This document shows positions 1 to 64,000 of a stretch of 64,000 nt of DNA, in pieces. A model generated the notes under the pieces. That model saw only the letters and a program-made list of their open reading frames with translations. It was not told the origin of the DNA and searched no databases. The stretch is from Paracidobacterium acidisoli (lineage in GTDB: Bacteria > Acidobacteriota > Terriglobia > Terriglobales > Acidobacteriaceae), in NCBI RefSeq assembly GCF_003428625.2, contig NZ_QVQT02000001.1, positions 186,001-250,000 of the forward strand. The letters run 5' to 3'. How positions within the stretch are numbered: the first letter of the stretch is position 1; each line of letters opens with the position of its first letter. Both the position numbers and the translations under genes were made by a program.

Positions 1-1306
1 CATCGACATTCCGACAGGCAAACTCCTCTGGACCTTCCAGGATGTTCATCACGACCTCTGGGATTATGACCTTGCCTCCACGCCCGTTCTTTTTACCGCG
101 AAGAGTCATGGCAAGGCAGTGGATGCAGTCGCGATCGCCGGCAAGACCGGCTTTCTCTTCGCCTTCGATCGCGTGACCGGCAAACCACTCTTTCCGATCG
201 AGGAACGTCCCGTTCCACAGGGCGAGCACATGGAGGGCGAAAAGCTTTCGCCCACTCAGCCGTTTCCTGCCGTACTCAAGCCCTTCATCCGCCAGAACTA
301 CACCGCGGCTGATATCGACCCTGCTATTCCCGAGCCTGAACGGTCGGAGATCATCAGGCGCTTCAACACCGTCCGTTGGGATGGCATGTTCACGCCACCG
401 TCCACAAGACCTACACTTCAGACCGCCAGCTCCAACGGAGGAGCCAATTTCGGCATGACTGCGGCCGATCCTGTCCGAGGCCGCGTCTACGTCATCGGCT
501 TCAACATCCCCGACGTCATCGAGCTCAAAAAATCCGTACCGAAGTTCGGCGCAGGCAACAACCCTATGGAGCGCGGCCGCTCGCTCTATCAGCAGAACTG
601 CTCCATGTGTCACGGACCTGACCGGATGGGACACTCGCCCAACTACCCGTCACTCGTCGGCGTTGGCGCCCGCATGAACCAGGAAGAGCTGACCGACTTT
701 ATCCACAATGGCAGGGCGCCCATGCCGGGCTTCCCCAACATCACCGGCCAGTCCATGACCGACCTGCTCACCTATGTGAACAATGGTTTCATGCCAAGCG
801 ACGCGCCACCGCGCAAAGTCATGAAAGGCCTTGCAGAAGGCGAGCCTCGCTGGCGTACTGATTACGGCTACTGGTACTCCAAATCCACCGGTGATGGCGT
901 CATGCGCCCACCGTGGACCGTGCTCACTGCCTACGACATGAATACCGGCCGGCAAATCTGGCAGGTGCCTGTCGATAGTGACCCCAATTATCCGGACAAG
1001 AGCATCAAGACCGGAACCGGCGATCTCACCAAGTTCGGCATCGTCATTACCGGCGGCAATCTGCTCTTCGTTCCTGAACCTCGCCTGCAGAAGCTGATGG
1101 CAGTCGATCCCGATACCGGTAAAACTGTCTGGGAGGGGAATCTGCCAGAGAAGGCTGTTGGTATTCCGGCGGCGTATTCCGTCGATGGCCGCGAATACAT
1201 CGCAGTTCCCGCAGCCAGCGGAGTTACTCCCAGAACCGCAAAGGGTGGGACAGCGCCTGAGGTCCACAACCAGTTTGTTGTCTTCGCTCTTCCTGAAAAG
1301 AAGTAA
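1..1306 (+). CDS. PQQ-dependent dehydrogenase with embedded cytochrome c domain (3' part)
   Basis: The reading frame is open from base 2, so the 5' part lies outside the window; about 434 residues are visible. The motif HHDLWDYD and the following beta-propeller blades are typical of membrane or periplasmic quinoproteins of the glucose/quinate dehydrogenase group. A c-type heme site, CSMCH, lies near visible residue 200 and is followed by PGF and MTDLLTYV segments typical of a class I cytochrome c fold. After it the propeller resumes (TAYDMNTG, MAVDPDTGK). The protein should oxidise a sugar or alcohol in the periplasm and pass electrons from PQQ to its own heme. The substrate cannot be read from the sequence. 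The domain assignment is firm and the exact enzyme name is not. Confidence 0.88.
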   Translation, partial: IDIPTGKLLWTFQDVHHDLWDYDLASTPVLFTAKSHGKAVDAVAIAGKTGFLFAFDRVTGKPLFPIEERPVPQGEHMEGEKLSPTQPFPAVLKPFIRQNYTAADIDPAIPEPERSEIIRRFNTVRWDGMFTPPSTRPTLQTASSNGGANFGMTAADPVRGRVYVIGFNIPDVIELKKSVPKFGAGNNPMERGRSLYQQNCSMCHGPDRMGHSPNYPSLVGVGARMNQEELTDFIHNGRAPMPGFPNITGQSMTDLLTYVNNGFMPSDAPPRKVMKGLAEGEPRWRTDYGYWYSKSTGDGVMRPPWTVLTAYDMNTGRQIWQVPVDSDPNYPDKSIKTGTGDLTKFGIVITGGNLLFVPEPRLQKLMAVDPDTGKTVWEGNLPEKAVGIPAAYSVDGREYIAVPAASGVTPRTAKGGTAPEVHNQFVVFALPEKK

Positions 1307-1413
1307 CCCGTCCACCTTGAGCGCAGAAGGAGCCTGACACGCTTTCTTCTGCTGCTCGTTGCCTGCCACCATCTTCTGTCGCACTGGCTGGCTGCGTCAG
1401 CTTGGCTCCCGGC

Positions 1414-1435
1414 CTGTTCCTTCGCAGAGGAACAG
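1414..1435 (+). terminator. Hairpin downstream of quinoprotein gene
   Basis: A perfect 8-bp stem (CTGTTCCT / AGGAACAG) with a 6-nt loop. It has no clear T-tract, so it is only a candidate terminator. The rest of 1307-1578 shows no gene. Confidence 0.3.
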
Positions 1436-1578
1436 CGCTGCTGATACTTTCAGTGGCACAATCCCCGAGAGCCTGCGCTCAAAAGTATGGCTCTTCCCTG
1501 CAACCGGGCAGGCTTTACGCGAATCTGAGCAGTGAAGGCTCTGCGGATAATTAACTCGCGAGACACCGGAACCGGCTA

Positions 1579-2013
1579 TTAAGCCTTGCGGTTTGCCTGC
1601 GCCCGGACGGTGGCGCCTCGCAGAACGCTGACGAGGTGTTCGATATCGATCGGATAACTCAGAAATGAGACCGCGCCAAGATCGGTAGCCTGTGATTTAG
1701 CCGCCTGCGTATCGTACGTGGCCGAATGGAAGACGACAGGGATCGATTCCGTCTCGGGATTTTCCTTGAGACGCTGACATATATCGAATCCCGTAGTGTC
1801 GGGGAGATGAATGTCCAGAAGAATAACGTCGGGCTGGCGAACCGATACCAGGCTCAGCGTTTCCGCGCCGGTATGGGCATGAATCACGTCGAAACCCGAT
1901 TCGTGAAGATGCCTGCCCAGCGAGTACTGATGGGTGTGATTGTCATCCACGAGAAGAACAAGGCTTCGATGCAAAGACTGCAAACCTGGAGTCTCCATAG
2001 TTCTGGTATTCAT
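1579..2013 (-). CDS. Single-domain response regulator (receiver)
   Basis: A CheY-like receiver of about 144 residues with no output domain. The acidic pair (LLVDD), the phospho-acceptor Asp (ILLDIHLPD) and the Ser/Thr switch (VVFHSA) are present. The near-invariant Lys before the cis-Pro is replaced by Tyr (LSYPID), which may alter phosphorylation or signalling. The frame stays open up to a TTG at 2064, but that TTG is the -35 element of a good sigma70-type promoter, so the ATG at 2013 is preferred. The gene is divergent from the stressosome operon and could be a partner of the hybrid kinases there (inference). Confidence 0.85.
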   Translation of the reverse strand: MNTRTMETPGLQSLHRSLVLLVDDNHTHQYSLGRHLHESGFDVIHAHTGAETLSLVSVRQPDVILLDIHLPDTTGFDICQRLKENPETESIPVVFHSATYDTQAAKSQATDLGAVSFLSYPIDIEHLVSVLRGATVRAQANRKA

Positions 2014-2035
2014 AACTTCAGAGTAAATTCGCTTT

Positions 2036-2064
2036 ATTGTAGGGGTAGACTCCAGCCGGGTCAA
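2036..2064 (-). promoter_or_regulatory. Sigma70-type promoter of receiver gene
   Basis: On the minus strand, TTGACC (2059-2064), a 17-nt spacer and TACAAT (2036-2041). Transcription would start near 2029, giving a leader of about 16 nt before the ATG at 2013. Confidence 0.7.
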
Positions 2065-2120
2065 TCTTTAGAAAGCACCAAAAAGCGCCATTCTCTAATC
2101 CCCTGATTCAACAAAAGATA

Positions 2121-2163
2121 TTTCCTCGGAGAACTCTCCGCGAGGAAACCGGTCCGCTATACT
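2121..2163 (+). promoter_or_regulatory. Dyad and -10 element upstream of the rsbRST operon
   Basis: TTTCCTCG (2121-2128) and CGAGGAAA (2141-2148) form a perfect 8-bp dyad around 12 bases that contain a further GAG/CTC pairing. A -10-like TATACT lies at 2158-2163. No TTGACA-like -35 is found at 17 nt; the right arm of the dyad borders the -35 position. It could be an operator or an alternative promoter element. Confidence 0.45.
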
Positions 2164-2196
2164 GAAGCGTCAAATCATTCCCACTGAGAGGTCCCG

Positions 2197-3057
2197 GTGA
2201 GCACATCCAGGATTCCCGAAATTCTCCGAAAGCATGAAGCGGCTCTGTTAGATGACTGGACCCGCGAACAAAATCAGCTCGGCGACATCAGCCACCGCCT
2301 GTCAGAGGCGGATCTCCGCGCGCAGTCCCGGCGTTTTCTGCAGCTTCTTCAGGAGGCAGCAACGAGAGGGGACGCTGCCGATACCGACACAGAGGCTTTC
2401 CGGGAGGTTCGCAGGTTTCTGGAAGAGGTTTCCGCCAGCCGGGCAGCGCTCGGATTCAGCCCCAGCGAGACCGCAACCTTTGTTTTTTCCTTCAAGCAGC
2501 CGCTCTTCAACCAGATCCGCGCTTCCCTGCCCAGTGCTGAGGACCAGCTTGCTGAAATCTGGACCGCGACCCTGCTGCTCGACAAGCTCGGCCTCTACAC
2601 GATGGAAACCTATCAAAAGACGCGCGAGTCGATCATCGCCCGGCAGCAGGAGGAGATGCTGGAGCTTTCGACGCCGGTCGTAAAACTCTGGGACGGGGTA
2701 CTGGCTCTGCCCATCATCGGAACTCTGGATTCGAGCCGCACGCAGACCATCATGGAAAACCTGCTGGAGAAGATCGTCGAGACCGGCTCGGAGCTGGCCA
2801 TCATCGATATCACGGGCGTTCCCACCGTCGACACTCTGACGGCGCAGCATCTGCTGAAGACGGTGACGGCGGCGCGGCTTATGGGTGCGGAGTGCATCAT
2901 CAGCGGCATCCGGCCGCAGATTGCGCAGACCATCGTTCACCTTGGAGTGGAGCTCGGCGACATCATTACGAAAGCAAGTCTTGCCGATGCCTTCCGCATC
3001 GCCATGCAGCGCACGGGACATGTCGTGGTCCGCAAAGCCGCTACGAGCAGGCTTTAA
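2197..3057 (+). CDS. rsbR: RsbR-like stressosome sensor/co-antagonist, STAS domain
   Basis: 286 residues starting at GTG, with GAGAGG 5 nt upstream. Residues 1-150 are helical and resemble the N-terminal sensor domain of RsbR-type proteins (RsbRD-like). Residues 165-280 are a STAS domain with IIDITGVPTVDT, where Thr of VDT matches the second RsbT phosphorylation site of Bacillus RsbRA. The first site appears as GTLDSS, with Ser in place of Thr. In Bacillus, RsbR and RsbS build the stressosome that holds RsbT. It is the first gene of an operon running to 8106. Confidence 0.88.
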   Translation: MSTSRIPEILRKHEAALLDDWTREQNQLGDISHRLSEADLRAQSRRFLQLLQEAATRGDAADTDTEAFREVRRFLEEVSASRAALGFSPSETATFVFSFKQPLFNQIRASLPSAEDQLAEIWTATLLLDKLGLYTMETYQKTRESIIARQQEEMLELSTPVVKLWDGVLALPIIGTLDSSRTQTIMENLLEKIVETGSELAIIDITGVPTVDTLTAQHLLKTVTAARLMGAECIISGIRPQIAQTIVHLGVELGDIITKASLADAFRIAMQRTGHVVVRKAATSRL

Positions 3058-3075
3058 TCAGGAGGAGAACGAAAC

Positions 3076-3495
3076 GTGGAACATATTCCTATTCTGCGCA
3101 TGGGTAGTTTTCTCCTGATCACGGTGCAGGTCGATATGCATGATCGTCTGGCGCTGCAGCTGCAGGACGATCTCACCGAGAGGATCGTGCAGCACGGTTC
3201 TCACGGCGTGCTGATCGACATCTCGGCGCTTGAAGTTGTCGACTCGTTTATCGGCCGCATGCTGGGCAATATCGCCTCCATGTCGCGCGTGCTCGATGCA
3301 CAGACTGTAGTGGTCGGCATGCGTCCGGCCGTGGCCATCACGCTTGTGGAGCTGGGCATGTCTCTGCCCGGAATTCGCACTGCCCTGACGGTGGAGCGCG
3401 GTATGGAAATCCTTCGTGGAGACGTGGAGAATTCCATGCAGGAGCTGGAGGCGGAAGAGCCGGAGAGGGCCGCAGATGGAAGTTCTGAAGTCTGA
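3076..3495 (+). CDS. rsbS: RsbS-like anti-sigma factor antagonist (STAS)
   Basis: 139 residues starting at GTG, with a strong GGAGGAG Shine-Dalgarno. It is a stand-alone STAS domain. The motif LIDISALEVVDSF keeps the Ser that RsbT phosphorylates in Bacillus RsbS. A tail of about 20 acidic residues follows the domain. It lies 18 nt after rsbR, and its end overlaps the start of rsbT by 20 nt, as in classical RsbRST modules. It should form the scaffold of the stressosome with RsbR and bind RsbT until phosphorylated. Confidence 0.9.
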   Translation: MEHIPILRMGSFLLITVQVDMHDRLALQLQDDLTERIVQHGSHGVLIDISALEVVDSFIGRMLGNIASMSRVLDAQTVVVGMRPAVAITLVELGMSLPGIRTALTVERGMEILRGDVENSMQELEAEEPERAADGSSEV

Positions 3496-3883
3496 CTCTT
3501 TGCCCATCCGAACCTCGGAGGATATGGTGAGCGTGCGCACCTCCGTGCGAAAGTTCGCAACCGAGCTCCGCTTCGGCATCGTCGATCAGACCAAGATCGT
3601 CACCGCTGCCAGCGAAATTGCCCGCAATACCCTCGACTATGGCCGCGGCGGAGATCTCCGCATGGAAGCTCTCAGCAACGGAACGAAGAGAGGGCTGCGG
3701 CTTATCTTCACCGATCGCGGGCCGGGAATCCGCGATATCGAACGGGCACTGACCGATGGATTCACAAGCGGGAATGGTATGGGGCTTGGCCTGGGCGGCA
3801 CGCGCCGTCTGATGGATGAGTTTGAGATTGCATCCAAAGTGAACGAAGGGACAACCGTAACCATCACCAAATGGAGCCGCTAA
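3476..3883 (+). CDS. rsbT: RsbT-like serine/threonine kinase (switch protein)
   Basis: 135 residues. The ATG at 3476 is preferred over an upstream in-frame ATG because GGAGAGG stands just before it and the length then fits RsbT. It is a GHKL ATPase with N-box EIARN, G1 DRGPGI and G2 GMGLGLGG. It should phosphorylate RsbR and RsbS and, when released, act on a downstream target. In Bacillus the target is RsbU; no rsbU is present here, so the output is probably one of the next three gene products (inference). It overlaps rsbS by 20 nt and the next gene by 13 nt. Confidence 0.9.
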   Translation: MEVLKSDSLPIRTSEDMVSVRTSVRKFATELRFGIVDQTKIVTAASEIARNTLDYGRGGDLRMEALSNGTKRGLRLIFTDRGPGIRDIERALTDGFTSGNGMGLGLGGTRRLMDEFEIASKVNEGTTVTITKWSR

Positions 3884-4851
3884 GCCAAACCTCGATCGTC
3901 GCCGTCCAGGATTCCTCCCAGGTTGCCGTGGCGCGGCGCGCCGCCACCGAGTTTGCGAAGATCGCCGGGCTGGATGAGCAGCGCATATCCGCTGTAAACA
4001 TTGTTGTTGTTGAGCTGGCGAACAATCTTCTGCAGCATGCCGGCGGCGGCAATCTCTACCTGCGTTACCTGGAGCCGGTCGGCGCGCTGGAGATCGCCTC
4101 GGTCGATCACGGCAAAGGCATGCACAATATCGAGCGCTGCCTCGAAGACGGCTTCAGCACGGCCTCTACTCCCGGCCTTGGGCTGGGCGCCGTTCGCCGA
4201 TTTGCGCTTCGGTTTTCCGGATATTCGCTTCCTGGGCGCTCCACTGTAATCGCAGCCCGCCTGGCGGAGCGGAAGGCTGCACCCGATTTCTCGGTGATCA
4301 GCACCGCGATTCAGGGCGAAACGCTGAGCGGAGATGGATGGTCCGTTTCAGAAGATGGACGAGCCTTCCTTGTAGTGGATGGCCTTGGACACGGTATGTT
4401 CGCCGCCGATGCCGCCAAAGCCGCGATCAGCATCTTTCAGAAGTACCAGAACTCTTCTCCACAGGTCATTCTCGAAATGGCGCATGCGGCTCTGCGATCC
4501 ACGCGAGGTGCCGCAGCCGCTGTCGCCCGAGTGAACCCCGGGACCTCGACCCTCGACTTTGCCGGAATTGGAAACATCAGCTGCGTCCTGATGGGGCCGG
4601 AGCGCAGTCAAAGCCTGGTCTCTCACAACGGCACCCTGGGGCACCAGATGCGCCGTGTACAGCAGTTCCAGTATCCCTGTCAGCCTTCCGATCTGCTGCT
4701 CATGCAGTCCGACGGGCTCACCACGCAGTCGCGGCTCGGCATTCCGCCTTCTCTTCTGTTGCAGTCTCCCTCTGTCGTTGCTCCGCTGCTGTTCTCCGAG
4801 CAGGTGCGCGGGCGCGACGATGCAACGATTCTGGTGACCCGCCTTGCCTAA
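3871..4851 (+). CDS. RsbT-like ATPase fused to PP2C-type (RsbX/SpoIIE) phosphatase
   Basis: 326 residues. The first ~135 form a GHKL ATPase resembling RsbT (VELANN N-box, DHGKGM, GLGLGAVRR). Residues 140-326 form a short PP2C domain with metal-site signatures VVDGLGHG and a terminal GRDDATI. The phosphatase part resembles RsbX, which removes phosphates from RsbR and RsbS. The fusion puts a kinase-like and a phosphatase domain in one chain. Start ATG 3871 lies inside the end of rsbT and implies translational coupling. Confidence 0.87.
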   Translation: MEPLSQTSIVAVQDSSQVAVARRAATEFAKIAGLDEQRISAVNIVVVELANNLLQHAGGGNLYLRYLEPVGALEIASVDHGKGMHNIERCLEDGFSTASTPGLGLGAVRRFALRFSGYSLPGRSTVIAARLAERKAAPDFSVISTAIQGETLSGDGWSVSEDGRAFLVVDGLGHGMFAADAAKAAISIFQKYQNSSPQVILEMAHAALRSTRGAAAAVARVNPGTSTLDFAGIGNISCVLMGPERSQSLVSHNGTLGHQMRRVQQFQYPCQPSDLLLMQSDGLTTQSRLGIPPSLLLQSPSVVAPLLFSEQVRGRDDATILVTRLA

Positions 4852-6625
4852 ATCCACTCCATCCCGCCTGCTCTCCGTGAACCTCTCCACGGAAACGGAT
4901 TTCCTGCTCGCGCGGCAGCGCGCCAAGCAAATCGCCGAGGTTCTTGGCTTTGAAACGCAGGATCAGACACGCATCGCCACTGCCGTCTCTGAGATAGCCC
5001 GCAACGCGTATGAATACGCAACCAGCGGCGTGGTCGAATTTTATCTGGAGCGTGAGGATCAGGCCGCATTCAGAATCGTCGTCAAAGACAAGGGAAAGGG
5101 CATTCCCCGGCTCGATGAGATTCTGGACGGGAACTATATCTCCGCTTCGGGCATGGGCATCGGCATTGGCGGTTCCCGTCGTCTTATGGACGACATGCAC
5201 ATTGCCAGCTCCGCAAGCGGCACGACAGTGATTCTGCGCAAATTTCTTCCGCGGGGCGTCGCAGTTCCCACGCTGAAGGCGGTCGGGGAGCGTCTCGGCT
5301 CGATTGCTCCGCAGGATCTCGGTACGGCGGCTCACACCCAGAACCGCGAGATGGTCCGGCTTCTGAACGACCTTCGCGAGAAGGAGCGCGAGCTTTCGCA
5401 GCTGAATCAGGAGCTGAAGGAGACCAACCGCGGCGTCATGGTTCTCTACTCCGAGCTGGAAGACCGCGCGCAGGAGCTGCAGCAGGCCTCGGAGATGAAG
5501 ACCCGCTTCATTTCAGGAGTCACGCACGAGCTGCGCACGCCGCTGAATTCGATCGTTTCCCTTGCTGGTCTTTTGATTCGCCGTATCGATGGAGAGCTGA
5601 CCGCCGAGCAGGAGAAGCAGGTTCTCTTTATTCAGCGCTCCGCGCAGAACCTTACCGACATGGTGAACGATCTTCTGGACCTCGCAAAAATCGAAGCCGG
5701 CAAAGTGACCACCCGGCTGAGCGAGTTCACCATTGCAGAGTTTTTCGCCGCGCTGCGCGGTATGTTCCGTCCGCTGGCTACGAACGAGAATGTGCAGCTC
5801 ATCATCGAAGAGAGTCCGGTGGTCGGCACACGCCTCTATACCGACGAGGGCAAGCTGGCGCAAATCCTGCGCAACTTCATTTCGAATGCGCTGAAGTTTA
5901 CCGAGCGGGGCAAGGTGCACGTCAGCGCCGCGCTGGTCCCCAATGGCGGCGTTCGTTTTTCGGTTCGCGATACCGGGATCGGCATCGCCGATGAGAACAA
6001 AGAGCTGGTGTGGCAGGAGTGGGGTCAGATTGAGGCCGATCAGCGCTCCCGGCATAAGGGCAGCGGCCTTGGTCTTCCTCTTGCGAGACAGCTCGCAACC
6101 CTTCTGGGAGGCTCCACCTGGCTCGAGTCCACACTGGGAGAAGGCTCGACCTTCTATGTGGAGATCCCCACCGCGGTCGCGGCTTCTTCAGAGCCGGCGC
6201 CGCTGTCAGAAAGCGAGCAGACGATTCTGATGGTCGACGATGACGAGGTGGCTCGCTATATTCTGCGCCGCAACCTGGTCACTCTCACCTCGGCCCGTCT
6301 TCTTGAGGCTCCTTCTCTTGTGGAAGCGAGACGTCTTCTCGCAACATGCACACCATCGCTTATCTTCCTTGATATCGTCATGCCGGAAGAGAACGGCCTG
6401 GCCTTTGCCGAACAGCTCCGCATGCTGCCTGATATGGCAGATCTCCCCATTGTGCTTTTGAGCTCGAAAATCCTCTCCGCCGAAGAACAGGCCCTCGTCG
6501 AGCGTCATAATCTGACCTACATCAATAAAGATCGAGGTGACGCACAGGATCAGCATGCGGCGCTGGAGCGCGTGCTGCTCAATCTGGGGCTAAGCGACCT
6601 GCATGAGAGAGGAGGCGCGCATTGA
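4844..6625 (+). CDS. Hybrid histidine kinase with N-terminal RsbT-like ATPase
   Basis: 593 residues starting at TTG, overlapping the previous stop by 8 nt; a GTG at 4877 is the alternative. Domains in order: RsbT-like GHKL domain 1-135 (EIARN, DKGKGI, GMGIGIGG), coiled coil about 165-220, HisKA with the phosphorylatable His near 228 (GVTHELRTPLNS), HATPase about 330-445 (NFISNALKF, DTGIGI, GSGLGL), and a receiver 470-590 (MVDDD, IFLDIVMP). It has no membrane segment, so it is cytosolic. The N-terminal domain makes it a plausible acceptor or mimic of RsbT, linking the stressosome to a phosphorelay (inference). Confidence 0.9.
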   Translation: MPKSTPSRLLSVNLSTETDFLLARQRAKQIAEVLGFETQDQTRIATAVSEIARNAYEYATSGVVEFYLEREDQAAFRIVVKDKGKGIPRLDEILDGNYISASGMGIGIGGSRRLMDDMHIASSASGTTVILRKFLPRGVAVPTLKAVGERLGSIAPQDLGTAAHTQNREMVRLLNDLREKERELSQLNQELKETNRGVMVLYSELEDRAQELQQASEMKTRFISGVTHELRTPLNSIVSLAGLLIRRIDGELTAEQEKQVLFIQRSAQNLTDMVNDLLDLAKIEAGKVTTRLSEFTIAEFFAALRGMFRPLATNENVQLIIEESPVVGTRLYTDEGKLAQILRNFISNALKFTERGKVHVSAALVPNGGVRFSVRDTGIGIADENKELVWQEWGQIEADQRSRHKGSGLGLPLARQLATLLGGSTWLESTLGEGSTFYVEIPTAVAASSEPAPLSESEQTILMVDDDEVARYILRRNLVTLTSARLLEAPSLVEARRLLATCTPSLIFLDIVMPEENGLAFAEQLRMLPDMADLPIVLLSSKILSAEEQALVERHNLTYINKDRGDAQDQHAALERVLLNLGLSDLHERGGAH

Positions 6626-8106
6626 TTCACCACAGGAAGCGTCCTGTTCTTTACGTCGACGACACCATAGAACAGCGCTACGCCATGCGGCGCATCCTCG
6701 AAACGGAAGGCTTCGCGGTTCTGGAGGCGGGAAGCGGAAAAGAGGCGCTCGCTCTGATGCAGCAGCCACTCGCTCTCGCGGTCGTCGATGTAAAGCTCCC
6801 CGATATGAGCGGCTATGATCTCTCGCGCAGAATCAAGGCGAAAGAGCCTCATCTGCCTATCCTCCAGGTCTCCGCCAGCTTCAGTGATCCGGACCTTAGA
6901 GCTTCCGGATTTTCAGGAGGCGCCGACGCCTACATCGCTCAGCCGGTCCACCCGGCAGAGCTGATCGCACTTGTGCGCAGAATACTGCGCACTTCGGAAA
7001 CGGAGGATCTGCTCCGCTTTCTTGCGACCATCGGCTCAAAGATAACCTTCAGCACGTCTCTCGAAGACACGGCAAAGAGTATCTGCAGCGCAGTCACTCC
7101 CTATTTTGCAGATCGCTGTGCCATCCATCTGAACAGCACGCCCGAGCACTCTTCTTCCGGCTGGACGGTGGAGCTCGATGCGGAGTATCGCGAGGCGATG
7201 AAGGACGATCCGGAGGCGAAACCGGTTCATATGATCAGCAGCAGACTGCTGATCAGTCCGCTATCGGTTACAAATCCCGGGTTCGGAGCCATCGCCTTCG
7301 AATTAAACAAGGACCGCGAATACTCGGCAGCAGATCTGGTTCTGGCAGCCGACCTGGCCAGCCGCGCCGGCCTGTCGCTGCAGAACTGTATCCTTCTTTC
7401 TTCGGAGCAATCCATTCGATCCGCGCTGATTCAGGCTGAGAAGCTGGCAACCGCGGGCCGCATGTCTGCCGCTATCGCGCATGAGATCAATAACCCTCTT
7501 GAAGCTGTGACGAATCTGCTCTTTATCATTGAGCAATCGCAGGAAGCGACTCCTCTGATTCGCGAGACCGCCGGCTCTGCACTGACGGAGGTGACGCGTT
7601 TGGCCCACATTGCCCGCCAGTCTCTCGGCTTCTATCGCGAGCTGCGGACTCCTTCCACGCTGGATCTTTCGCAAAGCGTCCTGGATGCCCTTGAGTTTTA
7701 TAACAAGCGCTTGTCCGCCAGAGGGATCGAAGTCACACTGAACCTCGGGGAATCGGTTCTGATCCAGGGTATCCGGGGAGAGATTCGGCAGGTCATCTCA
7801 AACCTGCTGGTCAATGCACTGGAGTCGATGGAGAACGGCGGAGAAATTGCCATCGCCACGTTCAGGCGTAACGACCGGGCAATGCTCTCTATCAGCGACA
7901 ACGGCCCCGGCATCGGAAGAGAAATTCAGTCCCGCGTCTTCGAGCCGTTTTTCACCACCAAGCAGGGCACAGGAACAGGGCTTGGGTTATGGATTACGAA
8001 GTCGATCGTCGAAAAGCACGACGGGAAAATACTTCTCACCTCGCGCAATGACCGCAATCACGGCAGCAAATTCGAGATTGACTTCCCTGCCGTCGAACAA
8101 CGATAA
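6622..8106 (+). CDS. Receiver-GAF-like-histidine kinase
   Basis: 494 residues starting at TTG with an excellent AGAGGAGG Shine-Dalgarno; it overlaps the preceding stop by 4 nt. Receiver 1-125 (LYVDD, VVDVKLPD), then a GAF-like segment about 130-255, HisKA around residue 290 (AAIAHEINNPLE) and HATPase to the end (LLVNALESM, DNGPGIG, GTGTGLGL). In the receiver the conserved Lys is Gln (IAQPV). The arrangement suggests that phosphotransfer to the N-terminal receiver tunes the kinase. It is the last gene of the stressosome operon; its own output regulator is not adjacent, apart perhaps from the receiver protein at 1579. Confidence 0.89.
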   Translation: MIHHRKRPVLYVDDTIEQRYAMRRILETEGFAVLEAGSGKEALALMQQPLALAVVDVKLPDMSGYDLSRRIKAKEPHLPILQVSASFSDPDLRASGFSGGADAYIAQPVHPAELIALVRRILRTSETEDLLRFLATIGSKITFSTSLEDTAKSICSAVTPYFADRCAIHLNSTPEHSSSGWTVELDAEYREAMKDDPEAKPVHMISSRLLISPLSVTNPGFGAIAFELNKDREYSAADLVLAADLASRAGLSLQNCILLSSEQSIRSALIQAEKLATAGRMSAAIAHEINNPLEAVTNLLFIIEQSQEATPLIRETAGSALTEVTRLAHIARQSLGFYRELRTPSTLDLSQSVLDALEFYNKRLSARGIEVTLNLGESVLIQGIRGEIRQVISNLLVNALESMENGGEIAIATFRRNDRAMLSISDNGPGIGREIQSRVFEPFFTTKQGTGTGLGLWITKSIVEKHDGKILLTSRNDRNHGSKFEIDFPAVEQR

Positions 8107-8133
8107 GCTGATGTCTGAATTCTTAGCGCGGAG

Positions 8134-9543
8134 TCACGCAACCGTGCTCTTCCCTGCGTAAACAGGAAGCGCCAGCCGTACCACAGTCCCCTTCTGCACC
8201 TGGCTTGCTATAGTGAGGTCGGCATGGTGCAGATCGGCGATCCAGCGCGCGATGGCCAGGCCCAGTCCGGTTCCCTCCACCTGGCTGCGTGACGGATCGG
8301 CGCGATAGAAGCGATCGAAGATATGCGGCAGCGCCTCTTCGGGAATGCCTGCGCCATTGTCGCGCACCACGACTGTCGCTCGCTCTCCCGTAGTGTGCAG
8401 CGCCACTTCGATCTCTCCATGCGGCTGCGTAAATTTGAGCGCATTGTCGAGCAGAATCCAGAGAAGGCGGCGCAGCGCCGAGAAATCTCCCAGCACGATG
8501 ACCGGCTTCTCTTCTTCCACCGCCACCGAAAGAGTCAGACTGCGCTCGATGGCAATGGGACGCGCAATCTCGCACGCCGCCTGAATCACTTCTGCAAGAT
8601 TTTGCTGCTCGAGCACCGCATCGCTGCTGCCCGCATCGGCGCGCGCCAGCGTCAGCATCTCTTCAAGCAGCACAGCGGCCTTGGCCATCTCTGCCACAAT
8701 CTCTTCAAACGACTGCCGGCTTTGCTGATCCGCGTGAGGGTTGCGCAGCGCTACCTCCGCCACAGTGCGAACAAAGGAGAGAGGGCCGCGCAGCTCATGC
8801 GAGGCATCGGCCGTGAATTGCCTGATCTGATTTACCGCCGATTCCAGACGCGCCAGCATGGCATTACAGGTCTCGACCAGCCGCTGCAGCTCATCCCCCG
8901 TTTTCACTTCGGGCACTCGCTCAGAGAGATTGCGAATGCTGATGGAACGCGCCGTGGCCGTGATCCGGTCCACCGGCTTGAGCGCGCGGCGGCTCAGCCA
9001 GTAGCCGCCTACGGAAGAGATCAGCAGCAGCAAAGGTGCCGAAGCAAGCAGCCCTTTCCAGAACTGCTCAAGCACGATCAGGTTCCCTGCCTCGGGCGCG
9101 GCGACAAAGAGATAGAGCTGTTCGGTGCCGAGAGTAAACGGGCGCACCAGCACCCAGTAAGGCTGATCCTCCGCCTGTGCATGAACAAACTGCTCACCGG
9201 GCTTTGCCGGCACTGCCGGCCAGGGAAAATCGGCTGCGGCAGGAGAGGGTGAAGGATAGGCGCGCGAGCCGTCTGCGCGAAAGACCTCGGCAAGACCATT
9301 GCCCGTTGCGTGAGCAAAATCTGTGTAGTCCTGCACCTTGTCCGCCGGCACTTCCTTCTGCGTGGCCTGCAGAAGATTCTGCAGACGGTCAAGGCGGCGG
9401 CTCAGTGTCGTGTAGCGCTCTCCGGTCAGCGTGCTCTTCAGGTTGAACCACATGGCCGCTCCGAAGAGCACCCACCCGGAGAAAAAAATGCACCCGAACC
9501 AGAAGGTAAGACGGAGTGAAATGGAGGCGCGGTTCACGCGCAT
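8134..9543 (-). CDS. Membrane sensor histidine kinase
   Basis: 469 residues. Transmembrane segments at about 12-34 and 163-185 flank a periplasmic sensor region. HAMP follows, then HisKA with DASHELRGPLS and HATPase with DNALKF, DNGAGI and GTGLGLAI. Its ATG lies inside the end of the response regulator gene (10-nt overlap), so the two are co-translated as a pair. The pair is divergent from the TonB receptor/phytase genes, which suggests but does not prove that it controls them. Confidence 0.92.
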   Translation of the reverse strand: MRVNRASISLRLTFWFGCIFFSGWVLFGAAMWFNLKSTLTGERYTTLSRRLDRLQNLLQATQKEVPADKVQDYTDFAHATGNGLAEVFRADGSRAYPSPSPAAADFPWPAVPAKPGEQFVHAQAEDQPYWVLVRPFTLGTEQLYLFVAAPEAGNLIVLEQFWKGLLASAPLLLLISSVGGYWLSRRALKPVDRITATARSISIRNLSERVPEVKTGDELQRLVETCNAMLARLESAVNQIRQFTADASHELRGPLSFVRTVAEVALRNPHADQQSRQSFEEIVAEMAKAAVLLEEMLTLARADAGSSDAVLEQQNLAEVIQAACEIARPIAIERSLTLSVAVEEEKPVIVLGDFSALRRLLWILLDNALKFTQPHGEIEVALHTTGERATVVVRDNGAGIPEEALPHIFDRFYRADPSRSQVEGTGLGLAIARWIADLHHADLTIASQVQKGTVVRLALPVYAGKSTVA

Positions 9544-10214
9544 GCGGCACTCCGCAGCGAGTAGCCTATGCCGCGCACTGTATGCAGCAGCTCAGGCTCG
9601 CCAGGGTGCGTGATCTTCGACCGCAGAGCGCGAATGAAGACATACAGCGAATCGAAGCTTACATCGGCATCGCTGCTCCAGCCTTCGTCAATAAGCACTC
9701 CATGCGGCACGATGGAGTTGGCGCGGCGCATCAGCACAGCCAGCAATGCGCACTCCGTGCGGGTAAGCGAGGCGACGCGCTGACCCCGCTGCAGCTCATG
9801 CTCCCGCGGACGAAGAATCAGATCCTCGAATTCCAGGGCTCTGGGCTCAGGAGCGGGAACACGGCGCGCAGCGGCGCGAATTCTGGCCAGCAGCACATCG
9901 AGCGCGAAGGGCTTGGTCAGATAATCATCGGCTCCCGCATCGAGGCCGCATACAATATCGTCCATCGAATCGCGCGCGGAAACAATGATGGCCTGCGTGC
10001 GCAGCCGCGCCTCACGCAGCTTGCGAATGACCGTAACGCCATCCATACGCGGCAGCATCACGTCGAGAAGCATCACATCAAACTCATTGGTTCGGCCCAG
10101 CCGCAGCGCTTCTTCGCCGTCATACGCCAGCGTGACAGAATAACCTTCGCCTTCAAGCGCACGGCCCAGATGGCCTGCTAGGCTGCGCTTGTCCTCCACA
10201 ATCAAAACCTGCAT
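9534..10214 (-). CDS. OmpR/PhoB-family response regulator
   Basis: 226 residues from the ATG at 10214 (MQVLIVEDK); an upstream in-frame ATG at 10250 would add 12 residues unlike the family. The receiver is complete (VEDK, LLDVMLPRMDG, VSARDS, LTKPF). A winged-helix DNA-binding domain follows, with LTRTECALL, DVSFDSLYVFIRALRSKI and TVRGIGYSL. A weak AGG-type Shine-Dalgarno precedes the start. It is the cognate partner of the overlapping kinase. The 162-nt gap to the receptor gene at 10377 is the likely place of its operator; no clear Pho box was found there. Confidence 0.93.
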   Translation of the reverse strand: MQVLIVEDKRSLAGHLGRALEGEGYSVTLAYDGEEALRLGRTNEFDVMLLDVMLPRMDGVTVIRKLREARLRTQAIIVSARDSMDDIVCGLDAGADDYLTKPFALDVLLARIRAAARRVPAPEPRALEFEDLILRPREHELQRGQRVASLTRTECALLAVLMRRANSIVPHGVLIDEGWSSDADVSFDSLYVFIRALRSKITHPGEPELLHTVRGIGYSLRSAACA

Positions 10215-10376
10215 TTGCCTGATCCTGTGAGAGGGATCGTAACCGTACATTGTGAATTATCAGTGAAAACAGATCGAGCCAGGGGCCTTCCTCAGATTGA
10301 GCTTAGACAGCCCCGACATACTCCTCGCTATCCCCGCCTGCGCTTTGCAGGAACCATTCAGGAGAGAAAGAGGACG

Positions 10377-13316
10377 ATGCCAACCATTCGAAGAAAGTGG
10401 GCCGCCTGCACCGCGGGCATATTGTTCTGTCTGACTTTATTTGCTTCCACGGTCTTTGCGCAGACCAGTAAAGGCATGGTGACCGGTACCATCACCGATG
10501 CCTCAGGCGCGGTGCTCAAAGGCGCTCGCATCAACCTCGAGCCTCTGGGCAAGTCAACCCTTACCAACGAGCGGGGCGAATATTCGCTGACTGGTGTAGC
10601 GCCCGGGCATTATGCGTTCACTGTTGAGTTTGCCGGCTTTCAACCATTCCGCAAGGAAATGGATGTGTCCGCAGGGCAGACCGCGACGCTCGATGTGACG
10701 CTGCGCGTGAATCCAGGCAGCGAGCAGGTACTTGTTTTCGGCGGCGGCGCGCAGGATCTTATGCAGGCGGCCGATCAGGAAATCTCGTCGGCGAATATCG
10801 TGAATGTTATGCCTTCCTCGGAAATCGTTGCGCTGCCAAATGAGAACATTGCGGACGCGACCGGGCGGTTGCCCGGCGTGACGCTGCAACGCAACGAAGG
10901 CCAGGGCGAGTACGTCCAGGTGCGCGGGCTGGATCCGCGGCTGACCAATGTCACGGTCGATGGCGTGACTCTGGCCTCGCCGGAGGTCACCATCAACCAG
11001 GTCGACCTGACGACGATTCCCGACAACATGGTCGAGTCTATCGTGGTCAACAAGACCCTCTCCGCCAATCAGGATGCCGACGGCATCGCCGGCTCCGTGG
11101 ATCTGGTGACCAAAACGGCGGGAGCGCGGCCCTATTTCAGCGCCGAGTCCACGATGGGCTTTACGCCGATCCAGAATACCCGCTACATCGGCAAGGTGGA
11201 CACGACCGCGGGGATGCGCTTCGGCGCGAGTCAGCGCTGGGGCCTGATCGGCGGCTTCGAGGCCGATTACAACGGCGGCGGCATTGATAACATCCAGCCC
11301 AGTCCGGATCTCAACCCCGATGGCTCGACAACTCCCTATTACGACAAGAACACGCAGCGCGTGTATCGCATGAATGAGGATCGCTGGGGTCTCACCAGCA
11401 CCGTGGATTACAAGATGAGTCCTCAAACCACCTTTGCGGCGCACTTCCTGCTCTCCGATTTCAAGGACTTTCTCGACAAGTATTACTACGAAATCGGCCC
11501 CAAGGCGCAGTACTACCAGTCGAATCAAACGAGAAACCCGGCAATCGGCACTCTGATTCTCGATGGCAGCCACATTCTCAGGAACTCCTGGATTCACTGG
11601 GGTTCGGCCGTCTCCCGCTCCCGCTTCGAGAACGCTGGCGGCGACCCGAGGGCGGAGTGGAGTCCGTCAAAACTCCTGAAGGCCTACGATGCGGCCAACT
11701 GCGTTTACACCGGGACGCCCACGAGCATCTACCGGCCCACGTGGTCGGCGGGATGCTCGTTCCCCAATTCCGACTCGGATCATGATAATTTCAACCCGGA
11801 GAACTACATCCTGAGCACCTATCGCACCACCTCCGGGCAGGCGGTCTCGCTGAACCTGCAGGAGTGGGCGGGTATGGGCATGAATTACCACCTCGGCTCG
11901 CACTCGGCGACCTTCGAATTCGGCGGCCAATTCCGCAACAACCACTCCTTCGAGTACGCGGAGACCCCGCAGTACAACTACTTCGGACCGACCACAGGCA
12001 GCGGCGCCGCGAGCCTCGTGCCGTTCCAGACCGGATTTACCTACGATCACTATTACGGCGGCACCTATTACATGGGGCCTGTCACCGACTGGAACAAGCT
12101 GACCGCTTACTGGAAGGCGAATCCGGGAGACTTCCAACTGGATGTGCCAACCACACGGGAAGGCTCGGATTCCGCCAACTTCGACCTGATTAACCGCACC
12201 ACCGCGGGCTACGTAATGAACACCATCAACTGGCCCAGGTTCAGCCTGCAGACGGGCCTGCGCTTTGAAGCCACACAAGTGCATGTGCACGGCTATTACG
12301 TGAACCCCTCGGCTGGACCCTACGGCAACGGCACTGATGCTCCCACCCCCATCGACAATGGCAGTTGGGGCAATTGGGTTGGAACCACCCCGGAGACCAC
12401 CACCCAGTCTTATGTCGTTCCTTTACCCAGTGTGCAGGCGCGCTGGATGGTCTCTTCGATGACTGCCATCCGCGCCGTCTACTCGCGCGGAATCTCGCGG
12501 CCGAATCCTTATGATCTGGTGCCGTACATCCTGGACAACGGAGCGGGCACCAGCCAACCCCGCTACAGCATCGGCAACCCCAGCGAGCAGCCCACCCACG
12601 CCAACAACTACGACCTGCTGGTGGAGCAGGAGCTTCGCCCCTTCGGCGTGATCCAGGCCGGGTACTTCTATAAGCAGCTCTACGACCCCATCGTCCAGAC
12701 TTACACTTCCTGCTCAATCACGGGATCTCTCTGCAACATCCCAGGTAGCGATCCTGGGGACGAGGCACAGCAGGATATCAACGCCAACAACGCCAGCGTC
12801 TCGGGGCTTGAGTTTTCATGGAAGCAGCGGTTGAGCACACTGCCCGGCGCCCTGCGCGGCCTTACCATGATGGCCAACTACGCTTATACCAATTCGCATA
12901 CCAACGGCATTCCGGGGCGCACGGATTCGCCGTCTCTGATCGGCACCGCGCACCACTCCTTCAACATTGAGCCCGCCTACACGCTGGGACGCTATGACGT
13001 TCACATGGGCATCAGCTACAACGGCGCTTACAACTATGCCTACCAGTGGTTCAACGACCAACCCAATCCCTCCAACAACACCGCCGGCCCCGCCAACGGC
13101 CCACTAGGCGACAACTTCGCCTATCCGCACCTGCAGGTGGACGCCCAGGCAGGAGCACGCGTGTGGCGCGGACTGCACGTGATCGTCAATGGCCTGAACC
13201 TCAATAATGAGGTCTTTGGCTACTACAATGGGCAACCGCAATATCTAACCCAGCGCGAATACTACAAGCCGACATACAGCTTCAGCCTGCGCTGGGATTC
13301 GAACCACGAAAAATAA
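10377..13316 (+). CDS. TonB-dependent outer-membrane receptor
   Basis: 979 residues from ATG 10377, preceded by AGAGGA; the frame is open further upstream, but the Sec signal peptide (residues 1-29, ending VFAQ) fixes this start. Residues about 31-115 form a carboxypeptidase-regulatory-like domain (GTITDASGAVLKG). The plug follows, with NIADATGRLPGV, VRGLDPRLTNVTVDG and DADGIAGSVDLVT, typical of the Caulobacter/Xanthomonas-type receptors (TIGR01782-like). The rest is the beta-barrel. The substrate is unknown; the next gene is a phytase-like phosphatase, so phosphorylated polyols are a reasonable guess. Confidence 0.92.
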   Translation: MPTIRRKWAACTAGILFCLTLFASTVFAQTSKGMVTGTITDASGAVLKGARINLEPLGKSTLTNERGEYSLTGVAPGHYAFTVEFAGFQPFRKEMDVSAGQTATLDVTLRVNPGSEQVLVFGGGAQDLMQAADQEISSANIVNVMPSSEIVALPNENIADATGRLPGVTLQRNEGQGEYVQVRGLDPRLTNVTVDGVTLASPEVTINQVDLTTIPDNMVESIVVNKTLSANQDADGIAGSVDLVTKTAGARPYFSAESTMGFTPIQNTRYIGKVDTTAGMRFGASQRWGLIGGFEADYNGGGIDNIQPSPDLNPDGSTTPYYDKNTQRVYRMNEDRWGLTSTVDYKMSPQTTFAAHFLLSDFKDFLDKYYYEIGPKAQYYQSNQTRNPAIGTLILDGSHILRNSWIHWGSAVSRSRFENAGGDPRAEWSPSKLLKAYDAANCVYTGTPTSIYRPTWSAGCSFPNSDSDHDNFNPENYILSTYRTTSGQAVSLNLQEWAGMGMNYHLGSHSATFEFGGQFRNNHSFEYAETPQYNYFGPTTGSGAASLVPFQTGFTYDHYYGGTYYMGPVTDWNKLTAYWKANPGDFQLDVPTTREGSDSANFDLINRTTAGYVMNTINWPRFSLQTGLRFEATQVHVHGYYVNPSAGPYGNGTDAPTPIDNGSWGNWVGTTPETTTQSYVVPLPSVQARWMVSSMTAIRAVYSRGISRPNPYDLVPYILDNGAGTSQPRYSIGNPSEQPTHANNYDLLVEQELRPFGVIQAGYFYKQLYDPIVQTYTSCSITGSLCNIPGSDPGDEAQQDINANNASVSGLEFSWKQRLSTLPGALRGLTMMANYAYTNSHTNGIPGRTDSPSLIGTAHHSFNIEPAYTLGRYDVHMGISYNGAYNYAYQWFNDQPNPSNNTAGPANGPLGDNFAYPHLQVDAQAGARVWRGLHVIVNGLNLNNEVFGYYNGQPQYLTQREYYKPTYSFSLRWDSNHEK

Positions 13317-13322
13317 CGCGCA

Positions 13323-13362
13323 GCGGCGGAGTGTGGACTTGTATCTATCCACCTTCCGCCGC
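13323..13362 (+). terminator. Hairpin between receptor and phytase genes
   Basis: 15-nt arms (13323-13337 and 13348-13362) pair except for two central bases, with a 10-nt loop. There is no U-tract. It may attenuate or stabilise the upstream message. Confidence 0.4.
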
Positions 13363-13442
13363 CACTCTCACTTTCTGAAGTTGAAAATAAGTTAATTTCC
13401 AGCCTCGATTCCCATAAAAACCGTATGCGGGTACAAAATCCG

Positions 13443-14744
13443 ATGAGAACGACAATTGCGGCCCTTCTTCTGGCCGCCTTGGCAACTGCTGCAGCGCAGG
13501 CGCAAAGTGCAGCTCCAGCCGAAAGCACCGTGGATGCAAAGACATCTCTGAAGTTTGTCGTGATCGTCACTCGCCACGGAGTGCGCTCGCCCACCGGAAA
13601 AATCGATCAGCTGAATAAATATTCGCGGCAGAGCTGGCCGCAGTGGAGCGTGCCTGCGGGCTATCTCACCCCGCACGGCGCGCAGCTGATGACTCTCTTC
13701 GGTAAGTACGACCGCGAACTTCTTGCCTCACAGGGACTGCTTGCACCCGCCGGTTGTGCTGATGCCACGCATATCCGCATCATCGCCGACTCCGACCAGC
13801 GGACGCGCGAAACCGGCAGGGCACTCGCCGCCGGACTCGCTCCAGGATGCACCATCGACGTGACCGCACTGCCCGAAGGAACCGAAGATCCGCTCTTTCA
13901 TCCGCTCGCGGCCGGGGTCGGAGATACCGACAAAGCGACCGCAGCCGCTGCCATTTCAGGACGCATCGGCGGTAATCCGCAGGACCTGACCGAGGCTTAC
14001 CGGGCACAATTCAGCGCGTTGGAAGAGGTGCTGCTTAGCGGCAGCGGCAAAAGCACAACCGAGCCTCGTTCTCTGCTCTCTACCCCCTCCTCTGTCGCGC
14101 CCGGCAGAGGAGACCACGCCGCCGATCTGAATTCCCCACTCTCCCTCGCCTCCACCATGACCGAAAACTTTCTGCTCGAATACACCGAGGGCATGGACAA
14201 AGAAAACGTCGGATGGGGACGCATCGATCTCGATAAACTGCGCGAGCTGCTCCAGCTGCACGTCGCCAGCGAAGACATCGCGCAGCGGACCACTTATATC
14301 GCGCGTGCGCAGTCATCGAATCTGCTCGATCATCTGCTTCGCTCCATGCAGCAGGCGGCAAACGGACAACCGGTCGCAGGCGCGCTCAGCAGGACGGACG
14401 ACCGTCTTCTGATTCTGGTGGGCCATGACAACAATCTCGCCAACATCGCCGGCAATCTGAACATCAACTGGCTGATCGATGGCCGTCGCGATGACACGCC
14501 GCCGGGCGGCGCGCTGGTCTTCGAGCTATGGAAGAGCAACCGCACCGGACAATATGCCGTGCGCACCTGGTACACGGCGCAGACTCTCGATCAGATGCGC
14601 AACAGCACCCCGCTCACACTCAGCTCCCCGCCCGAGCGAGCGCCTGTCTTCCTGCCCGCATGCGGCCAGGCCGACGGAAGCTGCACCTGGAGCGGATTCG
14701 AAGAGGCGCTGAAAGCAGCCATCGACCCGCATTTTGTAAAGTGA
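13443..14744 (+). CDS. Histidine acid phosphatase (phytase / glucose-1-phosphatase type)
   Basis: 433 residues from ATG 13443; ATG 13425 would add six residues. Neither start has a clear Shine-Dalgarno. The signal peptide is cleaved near residue 21 (AQAQS). The catalytic signature RHGVRSP lies just after it and the proton donor motif GHDNN is near residue 330; both are diagnostic of branch-2 histidine acid phosphatases. The length fits AppA/Agp-type enzymes. It should release phosphate from phytate or sugar phosphates in the periplasm. It follows the receptor by about 110 nt on the same strand. Confidence 0.92.
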   Translation: MRTTIAALLLAALATAAAQAQSAAPAESTVDAKTSLKFVVIVTRHGVRSPTGKIDQLNKYSRQSWPQWSVPAGYLTPHGAQLMTLFGKYDRELLASQGLLAPAGCADATHIRIIADSDQRTRETGRALAAGLAPGCTIDVTALPEGTEDPLFHPLAAGVGDTDKATAAAAISGRIGGNPQDLTEAYRAQFSALEEVLLSGSGKSTTEPRSLLSTPSSVAPGRGDHAADLNSPLSLASTMTENFLLEYTEGMDKENVGWGRIDLDKLRELLQLHVASEDIAQRTTYIARAQSSNLLDHLLRSMQQAANGQPVAGALSRTDDRLLILVGHDNNLANIAGNLNINWLIDGRRDDTPPGGALVFELWKSNRTGQYAVRTWYTAQTLDQMRNSTPLTLSSPPERAPVFLPACGQADGSCTWSGFEEALKAAIDPHFVK

Positions 14745-14758
14745 GCCCTGCCCGGGAA

Positions 14759-16192
14759 TCAGGCTGTCTGGTTCCCGATCATCTTTTTCGGATCGACAAC
14801 CCTGTCAAAGGTCTTCTCGTCTATGTATCCGCTCTTCAGGGCAGCCTCTTTGAGAGTCAGGTCATCGCGCTGCGCGATATGTGCGATCTCCGAAGCTTTG
14901 TCGTAACCGATGACCGGGCTCAAAGCCGTGACCAGCATCAGAGAATTTCGCACATATCCTTCGATTCGTTTTCTCTGAACTTCGGTTCCTTCAACCGAGT
15001 AATGCAGAAAGCTGTTGCAGCCGTCAGCGAGAATACGCGCCGAGTGAAGAAAGTTGTTGATGATCACCGGCCGCATAGCATTCAGCTCGAAATTCCCCTG
15101 TGAACCGGCAAAGGCGACGGCCGTATCGTTGCCGATGACCTGAATGCAGATCATCACGATCGCCTCGCACTGCGTCGGATTCACCTTGCCCGGCATGATC
15201 GACGATCCAGGTTCGTTGTCCGGCAGAATCAGCTCGCCGATGCCGCAGCGCGGCCCTGAAGCAAGCCAGCGCATGTCATTGGCTATCTTCATCAGAGCGA
15301 CCGCAAGGCCGCGCAGAGCCGCATGCGCCGCGACCATCGAATCGAGCGATGCCTGCGCCTCAAACTTGTTGGCTGCGGTACGGAATGGATAGCCGGTAAG
15401 CTCCGCGATCTTCTTCGCAATGCGGACGTCGAAGCCCGGAGGCGCGTTGAGACCCGTCCCGACAGCCGTGCCTCCAGCCGCAAGCTCATATAAGCCATCG
15501 AAAGACGCATCGATGCGTGCCATAGCATAACGCAGCTGCGCCGCATAACCGGACCACTCCTGGCCCACAGTCAGAGGAACCGCATCCTGCAGATGGGTGC
15601 GCCCGATCTTGACGATCTGCCCCCACTCATCCGCTTTGCGTTCAATCGTGGCGGCCAGCGCATCGACTCTCGGCAGAAGAATCTCACGAAGATACTTCAC
15701 TGCGGCAATATGCATCGCAGTGGGAAAAGTATCGTTCGATGACTGTGACATATTCACGTCATCATTGGGATGGATCGGGCTTTGCGTGCCGAGCACACCA
15801 TTGGCGATCTGAATCGCACGATTCGAGATCACCTCGTTCACATTCATATTGCTCTGCGTCCCGCTGCCCGTCTGCCAGACAAACAATGGGAAGTGATCGT
15901 CGAGTGTGCCTGCAATCACTTCTTCCGCGGCCTGGATAATAAGGTCTGCTTTTTCCCGCGGCAGGTGACCAGACTCGGCATTAGCGATCGCCGCAGCCTT
16001 CTTCACAACGCCGTATGCGTGATACAGCTCTGCCGGCATGCGATCTTTACCGATGGAGAAGTGGATCAGCGAACGCTGCGTCTGCGCGCCCCACAGCCGG
16101 TCCGACGGGACCTCGATCTGCCCCATGGAATCAGACTCGACGCGACGCCCTCCCTCGATAACATCTCCTGCCCGATGGCGATTGTCATTCAT
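14759..16192 (-). CDS. fumC: Fumarate hydratase, class II
   Basis: 477 residues. ATG 16192 with GGGGAG upstream is chosen; the open frame continues 25 codons further without sense. The fumarase/aspartase signature [11 protein letters not shown] and the segments [13 protein letters not shown] and [10 protein letters not shown] are all present, so the enzyme should convert fumarate and malate in the TCA cycle. It converges on the phytase gene with only 14 nt between stops. Confidence 0.96.
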
Positions 16193-16542
16193 CAATGCTC
16201 CCCGTTTGCTCCCGCAAAACAGAACGCTGTTCGCTCCATTGCAGAAGCAGCAGACCTGCTTACTCAATTTAAGATGCGGCTGAACACATTCGTATATAAA
16301 CGCCGCTCTCAGTACTTCCCGATCCTTAAGACAGCCTTAAGCCGGCATGTGTTTCCTGCAATTTTATTCGGCATTCCATTCACTCTCATCAACAGCATGT
16401 GGCATACGATACCGAATTTACTGGTGCTTAATAACGTTCCGCCGGGCCGCGACTATTCTGCCAGTAGTTGATTCTGACCGTTCGACAGCACGAACGCGAG
16501 CCGCAGTCAGAACATCCCTGATCTGTATCTTTTGAGGCCGAC

Positions 16543-19500
16543 ATGATGAATACGTTCCTTCGCCTGCGCATGGTGCAGGTATGCATGCTTGTTGTCTTCG
16601 CGCTTGTTCTGCTTCCGCATCTGCAGGCACAGCAAACACTGGGAACCATTCACGGCTCTGTCAGCGACCCTTCCGGCGCTGTTCTGAACGATGCCGTCGT
16701 TATTGCAGTAAACAACGCAACCTCTCTTACGCGCACCGCGACAACAGCAAAAGACGGATCATACGCTTTTCAGAATCTTCCCATCGGAACCTATCTTCTT
16801 TCTGTAGAGCACTCGGGCTTCGAGAAGGCCGCTTATCCGAACATTCGCGTGCAGGAAAACCGCACGACGACGCTGAATGTGCAGCTTCAGCCTGGCCAGG
16901 TATCGGAGTCGGTCATCGTGCAGGGCTCGCCGCTGCTGAACTCTGTCGACACGACCAATGGATATGTTCTCGATAACGCGCAGATGCAGCAGATTCCACT
17001 GGCGACCGGAAGCTTCACGCAGCTTGCGATTCTTGCCCCTGGCGCGAATTCGCAGTTTATCAACGGCACCGGCACGAATGAGGGGCTTGGCAATCAGTCG
17101 CTGTGGGTCAACGGACAGCGTGCGACAGACAATACTTTTACCGTAAATGGAATCGATGTCAGCAATCTCTTCAATGGCAACAGCAACAGCCAGGAGCCTT
17201 CGGGGCGAGTGGTTCCCAACACCGGCGAGAACTTTGTCAGCGGCGGCCAGATCCAGACCAATACTTCGGTCTACGACGCGATCGGCAATGCCATGCCGAC
17301 CCCTGTCCCTGAAATGATTCAGGAGTTGAGCGTCAACACCTCGATGTACGACTCGCAACAGGGCCAGACAAGCGGTGCACAGATCGAGCTCAGCACCATG
17401 GGCGGATCAAACGCCTGGCACGGGCAGGGCTTCTTTTCACATCAGACCAACTGGCTGAATGCAGCGCCCTTCTTCTTCAGACAGCAGAGCGCACAGTACG
17501 GCGGACCGATCCCCGAAAATGAGGTGAACCCCGAGCTGCACCGTTATAACGGTGGAGGCACCTTCGGCGGTCCGATCCTGCGCGATAAGCTCTTCTTTTT
17601 TCTTGGCTACAATCACATCCGCGTCACCGATCAGTTCAACGGAACTTCGGATCTGTATCTGCCCGCAGGCCTCTCTGACGATCGTAGCATCGCCGGACTT
17701 ACAACGGCCGTGCAATCCAGTGAGAAGCCGGGCACGCCTTTCAGCGGCAACTTCGACAAGGCCGCTGTCGCATTGCTGCAGGCCAAACTTCCCGGCGGGC
17801 AATTTCTCATCCCATCCGTTGGCTCGAATGCGGCCAATCTGCTGACGGCTGGCACGCCGGATGCGGTTCTCATCGGCAGCCCGATCTTCACAGCCGACCA
17901 GGCCACGGCAAACCTCGATTACAACGCTTCGAAATCCGATGTGCTCTCGCTGAAGTACTACTATCAGCACGATCCCTCAACCAATCCATTTACCGACAGC
18001 CAGGTAGAAGGCTTTACGCAGCGCCTCGACGCGGGCAGCCAGGTAGCCGCCATCAGCAACTCGTATACGCCGTCGTCGCACCTGAGCTGGCAACAGGTCT
18101 TCGGCTTCTCACGCGAAAAGGCCTACAGCACCAACGACCAGCCCTTTACGCCACAAAGCCTCGGCATCAATCTCTTTGGCTTCGATACCTTCCCGGGAAT
18201 CACACTTCGCTCCACGAACCCCACCTATCGCTCCAGCCTGAACATCGGCCCAACCAGCGACTTCTTCCGTGACGGCATGTTCCAGAACCTGTGGGCCCCT
18301 TCAACAACGGTGATCTCCACTCTGGGCAAACACACCCTCACCTACGGAGCACGCTACAGCTACACCCAGCTGAACATCGTCAACCGGCGGCAGAACACCG
18401 GCCAGATCACATTTGACTCCTTTGCCGATCTGGCAGAGGGCAACGTCGATACCAACCGGTCCAGCTTTCTGCAGGGCGCATCGAGCCGCTACTACCGCGC
18501 AAATTACATCGGCGCCTTCGTTCAGGATAAGTATCAGATCAATCCGCGCCTCAGTCTTACTGCCGGCATTCGCTATGACAATGACGGCGCCATGACTGAG
18601 AAATACGGAAACTTCTTCAACTTCGATCCGAACCTCTACAGCTACGACTCTTCGACAGACACCATCACCAACGATGGATTCGTCGTTGCGGGCAACAACA
18701 AGCAGTTCCATACGCCGGGCGTGAGCAATTCCACGCTGAGAAACGCGCAGTGGGGCATCTCCCCGCGTCTTGGCCTTGCGTGGTCTCCGGGCTGGAACAA
18801 TGGAAGGGTCGTATTTCGCAGCGGCTTCGGCATGTACTTCAATCGCGGAGAGTACTTCACCTACCTCTCACCGGGCGCGGGCAGCGGCATCAGCGGCCCC
18901 TTCGGCGTCACGCAGGAGCCTCCCTTCGTGGTGCCGTTCCCCTCTCCTTCAGGAGCGACGTTGTCGAACCCCTTCGGCTCAACTCTGCCTGCGCCGCCAA
19001 CGGGAGATCCGCAGACCTTTTATCAGTACCTGCCGAACATGGCATCGCTGGAAACAGGCGCGGCCACCTATCCATTCGGCTCGTATGACATGAACAACAA
19101 GCTGCCGTACACGATGAATTACACCCTTGACATGCAGTGGCAGCTCCGCAACGACATGTCCCTCGATATCGCGTATGTCGGCAACCGCGGCCGGCACGGT
19201 GTTGTTCCTGTGCCGTTCAATCAGCCCGGCATCGCCACACCGTCAGGCCCCATCCACGGACAGACGTACTCTTACGGTTATCAGGCGACGGATACGGAGG
19301 GAAACCCTCTTACGACAGAGCCTTATTACACGTATGACGGCGGCAATACCGATCTTCGCGTGCCCTTCATCGGTTACAGCGTGAACTCCGTTACCTACAA
19401 GGCGGTTGGCGTATCAGCGTATGACGCTCTTCAGGTGCAGTGGACGAAGCGTATGCTGCACGGCCTTCAGTTCAGCGCCTCCTACACCTGGTCTCACTCG

Positions 19501-20346
19501 CTCGACGAGCAGAGCGGCCTGGGTCTGTTCTACAACGGCAGCAATCCGCTCGATCTCCACAGCGGATACGGCTCTTCGGATTTCGATCTGACGAACAATG
19601 TGACGTTCAGCTATGTCTACCAGCTGCCGAATGTGATCAAAGGCCACAACTGGCTGGCGAAGGTGGCAAACGGCTGGGGGCTCGAAGGCATTACCGTACT
19701 GCAGAGCGGCCAGCCTTACAGCGTGGAAGACTATTCAGGCACAATCGCCGGGCAGTACTACAGCACGAATGACGGCATCACCAACCCCATCGTTCCGCTG
19801 GCTCCAGGCGTGTCTCCTCATCAGGCGCTCACCGGACATGCAGGCGCCTTCAAAGACTCCAGCGGCAATGCCATTCCTGCCCTGAATTCGGGCGCGTTCC
19901 AGGTTCCTTTCGTCGCCCCAGGACAGAATGGTGCGCCGCCGTGCGGAGTCTCGACAGCAGGCAATCCGGTCTGCGATGTCTTCGAAACCACCTTCGCAGG
20001 CCCCGGACAGCGTAATATCTTCCGCGAGTCTGCACAGAAGCGAGCCGACATCTCACTCGTCAAGCTCTTCGCGGCAACCGAACGAGTGTCCTTTAAATAC
20101 ACCTTCGACGTCTTCAACGTTACGAACACAGCCAGCTTCGACATCCCGAATAATTCGGTCACTGCCAATTCCAATTACAACAACACGCCCGCCTATGACC
20201 CGACTCTCTCCTTTGCTGCAAACAGACAGAGTATTTTTTCGATCAATAATGACAACACCCTGGCCAGCGGACAGGGCCTTGGCGTCGTACAGCAGACGAT
20301 CGGAAGCCCGCGGCTGATCTCCATGTCGCTGCACGTACTCTTCTAG
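16543..20346 (+). CDS. Oar-like TonB-dependent receptor
   Basis: 1267 residues. ATG 16543 has GAGG about 8 nt upstream and a signal peptide ending near residue 30. A carboxypeptidase-regulatory-like Ig fold follows (IHGSVSDPSGAVLNDAVV, residues ~33-115), then a plug and a long barrel with many aromatic residues, ending in SLHVLF, as expected for an outer-membrane protein. This receptor type is expanded in Acidobacteriota and is thought to take up large carbohydrates or peptides. No glycan-degrading gene is adjacent, so the ligand is open. It stands alone, with a terminator after it. Confidence 0.92.
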   Translation: MMNTFLRLRMVQVCMLVVFALVLLPHLQAQQTLGTIHGSVSDPSGAVLNDAVVIAVNNATSLTRTATTAKDGSYAFQNLPIGTYLLSVEHSGFEKAAYPNIRVQENRTTTLNVQLQPGQVSESVIVQGSPLLNSVDTTNGYVLDNAQMQQIPLATGSFTQLAILAPGANSQFINGTGTNEGLGNQSLWVNGQRATDNTFTVNGIDVSNLFNGNSNSQEPSGRVVPNTGENFVSGGQIQTNTSVYDAIGNAMPTPVPEMIQELSVNTSMYDSQQGQTSGAQIELSTMGGSNAWHGQGFFSHQTNWLNAAPFFFRQQSAQYGGPIPENEVNPELHRYNGGGTFGGPILRDKLFFFLGYNHIRVTDQFNGTSDLYLPAGLSDDRSIAGLTTAVQSSEKPGTPFSGNFDKAAVALLQAKLPGGQFLIPSVGSNAANLLTAGTPDAVLIGSPIFTADQATANLDYNASKSDVLSLKYYYQHDPSTNPFTDSQVEGFTQRLDAGSQVAAISNSYTPSSHLSWQQVFGFSREKAYSTNDQPFTPQSLGINLFGFDTFPGITLRSTNPTYRSSLNIGPTSDFFRDGMFQNLWAPSTTVISTLGKHTLTYGARYSYTQLNIVNRRQNTGQITFDSFADLAEGNVDTNRSSFLQGASSRYYRANYIGAFVQDKYQINPRLSLTAGIRYDNDGAMTEKYGNFFNFDPNLYSYDSSTDTITNDGFVVAGNNKQFHTPGVSNSTLRNAQWGISPRLGLAWSPGWNNGRVVFRSGFGMYFNRGEYFTYLSPGAGSGISGPFGVTQEPPFVVPFPSPSGATLSNPFGSTLPAPPTGDPQTFYQYLPNMASLETGAATYPFGSYDMNNKLPYTMNYTLDMQWQLRNDMSLDIAYVGNRGRHGVVPVPFNQPGIATPSGPIHGQTYSYGYQATDTEGNPLTTEPYYTYDGGNTDLRVPFIGYSVNSVTYKAVGVSAYDALQVQWTKRMLHGLQFSASYTWSHSLDEQSGLGLFYNGSNPLDLHSGYGSSDFDLTNNVTFSYVYQLPNVIKGHNWLAKVANGWGLEGITVLQSGQPYSVEDYSGTIAGQYYSTNDGITNPIVPLAPGVSPHQALTGHAGAFKDSSGNAIPALNSGAFQVPFVAPGQNGAPPCGVSTAGNPVCDVFETTFAGPGQRNIFRESAQKRADISLVKLFAATERVSFKYTFDVFNVTNTASFDIPNNSVTANSNYNNTPAYDPTLSFAANRQSIFSINNDNTLASGQGLGVVQQTIGSPRLISMSLHVLF

Positions 20347-20357
20347 ACCTCAGAATA

Positions 20358-20380
20358 AGGGGACGCATCCTGCGTCCCCT
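20358..20380. terminator. Bidirectional hairpin terminator
   Basis: A perfect 10-bp stem (AGGGGACGCA / TGCGTCCCCT) with a 3-nt loop between the convergent receptor and ADOP genes. The minus side is followed by TATTCT. Confidence 0.6.
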
Positions 20381-20406
20381 CTGCGGCCTGTCCTCTGATC
20401 AGAAAG

Positions 20407-22869
20407 TTATTCGGAGCGCAGTGCTTCGGCTGCGTTCACGCGGGCTGCCCGCGCCGCCGGCACTGCCGATGCAATCACCGCAGCAGCCAGGATAACCAGC
20501 GCCGACACAAGGAAAGACAGCATTCCGGGCCGATGTACTCCTGCCACAAACCTGTCGACTCCGCGTGCGAAGACAATGCCGAACACCGCGCCGGCGCAGA
20601 CTCCAATCGCAGCAATCGTCAGCCCCTGCAACAGCACATCCGTCAGAATATTTCTCGGCTGCGCTCCCAGCGCCATGCGAATGCCAAACTCACGGATACG
20701 TCCGCTTACGGAAAACGCAAGCACTCCTGCCACGCCTACCACGGAGATCAGCAGCGCTACCGCGGCAAATCCGCCAAACACCAGCGCATTCAGCTTGTCG
20801 GGCGTCATCACTTCAGCGCGAATATCCTGGAGCGTGCTTGCATGCTCAACCGGCTGCTCCGACGAGATCTCATGAATGGTGCGCGTAATCAGCGGAGCCA
20901 CGGTATACGGGTCCTGCTTCGTGCGCACAAACAGACGCCCCTCCCATCCCTCCTGATCCGCAGGCTGATAGACCATCATCTCCGGTGAGGGGATGATGTT
21001 TTCATCATCCAGATCGGGCACCACTCCCACAATCCGCCGCGGCTCCATGCTGATGCCGATAAACTTCATCACGCCATCGGTCCACCGCAGCTCATGATTG
21101 AGCGCATCCTGCCCCGGGAACAGCTTTTGTGCAAGGCTTTGACTCACGATAACGACGCGCTCGGAGCCGCTCCTGTCTGAATCTCTGAAGTCGCGCCCTT
21201 CCGTAAGCGGCACGCCAAGCGTGTCGAAGTAGCCCGATGAGACCGACCGGAACTTTGCGCGCCAGTCTTCGAGCCCGTTCTTCGGCACAGCTCCCTGCGC
21301 GGCAAAGGCAAAGCTGATATCGAGCGCCTGGTCGTCACGCCACGGAACGCTGAAGCCGTTTGCGACATGAGCCACCCCGGGCAGTGCGCTCACCCGGCGC
21401 TGCACCTCGCGGTAAAACTCCCGCACCTGCTCCGGCGTGCGTCCATAAGACATGACCGGCAGATTCACGGCCAGTACACGCGAGGTATCGAATGGCGGCC
21501 GCGTCATCTCAAGCGTATAGAGTGTCCGCATCAGTACGGCCGCGCCGGTAAGCAGTAAGAACGAGGCCGTAATCTGCATCACGGCAAACATACGCAGCCG
21601 CCCATTGCTGCTTCCCGTAACCCGGGTTCCGCCACTCGCAAGGCTGACTCCCTGCCCTGCGCTGGCCGAAGGAAGCCGCGGTACAAGCGCCAGAAACACC
21701 GCCGCCACCAGAGCCAGCGCCACGCCAAACCACACCAGCGTAAAATCCAGCGTCAGCCCATCCGCACGCACAGAAAAGCGCGCCGCATAGTGTCCCAGTA
21801 CGACGACCATGGGCCATGCAAGCAGCAGCGCAGCAATCACTCCGCTGCCGCAAAGCACCAGGCTTTCCGCCAGCAGCGCGCGGCGCAGAGCAGCGGTGCT
21901 CGCTCCCAGCGCAGAGCGCACGGCCAGCTCCGATTCGCGGCGCACCGTACGGGCCAGCACGAGGTTCGCGACATTGGAGCACGCAATCACAAACAACAGC
22001 CCTGAAGCTGCGAATAGAACCCACAGAATGGTGTTGGCGCGCGAGTTGATCTGATCGTGCATACGCGTCACATCAATTCTGTAGTGGTCTTCGGATTTAT
22101 AGATCTCAGGATGAGCAGCCATGATCGCCGCATAGCGCGTCCGCAGCTCAGATCGCGCCTGCTCGAGGGTCGCTCCCGGAGCAAGCCGCGCGAAGACCTC
22201 GGTCATACGATGCTCCCGGCCGGTAACCATAGTGGCCGAGAGGTGGTGCGGGCTCGTCACAACATTGGCAATAATTTCAGTAGCCACCGGATACGGCATC
22301 GACGGCTCCAGAACACCCACGATCGTGGCGGAACGCGCTCCACTGAAGCTCTCCAGCCGCACCCTCCTGCCGATAACACTCGGATCGGCGTGCAGGGACG
22401 CGTTCCAGAACCGATATGTCAGCACAACGGCTCCCGTTGCATTGGGCCCATCGTCTGCCGGGGTCAGCAGCCGCCCCAGCACCGGACGCAGCCCCATCAC
22501 CTCGAAGTAATGACCATCGACCACGCCGGCAGGAATCTCACGCGGCGTGCCAAGTCCCACAAGGGTGAAATCAATCGCCGAAAAGGTTCCAAGCTGCTGA
22601 ATTGTCTTCAGGCCCTGACCGAGGTCGTCGATCTCAGGAATCGAGAAGGTCGCGTTTTCCTCCCCCAGCCCCGGCGCGCTTTGCCGAAGGTAGAGCAGAC
22701 GGTTCTCATCACGATTCACAAGCGGGCGCAGCAGCACCGCGCGCACCACACTGAAAATGGCCGCGTTGGCGCCGATGCCCAGAGCCAGTGTCAGAGCAAC
22801 GGTGATCCATAACGCACGAACGCGCCACAGCGACCGCATTGCGATTCTCAGATCATGAAAGAACAGCAT
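20407..22869 (-). CDS. ADOP-family ABC transporter permease (MacB/FtsX-like)
   Basis: 820 residues from ATG 22869, preceded by GAGG at 7 nt; a GTG at 22893 is less likely. It has the MacB periplasmic-core fold after the first helix, three central helices, a second periplasmic domain and C-terminal FtsX helices (FGIRMALGAQPRNIL, PAARAARVNAAEALRSE). The double layout and the length fit the acidobacterial duplicated orphan permease family. No ATPase gene is adjacent, which is usual for this family. Its promoter is overlapped by a PadR-like palindrome. The transported substrate is unknown. Confidence 0.93.
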   Translation of the reverse strand: MLFFHDLRIAMRSLWRVRALWITVALTLALGIGANAAIFSVVRAVLLRPLVNRDENRLLYLRQSAPGLGEENATFSIPEIDDLGQGLKTIQQLGTFSAIDFTLVGLGTPREIPAGVVDGHYFEVMGLRPVLGRLLTPADDGPNATGAVVLTYRFWNASLHADPSVIGRRVRLESFSGARSATIVGVLEPSMPYPVATEIIANVVTSPHHLSATMVTGREHRMTEVFARLAPGATLEQARSELRTRYAAIMAAHPEIYKSEDHYRIDVTRMHDQINSRANTILWVLFAASGLLFVIACSNVANLVLARTVRRESELAVRSALGASTAALRRALLAESLVLCGSGVIAALLLAWPMVVVLGHYAARFSVRADGLTLDFTLVWFGVALALVAAVFLALVPRLPSASAGQGVSLASGGTRVTGSSNGRLRMFAVMQITASFLLLTGAAVLMRTLYTLEMTRPPFDTSRVLAVNLPVMSYGRTPEQVREFYREVQRRVSALPGVAHVANGFSVPWRDDQALDISFAFAAQGAVPKNGLEDWRAKFRSVSSGYFDTLGVPLTEGRDFRDSDRSGSERVVIVSQSLAQKLFPGQDALNHELRWTDGVMKFIGISMEPRRIVGVVPDLDDENIIPSPEMMVYQPADQEGWEGRLFVRTKQDPYTVAPLITRTIHEISSEQPVEHASTLQDIRAEVMTPDKLNALVFGGFAAVALLISVVGVAGVLAFSVSGRIREFGIRMALGAQPRNILTDVLLQGLTIAAIGVCAGAVFGIVFARGVDRFVAGVHRPGMLSFLVSALVILAAAVIASAVPAARAARVNAAEALRSE

Positions 22870-22955
22870 GGTGGGCCTCACGTATCGCCGCACACTTTGC
22901 CTCTTCAGACTTCAGCCGCATTTACCTCGGGTCTGCTAAGGAGCGCTCGGCGATA

Positions 22956-22973
22956 TATGTTGATATCAACATA
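22956..22973. promoter_or_regulatory. PadR-type operator palindrome
   Basis: A perfect 18-bp palindrome, TATGTTGATATCAACATA, which contains ATGT-N8-ACAT, the known core of PadR-family operators. It covers the -10 element of the ADOP promoter, which argues for repression. No padR gene lies in the window. Confidence 0.65.
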
Positions 22974-22989
22974 CAAGGACTGGTGTCAA
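22960..22989 (-). promoter_or_regulatory. Promoter of ADOP permease
   Basis: On the minus strand, TTGACA (22984-22989), an 18-nt spacer and TATCAA (22960-22965), inside the palindrome. Confidence 0.5.
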
Positions 22990-23095
22990 GATATTCGCTC
23001 TTTACCTTTGGCGCTCCGAATCGGCGAGTTTCAGCGCCGCAATCATGACGGATGGCTGAAACATCGCGTCTGCAGAGAACCTCCGTCAACACGAG

Positions 23096-26000
23096 CTACT
23101 GCTCCATGTGCAGGATGGCCGGCTGCGCATCCTGCGGCGTGATGCTCATCCCCACCATCTCCGACGGGCTGACCACCCACAGCGCATACGTGGATGCATT
23201 TGGCGATCGAAGCAGCAGCGTTCCCCTCCCATCGTTCAGAGAAGAAGAGATGCTGTAGCTCCCTGTAAGAGCCTGATTGGCATTCAGACTTGCTCCCTGA
23301 GCGATATTCGCTGCGCCGGTAACGCTTCCCTGTCCCTGCACATTCTTTCCATCAAAGCTGAGCGTCCCCGACAGAAGAGAGGCCGCATCGGAAAACGACT
23401 CACCCGATGCAAAGAAATATGTGCCAAAGGCATCGGAGTTCACGAAAGGCTGCTTCACGGATTGCCCGTTCAGTTCTCCGTCTCCGACAAAAGCTGTCGA
23501 AGCATCCAGCACAAAAGCACGGTTCGGCGCGATGGCGTAGAGGTACCACGTGGAGCTCGAACCATTATTATTGTCCAGGTTCAGCGTGCCGCGGCCGTTG
23601 ATCTGCATATCATAGGCTCCGGTAAACACCGCTCCTGTCGTAACGGCGCCGCCGCTGTTCTGATCGAAGGTGACGACAACCCCTGAATTGCCGTCGAAGA
23701 CGATCTGACCGACCGTGTCCTGTGTGGTGTTGCCGTTGTTACCGCTCAGGCTGAATATCGCCGGCCCATTAAAGGATGCGCTCGAGAAGGCTCCGCCCGT
23801 CTGCAGTTCCGCAGGTCCGCTGAATACCGGATTTTTCGAGCTGAGCGCGTCGATCGACACCATATAGTACTCATTCGCCGAGATGACATAGATTGCGAAC
23901 CGGAACGAGCCGCCCTCAAAGCCGGGGATGCTCAGATCCACAGTGCCGCGGCCGCTGCTCTGCACTCTGATATCTCCATTGAACGGCGCAAAGGTCGGCA
24001 GCGCGACGCCCCCGTCATTCACGTCAAGGCTTCCAATCGAGATCACGCCCGCTTTGCAGTAGATCTCTCCCAGTGCGCCGATACGGTTGCCGCTCGCATC
24101 GCTTCCCGTCAGGTTCATCACATACGCGCCGGACAATGCTGCAGCGTTAAACGCAGTCGGGTCCTGGCGCATCAGCGTGCCCGATCCCTGCGTTCCGGAT
24201 GCATCGAACTCAATAAACTGTCCTCTTGTCCCGAGCGCATCCAGAACAAATGCGAAGGTCCGCGAGCCGAACGGGCCGGAGAGGGTCATCGTTCCGCGGC
24301 CATCGTTGCCTGTCTGATAGCTTCCGGTAAATGCAACGCTGGTCGCCGGACCGGACGCGCTGTTCACATCCTCCAGGCCCGACATCAGATTGCCGTTGCC
24401 ATCTGCAGTCATTGTTCCTGCCGCCTGATAAATGCCGCTGCCGTTCATGCCTTTGAACAAAAAGGCATACTGCCCCATCAGCTTCCTGTTATTGCCGGCA
24501 ACAAGAGTAAGAATGGCCGTCCCTGTCTGCGATGGATCACCCTGGGATGCAGCCGTAATCGTAATCGTTGCCGGACTGGGCAGCGTTGCGGGCGCTGTGT
24601 ACAAACCGCTGGTGCTGATGGTCCCGCACTCCGCACCGGAACAGCCGGCTCCCGCCGCATGCCACGTAACGGCTGTATTCGCCGTGCCGAAGACCGCGGA
24701 CTGGAACTGCTGGCTTCCGCCCACGGCAACCAGAGTGCTTGCCGGTGCAACCCGGATAATAAGCGGCAGCGTGATCGTGACGGATGCCGAAGCAGATCTG
24801 GTTCTGTCCGCATTCGAGGTTGCCGTCACGGTCACCAGCGCAGGCTTCGGAACAGTCGCCGGCGCGGTGAACACGCCACTCGACGAGATAGTGCCGCAGG
24901 CGCTGCCCGAGCATCCCGCGCCCGTCACACTCCACGTCACAGCGGTATTCAGCGTGCCGTTTACTGAGGCCGTGAACTGCCGCTGCGTCTCTGTCGCCAC
25001 CTGTGTCGCGCTGGGCGAGATGCTGACCATGATCTCCGGCAGAATGCTTACCACCGCGCTGCTCGTCTTCGTGGTATCGGCCACGGAGGTCGCCGTTACC
25101 GTGACCTGAGCAGGGTTCGGCACCGCGGCAGGCGCGGTGTAAAGACCGCCGGATGTCACCGTGCCGCAGGCCGCACCGGAACATCCGCTGCCGCTCACAC
25201 TCCACGTCACCGCCGTGTTCGTCGCACCGGTCACCGTCGCAGTAAACTGCTGCGTGTTCCCCGTAACAATCTGCGCCGTCGCCGGAGAGATGTGCACCAC
25301 CACCGGCGGCAGAATCGTTACCGTGACGGAAGCTGACTTCGTAATATCGGCATTTGAAGTAGCCGTCACGGTCACCTGCGCTGGGCTCGGCACCGCCGGC
25401 GGCGCCGTATAGAGACCACTCGACGAGATGGTTCCACAGGTGGCGCCCGTGCAACCGGCTCCGCTCAGGCTCCATGTCACTGCCGTATTCGTGGTTCCGG
25501 TCACAGCTGCCGTAAACGACTGCGTCTTTCCCGCCATCACCTGCGCTGCCGTGGGCGAAATGGTAATCGCCACCGGCTTCAGGATGGTCACCGATGCCGT
25601 TGCCTTCTTCGTGCTGTCTGCCGACGACGCCGCCGTCACCGTGACCAAAGCCGGAGCAGGCACAGTCAGCGGCGCCGTATACAGTCCCGCTGCTGAAATC
25701 GTTCCACACGCGGCGCCCGTGCAGCCGCTGCCGCTCACGCTCCACGTCACCACGGTATTCGGCGTATTTGTAACCGTCGCGGTGAACTGTTGGGTCTTCC
25801 CGGCAACCACCTGGGTATTTTGCGGAGAAAGAGTGACCTGTATCGGAAGCGTAATGGTCACGATGGCCGTGCCTGACTTCGATGTATCGGCAACAGAGGT
25901 TGCAGTGACCGTCAACTGCGCCGGGCTCGGCACCGCGGCCGGCGCGGAATACAAACCGGCCGTCGAGATCGTTCCACATGCGGCGCCCGTGCAGCCGCTG

Positions 26001-27535
26001 CCGCTCACGCTCCACGTCACCGCGGTATTGGAGCTTCCACCGACCGTCGCGGTGAACTGCTGTGAGCTCCCGACAGCGACCTGAGCGCTGCCTGGCGCAA
26101 CGCTTACAACAATAGAATGCAGAACCGTTACGATGGCGGTCGCCGACTTCGTCGTATCGGCAACAGAAGTTGCACTAACAGAAACCTGCGCCGGGCTGGG
26201 CACATCTGCTGGAGCGGTATAAAGACCTGTTGTGGAAACAGTGCCGCACGCCGCGCCGGAGCATCCTGCGCCGCTCACGCTCCAGGTAACCGCGGTATTG
26301 GATGTACCGCCCACTGTTACCGTGAACTGCTGCGTCTTTCCGGTAACGACCTGCGCCGTCGCGGGAGCAATCGAAATCGTCACCAGCGGAAGAACCGTGA
26401 CTGTCGCGGCAGCCGATTTTGTATTGTCTGCTGTGGAGGTCGCGGTCACCATAACCTGGGCCGGGCTGGGCACAGCCGCAGGAGCGGTATATAAACCGCT
26501 CGACGAGATGATGCCGCAGCTGCTGCCGGAACAACCGCTGCCGCTCACGCTCCAGCTCACCGCGGTGTTCGTCGTATTCGTCACGGTTGCGGTGAACTGC
26601 TGCGTCCTGGTGGCAACGACCTGCGCCGTGGTGGGCGCGAGGCTAATGGCTACAGGCGGCAGCAGGGTGACCGTCGCGGACGCCGACTTTGTGCTGTCGG
26701 CCACCGAGGTCGCCTTCACCGTAACCTGTGCCGGACTCGGCAAAGTAGCCGGCGCTGTATAAAGTCCGCTGGAGGAAAGTGTGCCGCAGGCGCTGCCCGA
26801 ACAGCCGCTGCCGGCAAGGCTCCAGATCACCGTCGTATTCGTCGTATTGATGACCGTCGCGGTAAACTGCTGCGACTTCCCGGCAACCACCTGCGCCGTA
26901 GTCGGAGCAATACTCACCGCAACAGGAGGAAGAATGGTCACTACAGCCGTGTCTGACTTCAGCGGATTCGCCACCGATGTTGCGGTAATGGTGACCGTGG
27001 CCGGACTGGGTACCGTTGCCGGCGCCGAATACACTCCGGTCGATGAGATCGCCCCGCACCCTGCTTCCGAGCAGCCGCTGCCGGCAACACTCCATGTAAC
27101 GGCTGTATTCGATGCTCCCGTAACCAGCGCGGTAAACAACTGCTGGTGGCTCACCACTACACCCACACTGGCCGGCGACACGGAAACAGCGGCATTCAGC
27201 GCGGTTCCCACAAACACGCTGGCGGTCGCGGACTGCGAGAGGTCCTGAAGCGATGTTGCCGTCACGTTCACAACAGGAGGATTGGGAGCTACAGAAGGCG
27301 CCGTATACACGCCCAGCCCATTGATCTGTCCGCAGGCGATTCCACTGCAACCCGCTCCTGAGAGGCTCCAGATCACGACGCTGTTGCTGGTGCCGCTGAC
27401 TGTGGCTGTAAACTGCAGCTGGCCTCCGGGCAGCACGCCTCCAGGATTCGGCGACAGCGACACGGAAACAGCAAAAGCACTTTGACAAACGAGAAGAAGG
27501 AGTAAAAGCCGCGCGATCTTCACCAGACGATTCAT
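23096..27535 (-). CDS. Giant secreted Ig-like repeat protein with paired cysteines
   Basis: 1479 residues from ATG 27535, preceded by AGGAAACC. A signal peptide of about 22 residues is followed by eleven Ig-like repeats of about 90 residues. Each repeat carries a WS(V/L)SG-GC-x4-CG core and GLYTAP. The two cysteines in each copy probably form a disulfide. The last ~460 residues are a different beta-rich region (KLMGQYAFLFKG, GRGTMTLSG, and repeated DG and GRGTL motifs) shared with the protein at 28454. There is no LPxTG, autotransporter or C-terminal sorting signal that I recognise. It is probably a surface or matrix adhesin-like protein (inference). Confidence 0.85.
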   Translation of the reverse strand: MNRLVKIARLLLLLLVCQSAFAVSVSLSPNPGGVLPGGQLQFTATVSGTSNSVVIWSLSGAGCSGIACGQINGLGVYTAPSVAPNPPVVNVTATSLQDLSQSATASVFVGTALNAAVSVSPASVGVVVSHQQLFTALVTGASNTAVTWSVAGSGCSEAGCGAISSTGVYSAPATVPSPATVTITATSVANPLKSDTAVVTILPPVAVSIAPTTAQVVAGKSQQFTATVINTTNTTVIWSLAGSGCSGSACGTLSSSGLYTAPATLPSPAQVTVKATSVADSTKSASATVTLLPPVAISLAPTTAQVVATRTQQFTATVTNTTNTAVSWSVSGSGCSGSSCGIISSSGLYTAPAAVPSPAQVMVTATSTADNTKSAAATVTVLPLVTISIAPATAQVVTGKTQQFTVTVGGTSNTAVTWSVSGAGCSGAACGTVSTTGLYTAPADVPSPAQVSVSATSVADTTKSATAIVTVLHSIVVSVAPGSAQVAVGSSQQFTATVGGSSNTAVTWSVSGSGCTGAACGTISTAGLYSAPAAVPSPAQLTVTATSVADTSKSGTAIVTITLPIQVTLSPQNTQVVAGKTQQFTATVTNTPNTVVTWSVSGSGCTGAACGTISAAGLYTAPLTVPAPALVTVTAASSADSTKKATASVTILKPVAITISPTAAQVMAGKTQSFTAAVTGTTNTAVTWSLSGAGCTGATCGTISSSGLYTAPPAVPSPAQVTVTATSNADITKSASVTVTILPPVVVHISPATAQIVTGNTQQFTATVTGATNTAVTWSVSGSGCSGAACGTVTSGGLYTAPAAVPNPAQVTVTATSVADTTKTSSAVVSILPEIMVSISPSATQVATETQRQFTASVNGTLNTAVTWSVTGAGCSGSACGTISSSGVFTAPATVPKPALVTVTATSNADRTRSASASVTITLPLIIRVAPASTLVAVGGSQQFQSAVFGTANTAVTWHAAGAGCSGAECGTISTSGLYTAPATLPSPATITITAASQGDPSQTGTAILTLVAGNNRKLMGQYAFLFKGMNGSGIYQAAGTMTADGNGNLMSGLEDVNSASGPATSVAFTGSYQTGNDGRGTMTLSGPFGSRTFAFVLDALGTRGQFIEFDASGTQGSGTLMRQDPTAFNAAALSGAYVMNLTGSDASGNRIGALGEIYCKAGVISIGSLDVNDGGVALPTFAPFNGDIRVQSSGRGTVDLSIPGFEGGSFRFAIYVISANEYYMVSIDALSSKNPVFSGPAELQTGGAFSSASFNGPAIFSLSGNNGNTTQDTVGQIVFDGNSGVVVTFDQNSGGAVTTGAVFTGAYDMQINGRGTLNLDNNNGSSSTWYLYAIAPNRAFVLDASTAFVGDGELNGQSVKQPFVNSDAFGTYFFASGESFSDAASLLSGTLSFDGKNVQGQGSVTGAANIAQGASLNANQALTGSYSISSSLNDGRGTLLLRSPNASTYALWVVSPSEMVGMSITPQDAQPAILHMEQ
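24500..27469 (-). repeat. Eleven tandem Ig-domain coding repeats (~270 bp units)
   Basis: The units code for the Cys-paired Ig domains. Neighbouring copies are similar at DNA level, so this stretch is prone to recombination and to assembly error. The repeat regularity also keeps opposite frames open. Confidence 0.8.
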
Positions 27536-27640
27536 GGTTTCCTGCTTCCACTTACTTCCCGCTTACCACGGCTTATCAGCGCACTGGATGTAAGCTATCC
27601 CGTCTGTTCGGAAGTTCATTCCACCACGGAGGTGCAATGG

Positions 27641-27665
27641 CCGCAATTGTGCAATTGGCTTAGTC
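27641..27665 (-). promoter_or_regulatory. Shared upstream element, copy 1
   Basis: These 25 bases match 35168-35192 at 22 positions. On the minus strand the core 14-mer (27652-27665) fits GAYTARNYCANNTG. It lies about 118 nt upstream of the giant Ig-repeat gene. Confidence 0.5.
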
Positions 27666-27692
27666 CTGCATCCGCGCAGCAGCGCTTTTGCA

Positions 27693-28376
27693 TTACTCCT
27701 CTTCAAGTGCCTTCAGCGCATCCTGCGCATCGGGAAAGCCCTGCTGGCTTGACTTCTGATACCAGGCAATCGCCGCGGTTTTGCTCTTCTGCACGCCGAG
27801 TCCGCGCTCATACAGATAGCCGACCTTGTACTGCGCTTCCGGGCGCCCCTGCTGCGCCGCCATCAGATACCACTTCATCGCGTCTGTATAACTCTGCTGC
27901 GGCCCCTGTCCTTTTTCATACATCTCGCCCAGACGGTACTGCGCTTCAGGGCGCCCCTGTTCAGCCGCCTTCTCATACCACTTCGCCGCTTCGGCGTAGT
28001 CGCGGCTTACTCCCCGTCCCTGGTCATAAAGCACGGCCAGCCGGTACTGCGCGTCTTTGTATCCCTGTTTTGCCGCGAGCGTGTACCACTTCGCAGCCTC
28101 GGCCGGATCAGGCGGGCGAATCCCTGCATCGTACATGCCGCCCAGCTTGTACTGTCCGTCCGCGTAACCCTGCTCGGCGGCCATTTTGAACCACTTCATC
28201 GCCTCGCGCGAATCGCGTGGCACCCCCAGAGCGTAGGTCATGCCAAGCTTCACCTGAGCCGCCGCATCACCGGAAGCTGCCTTCGCTTTCAGCGCGGCGT
28301 GGTCGTCCTGCGCGCGGGCGGAAACAAGCGGCATCACCGCCACGATCACGGCAAACAGTAATACAAGTCGCTTCAT
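27693..28376 (-). CDS. Secreted Sel1-like repeat protein
   Basis: About 227 residues. Three ATGs compete (28388, 28382, 28376). The last has GAGG 6 nt upstream and gives a clean signal peptide ending SARA. Five to six Sel1 repeats of 36 residues follow (AAEQGYADGQYKLGGMYDAG and variants), forming a TPR-like solenoid for protein contacts. It sits between two paralogous Ig-repeat genes on the same strand and may act with them in the periplasm (inference). Confidence 0.88.
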   Translation of the reverse strand: MKRLVLLFAVIVAVMPLVSARAQDDHAALKAKAASGDAAAQVKLGMTYALGVPRDSREAMKWFKMAAEQGYADGQYKLGGMYDAGIRPPDPAEAAKWYTLAAKQGYKDAQYRLAVLYDQGRGVSRDYAEAAKWYEKAAEQGRPEAQYRLGEMYEKGQGPQQSYTDAMKWYLMAAQQGRPEAQYKVGYLYERGLGVQKSKTAAIAWYQKSSQQGFPDAQDALKALEEE

Positions 28377-28453
28377 ACTCATCCTCATTCCCGCCGGCCA
28401 ACCGGCGCCGTCAGCCGGACTGAAGTTATCCCGCAGAAAAACTTCGCGCTCCT

Positions 28454-31400
28454 TTATTGCTCGAAGTGCAGAATGGTTGGCTCAGTCACCGCCGCATCCA
28501 CATCCAGTCCGAAACACTCCGAGGTGCTGGCTACCCAGACCGCGATCGTCCTGCCGCTGGGTGAGGTCAGCAAAATCGCGCCCCGCCCATTATTCGAAAC
28601 GCTCGATACGGAGTACGTTCCTCCCAGCCCAAGATTCAACGTCAGCGACGAGCTCTGGCTGAGATCCTCCGTACCGGTCACGCTTCCCTGTCCCTGAATG
28701 CTGTTTCCGCCATCAAAATTGGCGATTCCTGAAAAGAGCGGTGTCGCTGCCTCAATCGGCTCTCCCGATCCGAAGATGTACGTGCCGAGAATATCGGCGT
28801 TGGAGAACGGCGGAATGATCTGCTGCTGCTTCATCTCGCCAATCGCCACAGCGCCCGTCGAGGCATCCATCAGGAATGCACTGTTCTGCCCGAAGGCATA
28901 CAGGTACCAGATTGTGGTCGTTCCTGTAGACGGATCTGCGAGATTGATCGTGCCGCGTCCATTGAGCTCCATGTCATACGCGCCGTTCAGCACGCCGGCC
29001 ACGGTGACATTGCCTCCGCTGTTCTGATCGAAGATCATCGTCACACCCTGGCTGCCGTCAAACTGGAGACGTCCCACCGTATCCTGCGGAGCGCTGCCAT
29101 TCGTACCGCTCAGGTTGAAGACAGATCCGCCATTCAGCGATGCGGAGGTAAATGGAGCTCCGTTCTGGAACTCTGCCGGCCCGCTGAAGATCGGATTATC
29201 AAAGCTGAGCGGATCGGTGGAGATCATCAGAAATTCATTCGCGGAGACGATATAGAAGGCGAAGTTAAACGTGCCTCCGTCGAATCCTGGAATGCTCAGC
29301 GTTGCGGTGCCGCGCCCCGTCGCGTCATCGACATCGTAGATTCCATCGAAGGTCGCGAAGGTGGGAGAGACAATGCCTCCATCGTTTACATCCAGACTGC
29401 TCCCTGAAATAAAGCCGCTTCCGCTCGGGAAGATCAGCCCCAGAGCGCCGATCCTCGATCCGCTCACGTCCATGCCGGTAAGGCTGAACGCATAGCCTCC
29501 GGAAAGCACCGAAGCATCGAAGGCCGCAGGCGTCTGCAGCTCGATCACACCTGAGCCGCGAACACCGGTACTGTCGAAAGAGATAAAGCGCCCCTTCGTA
29601 CCCAGCAGATTCAGCGAGAACCGGTACGTATGCGTGCCCGCCGGACTGCTGATCGTCATCATGCCGCGGTTATCGCCACCTAACTGATAGGTACCCGCAA
29701 TCGACAGGTCTGTGCTGGAACCGGCGGAGTTGTTTACGTCTTCAAGACCCGATGTGATCTTTCCCTGACCGTCGGCCGTGAACGAACCCGCGGACTGATA
29801 GACGCCGTTGCTGTCGAAGCCGGTGAACAGGAACGCATACTGGCCGTTCAGCTTCGAGTTGTTCGTAGGCGTAATGGTAACGGCAGCAGCAGCAAACGAC
29901 GACGTATTCGCCTGCGATGCCGCCTTCACCGTTACGCTCGCCGGGTTCGGAACACTGGCCGGTGCCGTGTACAGACCGGCAGCGGTGACCGTGCCGCAGG
30001 CGGCTCCCGAGCATCCCGGCCCGCTGACGCTCCAGGTCACAGCCGTATTCTTTGTTCCTGAAACCGTCGCGCGGAACTGCTGCTGGGTGCTCACCGTAAC
30101 AATCGCATCGGCGGGCGAGATCGTTACCTGAATAGGCACGATGATCGTCACCAGCGCGGAGGCCGAAGTCACGCCATCCGCAATGGCAGTCGCCGTCACC
30201 GTCACCTGCGCCGGATTCGGTACCGTATCCGGAGCGGTATAGAGACCACCCGGGTTGATCGTGCCGCAGGCTGCTCCCGCGCAGCCGGAACCGGAAACAC
30301 TCCACGTCACACCGGAAACCGATGTGCCGGTCACCTTTGCACTGAACTGCTGCGCAGCTCCAATACCGAGCTGTGCTGAAGTCGGCGAAATCGTCACGGC
30401 AACCTGCTGCTCCAGGACCACGGTTGCTGTGCTCGACTTTGTCGGATCGGCAACCGAGGTCGCGGTCACATTCACCAGCGACGGATTCGGCAAAGTCGAA
30501 GGCGCGGTGTAAAGACCGCCCGTCGTGATCGTGCCGCAGGCCGATCCCACACACCCAAAGCCGGAGACGCTCCACGTCACACTTGTGTTGCTGTTTCCGG
30601 TGACTGCCGCTTTGAACAGCTGCTGCGCTCCTGTATTCAGTTGAATGCTTCCCGGCGTAACCGACACGCTCACCTGCGTCGACGAAGTAAGAATCGTCAC
30701 TGTGGTGGAAGCCGACATCGCCGGATTCGACAAGGAGGTCGCAGTGACCACAATCGTTGCCGGATTCGGCGCAGTAGCCGGTGCCGTGTAGAGGCCGCTC
30801 GCATTGATCGAGCCGCAGGCAATTCCCGTGCAGCCGCTCCCGGAGTCGCTCCAGATCACAACGCCGCTGCCTGAACCGCTCGCTGCAAACTGTACCTGGC
30901 CCCCCGGCTTTACCTGCGGAGACAGAGGCGAGATCACCAGCCCTGATGAAGCTGCGACAATCGTCACCGTTGCTTTGCCGGATTGAGAAGGCGCAGCAAC
31001 AGCCGTCGCAATGATACTCACCGCAGGCGAAGCGGGAATCGCTGCCGGCGCCGTATACAGGCCCGATGACGAGATCGTGCCGCAGGCTGACCCGCTGCAC
31101 CCCGCTCCGGCAAGGCTCCATCGGACCGCCGCATTCGTGCTTCCCTTTACCGTGGCGGAAAACTGCTGCTGCTTCCCAGCGCCGACCTGAGCCGTCAGCG
31201 GAGATACGGAAACAGAAACAGTGGTCGCCAGCTCAATGACGACCGTCGCCGATGCAGACTTCGATGTGTCGGCTGCTGAAGTCGCCGTCACCGTGGCCAG
31301 CGACGGGTTTGGAACGACAGCGGGCGCCGTGTAAAGCCCCGCGGCCGTGATTGTGCCGCACGACCCGGCAACGCATCCCACGCCGGAGACGCTCCAGCTC

Positions 31401-31837
31401 ACCGCGGTATTCGATGTTCCTGTAACGCCGGCTGAAAACTGCTGCTGCCCGTTCTGACCAATCGTGACCGACGTTGGCGAGAGCGTGACGCCGACACTGG
31501 CCGCAGCTCCGACTGTAACCATTGCGGTCCCGCTCTGCGTCACGTCTGCAAGCGACGTGGCAACAACCGTGACCGCAGACGGATTCGGCGCAGCAGCCGG
31601 TGCCGTGTAAAGTCCATCGGCGGTAATCTCTCCACAGGTAATGCCGACGCAGCCCGCGCCCGACAGGCTCCAGATAACAATGTTGTCTGCAGAACCGGTT
31701 GCGCTGAACTGCACCTGCGCGCCGGGCTTCACCTGCACAGCGGCGGGCGACACCACCACAGCGGCCGAAGCCAGGAGTGTGCTCTCAAGCAGGGTGACCA
31801 GAAACACCATCCATGCCATTCTTTGAATACGCGTCAT
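28454..31837 (-). CDS. Second giant Ig-like repeat protein, paralog of 23096-27535
   Basis: 1127 residues with a signal peptide (ending near ASA), seven Ig-like repeats with the same GC-x4-CG pair and GLYTAP core, then the same C-terminal region (KLNGQYAFLFTG, GLEDVNN, GRGTATLSIPGF). It differs from its neighbour mainly in repeat number, as expected after duplication and repeat gain or loss. The start ATG 31837 is preceded by AGAGGTGA. No shared 14-bp element was found in front of this copy. Confidence 0.85.
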   Translation of the reverse strand: MTRIQRMAWMVFLVTLLESTLLASAAVVVSPAAVQVKPGAQVQFSATGSADNIVIWSLSGAGCVGITCGEITADGLYTAPAAAPNPSAVTVVATSLADVTQSGTAMVTVGAAASVGVTLSPTSVTIGQNGQQQFSAGVTGTSNTAVSWSVSGVGCVAGSCGTITAAGLYTAPAVVPNPSLATVTATSAADTSKSASATVVIELATTVSVSVSPLTAQVGAGKQQQFSATVKGSTNAAVRWSLAGAGCSGSACGTISSSGLYTAPAAIPASPAVSIIATAVAAPSQSGKATVTIVAASSGLVISPLSPQVKPGGQVQFAASGSGSGVVIWSDSGSGCTGIACGSINASGLYTAPATAPNPATIVVTATSLSNPAMSASTTVTILTSSTQVSVSVTPGSIQLNTGAQQLFKAAVTGNSNTSVTWSVSGFGCVGSACGTITTGGLYTAPSTLPNPSLVNVTATSVADPTKSSTATVVLEQQVAVTISPTSAQLGIGAAQQFSAKVTGTSVSGVTWSVSGSGCAGAACGTINPGGLYTAPDTVPNPAQVTVTATAIADGVTSASALVTIIVPIQVTISPADAIVTVSTQQQFRATVSGTKNTAVTWSVSGPGCSGAACGTVTAAGLYTAPASVPNPASVTVKAASQANTSSFAAAAVTITPTNNSKLNGQYAFLFTGFDSNGVYQSAGSFTADGQGKITSGLEDVNNSAGSSTDLSIAGTYQLGGDNRGMMTISSPAGTHTYRFSLNLLGTKGRFISFDSTGVRGSGVIELQTPAAFDASVLSGGYAFSLTGMDVSGSRIGALGLIFPSGSGFISGSSLDVNDGGIVSPTFATFDGIYDVDDATGRGTATLSIPGFDGGTFNFAFYIVSANEFLMISTDPLSFDNPIFSGPAEFQNGAPFTSASLNGGSVFNLSGTNGSAPQDTVGRLQFDGSQGVTMIFDQNSGGNVTVAGVLNGAYDMELNGRGTINLADPSTGTTTIWYLYAFGQNSAFLMDASTGAVAIGEMKQQQIIPPFSNADILGTYIFGSGEPIEAATPLFSGIANFDGGNSIQGQGSVTGTEDLSQSSSLTLNLGLGGTYSVSSVSNNGRGAILLTSPSGRTIAVWVASTSECFGLDVDAAVTEPTILHFEQ
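29870..31770 (-). repeat. Seven tandem Ig-domain coding repeats
   Basis: Same unit type as in 24500-27469 but fewer and more diverged copies. Confidence 0.75.
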
Positions 31838-31860
31838 AGGTCACCTCTTGAGATCGCTCT

Positions 31861-31898
31861 CCCTGCGTTCCCGTTCTCCTCTGTCCGCGAACGCAGGG
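31861..31898 (-). terminator. Hairpin between DsbA-like and Ig-repeat genes
   Basis: A perfect 10-bp stem (CCCTGCGTTC / GAACGCAGGG) with an 18-nt loop and no T-tract. It could separate the two transcription units. Confidence 0.35.
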
Positions 31899-31913
31899 CA
31901 GACAGCGCTGTTT

Positions 31914-32954
31914 TTATTTCTGTGAGATCTGCGGCTCCCGGTGCATGACGGCGGCCGCATTCATCTGCTGATTCACAATGTCCTTCAGCGCCGCATAGTC
32001 AATCACGCCACTGAAGAAATGTCCGTTGACGAAGAAGCTGGGCGTGCCGGTCAGCCCGAGGCTCTTTGCCTCATCCAGATCCTTCTTTATCTCGGGCGCT
32101 TCTTTTCCACTGTCCAGACAGGTGTCAAAGCGGTCTCCATCCAGCTTCAGCACCCGAGCATGTTCCTTCAGCGCATCCACGTCCAGCAGGTGGCTGTAGA
32201 AAAGAACGTCATGATACTCCCAGAACTTGCCCTGCTCACCGGCGCAGCGCGAAGCCTCGGCTGCCTTTTCGGCGCTGTGATGCATCGGCAGCGGAAAATC
32301 CTTGAAGATCAGCGTCAGGTTGTCGCCATACTCCTTCTTCAGCTGCTGAATCTGCGGATTCACCTTCTGGCAGTATGGGCACTCATAATCCGCGAACTCC
32401 ACCAGAACCACCGGAGCATTCTGCGCGCCGCGCGCGTATGCCTTCGCCGTATCCACATCGGCGGAAGGGGGCATCAGCAGAACGTTGATCTTCGCTTCTT
32501 TGCGGAGGTTCTCGATAAAGGCGGCGCGGGCTTTGGTGCGGCGCAGCTCGCGAAGATGCTGCAGCACCTCCTCGCGTACCGCCTGATAGGGGTCCTGCGT
32601 CTCCAGGCCTTCGTAGTACACCTCAAGCTGGTCTTCTGTGGGGTCCTTCACATCCTTGTACACAACCGTATTCATAAGCTCGTCCAGCGAGATGTTTCTT
32701 TTGCGCGCTTCATCCTCCAGCAGCCTGTTATCGATGAGCTCTTCGAGGGCCTTCCTCTCGTTCAGGTAGTACTGATATCCGGCCTGCAGAAGCTTTCCGC
32801 CTTCCTGCTGCTGCAGATCCGCAACGGTAAGGTTGCTGCCGCCAACTCTGGCAACCACTTGTGAGGCCTCCGGCCTCGTCTGTCCATGGCAGGTAATGGT
32901 TGCAGTCAGAGACGCCGCCAGGAGGAGCGAGCTCGCGATTCGCACAGTATTCAT
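31914..32954 (-). CDS. SurA-N-like / DsbA-type thioredoxin fusion, secreted
   Basis: 346 residues with a signal peptide of about 24 residues. Residues ~30-155 are helical and resemble the SurA/PpiC N-terminal chaperone region (VARVGGSNLTVADL, ALEELIDNRLLEDEARKR). Residues ~175-335 form a DsbA/BdbD-like thioredoxin domain with active site CPYC (FADYECPYC) and cis-Pro loop TGTPSFFVNG. It should make or shuffle disulfides in exported proteins while holding them with the N-terminal part. Its neighbours are unusually rich in paired cysteines and are natural client candidates (inference). Confidence 0.88.
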   Translation of the reverse strand: MNTVRIASSLLLAASLTATITCHGQTRPEASQVVARVGGSNLTVADLQQQEGGKLLQAGYQYYLNERKALEELIDNRLLEDEARKRNISLDELMNTVVYKDVKDPTEDQLEVYYEGLETQDPYQAVREEVLQHLRELRRTKARAAFIENLRKEAKINVLLMPPSADVDTAKAYARGAQNAPVVLVEFADYECPYCQKVNPQIQQLKKEYGDNLTLIFKDFPLPMHHSAEKAAEASRCAGEQGKFWEYHDVLFYSHLLDVDALKEHARVLKLDGDRFDTCLDSGKEAPEIKKDLDEAKSLGLTGTPSFFVNGHFFSGVIDYAALKDIVNQQMNAAAVMHREPQISQK

Positions 32955-32975
32955 TGCCTGTTCCTTCTCTACCGT

Positions 32976-33072
32976 CAGATTTGATCTGGATAAAGAGTGC
33001 CAGGGTAGGTGGGGACTGCCGTCCCTGGCACTTCACTTGCCTTGCGTGCCCAGGCATCGCCGACTCTTTATC
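32976..33072. other. Nested inverted repeats
   Basis: Three pairs of arms: CAGAT/ATCTG (32976-32988), AGTGCCAGGG/CCCTGGCACT (32996-33005, 33023-33032) and GATAAAGAGT/ACTCTTTATC (32989-32998, 33063-33072). The last two share bases, so they are alternative folds. The region is both the 3' end of the small Cys-rich gene and the leader of the DsbA-like gene. Confidence 0.5.
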
Positions 33073-33096
33073 GGCTATGCCATGGCAAATACTGCA

Positions 33097-33678
33097 TCAG
33101 TCACCGGTACCGCACGAGCAGATACCATGCCCGCTGCCCAGAATATTCACGAAACTGCACTGCGCCTGCAGATTCGCCAGCTCGGAGGCGCCGAGGGTCG
33201 AGTCTGAAGATTCGGTTTCGGTAATAGGATAGGCAGTGCCTACCGGATTCTGAATATGTGTCACCCATGCCCGCAGATTCGCGGTCGGCTTGACATTCGA
33301 AGTCGGATCACACGGAGAGTTATTGACCGCGGCCGAAACGATCTTGATCACGCCATTGCTCGAAATCACACCGGTCAGTGGATTCGACGTAAGGTCGCGA
33401 CGGACTGAAAGAGTACGCAGGCCATTGTGAGTCTCCACGCAGCCGCAGCATTCGGTGAGCTGCTGATCTGCGTCAAAGACGTAGACCATGGCGCAAAGGT
33501 TCCCATACGTCAGGCCGGGATTGTCGATCCGGACTGTCGCATCGGGAGCCGCGCCCGCGTTGTTGGAGAAATAGTTGACTTTGAAAACGTCCTGAGCAGA
33601 GGCAACGCTGGCGCCTAATGTAATCAGGCCAACGATTACCAAAGCCAGGTTCAGGGTCTTACAGAGTGTAAGTCTCAT
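33097..33678 (-). CDS. Secreted eight-cysteine module protein, function unknown
   Basis: 193 residues from ATG 33678, with AGGAGGAG upstream. A signal peptide of about 28 residues ends at ASAQ. The mature protein has eight cysteines, including ECCGC and a terminal CSC, and ends exactly with GSGHGICSCGTGD. The same module, with the same eight cysteines and the same ending, is the C-terminal domain of the lipoprotein at 38060. I do not recognise the family. The CC/CSC clusters suggest disulfides or metal binding. Confidence 0.85.
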   Translation of the reverse strand: MRLTLCKTLNLALVIVGLITLGASVASAQDVFKVNYFSNNAGAAPDATVRIDNPGLTYGNLCAMVYVFDADQQLTECCGCVETHNGLRTLSVRRDLTSNPLTGVISSNGVIKIVSAAVNNSPCDPTSNVKPTANLRAWVTHIQNPVGTAYPITETESSDSTLGASELANLQAQCSFVNILGSGHGICSCGTGD

Positions 33679-33769
33679 TGTAATGCTCCTCCTGGGCGCC
33701 TTCTCTGCTGTAGGGTGGAAACAGCTTCCCAGCGCTCGTGCCCCACTCTAGCCGTTCATATCGACATTA

Positions 33770-33791
33770 CAATTACCCAGTTGACCTAATC
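33770..33791 (-). promoter_or_regulatory. Shared upstream element, copy 2
   Basis: 15 of 22 bases are identical in all three aligned copies (27644-27665, 33770-33791, 35171-35192). The core 14-mer at 33778-33791 fits GAYTARNYCANNTG. It is about 100 nt upstream of the eight-cysteine gene. The rest of 33679-33999 is AT-richer than its surroundings, holds several TTAG/CTAA words and shows no gene. Confidence 0.5.
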
Positions 33792-33999
33792 CGCTGCGTT
33801 ATACCGCTGAATCTACTGCTTACGGATTAGTTACGCCTGCTTTTACTGCTCTTTCTGCGCTGTATCAGTTACTTCCCGCTAACCCTTTTTAGTTAATCCT
33901 GCCGAGGGCCCTGCTCCTGCTTTTCTGCGCATGCCTTCCTGCCTGGCTGCAGCTCCCTCGAAAGTTCTTCGCCATAAAAACCCGATTCGTTCTGTGTGC

Positions 34000-35124
34000 T
34001 TATTGCTGGGCCGCCTGCGCTGCCTCCTGAGCATCCAGTTCCTGCAGCTGCTTCTTCTGCAGCTCGTCCAGAATCTGCCCAGGCGTCTTTCCCGAAGCTG
34101 TGGCTGCCTGCTGAATATTGACGTTGGTGGGTATACCGTTCCCACCAGGATCGGCCACAGCTTCTACTGCCGCTGGCTGCACCACGGGAACTTCGCCGCC
34201 GCCAAAGCCCGCGCCATAAAGCGTCGGGCCGCCGGCCTGTTCAGCCATCGCTCCTGCTGCAGCTCCCGCCGGAACCGGAGGCGGCTCGTTCGTGCGGGCG
34301 GTAAGAATAAGCTGCTGTACATGTTGCGAATCCTGCGGCGAACTCACTAACACATAGTTCACATTGGACCCATCAAGCAGGATCTCGAGTACTCTGCGCG
34401 CCGAAGCCGGCCCTATGTCATCGAATATTCGGTTATCCGCACTCTGCGGCGGCGCGTCGATCGCGATCCCTGTAAGTCCTTTGATTGAATCAAGAATCTG
34501 CCCGAGCCTGGCTCCATGTCCGGATACGGTCAGCTCGCCGCCGATATAAGACACGACCGGGGACGCCGGATCTGGCTGCGGCATAACGGGCGCAGCATCG
34601 GCTGCTGCCGCCGGCGTGCTCTTCTCCTGCGCAGTATCTGCAGGAGACTCCTGCGGAAGCACCGGTGGGGCATCTGTTCCGGCTGTACTCTTCGGCTGCG
34701 CAGGCTGCGTATGCTGAGCTGGTTCATCGCGTTTCCTTCGGCATGCCGCGCCTTCCAGGGCGGATACATCGGCCGGATCATCCGCATTCGAAAGATGAAG
34801 CGATCGCTTCGCCGATGCGGAATCGGAAGCAGAGCTGCTTTGTCCTTCACCGTCGGCGGACGAATCCCCGGATTTGGTGCTCAGGCTCTTCCCTCCTGCG
34901 CTCAGATCGCACACTTCTTCATGCGACGTCGCAGCAGGAGCTGCGCTTTGCTGTTTTTCCTGCTGTCCATATGCTCCGGCGGCCGGTGCAAGCAGTGCTC
35001 CCAGAGCAGCAAGCAGCAGAAATCGTTCTGAAAACAGAAAAGGATGACGGCAGGCAAATCTGATTGTTACAGGAACGGTTGCAAATGCACTATGAAGAGA
35101 CGATGGTGTGTGGCGGCACAGCAT
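34000..35124 (-). CDS. Secreted protein with a secretin-type (STN-like) domain
   Basis: 374 residues from ATG 35124, which has GGAGG 7 nt upstream; earlier in-frame ATGs at 35151 and 35214 lack one. A long N-region precedes the hydrophobic signal segment FLLLAALGALLAP. A low-complexity Ser/Ala/Pro region follows to about residue 185. A domain like the short N-terminal fold of secretins and TonB receptors covers about 190-285 (GGELTVSGHGARLGQIL, RRVLEILLDGSNVNYVLV). The tail is Gly/Ala/Gln-rich. No secretin pore domain is present, so it is not a secretin itself. Confidence 0.78.
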   Translation of the reverse strand: MLCRHTPSSLHSAFATVPVTIRFACRHPFLFSERFLLLAALGALLAPAAGAYGQQEKQQSAAPAATSHEEVCDLSAGGKSLSTKSGDSSADGEGQSSSASDSASAKRSLHLSNADDPADVSALEGAACRRKRDEPAQHTQPAQPKSTAGTDAPPVLPQESPADTAQEKSTPAAAADAAPVMPQPDPASPVVSYIGGELTVSGHGARLGQILDSIKGLTGIAIDAPPQSADNRIFDDIGPASARRVLEILLDGSNVNYVLVSSPQDSQHVQQLILTARTNEPPPVPAGAAAGAMAEQAGGPTLYGAGFGGGEVPVVQPAAVEAVADPGGNGIPTNVNIQQAATASGKTPGQILDELQKKQLQELDAQEAAQAAQQ

Positions 35125-35167
35125 AAGCACCCTCCAACCCGCCAATTCCATCACTCTGTTATAGGAA

Positions 35168-35192
35168 CCGCAATCGTACATTTGGCTTAGTC
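35168..35192 (-). promoter_or_regulatory. Shared upstream element, copy 3
   Basis: The best match to copy 1 (22/25). It is 55 nt upstream of the STN-domain gene; the 14-mer core is 35179-35192. Confidence 0.55.
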
Positions 35193-35225
35193 TGAGGGGT
35201 TGACTAGTCTGCATAGCTAACGAGT

Positions 35226-35239
35226 GACTAGTTCAGATG
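35226..35239 (+). promoter_or_regulatory. Shared motif, copy 4
   Basis: GACTAGTTCAGATG fits the 14-mer consensus. It stands between the divergent STN-domain and LuxR genes, about 220 nt from the LuxR start. A TTGACA at 35269-35274 has no convincing -10 partner. Confidence 0.4.
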
Positions 35240-35460
35240 GATATACCCAAAAAGATACATCCATTCCCCTTGACAGTTCGGGGTATTCAGGGAAAGACTG
35301 CCATGTGCTATTGAAGTTCTTATTCTTGTTCCTTGGTTATCCCCCCGCGAGCAGGAAGTGATAGTTCAGGCTTACGGCACACCACTTCGCTCTATCTATA
35401 TCCGAATTTCCCCTCAGAAGACCGAGGCAGGAAATTGTTTATGTGGAGAGGAGAACAACC

Positions 35461-35994
35461 GTGTCTATGGTCATGGGCGAGCCGGGGTTTATTCTTCTGG
35501 ATGAGACCCTTCATCCCATCGCATTTAACCCAGCTGCAATACAGATCCTTGCTTTTCCGAACAAGCCCGAACGAATTAAGCCTGTAAATGTCTTCCTTTC
35601 AGACAAAATTCGCTCCAGTCTTCTGAATCATCACGGGAAAAGCGATCCGGAATTTGTGCGCGAATACCGTTCCGGCAGCAGACGATATCTTTGCCGCGCC
35701 TTCCGCCTCAACTGCAATCTGTCCGCGCGCACAGGACTGGCCATAGCGGTGCTGCTTGAGCGGCACATGTCCGGCTCTGAATCTCTCGAAGAGCTGGCGC
35801 AGCAGTTCGACCTTACCGGCCGCGAGAGCGAGACCGTCTCATTGCTGCTCGAAGGACTCACCAGCAAAGAGATCGCCAACCGGATGAACATCAGCCCCAA
35901 TACGGTGAAGGCTTTTCTGCGTCTCGTGATGGTGAAGATGGATGTCTCCACCCGCTCCGGAATCGTAGGAAAGATTGTCGGCCCTCTGCCCTGA
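35461..35994 (+). CDS. LuxR-type transcriptional regulator with PAS-like N-terminus
   Basis: 177 residues from GTG 35461, with AGAGGAG upstream; GTG 35443 is in frame but would place that site inside the gene. Residues 1-100 look PAS-like (GFILLDETLHPIAFNPAAIQIL). Residues ~112-172 are a GerE/LuxR helix-turn-helix (LTGRESETVSLLLEGLTSKEIANRMNIS, NTVKAFL). There is no receiver domain. It is the only DNA-binding protein within 23-40 kb and therefore the first candidate to read the shared 14-bp motif (inference). Confidence 0.88.
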   Translation: MSMVMGEPGFILLDETLHPIAFNPAAIQILAFPNKPERIKPVNVFLSDKIRSSLLNHHGKSDPEFVREYRSGSRRYLCRAFRLNCNLSARTGLAIAVLLERHMSGSESLEELAQQFDLTGRESETVSLLLEGLTSKEIANRMNISPNTVKAFLRLVMVKMDVSTRSGIVGKIVGPLP

Positions 35995-36017
35995 AACACA
36001 CAACGGCTCTAACGCCG

Positions 36018-36031
36018 GACTAATCCATCTG
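36018..36031 (+). promoter_or_regulatory. Shared motif, copy 5
   Basis: GACTAATCCATCTG fits the consensus exactly, 44 nt before the PilZ gene and in the same direction. Confidence 0.45.
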
Positions 36032-36074
36032 AAGAATTTACGTGCCGTTGACAGTTGCGTAATCATCGCGGTAC

Positions 36075-36395
36075 GTGAAACATGCAATCCAAACCGACCG
36101 CCGGCAGGCCGCGCGCTTCCCGCAGAGTCTGGAGATAAAGATTCAGCCGCTTCCCCAGCTCGGCTCCAGCCGCACCCTGCGAGCAGGCGCCATCACCGGC
36201 CGGATTCAAAACGTCAGTGAAGGTGGCATCTGCCTTATTACCTCGCGCCCCATTGAAAAGTTCTCCCTGCTGCGCTGCGAAATCGCCATCGGCGACGTAC
36301 CGTTGCACATCTCCACGCTGATGCAGGTTCGCTGGACACGAAAACAGAACATGCAGCCGGAGAGTTACCTCTCCGGCCTTGAGTTTCTTCTTTAA
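36075..36395 (+). CDS. PilZ-domain protein
   Basis: 106 residues starting at GTG with no strong Shine-Dalgarno. A PilZ fold fills the protein: RRQAARF near residue 9, IQNVSEGGICL near 45 (the Asn/Asp-x-Ser-x-Gly-Gly element) and SGLEF at the end. These are the c-di-GMP-contact motifs of the family. It lies about 80 nt after the LuxR gene. It may couple c-di-GMP to the surface-protein set around it (inference). Confidence 0.85.
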   Translation: MKHAIQTDRRQAARFPQSLEIKIQPLPQLGSSRTLRAGAITGRIQNVSEGGICLITSRPIEKFSLLRCEIAIGDVPLHISTLMQVRWTRKQNMQPESYLSGLEFLL

Positions 36396-36405
36396 GCTTC
36401 GCGCC

Positions 36406-37701
36406 TCAGTTACAGGCAGGAGCTGTGTTGTAGTTCACGCATCCTGAAGTCTGGTTGCCGATCGTCCAGACAGCAGATACGTATGGGTTGTTCGCGCGGT
36501 GAATGAAGTAGTAGATCTCGCTGAACGCGGAGCCGAGCGTCACCGGTGTGCCTACGTCGTTCAGCTGATCGGTCCACTGCACAGGATCGCAGTTCTCATT
36601 CCAGAACATCTCCGACTGAATCACGCCCGTGATCGGCTGACTGGGTGAGACTCTCATCGCCTGGTACTGTTGCCCCTGGCTCGTGTAGATGCAGGCATTC
36701 CATGTCACCGTGATACCCGATGAAGCAGAGACGACCGGCACAGCAGCGGTCGATGCAGTGTAGGAATCGTCATACGCTACTACCTGAAGAGTGTGCAGGC
36801 CGGCAGACAAGGCGAGATTCACGCCGATGGAAGGATCGGGATTGACATCGGTCCACAACAGCTTCCCCGCATCGAAGATGCCCCAGAAAGCAACGCTCCC
36901 GTCTGTATGACTCGTCTGCGCCGCTGTCGCCGTAATGGTCACCGAGCCGTTCACCGATTGATGCGGCGATGGAGACGAAACGGTCACGAGCAGACTGGAG
37001 CCCGCAGGACTGGTCGGCGATGCACCGGAAGAGCCTGTACCCGCGCTGCTGCCGGTTCCTGAACCGGCTCCTGTCCCTGCGCCGTCGCCCGTCGATCCCG
37101 AACCGGAGCTCGAGCCGGACGAGCCGCTGCCGGAGGATGAAGTGCTGCCCGATGAAGGCGAATAACACCCATAGCAGCCCGCAGAGCTGCCTCCCGAAGA
37201 AGAGCTTCCTGAGCCGGAACCAGCGCTCGACGAGCCCGATCCGGAGCCGGTGCCTGAACTGCTGCCCGCGCCTGAACCTGAAGCGGAGCCGGAGCCTGTA
37301 TCGCCCGATGAGCCCGCAGACCCGGATGATCCGGAGCCGCTGCCGGCGCTCGTACCCGAAACAGTGAGCACGAGGGGCTGAGATGCCGTCTCCGCCGCGT
37401 AGTCGGCGACATCCACTTCTACCGAACCGGACTGAGCCACATCATCGGCATACACGCCGGCCATAAGCATGCCTGTATTGATGAAGTAAGTCTGAAGCGG
37501 CTGAATGCCATTCGCGGTATGGAGCCGCACAACCGATCCGGAGTTAAAGCCGGAGCCGGCAATCGTCAGCACAAAGCCTCCACTGCCGGCCTGCACACTC
37601 GATGGCATAAGACCTGTGATTGTCTGGCCGGCTGCAATGCCGGAGAAAAGCAGGCTGGCGAAAAGACACGCCAGCAGAACGATGCGCGGGGGATGCGACA
37701 T
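36406..37701 (-). CDS. Secreted IPT/TIG protein with Ser/Gly linker
   Basis: 431 residues from ATG 37701; a GTG at 37728 is less likely. After a signal peptide (ending AAGQ) comes an IPT/TIG Ig-like domain (ITGLMPSSVQAGSGGFVLTIAGSGF) to about residue 115. About 120 residues of Gly/Ser/Thr follow, interrupted by GCYGCYSP. The C-terminal ~185 residues start with another Ig-like segment (LLVTVSSPSPHQSVNGS) and carry four cysteines, the last one residue from the end. The layout is modular and extracellular. Function is unknown. It converges with the PilZ gene, 10 nt apart. Confidence 0.8.
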   Translation of the reverse strand: MSHPPRIVLLACLFASLLFSGIAAGQTITGLMPSSVQAGSGGFVLTIAGSGFNSGSVVRLHTANGIQPLQTYFINTGMLMAGVYADDVAQSGSVEVDVADYAAETASQPLVLTVSGTSAGSGSGSSGSAGSSGDTGSGSASGSGAGSSSGTGSGSGSSSAGSGSGSSSSGGSSAGCYGCYSPSSGSTSSSGSGSSGSSSGSGSTGDGAGTGAGSGTGSSAGTGSSGASPTSPAGSSLLVTVSSPSPHQSVNGSVTITATAAQTSHTDGSVAFWGIFDAGKLLWTDVNPDPSIGVNLALSAGLHTLQVVAYDDSYTASTAAVPVVSASSGITVTWNACIYTSQGQQYQAMRVSPSQPITGVIQSEMFWNENCDPVQWTDQLNDVGTPVTLGSAFSEIYYFIHRANNPYVSAVWTIGNQTSGCVNYNTAPACN

Positions 37702-38059
37702 GAATACTACCCTCGATCCTTGGAACACTTCAGACAGAAGTGCGCAGATTGTACTGCTGAAACAAGAATCAGGAAGAATAGAAGAGCTGAAAATCAGCAG
37801 GATCGAAGACTACTTCATTCCCACTGTGTATGGCTTGTTTCCGTGTACTCGATCAGTCTACCAACTGGCTTTGATGATTCTTTGTGATTAGTCCGAATGG
37901 GTTAGTTCGTAATGGCTATATCTTTTAAACTAATACATCTCCCTTACTGACATTCGCCTAGGCATGATAGAGAATTGCCATTCCCCCGGCCAATGAAGTC
38001 TGCTGAAGAACGCGGTTAGCCCATCGGAATTAGTCAAAGCAAGGGGGATCACTGCCATC
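37702..38059. promoter_or_regulatory. Divergent regulatory region with motif relatives
   Basis: 358 bases between divergent secreted-protein genes. Two one- or two-mismatch relatives of the 14-mer occur: 37886-37899 (GATTAGTCCGAATG) and 38014-38027 (GGTTAGCCCATCGG). No ORF with coding character was seen. Confidence 0.35.
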
Positions 38060-39958
38060 ATGAAGAATCCTGCCGAGGCGTTCTCTGCGGCGTCGCAAAC
38101 AGCCGTCGCCACCGCCGCTGCCTTTCTGATGCTGTTCTTACTCGCATGCGGAGCCCCGCCCATGACGACCACCACAACCATGCACCTGATTTCTCTGGTC
38201 GTTACTCCATCGGCTTCGAGCATTGCACTGGGACAGGTCCAGCAGCTCAAAGCCACCGGAGTCTTCAGCGATGGCACCATCAAAGATCTGACGCAGTCTG
38301 CCGCATGGACAAGCAGTACACCCGCGCTTGCAGGCGTCGATGCATCGGGACTCGTCACATCGCTTTCTCCTGGCGCTGCGAACGTAACCGCGGCGATAGA
38401 GGACTTTCGCAGCAGCGCGGTTCTCTCCATCTCCAAAGCTGCGCTGGTATCGATCGCGCTCAGTCCTGAAGCCTCATCCGTCGCTCTCGGCAACACCATC
38501 CAGCTGACAGCAACCGGAACCTATACCGATAAAACCACGCAGGACCTGAGCAGTCTTGTGACCTGGACAAGCTCACAACCCGATGTTGCCGTGATGAGTT
38601 CTTCCGGTCTCGCCGTCTCGCGCTCCATCGGCACATCCACGGTCGCAGCAGCTCTCGGATCGATCGACGCCTCCACGCCGCTCACCGTTTCCGCGGCAGG
38701 ACTGGTGTCCATCGCAGTCGCTCAGAATCATACGGCGATTCCGCTCGGAACCACGGCACAGTTCACCGCGAAGGGCACCTATACCGACGGCAGCACACAG
38801 GACCTTACCAGCTCTGTTCGCTGGAGCAGCCTGCCTGCAGGGGTTCTCAATATGGCTTCCACCGGTCTCGCGACAACAAAGACGACCGGAGCCGCCACCA
38901 TCACTGCCGCCTCCGGACCCATCAGCGGCAGCGGCGCGCTGACTGTAACTGCGGCGGCGCTTACATCCATCAGCGTAGTCTCATCGAATCCTGCGATGCC
39001 GCTCGGCACCCGGCAGCAGCTCACCGCTACCGGCACATATACCGACGGCAGCACGCACGACCTTACGACATCGGCCGCATGGTCCAGTACATCCGCCGAC
39101 GTCGTGACCAGCAGCGGTGGCGGGCTGGTCTCCGCAAACTCACTCGGCAGCGCAACCATCTCCGCTGTATCTGCGGCCATCAGCGGCAATATCGATCTGA
39201 CGGTTTCGCAGGCGACGCTCTCTTCCATCAGCATCACGCCCGCCAGTCTGACGATGCCGCTTGCAGGCAGTCATCAGCTCTCCGCAACCGGGATTTATAC
39301 CGACGGCAGCAGTCATGACATCACACAGTCCGTTACCTGGACCGTGGACGATCCCACCGTCGCCGGCATCGATTCAACCGGAACCGCAACCGCACTGAAG
39401 GTCGGCGCCACCAATGTGGAATCAAGCTCCGGAGGAGCGACCGGATCGATCACGCTGACAGTGCAGCCGCTCTCTGCGGTCGGATACTTCACGCACGCCG
39501 CATCCGATCCGGATGCAAACGTGCGCATGACAAACCCCGGCACGACCGGTGCAAATCTGTGTTCTATGGTGTACGTCTTCGATCAGGATCAGCAGATGGC
39601 GGAATGCTGCGGCTGCGTCATCTCGCCCGATGGCCTGCGCACGCTGTCTCTGAAGAATGACCTTCTCAGCAATCCACTTACCGGAGTATCTCCGGTCGCG
39701 GGCTCAGTGATGCTCGTCCCTTCCGACTACGCCACTAATACGTCCTGCAACGCCGCGACGCTTACTCCCTCCGGACTAACAGTTGCATGGGCTACTCATC
39801 TGCAGACTACTCCGGCGAGTCCGGCCACCGCGACCGAGACTCCGCTTTCGCTCACGCCCCTCGACCCGGCGCTGACATCCGCTTTGCAGGCTCAGTGCAG
39901 CTTTATCCAGCAGCTCGGCTCCGGGCACGGCATCTGCAGCTGCGGAACAGGAGACTAA
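38060..39958 (+). CDS. BIG2-repeat lipoprotein with C-terminal eight-cysteine module
   Basis: 632 residues. The N-terminus ends in a lipobox (LLAC), so it is probably lipid-anchored at Cys 31. Five BIG2 (bacterial Ig-like group 2) repeats of about 85 residues follow, recognisable by TYTDGSTxDLT and SGLAT motifs. From about residue 473 the eight-cysteine module begins (NLCSMVYVFDQDQQMAECCGC) and the protein ends with GSGHGICSCGTGD, as in the 193-residue protein at 33097. The repeats would present this module away from the membrane. No function is known to me. Confidence 0.86.
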   Translation: MKNPAEAFSAASQTAVATAAAFLMLFLLACGAPPMTTTTTMHLISLVVTPSASSIALGQVQQLKATGVFSDGTIKDLTQSAAWTSSTPALAGVDASGLVTSLSPGAANVTAAIEDFRSSAVLSISKAALVSIALSPEASSVALGNTIQLTATGTYTDKTTQDLSSLVTWTSSQPDVAVMSSSGLAVSRSIGTSTVAAALGSIDASTPLTVSAAGLVSIAVAQNHTAIPLGTTAQFTAKGTYTDGSTQDLTSSVRWSSLPAGVLNMASTGLATTKTTGAATITAASGPISGSGALTVTAAALTSISVVSSNPAMPLGTRQQLTATGTYTDGSTHDLTTSAAWSSTSADVVTSSGGGLVSANSLGSATISAVSAAISGNIDLTVSQATLSSISITPASLTMPLAGSHQLSATGIYTDGSSHDITQSVTWTVDDPTVAGIDSTGTATALKVGATNVESSSGGATGSITLTVQPLSAVGYFTHAASDPDANVRMTNPGTTGANLCSMVYVFDQDQQMAECCGCVISPDGLRTLSLKNDLLSNPLTGVSPVAGSVMLVPSDYATNTSCNAATLTPSGLTVAWATHLQTTPASPATATETPLSLTPLDPALTSALQAQCSFIQQLGSGHGICSCGTGD

Positions 39959-40033
39959 CCCGATCGTGCTCCATCGCAGAAGGGATCGATTGATCGAAGG
40001 ATTAGCCCGTATGTCTTCGCCGGGCTGTTCCTG

Positions 40034-40381
40034 TCATGTATGTTTCATCAGATAGGATTTGAGCGCGACGGCATTGTTATGCTCCCTATCATGCGAGCTG
40101 TAAAGAAGCGTCACGCGCCCATGGTGCATCGCCTTTCGAATCGGCTCAAGCGCGTCATGCTCTTTATCCAGCTCCGCGTAATACTTCCGCTGAAACTCCA
40201 CCCACTTCGCCGGATCATGGCTGAACCACTGCCGTAATTCTGTGCTGGGAGCCACGTCTTTAAGCCACGCTTCAAAGTGCAGCGCTTCTTTTTTGATCCC
40301 GCGCGGCCACAACCGCTCTACCAGAAAGCGTGTGCCGTCATCGGAGCTCTCAGGGTCGTAAACACGCTTCAGCTGAATCAC
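40034..40381 (-). CDS. DUF488 family protein (YeaO-like)
   Basis: 115 residues from GTG 40381, which has AGGAG 8 nt upstream; an upstream ATG at 40423 would add 14 residues before the family start (IQLKRVYDP). Typical segments are [29 protein letters not shown] and [14 protein letters not shown]. The family is small, cytosolic and of unknown function. Confidence 0.88.
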
Positions 40382-40435
40382 CGCCCTGCTCCTTTCCGCG
40401 CCATGCTCTTCGCCATGCCGCATCCCGCAATCGTG

Positions 40436-42088
40436 CTATCGATTGCCGGCCTCTGTGCCGCGAATAAACGCCGCCACATTTTCATGCAGCTGCTTCAGGC
40501 TTGCATCGTTGACGTAGACCATGTGCCCCGAAGAATACCAGTTGTACTGAATATTGGATGCGAGGCTCGACGGTATTGGCAGATGCTTCTCTTCATACTC
40601 CGCGGCATAGAACGGCGTAGCCAGATCATAGTAGCCGCCATTGACCATCACCTTCAGCTTAGGATCGGTCTTCATCGCGGTGGCAAGGTCCGGACCGACA
40701 TTCAGCTCGATCGGGTTGCCGTCATGCTTCAGGTCCCACTGAAAGCCGCCAAACTGCGCCTCCGGCAGATAGGTCTGCCCTTCTCCGTACTTCAATATGT
40801 TGTGAGCATAGTCGTTAAACAGCGCGACATAGGCCGACGAGATCGCCGAGCTCTGCGGATCATACTGCGCCTCTTCGCTCAGCGGGTTCACCGACGGACC
40901 GGAGAAGCGCGTATCCAGCCGTCCGGTCGTCAGGTCGTCCGCGCTTTGCAGGTTCTTCTCAAAGCCGCCGCCGCTCACGCGCAGATCCGCCCGAATCAGA
41001 TAGTCGGTGGAAAGGCCGGTATAGTCGTGCAGCTTTTCGGCAATGGCTCGCTTGTCGGCGTCGGAGAGATCGGTGCCCTCGGCGAGCGCATGCGCATAAT
41101 CGCTCATCGCAAAGTTCTCAACCTCTTTTAAAAAGGGCTCCAGCGCCGGAGGCTGCTGCGGCAGCCTGTGATGATACCAGGCGGTCGCGGCATAGGTGGG
41201 CAGAGCCAGCTCGAAGGGCAGGTCGATTCCAGGATTGGCGCGCGCCTGATCGATATCGGAGTTGAAGTTGAATATCTGCGAAAGCAGAATCACTCCGTTC
41301 AGATCGATGCTCTTCTCGTTGGTCAGAATATTCGAGAGAACGGCGGAGCGAGTCGTGCCGTAGCTTTCGCCGAAAAGATACTTCGGCGAATTCCAGCGGT
41401 TGTACTTCGTCAGAAAGCGCACGATAAAGCGCGCAAAGGCGTGGGCATCTTCATCCACTCCCCAGAAGGCCTTTTCCTTATCCTTGCCCACCATACGGCC
41501 ATAGCCCGTGCCCGGCATGTCGATGAAGACCAGGTCGCTGGTATCGAGCAGGCTGTAGTCGTTATTCACCAGCCGGTACGGCGCTGCCGGCAGATGCGCG
41601 TCGCCGGCCGTTGCCACATGTTTGGGACCGAAGCAGCCCATGTGCAGCCATACCGTCGAGCTGCCGGGCCCTCCGTTATAGAGAAACGTAACAGGACGCT
41701 CGCCGGGGTTCGCATCCTTTTTGAAGTAAGCAACGTAGAAGATGCGCGCCACCGCCGGCGCATTCTTCGGGTCTTTCTCCGTCTCCGCCGCCAGATCGGT
41801 ATCCGGCAGGGGCTTGCCGTCGTCTCCAAGCTGGGCATCCTGCTCGTCCGTCGATCCAACGGTCAGGGTTCCCGCGACCGCGTCATACACAATGTGCTGC
41901 CCGCCCACGTCGACCGATCCCTGCGTGGTCACCTCCTGGGGCGGAGTCTTCTCCGCAGGAGCCGGTTTTGCAGCATTGGCGGGGGCCGCATTCTGAGCAG
42001 CCAGGGCAGACAAAGGAGCAACACTCAGGGCGGCGGCCAGCAAAACGGCCCCCGGCAGAACAGCTCCCGGCAGAAACGATCGGCGCAT
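40436..42088 (-). CDS. S10 family serine carboxypeptidase, secreted
   Basis: 550 residues. ATG 42088 has GAGGAG at 7 nt; the frame is open 65 codons further upstream. The signal peptide contains a small duplication (LPGAVLPGAVL). S10 hallmarks: oxyanion segment NGGPGSST, catalytic Ser in GESYGT, Asp in NGGYYDLATPF and His in YSSGHMVY. The enzyme should cleave C-terminal residues from peptides in the periplasm. The family is best known from eukaryotes but occurs in Acidobacteriota. Confidence 0.92.
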   Translation of the reverse strand: MRRSFLPGAVLPGAVLLAAALSVAPLSALAAQNAAPANAAKPAPAEKTPPQEVTTQGSVDVGGQHIVYDAVAGTLTVGSTDEQDAQLGDDGKPLPDTDLAAETEKDPKNAPAVARIFYVAYFKKDANPGERPVTFLYNGGPGSSTVWLHMGCFGPKHVATAGDAHLPAAPYRLVNNDYSLLDTSDLVFIDMPGTGYGRMVGKDKEKAFWGVDEDAHAFARFIVRFLTKYNRWNSPKYLFGESYGTTRSAVLSNILTNEKSIDLNGVILLSQIFNFNSDIDQARANPGIDLPFELALPTYAATAWYHHRLPQQPPALEPFLKEVENFAMSDYAHALAEGTDLSDADKRAIAEKLHDYTGLSTDYLIRADLRVSGGGFEKNLQSADDLTTGRLDTRFSGPSVNPLSEEAQYDPQSSAISSAYVALFNDYAHNILKYGEGQTYLPEAQFGGFQWDLKHDGNPIELNVGPDLATAMKTDPKLKVMVNGGYYDLATPFYAAEYEEKHLPIPSSLASNIQYNWYSSGHMVYVNDASLKQLHENVAAFIRGTEAGNR

Positions 42089-42291
42089 TCGAATTCTCCT
42101 CGAGCGAATAAGCGACCTGCAGTACATGTTGTCGAAACGACCTGCAGTATAAGCCGCCGCGCAGCATGAATTGTATCTTCGGGACCAATGGCGCAGTTTA
42201 TGGGACGGATGGCCCCGGTGCGGGCAAAAATCGCGGCAATATCCGGCTCCCGCACATGCATCGCGCCATGGGCAGGCGGTCAATTTAAGAT

Positions 42292-42921
42292 ATGAAGATG
42301 GCCGATCAAATTTATCTCAGCCTGTGGTACCCCAACTTCCGGCTGATTGCCCTGCCTGCTGCGCTGGAAAAAGTAATGGAGCAGTTTACTGCCGTGGGCG
42401 GCTCGGCCCGGGTCCGGGCGGCGGCGGCGTATCCCATCTCCTGGAATGAGTCGCCGGTCTACCAGCGCGTCTACGACGATGCCCGCGAAGAAGACGATGA
42501 GGCGGCCAGCCCGCGCCAGGCCATCCAGGCAGCGACCGAGATGCTGCACGAAGACTTCGCCTACGAGTTCGAGCTCACCTGGGAGCTGTGGGTTCCTGAA
42601 GAGGCCAGCGGCATGGACCCCATCTGGAAGCGGGAACCCCGCGTGGTGCGCGTCGTCGGCTTCGGGCCCGAGTTCGACGAAGGCTCCTTTGAGCAGAACG
42701 GCCAGATCCGCGTGGATTTCGGCACCGATACCCCGTTTCTGTACGAAGAGGTTCATCTCGATCCTGATAGCGCCCTGCATGTGAAGCAGAATGTGCAGCT
42801 TCTGGTCGACTTCACCAACGCGGTACAGAAGCACGGCGGCATCGCGACGCGGCTGCTCTGGTCCGAATCCGGAGAAAGCCTCGCACAAAAGCTGATCGCC
42901 CGGCTGCAGCACGTCAACTGA
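42292..42921 (+). CDS. Conserved-looking protein of unknown function
   Basis: 209 residues, acidic, with no signal peptide or membrane segment. It has an alternating beta/alpha character (QIYLSLWYPNF, FELTWELWVPE) and a C-terminal helix. I do not recognise the family. The start is ATG 42292 or 42298; no clear Shine-Dalgarno. It is divergent from the S10 peptidase gene. Codon use is like that of its neighbours, so it is likely real. Confidence 0.72.
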   Translation: MKMADQIYLSLWYPNFRLIALPAALEKVMEQFTAVGGSARVRAAAAYPISWNESPVYQRVYDDAREEDDEAASPRQAIQAATEMLHEDFAYEFELTWELWVPEEASGMDPIWKREPRVVRVVGFGPEFDEGSFEQNGQIRVDFGTDTPFLYEEVHLDPDSALHVKQNVQLLVDFTNAVQKHGGIATRLLWSESGESLAQKLIARLQHVN

Positions 42922-43054
42922 GGCGTTCAGCCACTCTTCCGCTCCCGGGCAAACCGGTTGTTATGCGCTGAAAATAAGGGCGAAAGTGCCTCCCTAAAGG
43001 GTGCATACTACGTCTAACAGGGGCAGAGTGTATCTGCCCTCTGCCGGAGTTCCT

Positions 43055-44362
43055 ATGGCGATCGAAAAACTTTCTTCCCGGGTCTCGCTGCATCTGCTGA
43101 TCGCAGCAACTCTGGCCCTTGCGCCCGCCGTTGCATCGGCAGCGCCTGCGGCTGCACCGGACCAGTCCGGTGGATCGCAGAGTTCGCCATCCTCATCGTC
43201 CGGCCAGTCCGGAACCAGTACCCCAGCTTCGTCTCCGGCCTCCGCCGGCGGCACCGCGCAGACCACCTCGGCGCCGTCTGACGCCTCCGCGAAGGACAGC
43301 AAGGCCCCCGCGCAGGACAGCGCCAATAAAGACCAGGACAAAGATAAGAAGGACAAAAAGAAGGATCAGCAGAGCGCCGAGGTTCCACAGTCGGCCTTCC
43401 CGCAGGCGCAGCCGGACCAGAACGGCATGATGCCTGGCGTTAAACCCGGCAGCATCGATGACGTCAGCTCCATCGGCACCCGCGATATCGGCGCCCGCGG
43501 CATGGGCAACTGGTACTCCACCGACTCCGAGATCAAGATGGGCAAGCAGTACGCCATGGAAGTGGAGCGCAGCACGAAGTTCATCACCGATCCCATGATC
43601 ACCGAGTACGTCAACCGCATCGGCCAGAACATCGTGAAGAACTCCGACTGCAAGGTGCCCTTCACCATCAAGGTCATCGACTCGGACGAGATCAACGCCT
43701 TCGCCCTCCCCGGCGGCTTCTTCTTCGTCAACTCCGGGCTGATTCTTGCCGCGGACGAAGAGGCCGAGCTGGCCGGCGTCATGGCGCATGAGACGGCGCA
43801 CGTCTGCGCCCACCACGCGGCGCGCGAGATGACCCGCGCCAACTACGCGCAGCTCGGAACCATTCCGCTCATCTTCATCGGCGGCTGGACCGGCTACGGC
43901 ATCTACGAAGCGGCCAACATCGGCATTCCGCTGACCTTCCTGCAGTTTTCGCGCGAATTCGAAGCGCAGGCCGACTACCTCGGCGTGCAGTACATGTACA
44001 AGGCCGGCTACGATCCCGATGCCATGATCAGCTTCTTCGAAAAGATCGAGAACCTCGAGAAGCAGAAGCCCGGCGCTGTGGCTCGCGCCTTCGCTGACCA
44101 TCCGCAGACGCCCGACCGCATCGGCCACTCGCAGGAGGAGATCGCCCGCATCCTGCCGCCGCGCGACGAGTACCTCGTCACCACCTCGGAGTTCAGCGAT
44201 GTGAAGGCGCGTCTGGCGCGGATCGAGAACAAGCGCAAGCTCAAGGATCTGAAGAACGGCAGCAAGCCCACGCTGCGGCGGGCCAGCACTTCATCCACGG
44301 ATTCGAGCGGCGGAGACGACCGCCCGACGCTGCACCGCCGCGACGACACCAACAGCAATTAG
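43055..44362 (+). CDS. Secreted M48 family metalloprotease
   Basis: 435 residues from ATG 43055 (GGAG 5 nt upstream). A signal peptide (ending VASA) is followed by ~100 residues rich in Ser, Ala, Lys and Asp. The protease domain carries the zinc motif HETAH at 245-249, a preceding INAFALPGG loop and the third-ligand region EFEAQADYLG. This is the BepA/LoiP-like periplasmic M48 type, which degrades or repairs outer-membrane proteins. A basic, Ser-rich tail ends the protein. Compare the inactive relative at 60104. Confidence 0.92.
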   Translation: MAIEKLSSRVSLHLLIAATLALAPAVASAAPAAAPDQSGGSQSSPSSSSGQSGTSTPASSPASAGGTAQTTSAPSDASAKDSKAPAQDSANKDQDKDKKDKKKDQQSAEVPQSAFPQAQPDQNGMMPGVKPGSIDDVSSIGTRDIGARGMGNWYSTDSEIKMGKQYAMEVERSTKFITDPMITEYVNRIGQNIVKNSDCKVPFTIKVIDSDEINAFALPGGFFFVNSGLILAADEEAELAGVMAHETAHVCAHHAAREMTRANYAQLGTIPLIFIGGWTGYGIYEAANIGIPLTFLQFSREFEAQADYLGVQYMYKAGYDPDAMISFFEKIENLEKQKPGAVARAFADHPQTPDRIGHSQEEIARILPPRDEYLVTTSEFSDVKARLARIENKRKLKDLKNGSKPTLRRASTSSTDSSGGDDRPTLHRRDDTNSN

Positions 44363-44375
44363 CCTTTGCTTCCTG

Positions 44376-45338
44376 TCACAAGGTGACGACGACTCGTTTG
44401 CCGTCGCCCTTCCGCGTCCATGCCTGCTCAATCTGCGCCAGAGGCAGCGTCTCCAGCTCGATATGCAGTTTGCCCTGCGCGGCCAGCGCAAAGAACTCCG
44501 GAATCGCCTTCACGATCTGCTCGATCGACGCGCTCCCAAAGCCGCTCCCGTTAATCTCCAGCCCGGAGCTGCGCAGCACATCGGCAGGAAGCGTAATCGT
44601 GGCACCCGCGCTCTGCCCTACCTCCACCAGCCGCACCCGTCCCGCCTTATGGTCGAGCCCGCGCTGTGAGATCGCCCGGATAAACGCCTCCGTCGGCGCG
44701 CCCCACAGATAATCGATGACCACATCGATGCCTCCGGCCTTTACCTCGCTGGCAAACGCCGCCACCAGATCCTCCTGCGGCTGGTCGAGCTGAATCACCG
44801 CATTCGCGCCCAGTGCCCGCAGCGACTCCAGCTGTGCAGCGTTGCGTCCTGCCGCGATCACACGCCGCGCGCCCAGCAGCTTCGCCATCTGCACCGCCAG
44901 ATGGCCGGCCACTCCGGTCGCTCCCAGAATCAGAACTGTCTCGCCGGCGGCAAGCTGCGCCCGCCACGTCAGGGAGAGCCATGCCGACATGCCCGGATTC
45001 GCAAGCGCCGCGGCCATCTCATGCGTCAGCCCCTCCGGCAGAGGCAGGCACATCCCCTTCGGCACCACAGTGCGCTCCGCCATCGTTCCATAAGGCTTGC
45101 GAGCCCCGCCGCAGTACACCCGCGTGCCGTCTGCCAGAACGCCGGTGCCGTCAATGCCCACGATGAACGGAACATCGCCAGTGCTTCCGTAATGCGTGCC
45201 CGCGGCCAGCGCCTTCACAATCGGGTGAATCCCCGCAGCGCGCATCTCGACGATCACCTCGCCCTCACCGGCAACAGGATCGGAAAAATCCTCACAGACA
45301 GGAAGCTGTCCAAGCTGATGCAGTACCGCTGCTTTCAT
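44376..45338 (-). CDS. MDR-family quinone oxidoreductase-like protein
   Basis: 320 residues from ATG 45338 with GGAGG about 9 nt upstream; the open frame extends 28 codons further. Medium-chain dehydrogenase fold with Rossmann motif LILGATGVAGHLAVQMAK and no zinc-binding cysteines, so it belongs to the zinc-free, probably NADPH-dependent branch. The substrate is unknown. It converges with the M48 gene. Confidence 0.87.
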   Translation of the reverse strand: MKAAVLHQLGQLPVCEDFSDPVAGEGEVIVEMRAAGIHPIVKALAAGTHYGSTGDVPFIVGIDGTGVLADGTRVYCGGARKPYGTMAERTVVPKGMCLPLPEGLTHEMAAALANPGMSAWLSLTWRAQLAAGETVLILGATGVAGHLAVQMAKLLGARRVIAAGRNAAQLESLRALGANAVIQLDQPQEDLVAAFASEVKAGGIDVVIDYLWGAPTEAFIRAISQRGLDHKAGRVRLVEVGQSAGATITLPADVLRSSGLEINGSGFGSASIEQIVKAIPEFFALAAQGKLHIELETLPLAQIEQAWTRKGDGKRVVVTL

Positions 45339-45530
45339 AAACCGATTCCTCCGACACCACTTTACCGGGAATGCACCGCGAAATGCTCTTCTTCCGCGAT
45401 AGAGCCGGCGCCGGCAGCCCACAACGGAAACAAAATATCAGGAGACACACAGAGCTGCTGCGTCGTTTCCCTGTTCTCTGCCGCCATATTTTCTAAGGTA
45501 TTTCTCAGACACTTTCTATTCATCCGGCAG

Positions 45531-45539
45531 TGATATAAC
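45531..45539 (+). promoter_or_regulatory. Extended -10 element; possible leaderless start
   Basis: TGATATAAC matches the extended -10 form (TG-N-TATAAT). It is 6 nt from the ATG at 45546, which lacks a Shine-Dalgarno. Transcription could begin at the start codon itself. Confidence 0.4.
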
Positions 45540-45545
45540 ACGCGC

Positions 45546-46592
45546 ATGAATTCTGATCCGACACGTTCCGCCCCACTGAACCGCCGCCGCTTTCTGCAGC
45601 AGAGCTTTGCCTTCAGCGCTCTGGCTGCTCTCGGTTCTTTTCCGCAACACGCCACTGCTCTGCCTTCCGCTCATGGTGAGGCCGATCTCCTGATGATCGG
45701 CGACTGGGGCTACGACAGGCACCACGAAGGGCAGATCGGCGTCGCCGCCGCCATGCGCGCTTACGCGCAGCAGCATGCGCTGAAGACGCAGGCGCTGCTC
45801 ATGCTGGGCGACAACTGGTATGGAGAGCTCGCAGGCGGCGCGCAGTCGCCGCGCTGGACCGAGCAGTTTGAGGCCATGTATCCGGACGGCGCCTTCCCCT
45901 GCCCGGCGTATGCCATCCTCGGCAACCATGATTACCAGCGCTTTCCGGAGAGCAAGGTCGACGCCGAGCTGGAGTACGCCCGCAGCGGCAAAACCGCATC
46001 AGGTCCCACCCGCTGGACCATGCCCGCCCGCTGGTACACCTTCGAATTCCCCGCGAAGAAGCCTCTTATCACCTTCATCGCGCTCGACAGCAACGTGCCG
46101 CACCTCGACGGTTCCACCGGCAAGGGCCGCGACTTCACGCTCACGCCGCAGGAGCATGCCGAGCAGATCGCCTGGTTCGAGACGGAGCTGAAGAAGCCGC
46201 GCACCACGCCGCACCTTGTCGTGATGGGGCATCATCCCGTCTACTCCGACGGACCGCATGGCGATCACGCGGTGCTCATCCGCGACTGGGACCCGCTGCT
46301 GCGCAAATACAATGTGCCTGTTTATCTCGCCGGACACGACCACGATCTGCAGCACCTCGAGTTCGAGGGGCATCCGACCAGCTTCTTCCTCTCCGGCGGT
46401 GGCGGCGCGGATCTCTACACACTGAAGATCGATCCCTCACAGCGCGGACCCTATGCGGAAAAGGTCTATGGCTTCAGCCATCTTACGGTGACGAAAAAGA
46501 GCCTGACGCTCCGGCACCTCGATCAGAACGGACACACGCTCCACGCCTTCTCGAAGACATCCGAGGGCAAGGTCAGCATCCTGCACGTCTGA
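45546..46592 (+). CDS. Tat-exported metallophosphoesterase (purple acid phosphatase-like)
   Basis: 348 residues. The twin-arginine motif NRRRFLQQ is followed by a hydrophobic stretch. Metal-binding motifs appear in the usual order: GDWG, GDNWYG, GNHDY, GHHPVY and GHDHD. This matches calcineurin-like phosphatases of the tartrate-resistant acid phosphatase type. It should hydrolyse phosphomonoesters after folding in the cytosol and export by Tat. Confidence 0.9.
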   Translation: MNSDPTRSAPLNRRRFLQQSFAFSALAALGSFPQHATALPSAHGEADLLMIGDWGYDRHHEGQIGVAAAMRAYAQQHALKTQALLMLGDNWYGELAGGAQSPRWTEQFEAMYPDGAFPCPAYAILGNHDYQRFPESKVDAELEYARSGKTASGPTRWTMPARWYTFEFPAKKPLITFIALDSNVPHLDGSTGKGRDFTLTPQEHAEQIAWFETELKKPRTTPHLVVMGHHPVYSDGPHGDHAVLIRDWDPLLRKYNVPVYLAGHDHDLQHLEFEGHPTSFFLSGGGGADLYTLKIDPSQRGPYAEKVYGFSHLTVTKKSLTLRHLDQNGHTLHAFSKTSEGKVSILHV

Positions 46593-46603
46593 TGCATCCT
46601 GCA

Positions 46604-46638
46604 CCGGGCAGGCCCTGATGCAGCAGAGCCTGCCCCGG
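46604..46638. terminator. Bidirectional hairpin between convergent genes
   Basis: CCGGGCAGGC and GCCTGCCCCGG pair over at least 8 bp around a 14-nt loop, between the metallophosphatase and zwf stops. Confidence 0.5.
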
Positions 46639-46641
46639 CAG

Positions 46642-48021
46642 TTACACGTTCGTCGGATTATCCCAGCCGCCGAAGTCGGCCGCGAGCTTCACCGCATCGG
46701 CCGGTCCCCAGCTTCCCGGCTCGTAAACCTGAACCGGAGGCGGGCTCTTCAGTACCGGATCGAGAATGCGCCACGACTCCTCGACATAATCCTGGCGGGC
46801 AAACCACACCTGGTTCCCGCAGCTCGCATCCTGCAGCAGCTCCTCATAAGGCAGCAGATCGTACTCCCCGCACTGCTGATCGGCAGTCAGCTCGACCATG
46901 CATCCACGCAGCCGCTCACCTGCTTCCTTCACCGAAGCGCCGATCGAGATCAGCGGCTTCGGACTGACCCGGAAGCACACATAATTCTGCGGCGTCAGCT
47001 GCTCGGAGAAGACGGGAGGCGTCTGACGCAGACGCGCCACCACCTCCGTCGCCGTCACCGGCAGATTTTTGCCCGTGCGGATATAGAACGGCACGTCGCG
47101 CCAGCGCCATGAGTTCACAAAAAAACGCAGCGCCGCAAAGGTCTCGACCTGCGAGCCCGGCTTCACGCCCGGCTCATCGTGGTAGCCGCGGAACTGACCC
47201 AGCACCACATCCTCCGGCCGCAGCGGCTGCACACTCTTCAGCACCTTCATCCGCTCGTCGCGCAGCGCTTCGGTGTCCGGACACGGAGGCGGCTCCATCG
47301 CGATATTGCTCAGCAGCTGCATCAGATGGTTCTGCACCACATCGCGAATGGCGCCCACGCCGTCGTAAAACGCGCCGCGCCCCTGAATGCCGAACTTCTC
47401 CGCCATCGTGATCTGCACGCTCTCAACATACTGGCGATTCCAGATGGGCTCGATGAAGGCGTTGGCGAAGCGGAAGAAGATCAGATTCTGAACGGCATTC
47501 TTGCCGAGGTAATGATCGATCCGGAAGATGTCCTGCTCGCGAAAGACGCGGGCAATCTCTGCGTTCAGCGCTCTCGCCGACTCCAGATCGCGTCCGAAGG
47601 GCTTCTCCACCACCACGCGCGCGCCCTCGCTGCAGCCAGAGCTCTTCAGCTGGTCCACCACTTTCCCAAAGAGAATGGGCGGAATCGCGAGATAGTGCAG
47701 CGGATGCTTCGCCGGCCCCAGTTTCTCGCGGACCTGCGCGAAGGTAGCAGGATCGTTGTAATCGCCATCCACATAGCGAAGCCGCGCTTCGAGCTGCGGA
47801 AAGCCTTCCGGATCGAGGCCGCCGTGCTCTTCCACGCTGTCTTTGGCGCGGGCCTTAAACTGCTCCAGGTTCCAGCCCGACTTGGCCACGCCGATCACCG
47901 GGCCATTCAGTCTGCCGCGCTTTGCAAGCCGCTGCAGAGCGGGAAAAATCTGCTTATAGGCAAGATCTCCGGTGGCGCCGAAGAACACAAAAGCATCGGA
48001 TTGCGGCTGGGGCTGCTCCAT
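46642..48021 (-). CDS. zwf: Glucose-6-phosphate 1-dehydrogenase
   Basis: 459 residues from ATG 48021, with AGGTGA close upstream. The nucleotide-binding motif [10 protein letters not shown] is at the N-terminus and the active-site signature RIDHYLGK near residue 165. The length is slightly under the usual 480-510 but domain coverage is complete. It feeds glucose-6-phosphate into the oxidative pentose phosphate route. No gnd or pgl gene is next to it; two MDR dehydrogenases flank a tRNA instead. Confidence 0.95.
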
Positions 48022-48121
48022 CCATCACCTTTTCTGGTTACAGTTTCATCCGGGTTTCACGTTCACATATTTGATGATGCGGAGCGCTGAATCGTCTCGC
48101 ACCGCGTGCGCTGCTTCCGTC

Positions 48122-49129
48122 TTACTGCGCTACCTCAACCATAATTTTGGTGAAGCCAGCCGGGTTGGCGGCCCACTCCGACAACATCGACGGCGCCCGC
48201 TCCAGCGGAACAATCGTCGTGATCGCTTCATCCACCGGAAAGCGGCCCGTCTCAAGCATCGCCACCACCCGGCGAAAATCCTGCGGCAGAGCATTGCGCG
48301 AGCCCAGAATATCGAGCTCCTTCTGCACAAAGAGCCGCGTCTCATACGCAATCGGCTCCTTCGCGTATCCGATATAGACCACGCGCCCGGCAAAGGCCAC
48401 AACCTCGACCGCCAGCCGAAAGGTCGACGGAAGCCCGATCGCCTCGATCACCACATCCGGCCCCTCGCCCTGCGTCATCTCGCGCAGCCGCGTCGCCGTG
48501 TCCTCGCGGCCTGAGTGAATCACCTCGGCGGCTCCGGCCAGCCTCGCCGTGGCCAGCTTCGTGTCATCGAGGTCGATGGCAATCACCCGCGCGCCATTGA
48601 ATGCCGCACCGGCAATCGCGCCCAGCCCCACGCCGCCGCAGCCAAAGACCGCTACCGTATCCTCTTTCGTGATCCGGCCGCGGGCCGCCGCATGAAAGCC
48701 CACCGTGAGCGGTTCCACCATGCACAGATACCGCAAGGGAAGCGTCGAAGGAAATACCTTGCCCGGAGCTACCGCCAGCCGCTCCACAAACGCGCCATCG
48801 CGCTGTACGCCGTAGGTCAGGTTATGACGGCACGTGTTCTCGCGGCCACGGGTGCATGCCGGGCAAACTCCACAACCCAGATAAGGAGAGACCGCAACAT
48901 GTGTCCCTGCCGGAATCGACGCGTTGCCCTCCAGCACCGTAGCCGCAATCTCATGCCCCAGAACGCGCGGATAGGTAATCAGAGGATTTCTGCCGCGAAA
49001 GGAATTCAGGTCTGAGCCGCACAGCCCGACCATCTCGACCTGCAGCAGCAGCTCACCGTCCTTCACCGCCGGCTCAGGAACATCCACAACGCGTACATCG
49101 CCTGCTTCCATCAGCGACAGCGCTTTCAT
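48122..49129 (-). CDS. Zinc-dependent MDR dehydrogenase (sorbitol/threonine dehydrogenase-like)
   Basis: 335 residues from ATG 49129 with GGAG upstream. Catalytic zinc residues: CGSD near 38 and GHE near 60. Structural zinc cysteines are in CGVCPACTRGRENTC. Rossmann motif GCGGVGLGAIAG followed by Asp (IDLDD) suggests NAD as cofactor. The substrate is probably a polyol or secondary alcohol but cannot be fixed. Confidence 0.9.
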   Translation of the reverse strand: MKALSLMEAGDVRVVDVPEPAVKDGELLLQVEMVGLCGSDLNSFRGRNPLITYPRVLGHEIAATVLEGNASIPAGTHVAVSPYLGCGVCPACTRGRENTCRHNLTYGVQRDGAFVERLAVAPGKVFPSTLPLRYLCMVEPLTVGFHAAARGRITKEDTVAVFGCGGVGLGAIAGAAFNGARVIAIDLDDTKLATARLAGAAEVIHSGREDTATRLREMTQGEGPDVVIEAIGLPSTFRLAVEVVAFAGRVVYIGYAKEPIAYETRLFVQKELDILGSRNALPQDFRRVVAMLETGRFPVDEAITTIVPLERAPSMLSEWAANPAGFTKIMVEVAQ

Positions 49130-49183
49130 TGCCTCTTCTCCTTCGTGGATATGGCTGAACCGGAGTGCGGGGCCCGGAAATCG

Positions 49184-49260
49184 TGGTGACCCTGGGAAGA
49201 TTCGAACTTCCGACCTGCGGTTTAGGAAACCGTCGCTCTATCCACCTGAGCTACAGGGCC
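49184..49260 (-). tRNA. tRNA-Arg (anticodon CCU), CCA encoded
   Basis: On the minus strand the cloverleaf reads: acceptor GGCCCTG/CAGGGTC (one G-U pair), D-stem GCTC/GAGC, anticodon loop TTCCTAA giving CCU, T-arm GGAAG-TTCGAAT-CTTCC, discriminator A and an encoded CCA (49184-49186). The first anticodon-stem pair (27-43) is an A-C mismatch. It reads AGG codons. No integrase gene or att-like repeat flanks it. Confidence 0.93.
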
Positions 49261-49399
49261 ACATGCAACGTCTCATTACGACGGCCTCAGCAAACCGCCG
49301 GAGTGAATGACAGGCTCGCGCCTGGCACGCCGGCCATGCACGCTGCGAAGCCACTTCATGAGTTTACAACGGCAGCGCGGCGGCCGAATCTGTGCGAAC

Positions 49400-50413
49400 A
49401 TGTCTGCCATGAAAGCCGCCGTCCTGCATCGTCCCGCGCCGATGGAAACCCGCCCGCTGGCCATCGAGGATCTCCCCGTCCCCGAGCCCGGCGCAGGCGA
49501 GGCGCTGCTGCGCGTCGAGGCATGCGGCGTATGCCGCACCGATCTGCACATCACCCTGGGCGAGCTGAAGCCTCTGCGCGAGTGGGTAACGCCCGGACAT
49601 CAGATCGTCGGGCGCATCGAGCGCTTCGGCTCCGCGGTGCCGCAGGACTCTCTCCACATCGGCCAGCGTGTCGGCGTCTCGTGGCTCGGCGGCGTCGACG
49701 GCACCTGTCCGCTCTGCCGAAAGGGGCAGGAGAATCTCTGCGACCATCCTGTATTCACCGGTTACTCCGTCAACGGCGGCTACGCGGAGTACGCCACAGC
49801 ACGCGCCGATTTTCTTATCCCGCTGCCCGAAGAGCCCTCCGCCGAAAGCCTCGCGCCGCTGCTCTGCGCGGGCATCATCGGTTTTCGCAGTCTGCGCGTG
49901 GCCGGCGTGCAGCCGGGCGACCGCGTCGGTCTCTTTGGATTCGGCGCATCGGCCCATCTCACCATTGATGTGCTGAAGCACTGGGGCTGCGAGGTCTATG
50001 TCTCGTCTCGCGGCGAATCGCACCGGGCCCTGGCGCGCGAGCGCGGCGCTGCCTGGGTCGGCGACGCTACGGAGAAGCCTCCCGCAGCGCTCGACTGCGC
50101 CGTCACCTTCGCGCCCAGCGGCGACGTGGTTCTCGCCGCGCTCGGCTCGCTGCGCAAGGGCGGCATCGTCGCCATCAATGCGATTCATCTCGACCGCATT
50201 CCGCAGTTCGACTACGACTCGCTGCTCTGGGGCGAGCGCCAGATGCGCAGCGTCGCCAACATGACACGGCAGGATGCAAAGGATTTCGTCGCCATCGCGC
50301 AGCAGATCGGCATCCGTCCGCAGACCACTCGCTTCCGCCTCGACCAGGTGAACGACGCGCTCGATGCGGTTCTGCGCGACGCCATCGACGGCGCGGCCGT
50401 CGTCCTTCCCTGA
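49400..50413 (+). CDS. Zinc-dependent alcohol dehydrogenase (CAD/AdhA-like)
   Basis: 337 residues from ATG 49400; ATG 49409 (MKAAVLH) is equally possible, and neither has a good Shine-Dalgarno. Zinc residues: CGVCRTD near 40, GHQ in place of the usual GHE, and the structural set CPLCRKGQENLC. The dinucleotide site reads FGFGASAHL, typical of one cinnamyl-alcohol-dehydrogenase-like branch. The Glu-to-Gln change near the catalytic zinc is worth noting. The substrate is unknown. Confidence 0.88.
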   Translation: MSAMKAAVLHRPAPMETRPLAIEDLPVPEPGAGEALLRVEACGVCRTDLHITLGELKPLREWVTPGHQIVGRIERFGSAVPQDSLHIGQRVGVSWLGGVDGTCPLCRKGQENLCDHPVFTGYSVNGGYAEYATARADFLIPLPEEPSAESLAPLLCAGIIGFRSLRVAGVQPGDRVGLFGFGASAHLTIDVLKHWGCEVYVSSRGESHRALARERGAAWVGDATEKPPAALDCAVTFAPSGDVVLAALGSLRKGGIVAINAIHLDRIPQFDYDSLLWGERQMRSVANMTRQDAKDFVAIAQQIGIRPQTTRFRLDQVNDALDAVLRDAIDGAAVVLP

Positions 50414-50487
50414 AAAGAACGGCATCTTTCGGTGCCGCCCCGCCCTCCTGCGGACCTGCCAGGAAGACAGGGCGGACATGTCGTTCG

Positions 50488-50616
50488 TTATTGACCGCAG
50501 CAGCTGGCGCCATGACAGCAGGCGGGCTGATCGCAACACATACTGACTGCCGCCTGTGCCGAAAGCGAGCCCAGAAGGACTGCGGCGAGTGCAAATACTA
50601 ATACTTTGAATTTCAT
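50488..50616 (-). CDS. Small secreted Cys-rich peptide (42 aa)
   Basis: ATG 50616 has AGGAG 7 nt upstream. Residues 1-22 form a classical Sec signal peptide (MKFKVLVFALAAVLLGSL, then AQA). The mature part is only about 20 residues and holds six cysteines in three CC pairs: SMCCDQPACCHGASCCGQ. The spacing with His and Asp suggests metal binding. The gene is below normal annotation length limits. It lies 84 nt after the next Cys-rich gene (50701-51078) on the same strand, so the two may be co-transcribed. Confidence 0.72.
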   Translation of the reverse strand: MKFKVLVFALAAVLLGSLSAQAAVSMCCDQPACCHGASCCGQ

Positions 50617-50700
50617 ACAATCTCCTTTGAAAATGCTGCGTGAAAAGACAGGCGCGCGCGCAATGGCGCACGTGTACCGGCAGGCATAAGGAGAGGGAGT

Positions 50701-51078
50701 CTAAACGCGCAGATCTTCTTTGAGAGCGAACACTTCGAGGGGGTAATACAATCCCGCAGTCAGCTCGCGATGGGCCTCCATCGTGCTGACCGCCACACCG
50801 GTCACCGGACCCGGCGTGCTCAGGTTCTGCGAAAGGGCCTTCTGCCGCTCCTGCTGACGTTCCTGCTCCAGAACCTCTTTGGCCGCAGAGGTGATCGAGA
50901 GATGGCAGGCAGGGCAGGATTCACTCGTATTGCTTACAGGCTGCGGACAGCAGGGCAGGTGAGACGGCTGGCAGAGTGGATACTGCGCGGCAACGTGCTC
51001 CGACCAGGAGGCGGCTGTAATCCACAGACACCCCACCAGAACGATGCAGCACGTTCGCAGATAGCGCCAGCACTTCAC
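50701..51078 (-). CDS. Cys-rich exported protein, function unknown
   Basis: 125 residues if GTG 51078 is the start; TTG 51114 would add 12. Neither has a good Shine-Dalgarno. A hydrophobic signal-like segment (CCIVLVGCLWITAA) is followed by a Cys cluster (LCQPSHLPCCPQP, CPACHLS) around residues 45-70, then a charged Gln/Glu helix and a conserved-looking end (LYYPLEVFALKEDL). It is not recognised. The CPAC and CC motifs and the neighbouring 42-residue peptide suggest a joint role, perhaps in metal handling (inference). Confidence 0.65.
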   Translation of the reverse strand: MKCWRYLRTCCIVLVGCLWITAASWSEHVAAQYPLCQPSHLPCCPQPVSNTSESCPACHLSITSAAKEVLEQERQQERQKALSQNLSTPGPVTGVAVSTMEAHRELTAGLYYPLEVFALKEDLRV

Positions 51079-51148
51079 ACGCTGACTGTATTCCCTGCCG
51101 CGAGTGAAAAACAAGAGCGCCGCAAAATGATCTTGCCCGCCCCGGACG

Positions 51149-51184
51149 GAATATCAGGCCGAATATCAGGCTGAATATCAGGCC
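51149..51184. repeat. Three tandem 12-bp repeats over the glyS stop
   Basis: GAATATCAGGCY is repeated three times without gaps. On the minus strand every unit contains TGA in the glyS frame, so the gene has three in-frame stops spaced by 12 nt. Confidence 0.85.
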
Positions 51185-53277
51185 AGGACCAGCTCAGAAA
51201 AATCAGCAATCGAGGAGAAGCCCGTCTGCACCTGCGCAATCAGCGCCAGGCGGTTCCGGCGAACGGCCTCATCCTCCACCATCACCATCACCTTGTCGAA
51301 AAAGAGATCGACATGCGGACGCAGCGTCGCAATCTGCTCCAGAGCCTGGCGGTACTCCCGGCTGGCGCGCAGAGATTCCACCGCAGGAGCCAGCTTCTCC
51401 GCCTCGGCATACAGCGACTGCTCGGCCTGATCGGAGAGAAACTGCGCAGCAGGCGCATTCTCTTCCTGGCTGCTGAACTGCTTCTTCTCTTCCGCCTGGC
51501 GAAGAATATTCTTGATGCGTTTGAACGCCGTCGAAATGGCGGCCAGATCCTCTGACCCACGCACCGACGACAGCGCCTCCGCGCGGGCAATCGCATCGCG
51601 AACATCGTCGCAGCCCGCGGCCAGCACCGCGTTGACTACGTCGTAGGCAAAGCCGCGCACTTCGCGCAGATAAAACTCGACGCGCTCGCGGAAGAAGGCC
51701 GTCAGCGACGCCTTCACGGCATCGGAGATATTCGCCGTCTCCGAAAGACTCGACAGCGTGAGCGGCAAACCGGACTCAGCCAGAATCTTCACAATGGCAT
51801 TGGCCGCGCGGCGCAGTCCGAACGGGTCCTTCGATCCGGTCGGCTCAAGGCCAATCGCGAACATCGCCGCAATCGTCTGAAAGCGGTCGGCCAGGCCAAG
51901 AATCTGCCCTTCCGCCGTCGGCGGAATCGGATCGTCGATGCCCGCCGGCGAATACTGCCAGTAGATCGCCTGCGCCACGCCTTCGCCGAGTCCCTGATGC
52001 CGTGCATAGAGGCCGCCGACAATGCCCTGCAGCTCTGTGAACTCCTTCACCAGCTCCGTCGTCAGATCGGTCTTGGCCAGCTCCACCGCGGTCAGCAGCG
52101 CCTTCGCGTCCACACTTACACCGCGCGAGCCGGCAAGCGCCGCCAGGTCCATCGCAAGATCGGCGTTCTTCCTGGTCTTCTCGTAATAGCTGCCGATGTC
52201 CTTGTGAAAGGTCACCGCCTTCAGCATCTCGAGACGGTCCTTCAGCGGAATCTTCTGATCGACGGTCCAGAAGAAGCGCGCATCGTTGAAGCGTGCGCGC
52301 AGCACGCGCTCATTGCCGTGGCGAATGATCTCGCGGGCGCGCTCGTCGGGATGCGTATTCAGAACAGTCAGAAAATGCGGCGCCAGTTTGCCGTTCGCAT
52401 CTTCCACTGCAAAGTACTTCTGGTGATCGCGCATCACGGTCACCAGCACTTCCTCCGGCAGCGCCAGATACTCGCTCTCAAAGCCGCCCGGCAGCACCGA
52501 AGGCCACTCCGTCAGGTGCGTCACCGTATCGACCAGCGCCTCGTCCTCACGCCAGCGGGCTCCCGGAATCGTCCGCGTCTCCGCGTCCAGCGCCTTGCGG
52601 ATGCGATGGCGGCGCAATTCGACATCGGCCGTTACCTTCGCCGCTTCGAGCGCTCCGAGATACTCCGATGGACGATGGATCGCAATGGCGCCGTCGCCAT
52701 GAAGAATGCGATGACCGTAAGTCAGATTCGCCGCATGCACTCCCGCAAACTCCACCGGCACGATCGCGTGATCGAGCAGCGCCAGCAGCCACTTCACCGG
52801 GCGGACAAAGCGCTCCGGCTTGCCCTCGCGCCAGTACATGTTCTTCGGCCAGTAAATCGCCGCCAGCTCTTTCGGCAGCTCCGCCGTCAGAATCTCCAGC
52901 GTCGTTCTGCCCCGGCGCAGCGCCGTCGCGCCGACATATTCGCCCTTCGGCGTCGTGACTTTTGTGAGCGCCGCAAGCTCGACCCCCGCCTTTTTCGCAA
53001 AGGCATGCGCGGCCGGCGTGGGCTCTCCGTTTTTAAAGGCGACCGTCCAGGAGGGACCGGTCAGCTGCTCTTCCGTATCGGCCTGCGCAGCGGCTACTCC
53101 CGTTACCAGCACGGCGAGACGGCGCGGCGTCGAGTAGCTGCGCACCTCCGCATCCGGTGCCGTCAGCCTCTCGCGGGTCAGCAGAGTCTGCACGCGGCGG
53201 GCGAGCTCAGCCTGGGCGGCGGCGATCATGCGCGCCGGAATTTCTTCAAGTCCAACTTCAAACAAAAAGTCTGCCAT
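51178..53277 (-). CDS. glyS: Glycine-tRNA ligase beta subunit
   Basis: 699 residues from ATG 53277 (MADFLFEVGLEEIPARM); the frame is open 57 codons further upstream but overlaps glyQ there. The family start, the GHRILH segment, the HD-like region and the C-terminal anticodon-binding DALR-type region (FFDKVMVMVEDE, RNRLALIAQV) are present. It forms the alpha2-beta2 enzyme with glyQ, 23 nt upstream. The stop lies in a triplicated 12-bp sequence. Confidence 0.97.
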   Translation of the reverse strand: MADFLFEVGLEEIPARMIAAAQAELARRVQTLLTRERLTAPDAEVRSYSTPRRLAVLVTGVAAAQADTEEQLTGPSWTVAFKNGEPTPAAHAFAKKAGVELAALTKVTTPKGEYVGATALRRGRTTLEILTAELPKELAAIYWPKNMYWREGKPERFVRPVKWLLALLDHAIVPVEFAGVHAANLTYGHRILHGDGAIAIHRPSEYLGALEAAKVTADVELRRHRIRKALDAETRTIPGARWREDEALVDTVTHLTEWPSVLPGGFESEYLALPEEVLVTVMRDHQKYFAVEDANGKLAPHFLTVLNTHPDERAREIIRHGNERVLRARFNDARFFWTVDQKIPLKDRLEMLKAVTFHKDIGSYYEKTRKNADLAMDLAALAGSRGVSVDAKALLTAVELAKTDLTTELVKEFTELQGIVGGLYARHQGLGEGVAQAIYWQYSPAGIDDPIPPTAEGQILGLADRFQTIAAMFAIGLEPTGSKDPFGLRRAANAIVKILAESGLPLTLSSLSETANISDAVKASLTAFFRERVEFYLREVRGFAYDVVNAVLAAGCDDVRDAIARAEALSSVRGSEDLAAISTAFKRIKNILRQAEEKKQFSSQEENAPAAQFLSDQAEQSLYAEAEKLAPAVESLRASREYRQALEQIATLRPHVDLFFDKVMVMVEDEAVRRNRLALIAQVQTGFSSIADFSELVLA

Positions 53278-53300
53278 ATTGATGTCTCTGCTCTTCCCGG

Positions 53301-54332
53301 CTATCGAATTCCCTGCCGCTGCGTGGCGTAAGCTTTGGCCACACCCACCACCATGGCGCGAATCCTGGCCATCACAGCAACGCGCTCGGTTACGGAAATC
53401 GCGCCGCGCGCATCCAGCAGATTGAAGAGGTGCGAGCACTTGAGGCACAGCTCATAGGCTCCCAGAACCGGAAAGCGCTTCAGCTTCTCCGACAGCTCTT
53501 CTTCCGCCGGCGGTGTCTCGTCCTCATGCACCACGCGGTCGTGAATCTTCTGCTGGCGCTCCGAGGCCTTCTCGGCTTTGGGATTGAAATCGGCGTTGAA
53601 TTCGGTCAGCAGCGCCTGGCATTCCGACTCGTAAAGGCGCAGATGCTCCCACAGCTTTTCGACATCGGCCGCCTCGAAGTTATAGACCGAGAGCTGCAGC
53701 TCTTCCTGCAGGCGCACCTGCCCGTACGTGATCTCTTTGCCGCTCTTTTTGTCCCGCGCCCACACAATGTCGTAGATCGAATCCACGTCCTGCAGAAACG
53801 CCGCGATGCGCTCAAGCCCGTACGTAATCTCACCCGAAATGGGATCGAGGTCCATGCCGCCGCACTGCTGAAAGTAGGTGAACTGCGTGATCTCGAGCCC
53901 GTCGAGCATCACCTGCCAGCCCACGCCCCACGCGCCGCCCACCGGCCACTCCCAGTTGTCTTCCTCGAACTTGATGTCGTGCTCGCGCAGATCGATGCCG
54001 ATCGCTTCGAGCGACTGCAGATACACATCCTGAATATCGTCCGGCGGCGGCTTCAGAATCACCTGCAGCTGCGTGTGCTTGTACAGCCGGTTGGGATTCT
54101 CGCCATAGCGCCCGTCGGCGGGACGCCGCGAGGGTTGCGCGTAGGCAATACGGATCGGCTCAGGCCCGAGAACGCGCAGAAACGTGTCGGGCGACATCGT
54201 GCCGGCGCCCACCTCCACATCAAAAGGCTGCTGAAGAACGCAGCCGCGCTCGGCCCAGAAATTCTGAAGGCGGAACAGAAGTTCCTGAAAGGTCAGCGCC
54301 GATCGCCCGGCGGAAGTGGCAAGTGTGGACAC
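53301..54332 (-). CDS. glyQ: Glycine-tRNA ligase alpha subunit
   Basis: 343 residues starting at GTG 54332; only a weak purine run precedes it. Class II synthetase core with [38 protein letters not shown] and [17 protein letters not shown]. The C-terminal extension beyond the usual ~300 residues is charged. First gene of the glyQS pair. Confidence 0.97.
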
Positions 54333-54606
54333 GCGGAGTCTCTTTCGATGCAGTCTCTGTATGCGTCTGGTGCTCAGGTGATTTTAGAACAGCAGCCTGC
54401 GCCGTGCATGCCGCCCGCTTGCTCCCCGGCCTTCCGCCGTGAATCCGGTAAAGCCCGCAAATAAGACGGGAGGGAAAATAAATGACCCAGCCGTGAACTT
54501 TCCTCAGCAGGCGTCTTGAAAGTGTCGAGGTAAATCGATATGCTTGCCCCGCTTTGAAAAGGGCTCTTCTGCGGGAGCGGAAGAAAAAACGGAAGGAAGA
54601 AAGTCC

Positions 54607-55983
54607 ATGGTTCGTTCGCGACCCGGAGTATATTTGCTGGGCCTGGCGCTTGTCGCATGCTCCGCAGTGAATGGCTTCAGCCAGGCGGAAACTCCCGCGC
54701 CTGGGCACATGACCTCAGAGCAGGACCATCAGCAGATGATGGATCAGCTTCACATCACCTCCCTGCGTCCCGGAGTCAGCGCCGACCTCAAAGCGCCCAA
54801 CGCCGTCAACTATGACGAGTCGAAGGCCGATACCGGCGAGAAGATTCCCGACCCTCTCGTGATGAATGACGGCAAACGGGTCACCTCGGCGAAGATGTGG
54901 TGGAAGAAGCGCCGCCCCGAGCTCGTCGAGACCTTCAGCGAAGACGTTTATGGCCGCGTGCCCAGTGTGACGCCGAAGGTGAGCTGGGAGCTGACCGATA
55001 CCGCCAGGGAGACGGTCGGCGGCGTGCCCGTCATCACGAAGAAACTCATCGGCCACGTCGACAACTCCTCGTATCCCGCCATCTCTGTGAACATCCGTCT
55101 CTCGCTCACCACGCCCGCCGGCGCGAAGGGGCCGGTCCCCGTCATCATGGAGTTCACCTATGATCCGGTGCTGATGGCCGCCCTCTTCAAAAAGCGCGGC
55201 ATTCAGCCCCCTGCCGCTCCTCCAGGCCCCTCGTGGCAGGAACAGGTCATCGCCAAAGGATGGGGTTACGCAAGCCTCATTCCCACCGATGTGCAGCCCG
55301 ACAGCGGAGCCGGACTGACCGAGGGCATCATCGGCATGATCAACAAAGGACAGCCGCGCAGACCCGACGACTGGGGCGCGCTGCGGGCATGGGCCTGGGG
55401 CGCCGGCCGGGCGCTCGACTACTTTGAGACCGATCATGCCGTCAATGCGAAACAGGTCGGCATCGAGGGCCATTCACGCTACGGCAAAGCGGCGCTCGTG
55501 ACCATGGCATACGATCAGCGCTTCGCCATCGGCTACATCAGCTCCTCCGGTGCAGCCGGAGCCTCTCTCTGGCGGCGCAACTATGGCGAGCAGCTCGGCA
55601 ACATCGCCGGCATCGGCGCATATCACTGGATGGCGGGAAACTTCCTGAAGTATGACGGGCCGCTCACCGTCAGCGATCTGCCGGTGGACTCCGACGATCT
55701 GATCGCTCTCTGCTCTCCCCGTCCGGTCTTCATCAGCGGCGGCGCCACCGACAAGGGTGATGGATGGGTCGACGCCAAAGGCATGTTCGAAGCCACCGTA
55801 CTGGCCGGCCCCGTCTATCGTCTGCTCGGAAAGAAGGATCTCGGCACCACCGTCTTTCCTCCCATCAAAACTCCGCTGATCGACGGCGATCTCGGCTTCC
55901 GGCAGCACGACTACGGACACACTCCGGTCCCGAACTGGCCGACCTTTCTTACCTTCGCCAGCCACTACTTCCCGGCGGAATAA
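54607..55983 (+). CDS. CE15-like glucuronoyl esterase / acetyl-xylan esterase-type hydrolase
   Basis: 458 residues from ATG 54607, preceded by GGAAGGAAG. The N-terminus is a signal peptide or a lipoprotein signal (LVAC at 15-18). The alpha/beta hydrolase nucleophile is Ser 290 in GHSRYGK, close to the CE15 pattern GCSRxGK but with His for Cys. The C-terminal HDYGHTPVPNWP supplies the catalytic His. CE15 enzymes cut ester links between lignin and glucuronoxylan. The gene has no polysaccharide-degradation neighbours and is divergent from glyQ. Confidence 0.83.
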   Translation: MVRSRPGVYLLGLALVACSAVNGFSQAETPAPGHMTSEQDHQQMMDQLHITSLRPGVSADLKAPNAVNYDESKADTGEKIPDPLVMNDGKRVTSAKMWWKKRRPELVETFSEDVYGRVPSVTPKVSWELTDTARETVGGVPVITKKLIGHVDNSSYPAISVNIRLSLTTPAGAKGPVPVIMEFTYDPVLMAALFKKRGIQPPAAPPGPSWQEQVIAKGWGYASLIPTDVQPDSGAGLTEGIIGMINKGQPRRPDDWGALRAWAWGAGRALDYFETDHAVNAKQVGIEGHSRYGKAALVTMAYDQRFAIGYISSSGAAGASLWRRNYGEQLGNIAGIGAYHWMAGNFLKYDGPLTVSDLPVDSDDLIALCSPRPVFISGGATDKGDGWVDAKGMFEATVLAGPVYRLLGKKDLGTTVFPPIKTPLIDGDLGFRQHDYGHTPVPNWPTFLTFASHYFPAE

Positions 55984-55998
55984 GTCGACAGCAATGCA

Positions 55999-56031
55999 GA
56001 AGCCCGCGCGCCAAATGGTACGCGGGCCTTC
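55999..56031 (+). terminator. Hairpin after the CE15-like gene
   Basis: GAAGCCCGCG and CGCGGGCCTTC pair with one bulge around a 12-nt loop. There is little T-tract. Confidence 0.45.
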
Positions 56032-56068
56032 CGCTGCTCAGAATGCGATGAACGAACAGTACGAAGAA

Positions 56069-56413
56069 TCAGTACCGTCCGCGGCCGCCCCGGCCGCCGC
56101 CGCCACCACCACCTGCGCCGCCCTTCTGCGCCTGGTAGCAGTCACGGCAATATACCGGACGATCGCCGCGGGGCTCGAACGGAACCGTGGTCTGCTGTCC
56201 GCAACCGGAGCAGATCACCGAGGTGCCCTGCGCCTGTGCCCGATAGCCGCCGCCTCCGCCGCCGCCTCCCTGCTCGTTCTTTTTCGCCGAACGACAGGGC
56301 TTGCAGCGCTTGGGCGCGGAGTAGCCGCGCTCCCGGAAAAATGCCTGATCCTGACTTGTAAAGGTGAATTCCCGTCCGCAGTCGCTGCAGATGAGCTGTA
56401 AATCGCCGGCCAT
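56069..56413 (-). CDS. Double zinc-ribbon protein with Gly-rich linkers
   Basis: 114 residues from ATG 56413, with GAGG 7 nt upstream; the open frame runs 49 codons further without a site. First ribbon: CSDC ... CKPC (residues 9-43). An eight-Gly linker follows, then the second ribbon CSGC ... CRDC (about 68-92) and a C-terminal Gly/Arg tail ending GGRGRY. Such proteins are thought to bind nucleic acid or act in stress responses. The RGG-like tail supports RNA binding (inference). Confidence 0.87.
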   Translation of the reverse strand: MAGDLQLICSDCGREFTFTSQDQAFFRERGYSAPKRCKPCRSAKKNEQGGGGGGGGYRAQAQGTSVICSGCGQQTTVPFEPRGDRPVYCRDCYQAQKGGAGGGGGGGRGGRGRY

Positions 56414-56632
56414 GTGATTCCCTCGTATCTTGCAAAGTCCCGCGTAAGAGTGCCCGTGTAGCGACCAGCCGCTCTGTTTCTTGGAAGGAATCGGAGGACG
56501 GATGATGTCGACGAGCCGGAGATCTGGTTCTGGGCTGTTCCGGCAGGTCTTCGCCTGCACTCACAGAAGCAGGTGCAACTCAGGATGACACAGTGTGGTG
56601 CCGGTGTAAACCGCTCTTCTTTGCCTTCCTGC

Positions 56633-57208
56633 TCAGGAGGCCCCGCTGATCTGGGTCCGCAGAGCCTGTACCTCCCGGGTCAGAATCTCCAGACGGTCGA
56701 TCAGCTCGCGCTGGCGGTCCTCGTCCATCGACGGCCTGCGCCCTTCCACGTAGAAGGTGCCGTTGGGCTCCAGCACGCAGCGGGCCACATCGTTAAGGCT
56801 GTCGAAGCCCTGACGGTGCAGCACCGAGAGCAGCTCTTCCTCCGTCAGCAGCTCCCGTTTGAGAGCATGCTCGTCGGCCACTCCGTCCAGCACCAGCACG
56901 CGCTCCGTGCCCCCCAGCGCCTCGTTCATCTTCGGCGAGCCGTACAGCAGGCGCACCACAACCCAGTTGATCGACAGCAGAGCAACCGCGCCGATAATGC
57001 CCCCGGAGATCGAGTTGTCATCTCCGATGATCGCGTTCTGCACCGTGTTGGAGAGCGAGAGCAGCACCACCAGATCGAACGGGTTGAGCTGCGCCAGCTC
57101 GCGTTTGCCGAAGACCCGCAGCAGCAGGATCAGCGCCAGATACACGATCATCGGGCGCAGTATCTTCTCCAGCAGCGGAAGCTGCATGTGAAACATGTCG
57201 TGAAACAT
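56633..57208 (-). CDS. DUF421 (YetF-like) membrane protein
   Basis: 191 residues. Three N-terminal transmembrane segments (VYLALILLLRVFG, LVVLLSLSNTVQNAII, IIGAVALLSINWVVV) are followed by a cytosolic domain with ERVLVLDGV, LTEEELLSVLHRQGFDSLNDV and EPNGTFYVE, as in the family. A coiled-coil tail ends it. Function is not known; Bacillus relatives are linked to spores or stress. Confidence 0.9.
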   Translation of the reverse strand: MFHDMFHMQLPLLEKILRPMIVYLALILLLRVFGKRELAQLNPFDLVVLLSLSNTVQNAIIGDDNSISGGIIGAVALLSINWVVVRLLYGSPKMNEALGGTERVLVLDGVADEHALKRELLTEEELLSVLHRQGFDSLNDVARCVLEPNGTFYVEGRRPSMDEDRQRELIDRLEILTREVQALRTQISGAS

Positions 57209-57226
57209 GGAAACAGGGTACAGCGT

Positions 57227-57275
57227 TCAGGGCTCAGGACTCAGGACTCAGGACTCAGGACTCAGGACTCAGGAT
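57227..57275. repeat. Heptanucleotide tandem repeat (7 copies)
   Basis: TCAGGGC, five TCAGGAC and TCAGGAT follow one another without gaps. Confidence 0.9.
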
Positions 57276-57332
57276 TGGACGTTCGCTGCCTAAGCCGCGG
57301 CCGCACTGTCTTCCAGGTATTTACATTCCCAA

Positions 57333-57387
57333 AGCAAAAGATGCCACCTTAAATCGAATGACGACAAATCGGATAGCGTCTTTTGCT
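57333..57387. repeat. Inverted repeat between the heptad arrays
   Basis: AGCAAAAGATGC (57333-57344) and GCGTCTTTTGCT (57376-57387) pair at 11 of 12 positions around a 31-nt loop. Confidence 0.6.
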
Positions 57388-57393
57388 GTTTCT

Positions 57394-57465
57394 GCGCCCT
57401 GAGCCGTGCGCCCTGCGCCCTGTTTTTGTTGTTTCTGAGCCCTGCGCCCTGAGCCCTGTTCCCTG
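57394..57465. repeat. Degenerate heptad arrays in the opposite orientation
   Basis: Two short runs (57394-57422 and 57435-57465) of GCCCTGM-type heptads, the reverse complement of the TCAGGGC unit, separated by a T-rich spacer. Confidence 0.7.
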
Positions 57466-57470
57466 TTACG

Positions 57471-58436
<966 letters not shown>

Positions 58437-58837
58437 GCAGTATCTCCTTTAAATGCTATAATTTGCTTACATCATAGCGAACCCGTCCGGGAGTTTTGCT
58501 CTGCTTCTCTTTCCTTCCCCGGCCAGGTTGTCCGGCATCCGTTTCGAATCGCAGAATTTTTACGCTGCCCGACGAGCAAATACGGTAGTAGTTACTCAGC
58601 ATATCGAAAACCGGAGAAGCCTCCCATCTTCTGCGTTATAGTTACGGATGTAATCAAATCCGGGAATTTTTCCCACTTTGGTTACCTGCTGTTCATCGGT
58701 TCCAGGTTATCTTACGGTAACTATTTTCTTCCCGAGCCGCAGTTGTCCGGTCCCTTTTTATGCTCGGCGTGTTCAGGCGCCAGGGTCCGGCCCGGAAGCT
58801 CCGAAGCCGAAAAGGCGATTCGAACCGGCGAAACAGA
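58437..58837. other. Intergenic region without recognised gene
   Basis: About 400 bases between the divergent galE and TonB genes, AT-richer than its surroundings. A TATAAT occurs at 58456-58461 on the plus strand but has no matching -35. Nothing else could be supported. Confidence 0.4.
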
Positions 58838-60004
58838 ATGGCGACTCAAGTGCACACAGATACAAAGGATGTGTCGGCGCAGAGGGAGTTTCGTCTGAAT
58901 TCAACTGAACCGGAAATGGAAACCACAGAGGTTATGGCAACAAACGAAGCATTTGATCGCGGAACCTTCGGCCTTCTTCCAGAGGAAAAGGGCCGGATGC
59001 GCTCGCTTGGCGCCAGTACGGCCATCAACGCAACCATTGCTGCCCTTGTTCTGCTGCTGACCGCTTCCGGAGTACATCAGGTTCAGGTCAAACGGTACGA
59101 CACGACGCAGCTGATCTTTCCCGTCGAGCAGCCGAAGCCCTATGTCCCCCCGGTACCCAAGGTGAAGGTCATCCCTCCCCCTCCTGTGGAAAAACCCCGG
59201 CGGATCGAGCTGCCCAAGCCTGTTCCGGAGCCGCCGAAGATCGCCGAGATCAAGGTTCCGGTTCCCGCTATGCCGAAGATCGAAGCCGCTCCCCCGCGCC
59301 GCGTGACCCCTCCCCCGCAGCCCAAAGTCGGCCTCTTTAAGAGTGAGACGCCCACGCCGGTCGCCAACAACCGCGCGGAACCGAGCCTGAAGACCGGCGG
59401 CTTCGGCGATCCGGTCGGCGTAAAGCCGAATCCGAATGCCACCCGTCCCTCGCAGCTCGCCACCGTGGGCTCGTTTAACGGCTCGCCAGGCGCCGGACAG
59501 CCTGCGGCCGGATCGGCCCGCGGCGGATCAGTGCACGGCGTAGACTTCGGCTCCGGCGTCGCCAACGGAGTTCCGGGCGGTAAAGATCGCGGTGCGGTCG
59601 CTTCAGCGGGATTCGGCTCCGGCGTCGTCGGCGGAACCGGCCGTCCAGGCAGCGGAGGCACCGTCGCCCGCGGCAGCTTCGGCTCACCCGCTTACGGGCC
59701 CGCAACGCCCGTAGCAGTCAGGCCGCAGGAGCCGGCAGCGACTTCCATCGTCGTCCTCTCCAAGCCCCTGCCCAACTACACACCGGAGGCACGGCAGCTT
59801 AAAATTCAGGGCGACGTCACGCTGGAGGTTCGGTTCACAGCGGCCGGCCAGGTCGAGGTTCTGCGCGTCATCAGCGGTCTCGGACACGGGCTGGATGAGC
59901 AGGCAAGGGTGGCAGCGGAGCATATCCGCTTCAAGCCGGCCACGCGCGATGGGCACGCCGTCGATCAGGTGAGCGTGGTGCACATCACCTTTCAGATGGC
60001 CTGA
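58838..60004 (+). CDS. TonB family energy transducer
   Basis: 388 residues if ATG 58838 is used; no start has a good Shine-Dalgarno, and ATG 58760 is also in frame. One transmembrane helix (61-79) follows a cytosolic N-terminus of unusual length. A Pro/Lys-rich spacer (about 95-170) and a Gly-rich stretch lead to the TonB C-terminal domain (~305-388; YTPEARQLKIQGDVTLEVRF). It should couple the proton-motive force to outer-membrane receptors such as the two encoded at 10-20 kb. Confidence 0.9.
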   Translation: MATQVHTDTKDVSAQREFRLNSTEPEMETTEVMATNEAFDRGTFGLLPEEKGRMRSLGASTAINATIAALVLLLTASGVHQVQVKRYDTTQLIFPVEQPKPYVPPVPKVKVIPPPPVEKPRRIELPKPVPEPPKIAEIKVPVPAMPKIEAAPPRRVTPPPQPKVGLFKSETPTPVANNRAEPSLKTGGFGDPVGVKPNPNATRPSQLATVGSFNGSPGAGQPAAGSARGGSVHGVDFGSGVANGVPGGKDRGAVASAGFGSGVVGGTGRPGSGGTVARGSFGSPAYGPATPVAVRPQEPAATSIVVLSKPLPNYTPEARQLKIQGDVTLEVRFTAAGQVEVLRVISGLGHGLDEQARVAAEHIRFKPATRDGHAVDQVSVVHITFQMA

Positions 60005-60103
60005 ATGGTTTTTGGCTGAATCTGCGCCGCATACTGAGATTTATTTTGGGGCGCCGGTTCGGCGATTTGGAAATGCAGGAATGAAGTCCAGGAGAACTAA
60101 AAC

Positions 60104-61879
60104 ATGTTTCGTAAGTTAACCGTGCTGGGGCTGGCTGTTTCGGTCAGCTTTGCCGCTGCCTATGCGAAAACCCCGCGTACCTCTCCTCTGGTGCCTCTTA
60201 CGCCGCAGCAGACAGAGCTGGTCCAGAAGGCGATCGCCCGCGAGCGTGCCACTGTCGCTCAGATTCGAAAGAGCACTCCGGTCGTGCAGTCCTACATTCA
60301 GGACATGCGTCCGGACCCGAAGCTGTATCAGATTCCGGTTTCGGATCAGTACATGCTCGGACGCGTGGACTTCGGCAAGACCTTCAACGCTGAAGAGTAC
60401 TCCGGCAAAAAGAGCTCCGTTGGATTCTTCAAAGGTTCGCTGAAATTTGTCTCCGGACTCACGGATTCCTTCCACATGAAGAACTCGGCGACCGGATTCA
60501 TGGACATGATGTTCGTCGATCCGAGCGGCTTCGATCTGCAGCACTACGACTTTTCGTATGTGCGCCGCGAGTTCCTCGGCAACGTGCGCACCATTGTCTT
60601 TGATGTGCGTCCCAAAACCCATACCGGCAACGGCCGCTTCTTCGGCCGCATCTGGGTGGAGGATCAGGACGGCAACATCGTCCGCTTCAACGGCGCCTTC
60701 ACCGACAACTCCAGCGATGATGTGCCGCACTACTTCCACTTCGACAGCTGGCGCATGAACGTGCAGCAGGGACTGTGGCTGCCCGCCGCCATCTACGTCG
60801 AGGACACGATTCGCGCCGGCAAAGGCTCGAAGGCCGAAAGCCTCCGCGGACAGACCTACTACTGGGGCTACTCGCTGAAGCTGCCCACCCGCGAGACCGA
60901 TAACGAATCGATGGAGATCGACAACGCGCAGGACCAGAGCGCCAACTCCGCCGACGTCAGCCCCCTGCAGGCCCAGCGTGAATGGGTCTCTCAGGCCGAA
61001 CAGAACGTTCTCGACCGCCTCACCCAGGCCGGACTCATCGCTCCTCCGAGCGATTTCGACAAGGTCCTCGAGACGGTGACCAACAACATCATCATCGGCA
61101 ACAAGCTCGCGCTGCCGAATGATATTCACTGCCGCGTCATCCTCACCACGCCGCTCGAATCGATGTCGGTCGGCAACACCATTCTGCTCAGCAAGGGTCT
61201 GGTCGACGTGCTGCCTACCGAAGAGGATCTGGCCGCGGTGCTCAGCTTCCAGCTCGCGCACATCATCCTCGGCCATCGCATCGACACCCGCTACGCCTTC
61301 AACGACCGCCTGCTCTTCCCTGATGAAGCCGCCTTCCAGCGGATTCATATGGATCACTCGGTCATCGACAACGAAGCCGCAGCGAAGAAGGCGGTCGAGC
61401 TCTTCAACAACTCCGTCTATCACGACAAGGCCGGCAGCGTGGGCCTGTTCTTCGAGCAGCTGCGCGACCGCGAAAAGCCTCTCAATGCGCTGCTGACGCC
61501 GCGCCTGGGCGACTCGCTGGTGCGCGAGGACGGAAGCCCCTGGCTCTCCGGCCTGATGCCGAACGCACCGCGGCTCGACATGGACAACCTGAACCAGATT
61601 GCCGCCCTTCCTCTGAACAGCCACCTGAAGATCGATCCCTGGGATGACAAGGTGATCTGGCTCAACGTCAAGCCGGTCACTCTGCTCAACGCCCGCGACA
61701 AGATGCCGCTTGAGATTACTCCGGTCTACTTCCGTCTCCAGCGCTATCAGATACCCGCCGATCTGCCCGCAGGCGCAACCCAGGGCACGGCAGCACCTCC
61801 TCCGGCTGACGCAGGTGCAGGTGCCGCAGCGGCTCCGCCAGCCGCCGATGCCGGCAACGCACAACCGCAGCAGCAGTAA
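60104..61879 (+). CDS. Secreted protein with degenerate M48-like domain
   Basis: 591 residues from ATG 60104 (AGGAG 9 nt upstream) with a signal peptide ending AYAK. The N-terminal half (about 90-260) is beta-rich and recalls outer-membrane lipoprotein-sorting folds. The C-terminal half has M48 landmarks (SVGNTILLSKGLVDVLPTEEDLAAVLSF), but the zinc site HExxH reads FQLAH at 382-386: the first His and the Glu are lost. It ends in an Ala/Pro/Gln-rich tail. It is likely a non-catalytic relative of the protease at 43055. It follows the TonB gene on the same strand. Confidence 0.82.
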   Translation: MFRKLTVLGLAVSVSFAAAYAKTPRTSPLVPLTPQQTELVQKAIARERATVAQIRKSTPVVQSYIQDMRPDPKLYQIPVSDQYMLGRVDFGKTFNAEEYSGKKSSVGFFKGSLKFVSGLTDSFHMKNSATGFMDMMFVDPSGFDLQHYDFSYVRREFLGNVRTIVFDVRPKTHTGNGRFFGRIWVEDQDGNIVRFNGAFTDNSSDDVPHYFHFDSWRMNVQQGLWLPAAIYVEDTIRAGKGSKAESLRGQTYYWGYSLKLPTRETDNESMEIDNAQDQSANSADVSPLQAQREWVSQAEQNVLDRLTQAGLIAPPSDFDKVLETVTNNIIIGNKLALPNDIHCRVILTTPLESMSVGNTILLSKGLVDVLPTEEDLAAVLSFQLAHIILGHRIDTRYAFNDRLLFPDEAAFQRIHMDHSVIDNEAAAKKAVELFNNSVYHDKAGSVGLFFEQLRDREKPLNALLTPRLGDSLVREDGSPWLSGLMPNAPRLDMDNLNQIAALPLNSHLKIDPWDDKVIWLNVKPVTLLNARDKMPLEITPVYFRLQRYQIPADLPAGATQGTAAPPPADAGAGAAAAPPAADAGNAQPQQQ

Positions 61880-62001
61880 CTCTTTGAGCATCGATGTGCA
61901 GCTGGTTACCACCGGCTGCACATCCTTTCACTGTGTTCGGTGTTCTTACAACAGAGCGCACATCTTCCTGGAAATTTCAGGCTTTTCTTGGAGATCCTAT
62001 C

Positions 62002-62589
62002 GTGCTTAAAAAAATTGTTATTGCAGCCACTCTCTTCTTTTTGCCAGCCGCAATCTATGCGCAGAGCGCCCCAGCTGTGACCGGTGGCGGGTCTTCCATC
62101 TGGGCCGGAGGTGAGTTCTCCAACTTCGCCAACGACTATCTCGGACGCGATGTGGGCCCCACTGTTTTTGTTGACTACAACGTACACCCCAAATGGGGCG
62201 CGGAAGGCGAAGCCCGCTGGCTGAACTGGAGCAGCAAAAACGCGAGTACGGAGAAACTATCCAATTACCTGATCGGACCACGCTACCGGATAGTCCGCTT
62301 TCACCATCTGTCTGTCTGGGGCAAGTTTCTGCTCGGCGCTGGTCTTCAGACCTATCCATCGGTCAGTCAGGCGGTCGCCGAGCCAATCGGCAGCGGCAGC
62401 TATTTTGCCTATGCTCCGGGCGTCGACGGCGAATACCGGATTACGAGCCGGATCTCGGCACGCGCCGGCTACGAGTGGCAGTTCTGGCCCTCCGCGCCAG
62501 GTGCGGCCTTTACAAATGGGAGACCGAGCAATGGCCTGACTCCGACCGGATGGGGAATTGGCTTCAACTACCGAATCCTGGGCCGGTAA
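62002..62589 (+). CDS. Outer-membrane beta-barrel protein
   Basis: 195 residues from GTG 62002 (GGAG 9 nt upstream; the signal peptide starts MLKKIVIAATLF and ends YAQ). Alternating amphipathic strands with Gly and aromatic residues fit a small 8-stranded OmpA/OmpW-like barrel. No ligand is known. A strong terminator follows. Confidence 0.85.
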   Translation: MLKKIVIAATLFFLPAAIYAQSAPAVTGGGSSIWAGGEFSNFANDYLGRDVGPTVFVDYNVHPKWGAEGEARWLNWSSKNASTEKLSNYLIGPRYRIVRFHHLSVWGKFLLGAGLQTYPSVSQAVAEPIGSGSYFAYAPGVDGEYRITSRISARAGYEWQFWPSAPGAAFTNGRPSNGLTPTGWGIGFNYRILGR

Positions 62590-62607
62590 TTCTCTACCGC
62601 AATATGT

Positions 62608-62640
62608 AAAGGGCTGGGCTTCGGCTCAGCCCTTTCGCTT
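62608..62640 (+). terminator. Rho-independent terminator with TTCG loop
   Basis: A 12-bp stem (AAAGGGCTGGGC / GCTCAGCCCTTT, one G-U pair) closed by a TTCG tetraloop (62620-62623), followed by CGCTTTT. Confidence 0.82.
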
Positions 62641-62813
62641 TTCTGCAGATCGCAGCGCAGCAGCCTGCCGCGATCACAGCAACAGCTCTCGTCATCGCTT
62701 GCCCTCCAGCCCCCCGACCGCAGCGCCGACCTCCGCACCGCACTCTTGCGCGCCGCCATGCTCAGCCCTCTCCCTGCGAGGAGGCATCCCGTCTCTGCGC
62801 CCAAAAGAAGCGC

Positions 62814-62849
62814 CCAAAAGAAAGATCCCGGGCCGCAGCCCGGGATCTT
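62814..62849 (-). terminator. Rho-independent terminator of the next outer-membrane gene
   Basis: A perfect 12-bp stem (AAGATCCCGGGC / GCCCGGGATCTT, 62822-62833 and 62838-62849) with a 4-nt loop, followed on the minus strand by TTTCTTTTG. Confidence 0.85.
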
Positions 62850-62868
62850 CGATCAGCCTACGAATGAC

Positions 62869-63474
62869 TCAGAAGTGATACGCCACACCGATCACCGGGT
62901 TGTAGATGTTGTAGTACCGGTTGGTGCGCGTGTCATTGTTCGGGAAGCTGAAGGAGGGCGTCTTTACGACGATGCCGCGATACTCCGCCCGAATGTCAAA
63001 GCTCGGGCTGATCTCGTAGGCGATGCCGCCGCCGTACAACAGCCCGATATTCGTGTTCTGGCTCAGGCTGTTCTGAAAGTTCGTCTTCGAGTCGTCGATC
63101 GGAGTGAAGATGTAGCCGCCCACACCTGCCTCGAGAAACGGGTTGAAGTTTTTGAAGATGAAATTGTAGACATACGCGCCGGAGATTTCCTGCATCCGGG
63201 TATGCACCAGAATATTGTTGGTCGGAATCAGAAAGTGATTCACGTTCTGCACGTACTGATAGTTCAGCTCCAGTGCGCTGCGGGGGGTCAGCATGTAGCG
63301 ATAGCTGAGAAGACCGCCATAACCAACGGTTGCATGCAGCAGCACGCCGTTGCCATAAGCATAAGGAGGAATAAAGCCCGCACCGCTTACGCTGATGTCC
63401 TGCCGGCTTTCCTGCGCAAAACCCGCAACTGCCAGCATCGGCAGCAGCACTGCTAACAACAAAAATTTCCTCAT
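62869..63474 (-). CDS. Outer-membrane beta-barrel protein
   Basis: 201 residues from ATG 63474; upstream codons are open but lie before the signal peptide (MRKFLLLAVLLPML, ending FAQ). Amphipathic beta-strands and a terminal Phe (GVAYHF) are typical of small outer-membrane barrels. It converges on the previous barrel gene, each with its own terminator. Function is unknown. Confidence 0.87.
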   Translation of the reverse strand: MRKFLLLAVLLPMLAVAGFAQESRQDISVSGAGFIPPYAYGNGVLLHATVGYGGLLSYRYMLTPRSALELNYQYVQNVNHFLIPTNNILVHTRMQEISGAYVYNFIFKNFNPFLEAGVGGYIFTPIDDSKTNFQNSLSQNTNIGLLYGGGIAYEISPSFDIRAEYRGIVVKTPSFSFPNNDTRTNRYYNIYNPVIGVAYHF

Positions 63475-63579
63475 TCGTTCCAGAACCTCTCGCCTGCCGA
63501 AAGCACCGCAGGCGGAACGCCTCTCGGGCTCGTCAAAGTCGGGTCTGCCCTGATGACGCAGCCCACTCGGCCATTGTAC

Positions 63580-63601
63580 CTGTCGAAGAGCGATTCGACA
63601 G
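63580..63601 (-). terminator. Hairpin after the LysR gene
   Basis: CTGTCGAA / TTCGACAG with a 6-nt loop, just after the stop of the regulator. No T-tract. Confidence 0.35.
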
Positions 63602-63611
63602 CAGTCCCCCC

Positions 63612-64000
63612 TCATTCCCCTTGCTCAATGCGGTACATGAACGGCTTGCCGCGCTCGACGGCCAGAGCCTTCACCACGCGCAGAAAGGCCGTGCCCGCGT
63701 GCGAAAGCGTGGAATGGCGGCGGTGAATCAGCCAAAGCTGCCGCTCGATCGCCAGCTCCGGCACCGGAACCCGGACCAGCTCCCCGCGCGCCAGCTCCTG
63801 CTGCACCGTCAGCGCCGGAACCAGCGCCACGCCATTCCCCATCGCCACAAACCGCTTGATCGCCTCAAGGCTCGGCAGCTCGGTGCGCATGTTCAGCGGC
63901 GTCTTGTGCTCCTCAAACGTCTCGATCACGCGCCTCCGCAGCGGCGACACCACATTGTGCGCCACGAAGTTCTGCGCGCCCAGATCGCGGATGGAAACGT
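63612..64000 (-). CDS. LysR-family regulator, C-terminal part
   Basis: The gene enters from beyond the right edge; about 129 residues are visible. They form the end of a LysR substrate-binding domain (LPSLEAIKRFVAMGNGVALVPAL, LWLIHRRHSTLSHAGTAFLRVV). The DNA-binding domain is outside the window. The GTG at 63965 is internal, not a start. Confidence 0.85.
   Translation of the reverse strand, partial: VSIRDLGAQNFVAHNVVSPLRRRVIETFEEHKTPLNMRTELPSLEAIKRFVAMGNGVALVPALTVQQELARGELVRVPVPELAIERQLWLIHRRHSTLSHAGTAFLRVVKALAVERGKPFMYRIEQGE

Follow-up and report, generated by a model that had tools for sequence, protein, structure and literature searches.

An Eight-Cysteine Module of Secreted Type Confined to One Acidobacteriota Family: A Candidate Surface-Binding Domain Encoded Next to a DsbA-Like Gene

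Introduction

Intimin/invasin-type adhesins carry a disulfide-bearing terminal domain on a membrane-anchored stalk of Ig-like repeats. Oxidoreductases of the DsbA/Thioredoxin_4 type that have a dedicated substrate are likewise a known kind, and PilZ proteins carry a c-di-GMP motif that reads RxxxR followed by [DN]xSxxG. Among described protein folds, the ASRAH superfamily, which includes Thermotoga TM1070 and ASRT (Pfam PF07100), offers the nearest comparison for the module analyzed here. According to De Souza, Iyer and Aravind (2009; PMC2739507), the hallmarks of this superfamily are a strand-1 Trp and an Asn that follows the second strand, sugar binding is predicted for it, families other than ASRT also replace the His and Cys of ASRT, extracellular lipoprotein versions are described, and TM1070 is a tetramer.

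Here, we describe an eight-cysteine module that is encoded twice in a 64,000-nt stretch of the Paracidobacterium acidisoli genome (hereafter, the window), once as a stand-alone protein and once at the end of a Big_2 lipoprotein. Like the intimin/invasin adhesins, the lipoprotein is an anchored Ig-like stalk with a predicted disulfide-bearing end domain; unlike them, it has an N-terminal lipid anchor rather than a β-barrel, and its tip is predicted to have another fold. The neighboring oxidoreductase shares with dedicated-substrate DsbA enzymes a CPYC thioredoxin domain and a gene linked to that of a cysteine-rich candidate substrate, whereas its SurA-like N-terminal part (a match below the cut-off) and its single orthologous group, tied to the module, set it apart. 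The module itself is like ASRAH proteins in its predicted sandwich, in a near-invariant Asn after strand 2, and in conserved residues whose spacing fits the ligand signature of ASRT. It differs in having no significant sequence match and no strand-1 Trp, in being apparently secreted, in its four predicted disulfides and extra C-terminal helix and tail, and in being confined to one Acidobacteriota family within the genomes searched.

Module Copies in the Window

The stand-alone gene has an ATG start and a 193-aa product (33097-33678, minus strand), the N-terminus of which resembles a signal peptide by eye (residues 1-28, with AxA before Q29). The mature part contains, in the order C1 to C8, C62 (in NLC), C77, C78, and C80 (in ECCGC), C123, C174 (in AQC), and C187 and C189 (in CSC), and residue 6 is a ninth cysteine that lies within the putative signal peptide. 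The second copy closes a 632-aa protein (38060-39958, plus strand) that matches Big_2 above the Pfam cut-off (142.1 bits, five stretches) and has a lipobox-like LLAC30 by eye; the same eight cysteines are found within its final 164 aa. The two modules are 49% identical and their last 14 residues are the same, both ending LGSGHGICSCGTGD. These results bear out the initial annotation, which had described a stand-alone eight-cysteine module that, with the same 14 final residues, also ends the Big_2 lipoprotein. A search with the stand-alone module matched the Big_2 copy at E 6.6e-46 and a third, stand-alone copy on a different contig of the genome is 84% identical, and the likeness is therefore more than chance. 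The final 45 nt of the two window copies, stop codon included, agree at 33 of 45 places; therefore, the identity of their tails appears to be kept at the protein level and not to reflect a recent copying of DNA. The third copy (L002 1441-2076, plus strand) is alone and off the cluster, flanked by genes that by eye are purD-like and gatB-like. The features of the window are as follows.

27693-28388, minus strand: Sel1-repeat protein (Pfam Sel1, E 3.4e-51)
28454-31837, minus strand: Ig-like repeat protein of 1,127 aa (Pfam I-set, E 6.4e-10; Big_2, E 1.2e-8)
31914-32954, minus strand: DsbA-like oxidoreductase (CPYC) whose N-terminal part is SurA-like; the next gene downstream of the module gene (Pfam)
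32998-33030, minus strand: palindrome (stem-loop) in the gap that separates the stop codon of the module gene from the start of the DsbA-like gene
33097-33678, minus strand: stand-alone eight-cysteine module gene (open reading frame and translation, family search, model)
34000-35214, minus strand: protein with an STN-like stretch, upstream of the module gene (ortholog alignment)
35443-35994, plus strand: LuxR/GerE-type regulator, divergent to the module gene (Pfam GerE, E 7.2e-13)
36075-36395, plus strand: PilZ protein with RxxxR and [DN]xSxxG strings (Pfam PilZ, E 4.8e-9)
38060-39958, plus strand: lipoprotein-like protein with a C-terminal module (lipobox by eye, five Big_2 stretches)
39464-39955, plus strand: module copy closing the Big_2 lipoprotein (model, pLDDT 82.1, pTM 0.81)

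Distribution and Novelty of the Family

Among 398 genomes of the family to which the window belongs, 46 matched the query protein P0001 at E ≤ 0.001 and 45 after one weak match was dropped; this count uses 121 match rows and omits the seven weakest (E 3.5e-8 and worse), including the sole row from genome G205. A module profile was constructed from 69 representatives minus three (L064, L068, and one L091 copy). In a sample of the order, which overlaps the family sample in many genomes, 39 of 397 genomes match the profile and all 39 belong to the family of the window, and in a sample of the phylum the single matching genome among 396 is that of the window itself. Nine of the module loci are labeled as Acidobacteria, Acidobacteriaceae, or Candidatus Sulfotelmatobacter. 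No relatives were found in the collections of viral contigs and plasmids, both of which were searched, and a mobile or viral origin was rejected on these grounds.

No Pfam model matched the stand-alone copy, and the module of the Big_2 lipoprotein gave a single match below the cut-off (Epiglycanin_TR, E 0.011, 16.1 bits vs. a cut-off of 27). Scanning 66 members against Pfam returned four unrelated families with one member each (E 0.0004-0.01), NCBIfam had no match to the two window copies, PDB sequences had none up to E 10, and our literature search found no published description. The statement in the initial annotation that no known family fits thus holds for Pfam, NCBIfam, and PDB sequences. 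Taken together, comparisons at the sequence level support a real, undescribed, and lineage-restricted family of secreted type.

The alignment used below has 106 rows, which are drawn from fetched loci and do not represent every match of the family search. Leaving out one truncated row (L090), 82 of the 105 rows are stand-alone sized and 23 lie inside long proteins; four of the 105 run off the contig on the N-terminal side. In several other genomes, three or four module genes that have diverged from one another stand in an array (L052 4342-7902, L091 5643-7782, and L022 615-2827), which suggests that the paralogues have diversified.

Pairwise Loss of Cysteines

Of the 106 rows, 80 have the complete set of eight cysteines. 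C1 and C5 are both present in 87 rows and both absent in 19, and neither ever occurs alone. C3 and C7 are both present in 101 rows and both absent in four, the one exception being the truncated row; for C4 and C8 the corresponding numbers are 101 and three, and the two exceptions are the truncated row and L059, in which C8 is lost, C4 is kept, and a Cys is present further on. C2 is found in every row, and C6 in every row except the truncated one. Separately, at locus L067 (4055-5855) of genome G135, which is 98% complete and has no close DsbA-like gene (see below), the C4-C8 pair is lost in two of three modules.

Losses were also counted on a quick tree built with the eight cysteine columns blanked. 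C1, C3, and C4 were lost one, three, and two times, respectively, and each time the partner was lost as well; C8 itself changes three times, and in one of these cases (L059) C4 is not lost. Sign tests on these losses are not significant, with six events in total and one for C1-C5. Because the cysteines vanish in pairs, we propose a bond map in which covariation supports C1-C5, C3-C7, and C4-C8 as probable bonds and C2-C6 would follow by exclusion. In mature numbering, one strand carries C51 and C53 and the tail carries C160 and C162, with a single residue between the two cysteines in each case, a spacing that would suit a tail strand stapled beside the C51/C53 strand.

Predicted Fold and Comparison with the ASRAH Superfamily

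Two AlphaFold2 runs with an alignment of 15 sequences gave models of the stand-alone copy (pLDDT 64, pTM 0.68) and of the Big_2 copy (pLDDT 82, pTM 0.81) that have a similar strand order and a C-terminal helix, the tail being the least certain part of both. For both models the best solved structure was TM1070 of Thermotoga (Foldseek E 4.3e-3 for the stand-alone and 2.3e-3 for the Big_2 copy), and no Foldseek match of either model reached E 0.001. The Big_2 copy aligned with TM1070 at Z 10.3 (106 of 116 residues, 2.7 Å), only modestly higher than the Z of 7-8 that models without a clear match typically reach at most, followed by ASRT (Z 7.0-7.3), FlgD (6.6), and carbohydrate-binding modules (5.9). 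The stand-alone model aligned with TM1070 at Z 9.0 (107 residues, rmsd 3.0), and ASRT (5.6), FlgD (5.5), and carbohydrate-binding modules (5.3) were tied behind it, ASRT not standing out. In both predicted models, the module is an eight-stranded β-sandwich that can be superposed on TM1070.

A link to ASRT in sequence was rejected: hhalign comparisons of the module with ASRT profiles of three and then 11 sequences were never significant (E 0.25, 0.35, and 0.34), and PF07100 matched neither the window copies nor any of the 66 members scanned. As for the ASRAH hallmarks, an Asn (N53, mature N26) follows the second strand in both models and is present in 97 of 105 rows; the Trp is absent from the start of strand 1, where a Tyr is conserved instead (102 of 106 rows). 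Strand 2 carries an Asp in 90 and an Arg in 91 of 105 rows, both invariant in the 15-row alignment. In a gapless register taken from a nonsignificant profile alignment (E 0.25), these residues (D46 and R50) occupy the positions of the His and Cys with which ASRT contacts its ligand, so that the ASRT signature SHEshChhN with His and Cys is not found and the module has Asp and Arg in their place. The models thus suggest a resemblance to the TM1070/ASRT sandwich at the level of fold, and we do not claim membership in the superfamily. On the same models, we infer that the module may bind a ligand, most likely a glycan.

Linkage to a DsbA-Like Gene

The product of 31914-32954 matches Thioredoxin_4 (E 1.5e-29) and DSBA (E 3.7e-18) above the Pfam cut-offs and SurA_N_3 below its cut-off (0.0015), and the CPYC motif is present in all 34 DsbA-like orthologs. 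A close ortholog (E ≤ 1e-70) was identified in 39 of the 398 genomes, all 39 of which also encode the module. In the eight genomes examined for this, no next-best match was better than 1.9e-32 (G135), so that the threshold sits in a wide gap there. The hypergeometric probability of this co-occurrence is 5e-48, a value that ignores kinship among the genomes. Six genomes have the module and no close DsbA-like gene, and five of these (G056, G109, G226, G254, and G340) are 72-85% complete and one (G135) is 98% complete. With completeness of 90% or more and contamination of 5% or less as filters, 24 genomes encode the module and 23 the DsbA-like gene.

The two genes are also linked in position. Of 40 DsbA-like genes, 36 have a same-strand module match upstream at a distance of 106-471 nt (median 198.5). 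As for the remaining four, three do not share their contig with any module match, and the fourth (G311) shares it with one but runs in the opposite direction. In all 26 region loci with both genes (L042-L101), one of which is the window's own place, the recognized gene right before the DsbA-like gene is a module on the same strand. Between one and four module copies precede the DsbA-like gene in each cluster, and some modules are encoded away from it (at L082, L085, and L087). From gene order and co-occurrence, the DsbA-like protein seems to be reserved for the module as an oxidase or folding factor. Alternatively, its substrate could be the Ig-like protein encoded next, which has pairs of cysteines in its repeats. 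By eye, the repeats of that protein (28454-31837) have a regular pair, about GxGCxGxxCGxI, which makes it a possible second client.

Conservation of the Cluster and a Stem-Loop after the Module Gene

Conservation of the cluster was assessed by comparing the window proteins with the open reading frames of fetched loci. Of the 26 cluster loci, 21 contain a LuxR-type gene, the other five having at most 4.1 kb of upstream sequence; this gene lies ahead of the module in the same direction in eight of the 26, and a divergent arm of LuxR, PilZ, and Big_2-module genes is present in 13. Both loose PilZ motif strings occur in 20 of 21 orthologs of the PilZ protein. The assignment of STN is weak, as 4 of 12 orthologs of 34000-35214 match it (best E 0.027) and the window protein does not. 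Downstream, the Ig-like and Sel1-repeat genes (28454-31837 and 27693-28388) are neighbors conserved in part of the loci. Between the PilZ and Big_2-module genes, the window additionally encodes a Ser/Gly-rich protein (36406-37728, minus strand) that NF058597, the model of the choice-of-anchor Z repeat, matches above its cut-off at 57 bits; because the other divergent clusters compared have no match at this place, the gene looks inserted.

The palindrome at 32998-33030 has a pattern that is unique in the window, and a slightly stricter form of it occurs once in the genome, on which basis a dispersed repeat was rejected. Hairpins stronger than those of shuffled sequences (z < -2) were scored in the 170 nt after each stop codon and follow 61 of 83 module genes, compared with 18/34 DsbA-like, 6/16 PilZ, 6/39 LuxR, 3/25 Big_2-module, 3/14 Ig, 1/10 Sel1, and 1/8 STN-like genes. 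When the shuffling was done differently, such hairpins were scored after 58 of 82 genes for stand-alone copies and after 4 of 22 for fused ones. The terminator scan called no T-tailed terminator at 32998-33030. Our guess is that the stem-loop attenuates transcription between the module and the DsbA-like gene.

Proposed Role and Alternative Explanations

In our preferred reading, to which we give about an even chance, the module is a surface-binding domain armoured by disulfides, and an oxidative folding factor is dedicated to it. It would be exported by Sec and oxidized in the periplasm by the neighboring DsbA-like protein, and would fold into a stapled β-sandwich of the TM1070/ASRT type with a C-terminal helix and a two-cysteine tail. 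It could then be displayed as the ligand-binding tip of a Big_2 stalk with a lipid anchor (38060), and each cluster would in addition supply one to four paralogous subunits that are secreted in free form; the LuxR-type regulator and the PilZ (c-di-GMP) protein would set the timing of its production, and the stem-loop would allow it to be made in excess over its folding enzyme. Possibly, the module is thus the tough, sugar-binding tip of a cell-surface structure. The most specific version, a one-substrate folding system in which a cluster controlled by c-di-GMP and LuxR provides a private DsbA-chaperone fusion for a four-disulfide, sugar-binding module of the ASRAH fold in stalked and soluble forms, is a tentative picture that we put forward with considerable doubt.

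The main rival to a binding domain is a structural role, in which stand-alone modules polymerize or coat the surface in a pilus- or mat-like manner, the Big_2 copy is their anchor, and the disulfides confer toughness only. Up to four tandem paralogues before one DsbA-like gene would fit such subunits, as would a stem-loop of the kind expected after the gene of an abundant product, the tetrameric state given for TM1070 in PMC2739507, and the upstream STN-like protein, STN being named for secretins, with the reservation that this match is weak. However, the Pfam matches of the eight window cluster proteins include no secretin or usher family, and the conserved Asp and Arg of strand 2 (90 and 91 of 105 rows) would suit a binding face. 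On balance we regard a structural subunit as unlikely.

A further alternative is a redox or metal center, in which the cysteines bind metal or cycle between redox states and the DsbA-like protein is their reductase or partner. CCxC and CxC strings are present and the gene of a thiol enzyme adjoins, but the losses occur in fixed pairs that leave the other pairs in place and never remove a four-ligand set. A metal or cluster site is therefore disfavoured, and we hold the whole proposal to be very improbable.

If the surface-binding reading is correct, the bond map and predicted fold describe a previously undescribed secreted family that is tied to an oxidase apparently private to it, in soil bacteria whose surface biology is poorly known. 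The system would let one ask whether individual surface proteins of bacteria have catalysts of disulfide formation of their own, and the ASRT-type sandwich would extend to extracellular, disulfide-locked tip domains.

The C-Terminal Tail

The initial annotation had regarded the C-terminus as invariant, had proposed that this free end is a functional or processing signal, and had asked whether all homologs end at GTGD. Only 36 of 105 rows do so exactly (8 of 23 fused and 28 of 82 stand-alone copies). By type, 58 of the 105 tails read CxCGxGx, among which most of the 36 GTGD-ending rows fall, 17 read CxCxxEDx[DA][FY], and 30 are other. Up to 17 residues lie beyond the aligned part of the module, and what is mostly conserved in the tail is a glycine-rich stretch and the CxC. 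One copy (L068) is N-terminal in its protein, right after a signal-peptide-like start and followed by Ig-like repeats; the module can therefore cap a stalk whether it comes before or after the repeats. The diversity of tails and this N-terminal copy speak against both an invariant end and a processing signal.

Accordingly, the proposal that the final GTGD signals sorting or processing was rejected and has hardly any probability left: the 58 CxCGxGx ends and a GTGD end retained by one copy despite loss of C8 favor it, but 47 of 105 tails differ in sequence or length and the L068 copy is not C-terminal at all. On the surface-binding reading, the tail would instead owe its conservation to its two cysteines, which would be part of the fold and pair with two cysteines of ECCGC, and to three bonds (C2-C6, C3-C7, and C4-C8) that would fasten the C-terminal helix and the tail to the strand carrying ECCGC. 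The copy that retains its end (L027 728-1339, minus strand) has lost C4 and C8 and still ends GTGTGD; the end of the tail can therefore outlive its cysteine, which counts against this cysteine-based explanation of the tail.
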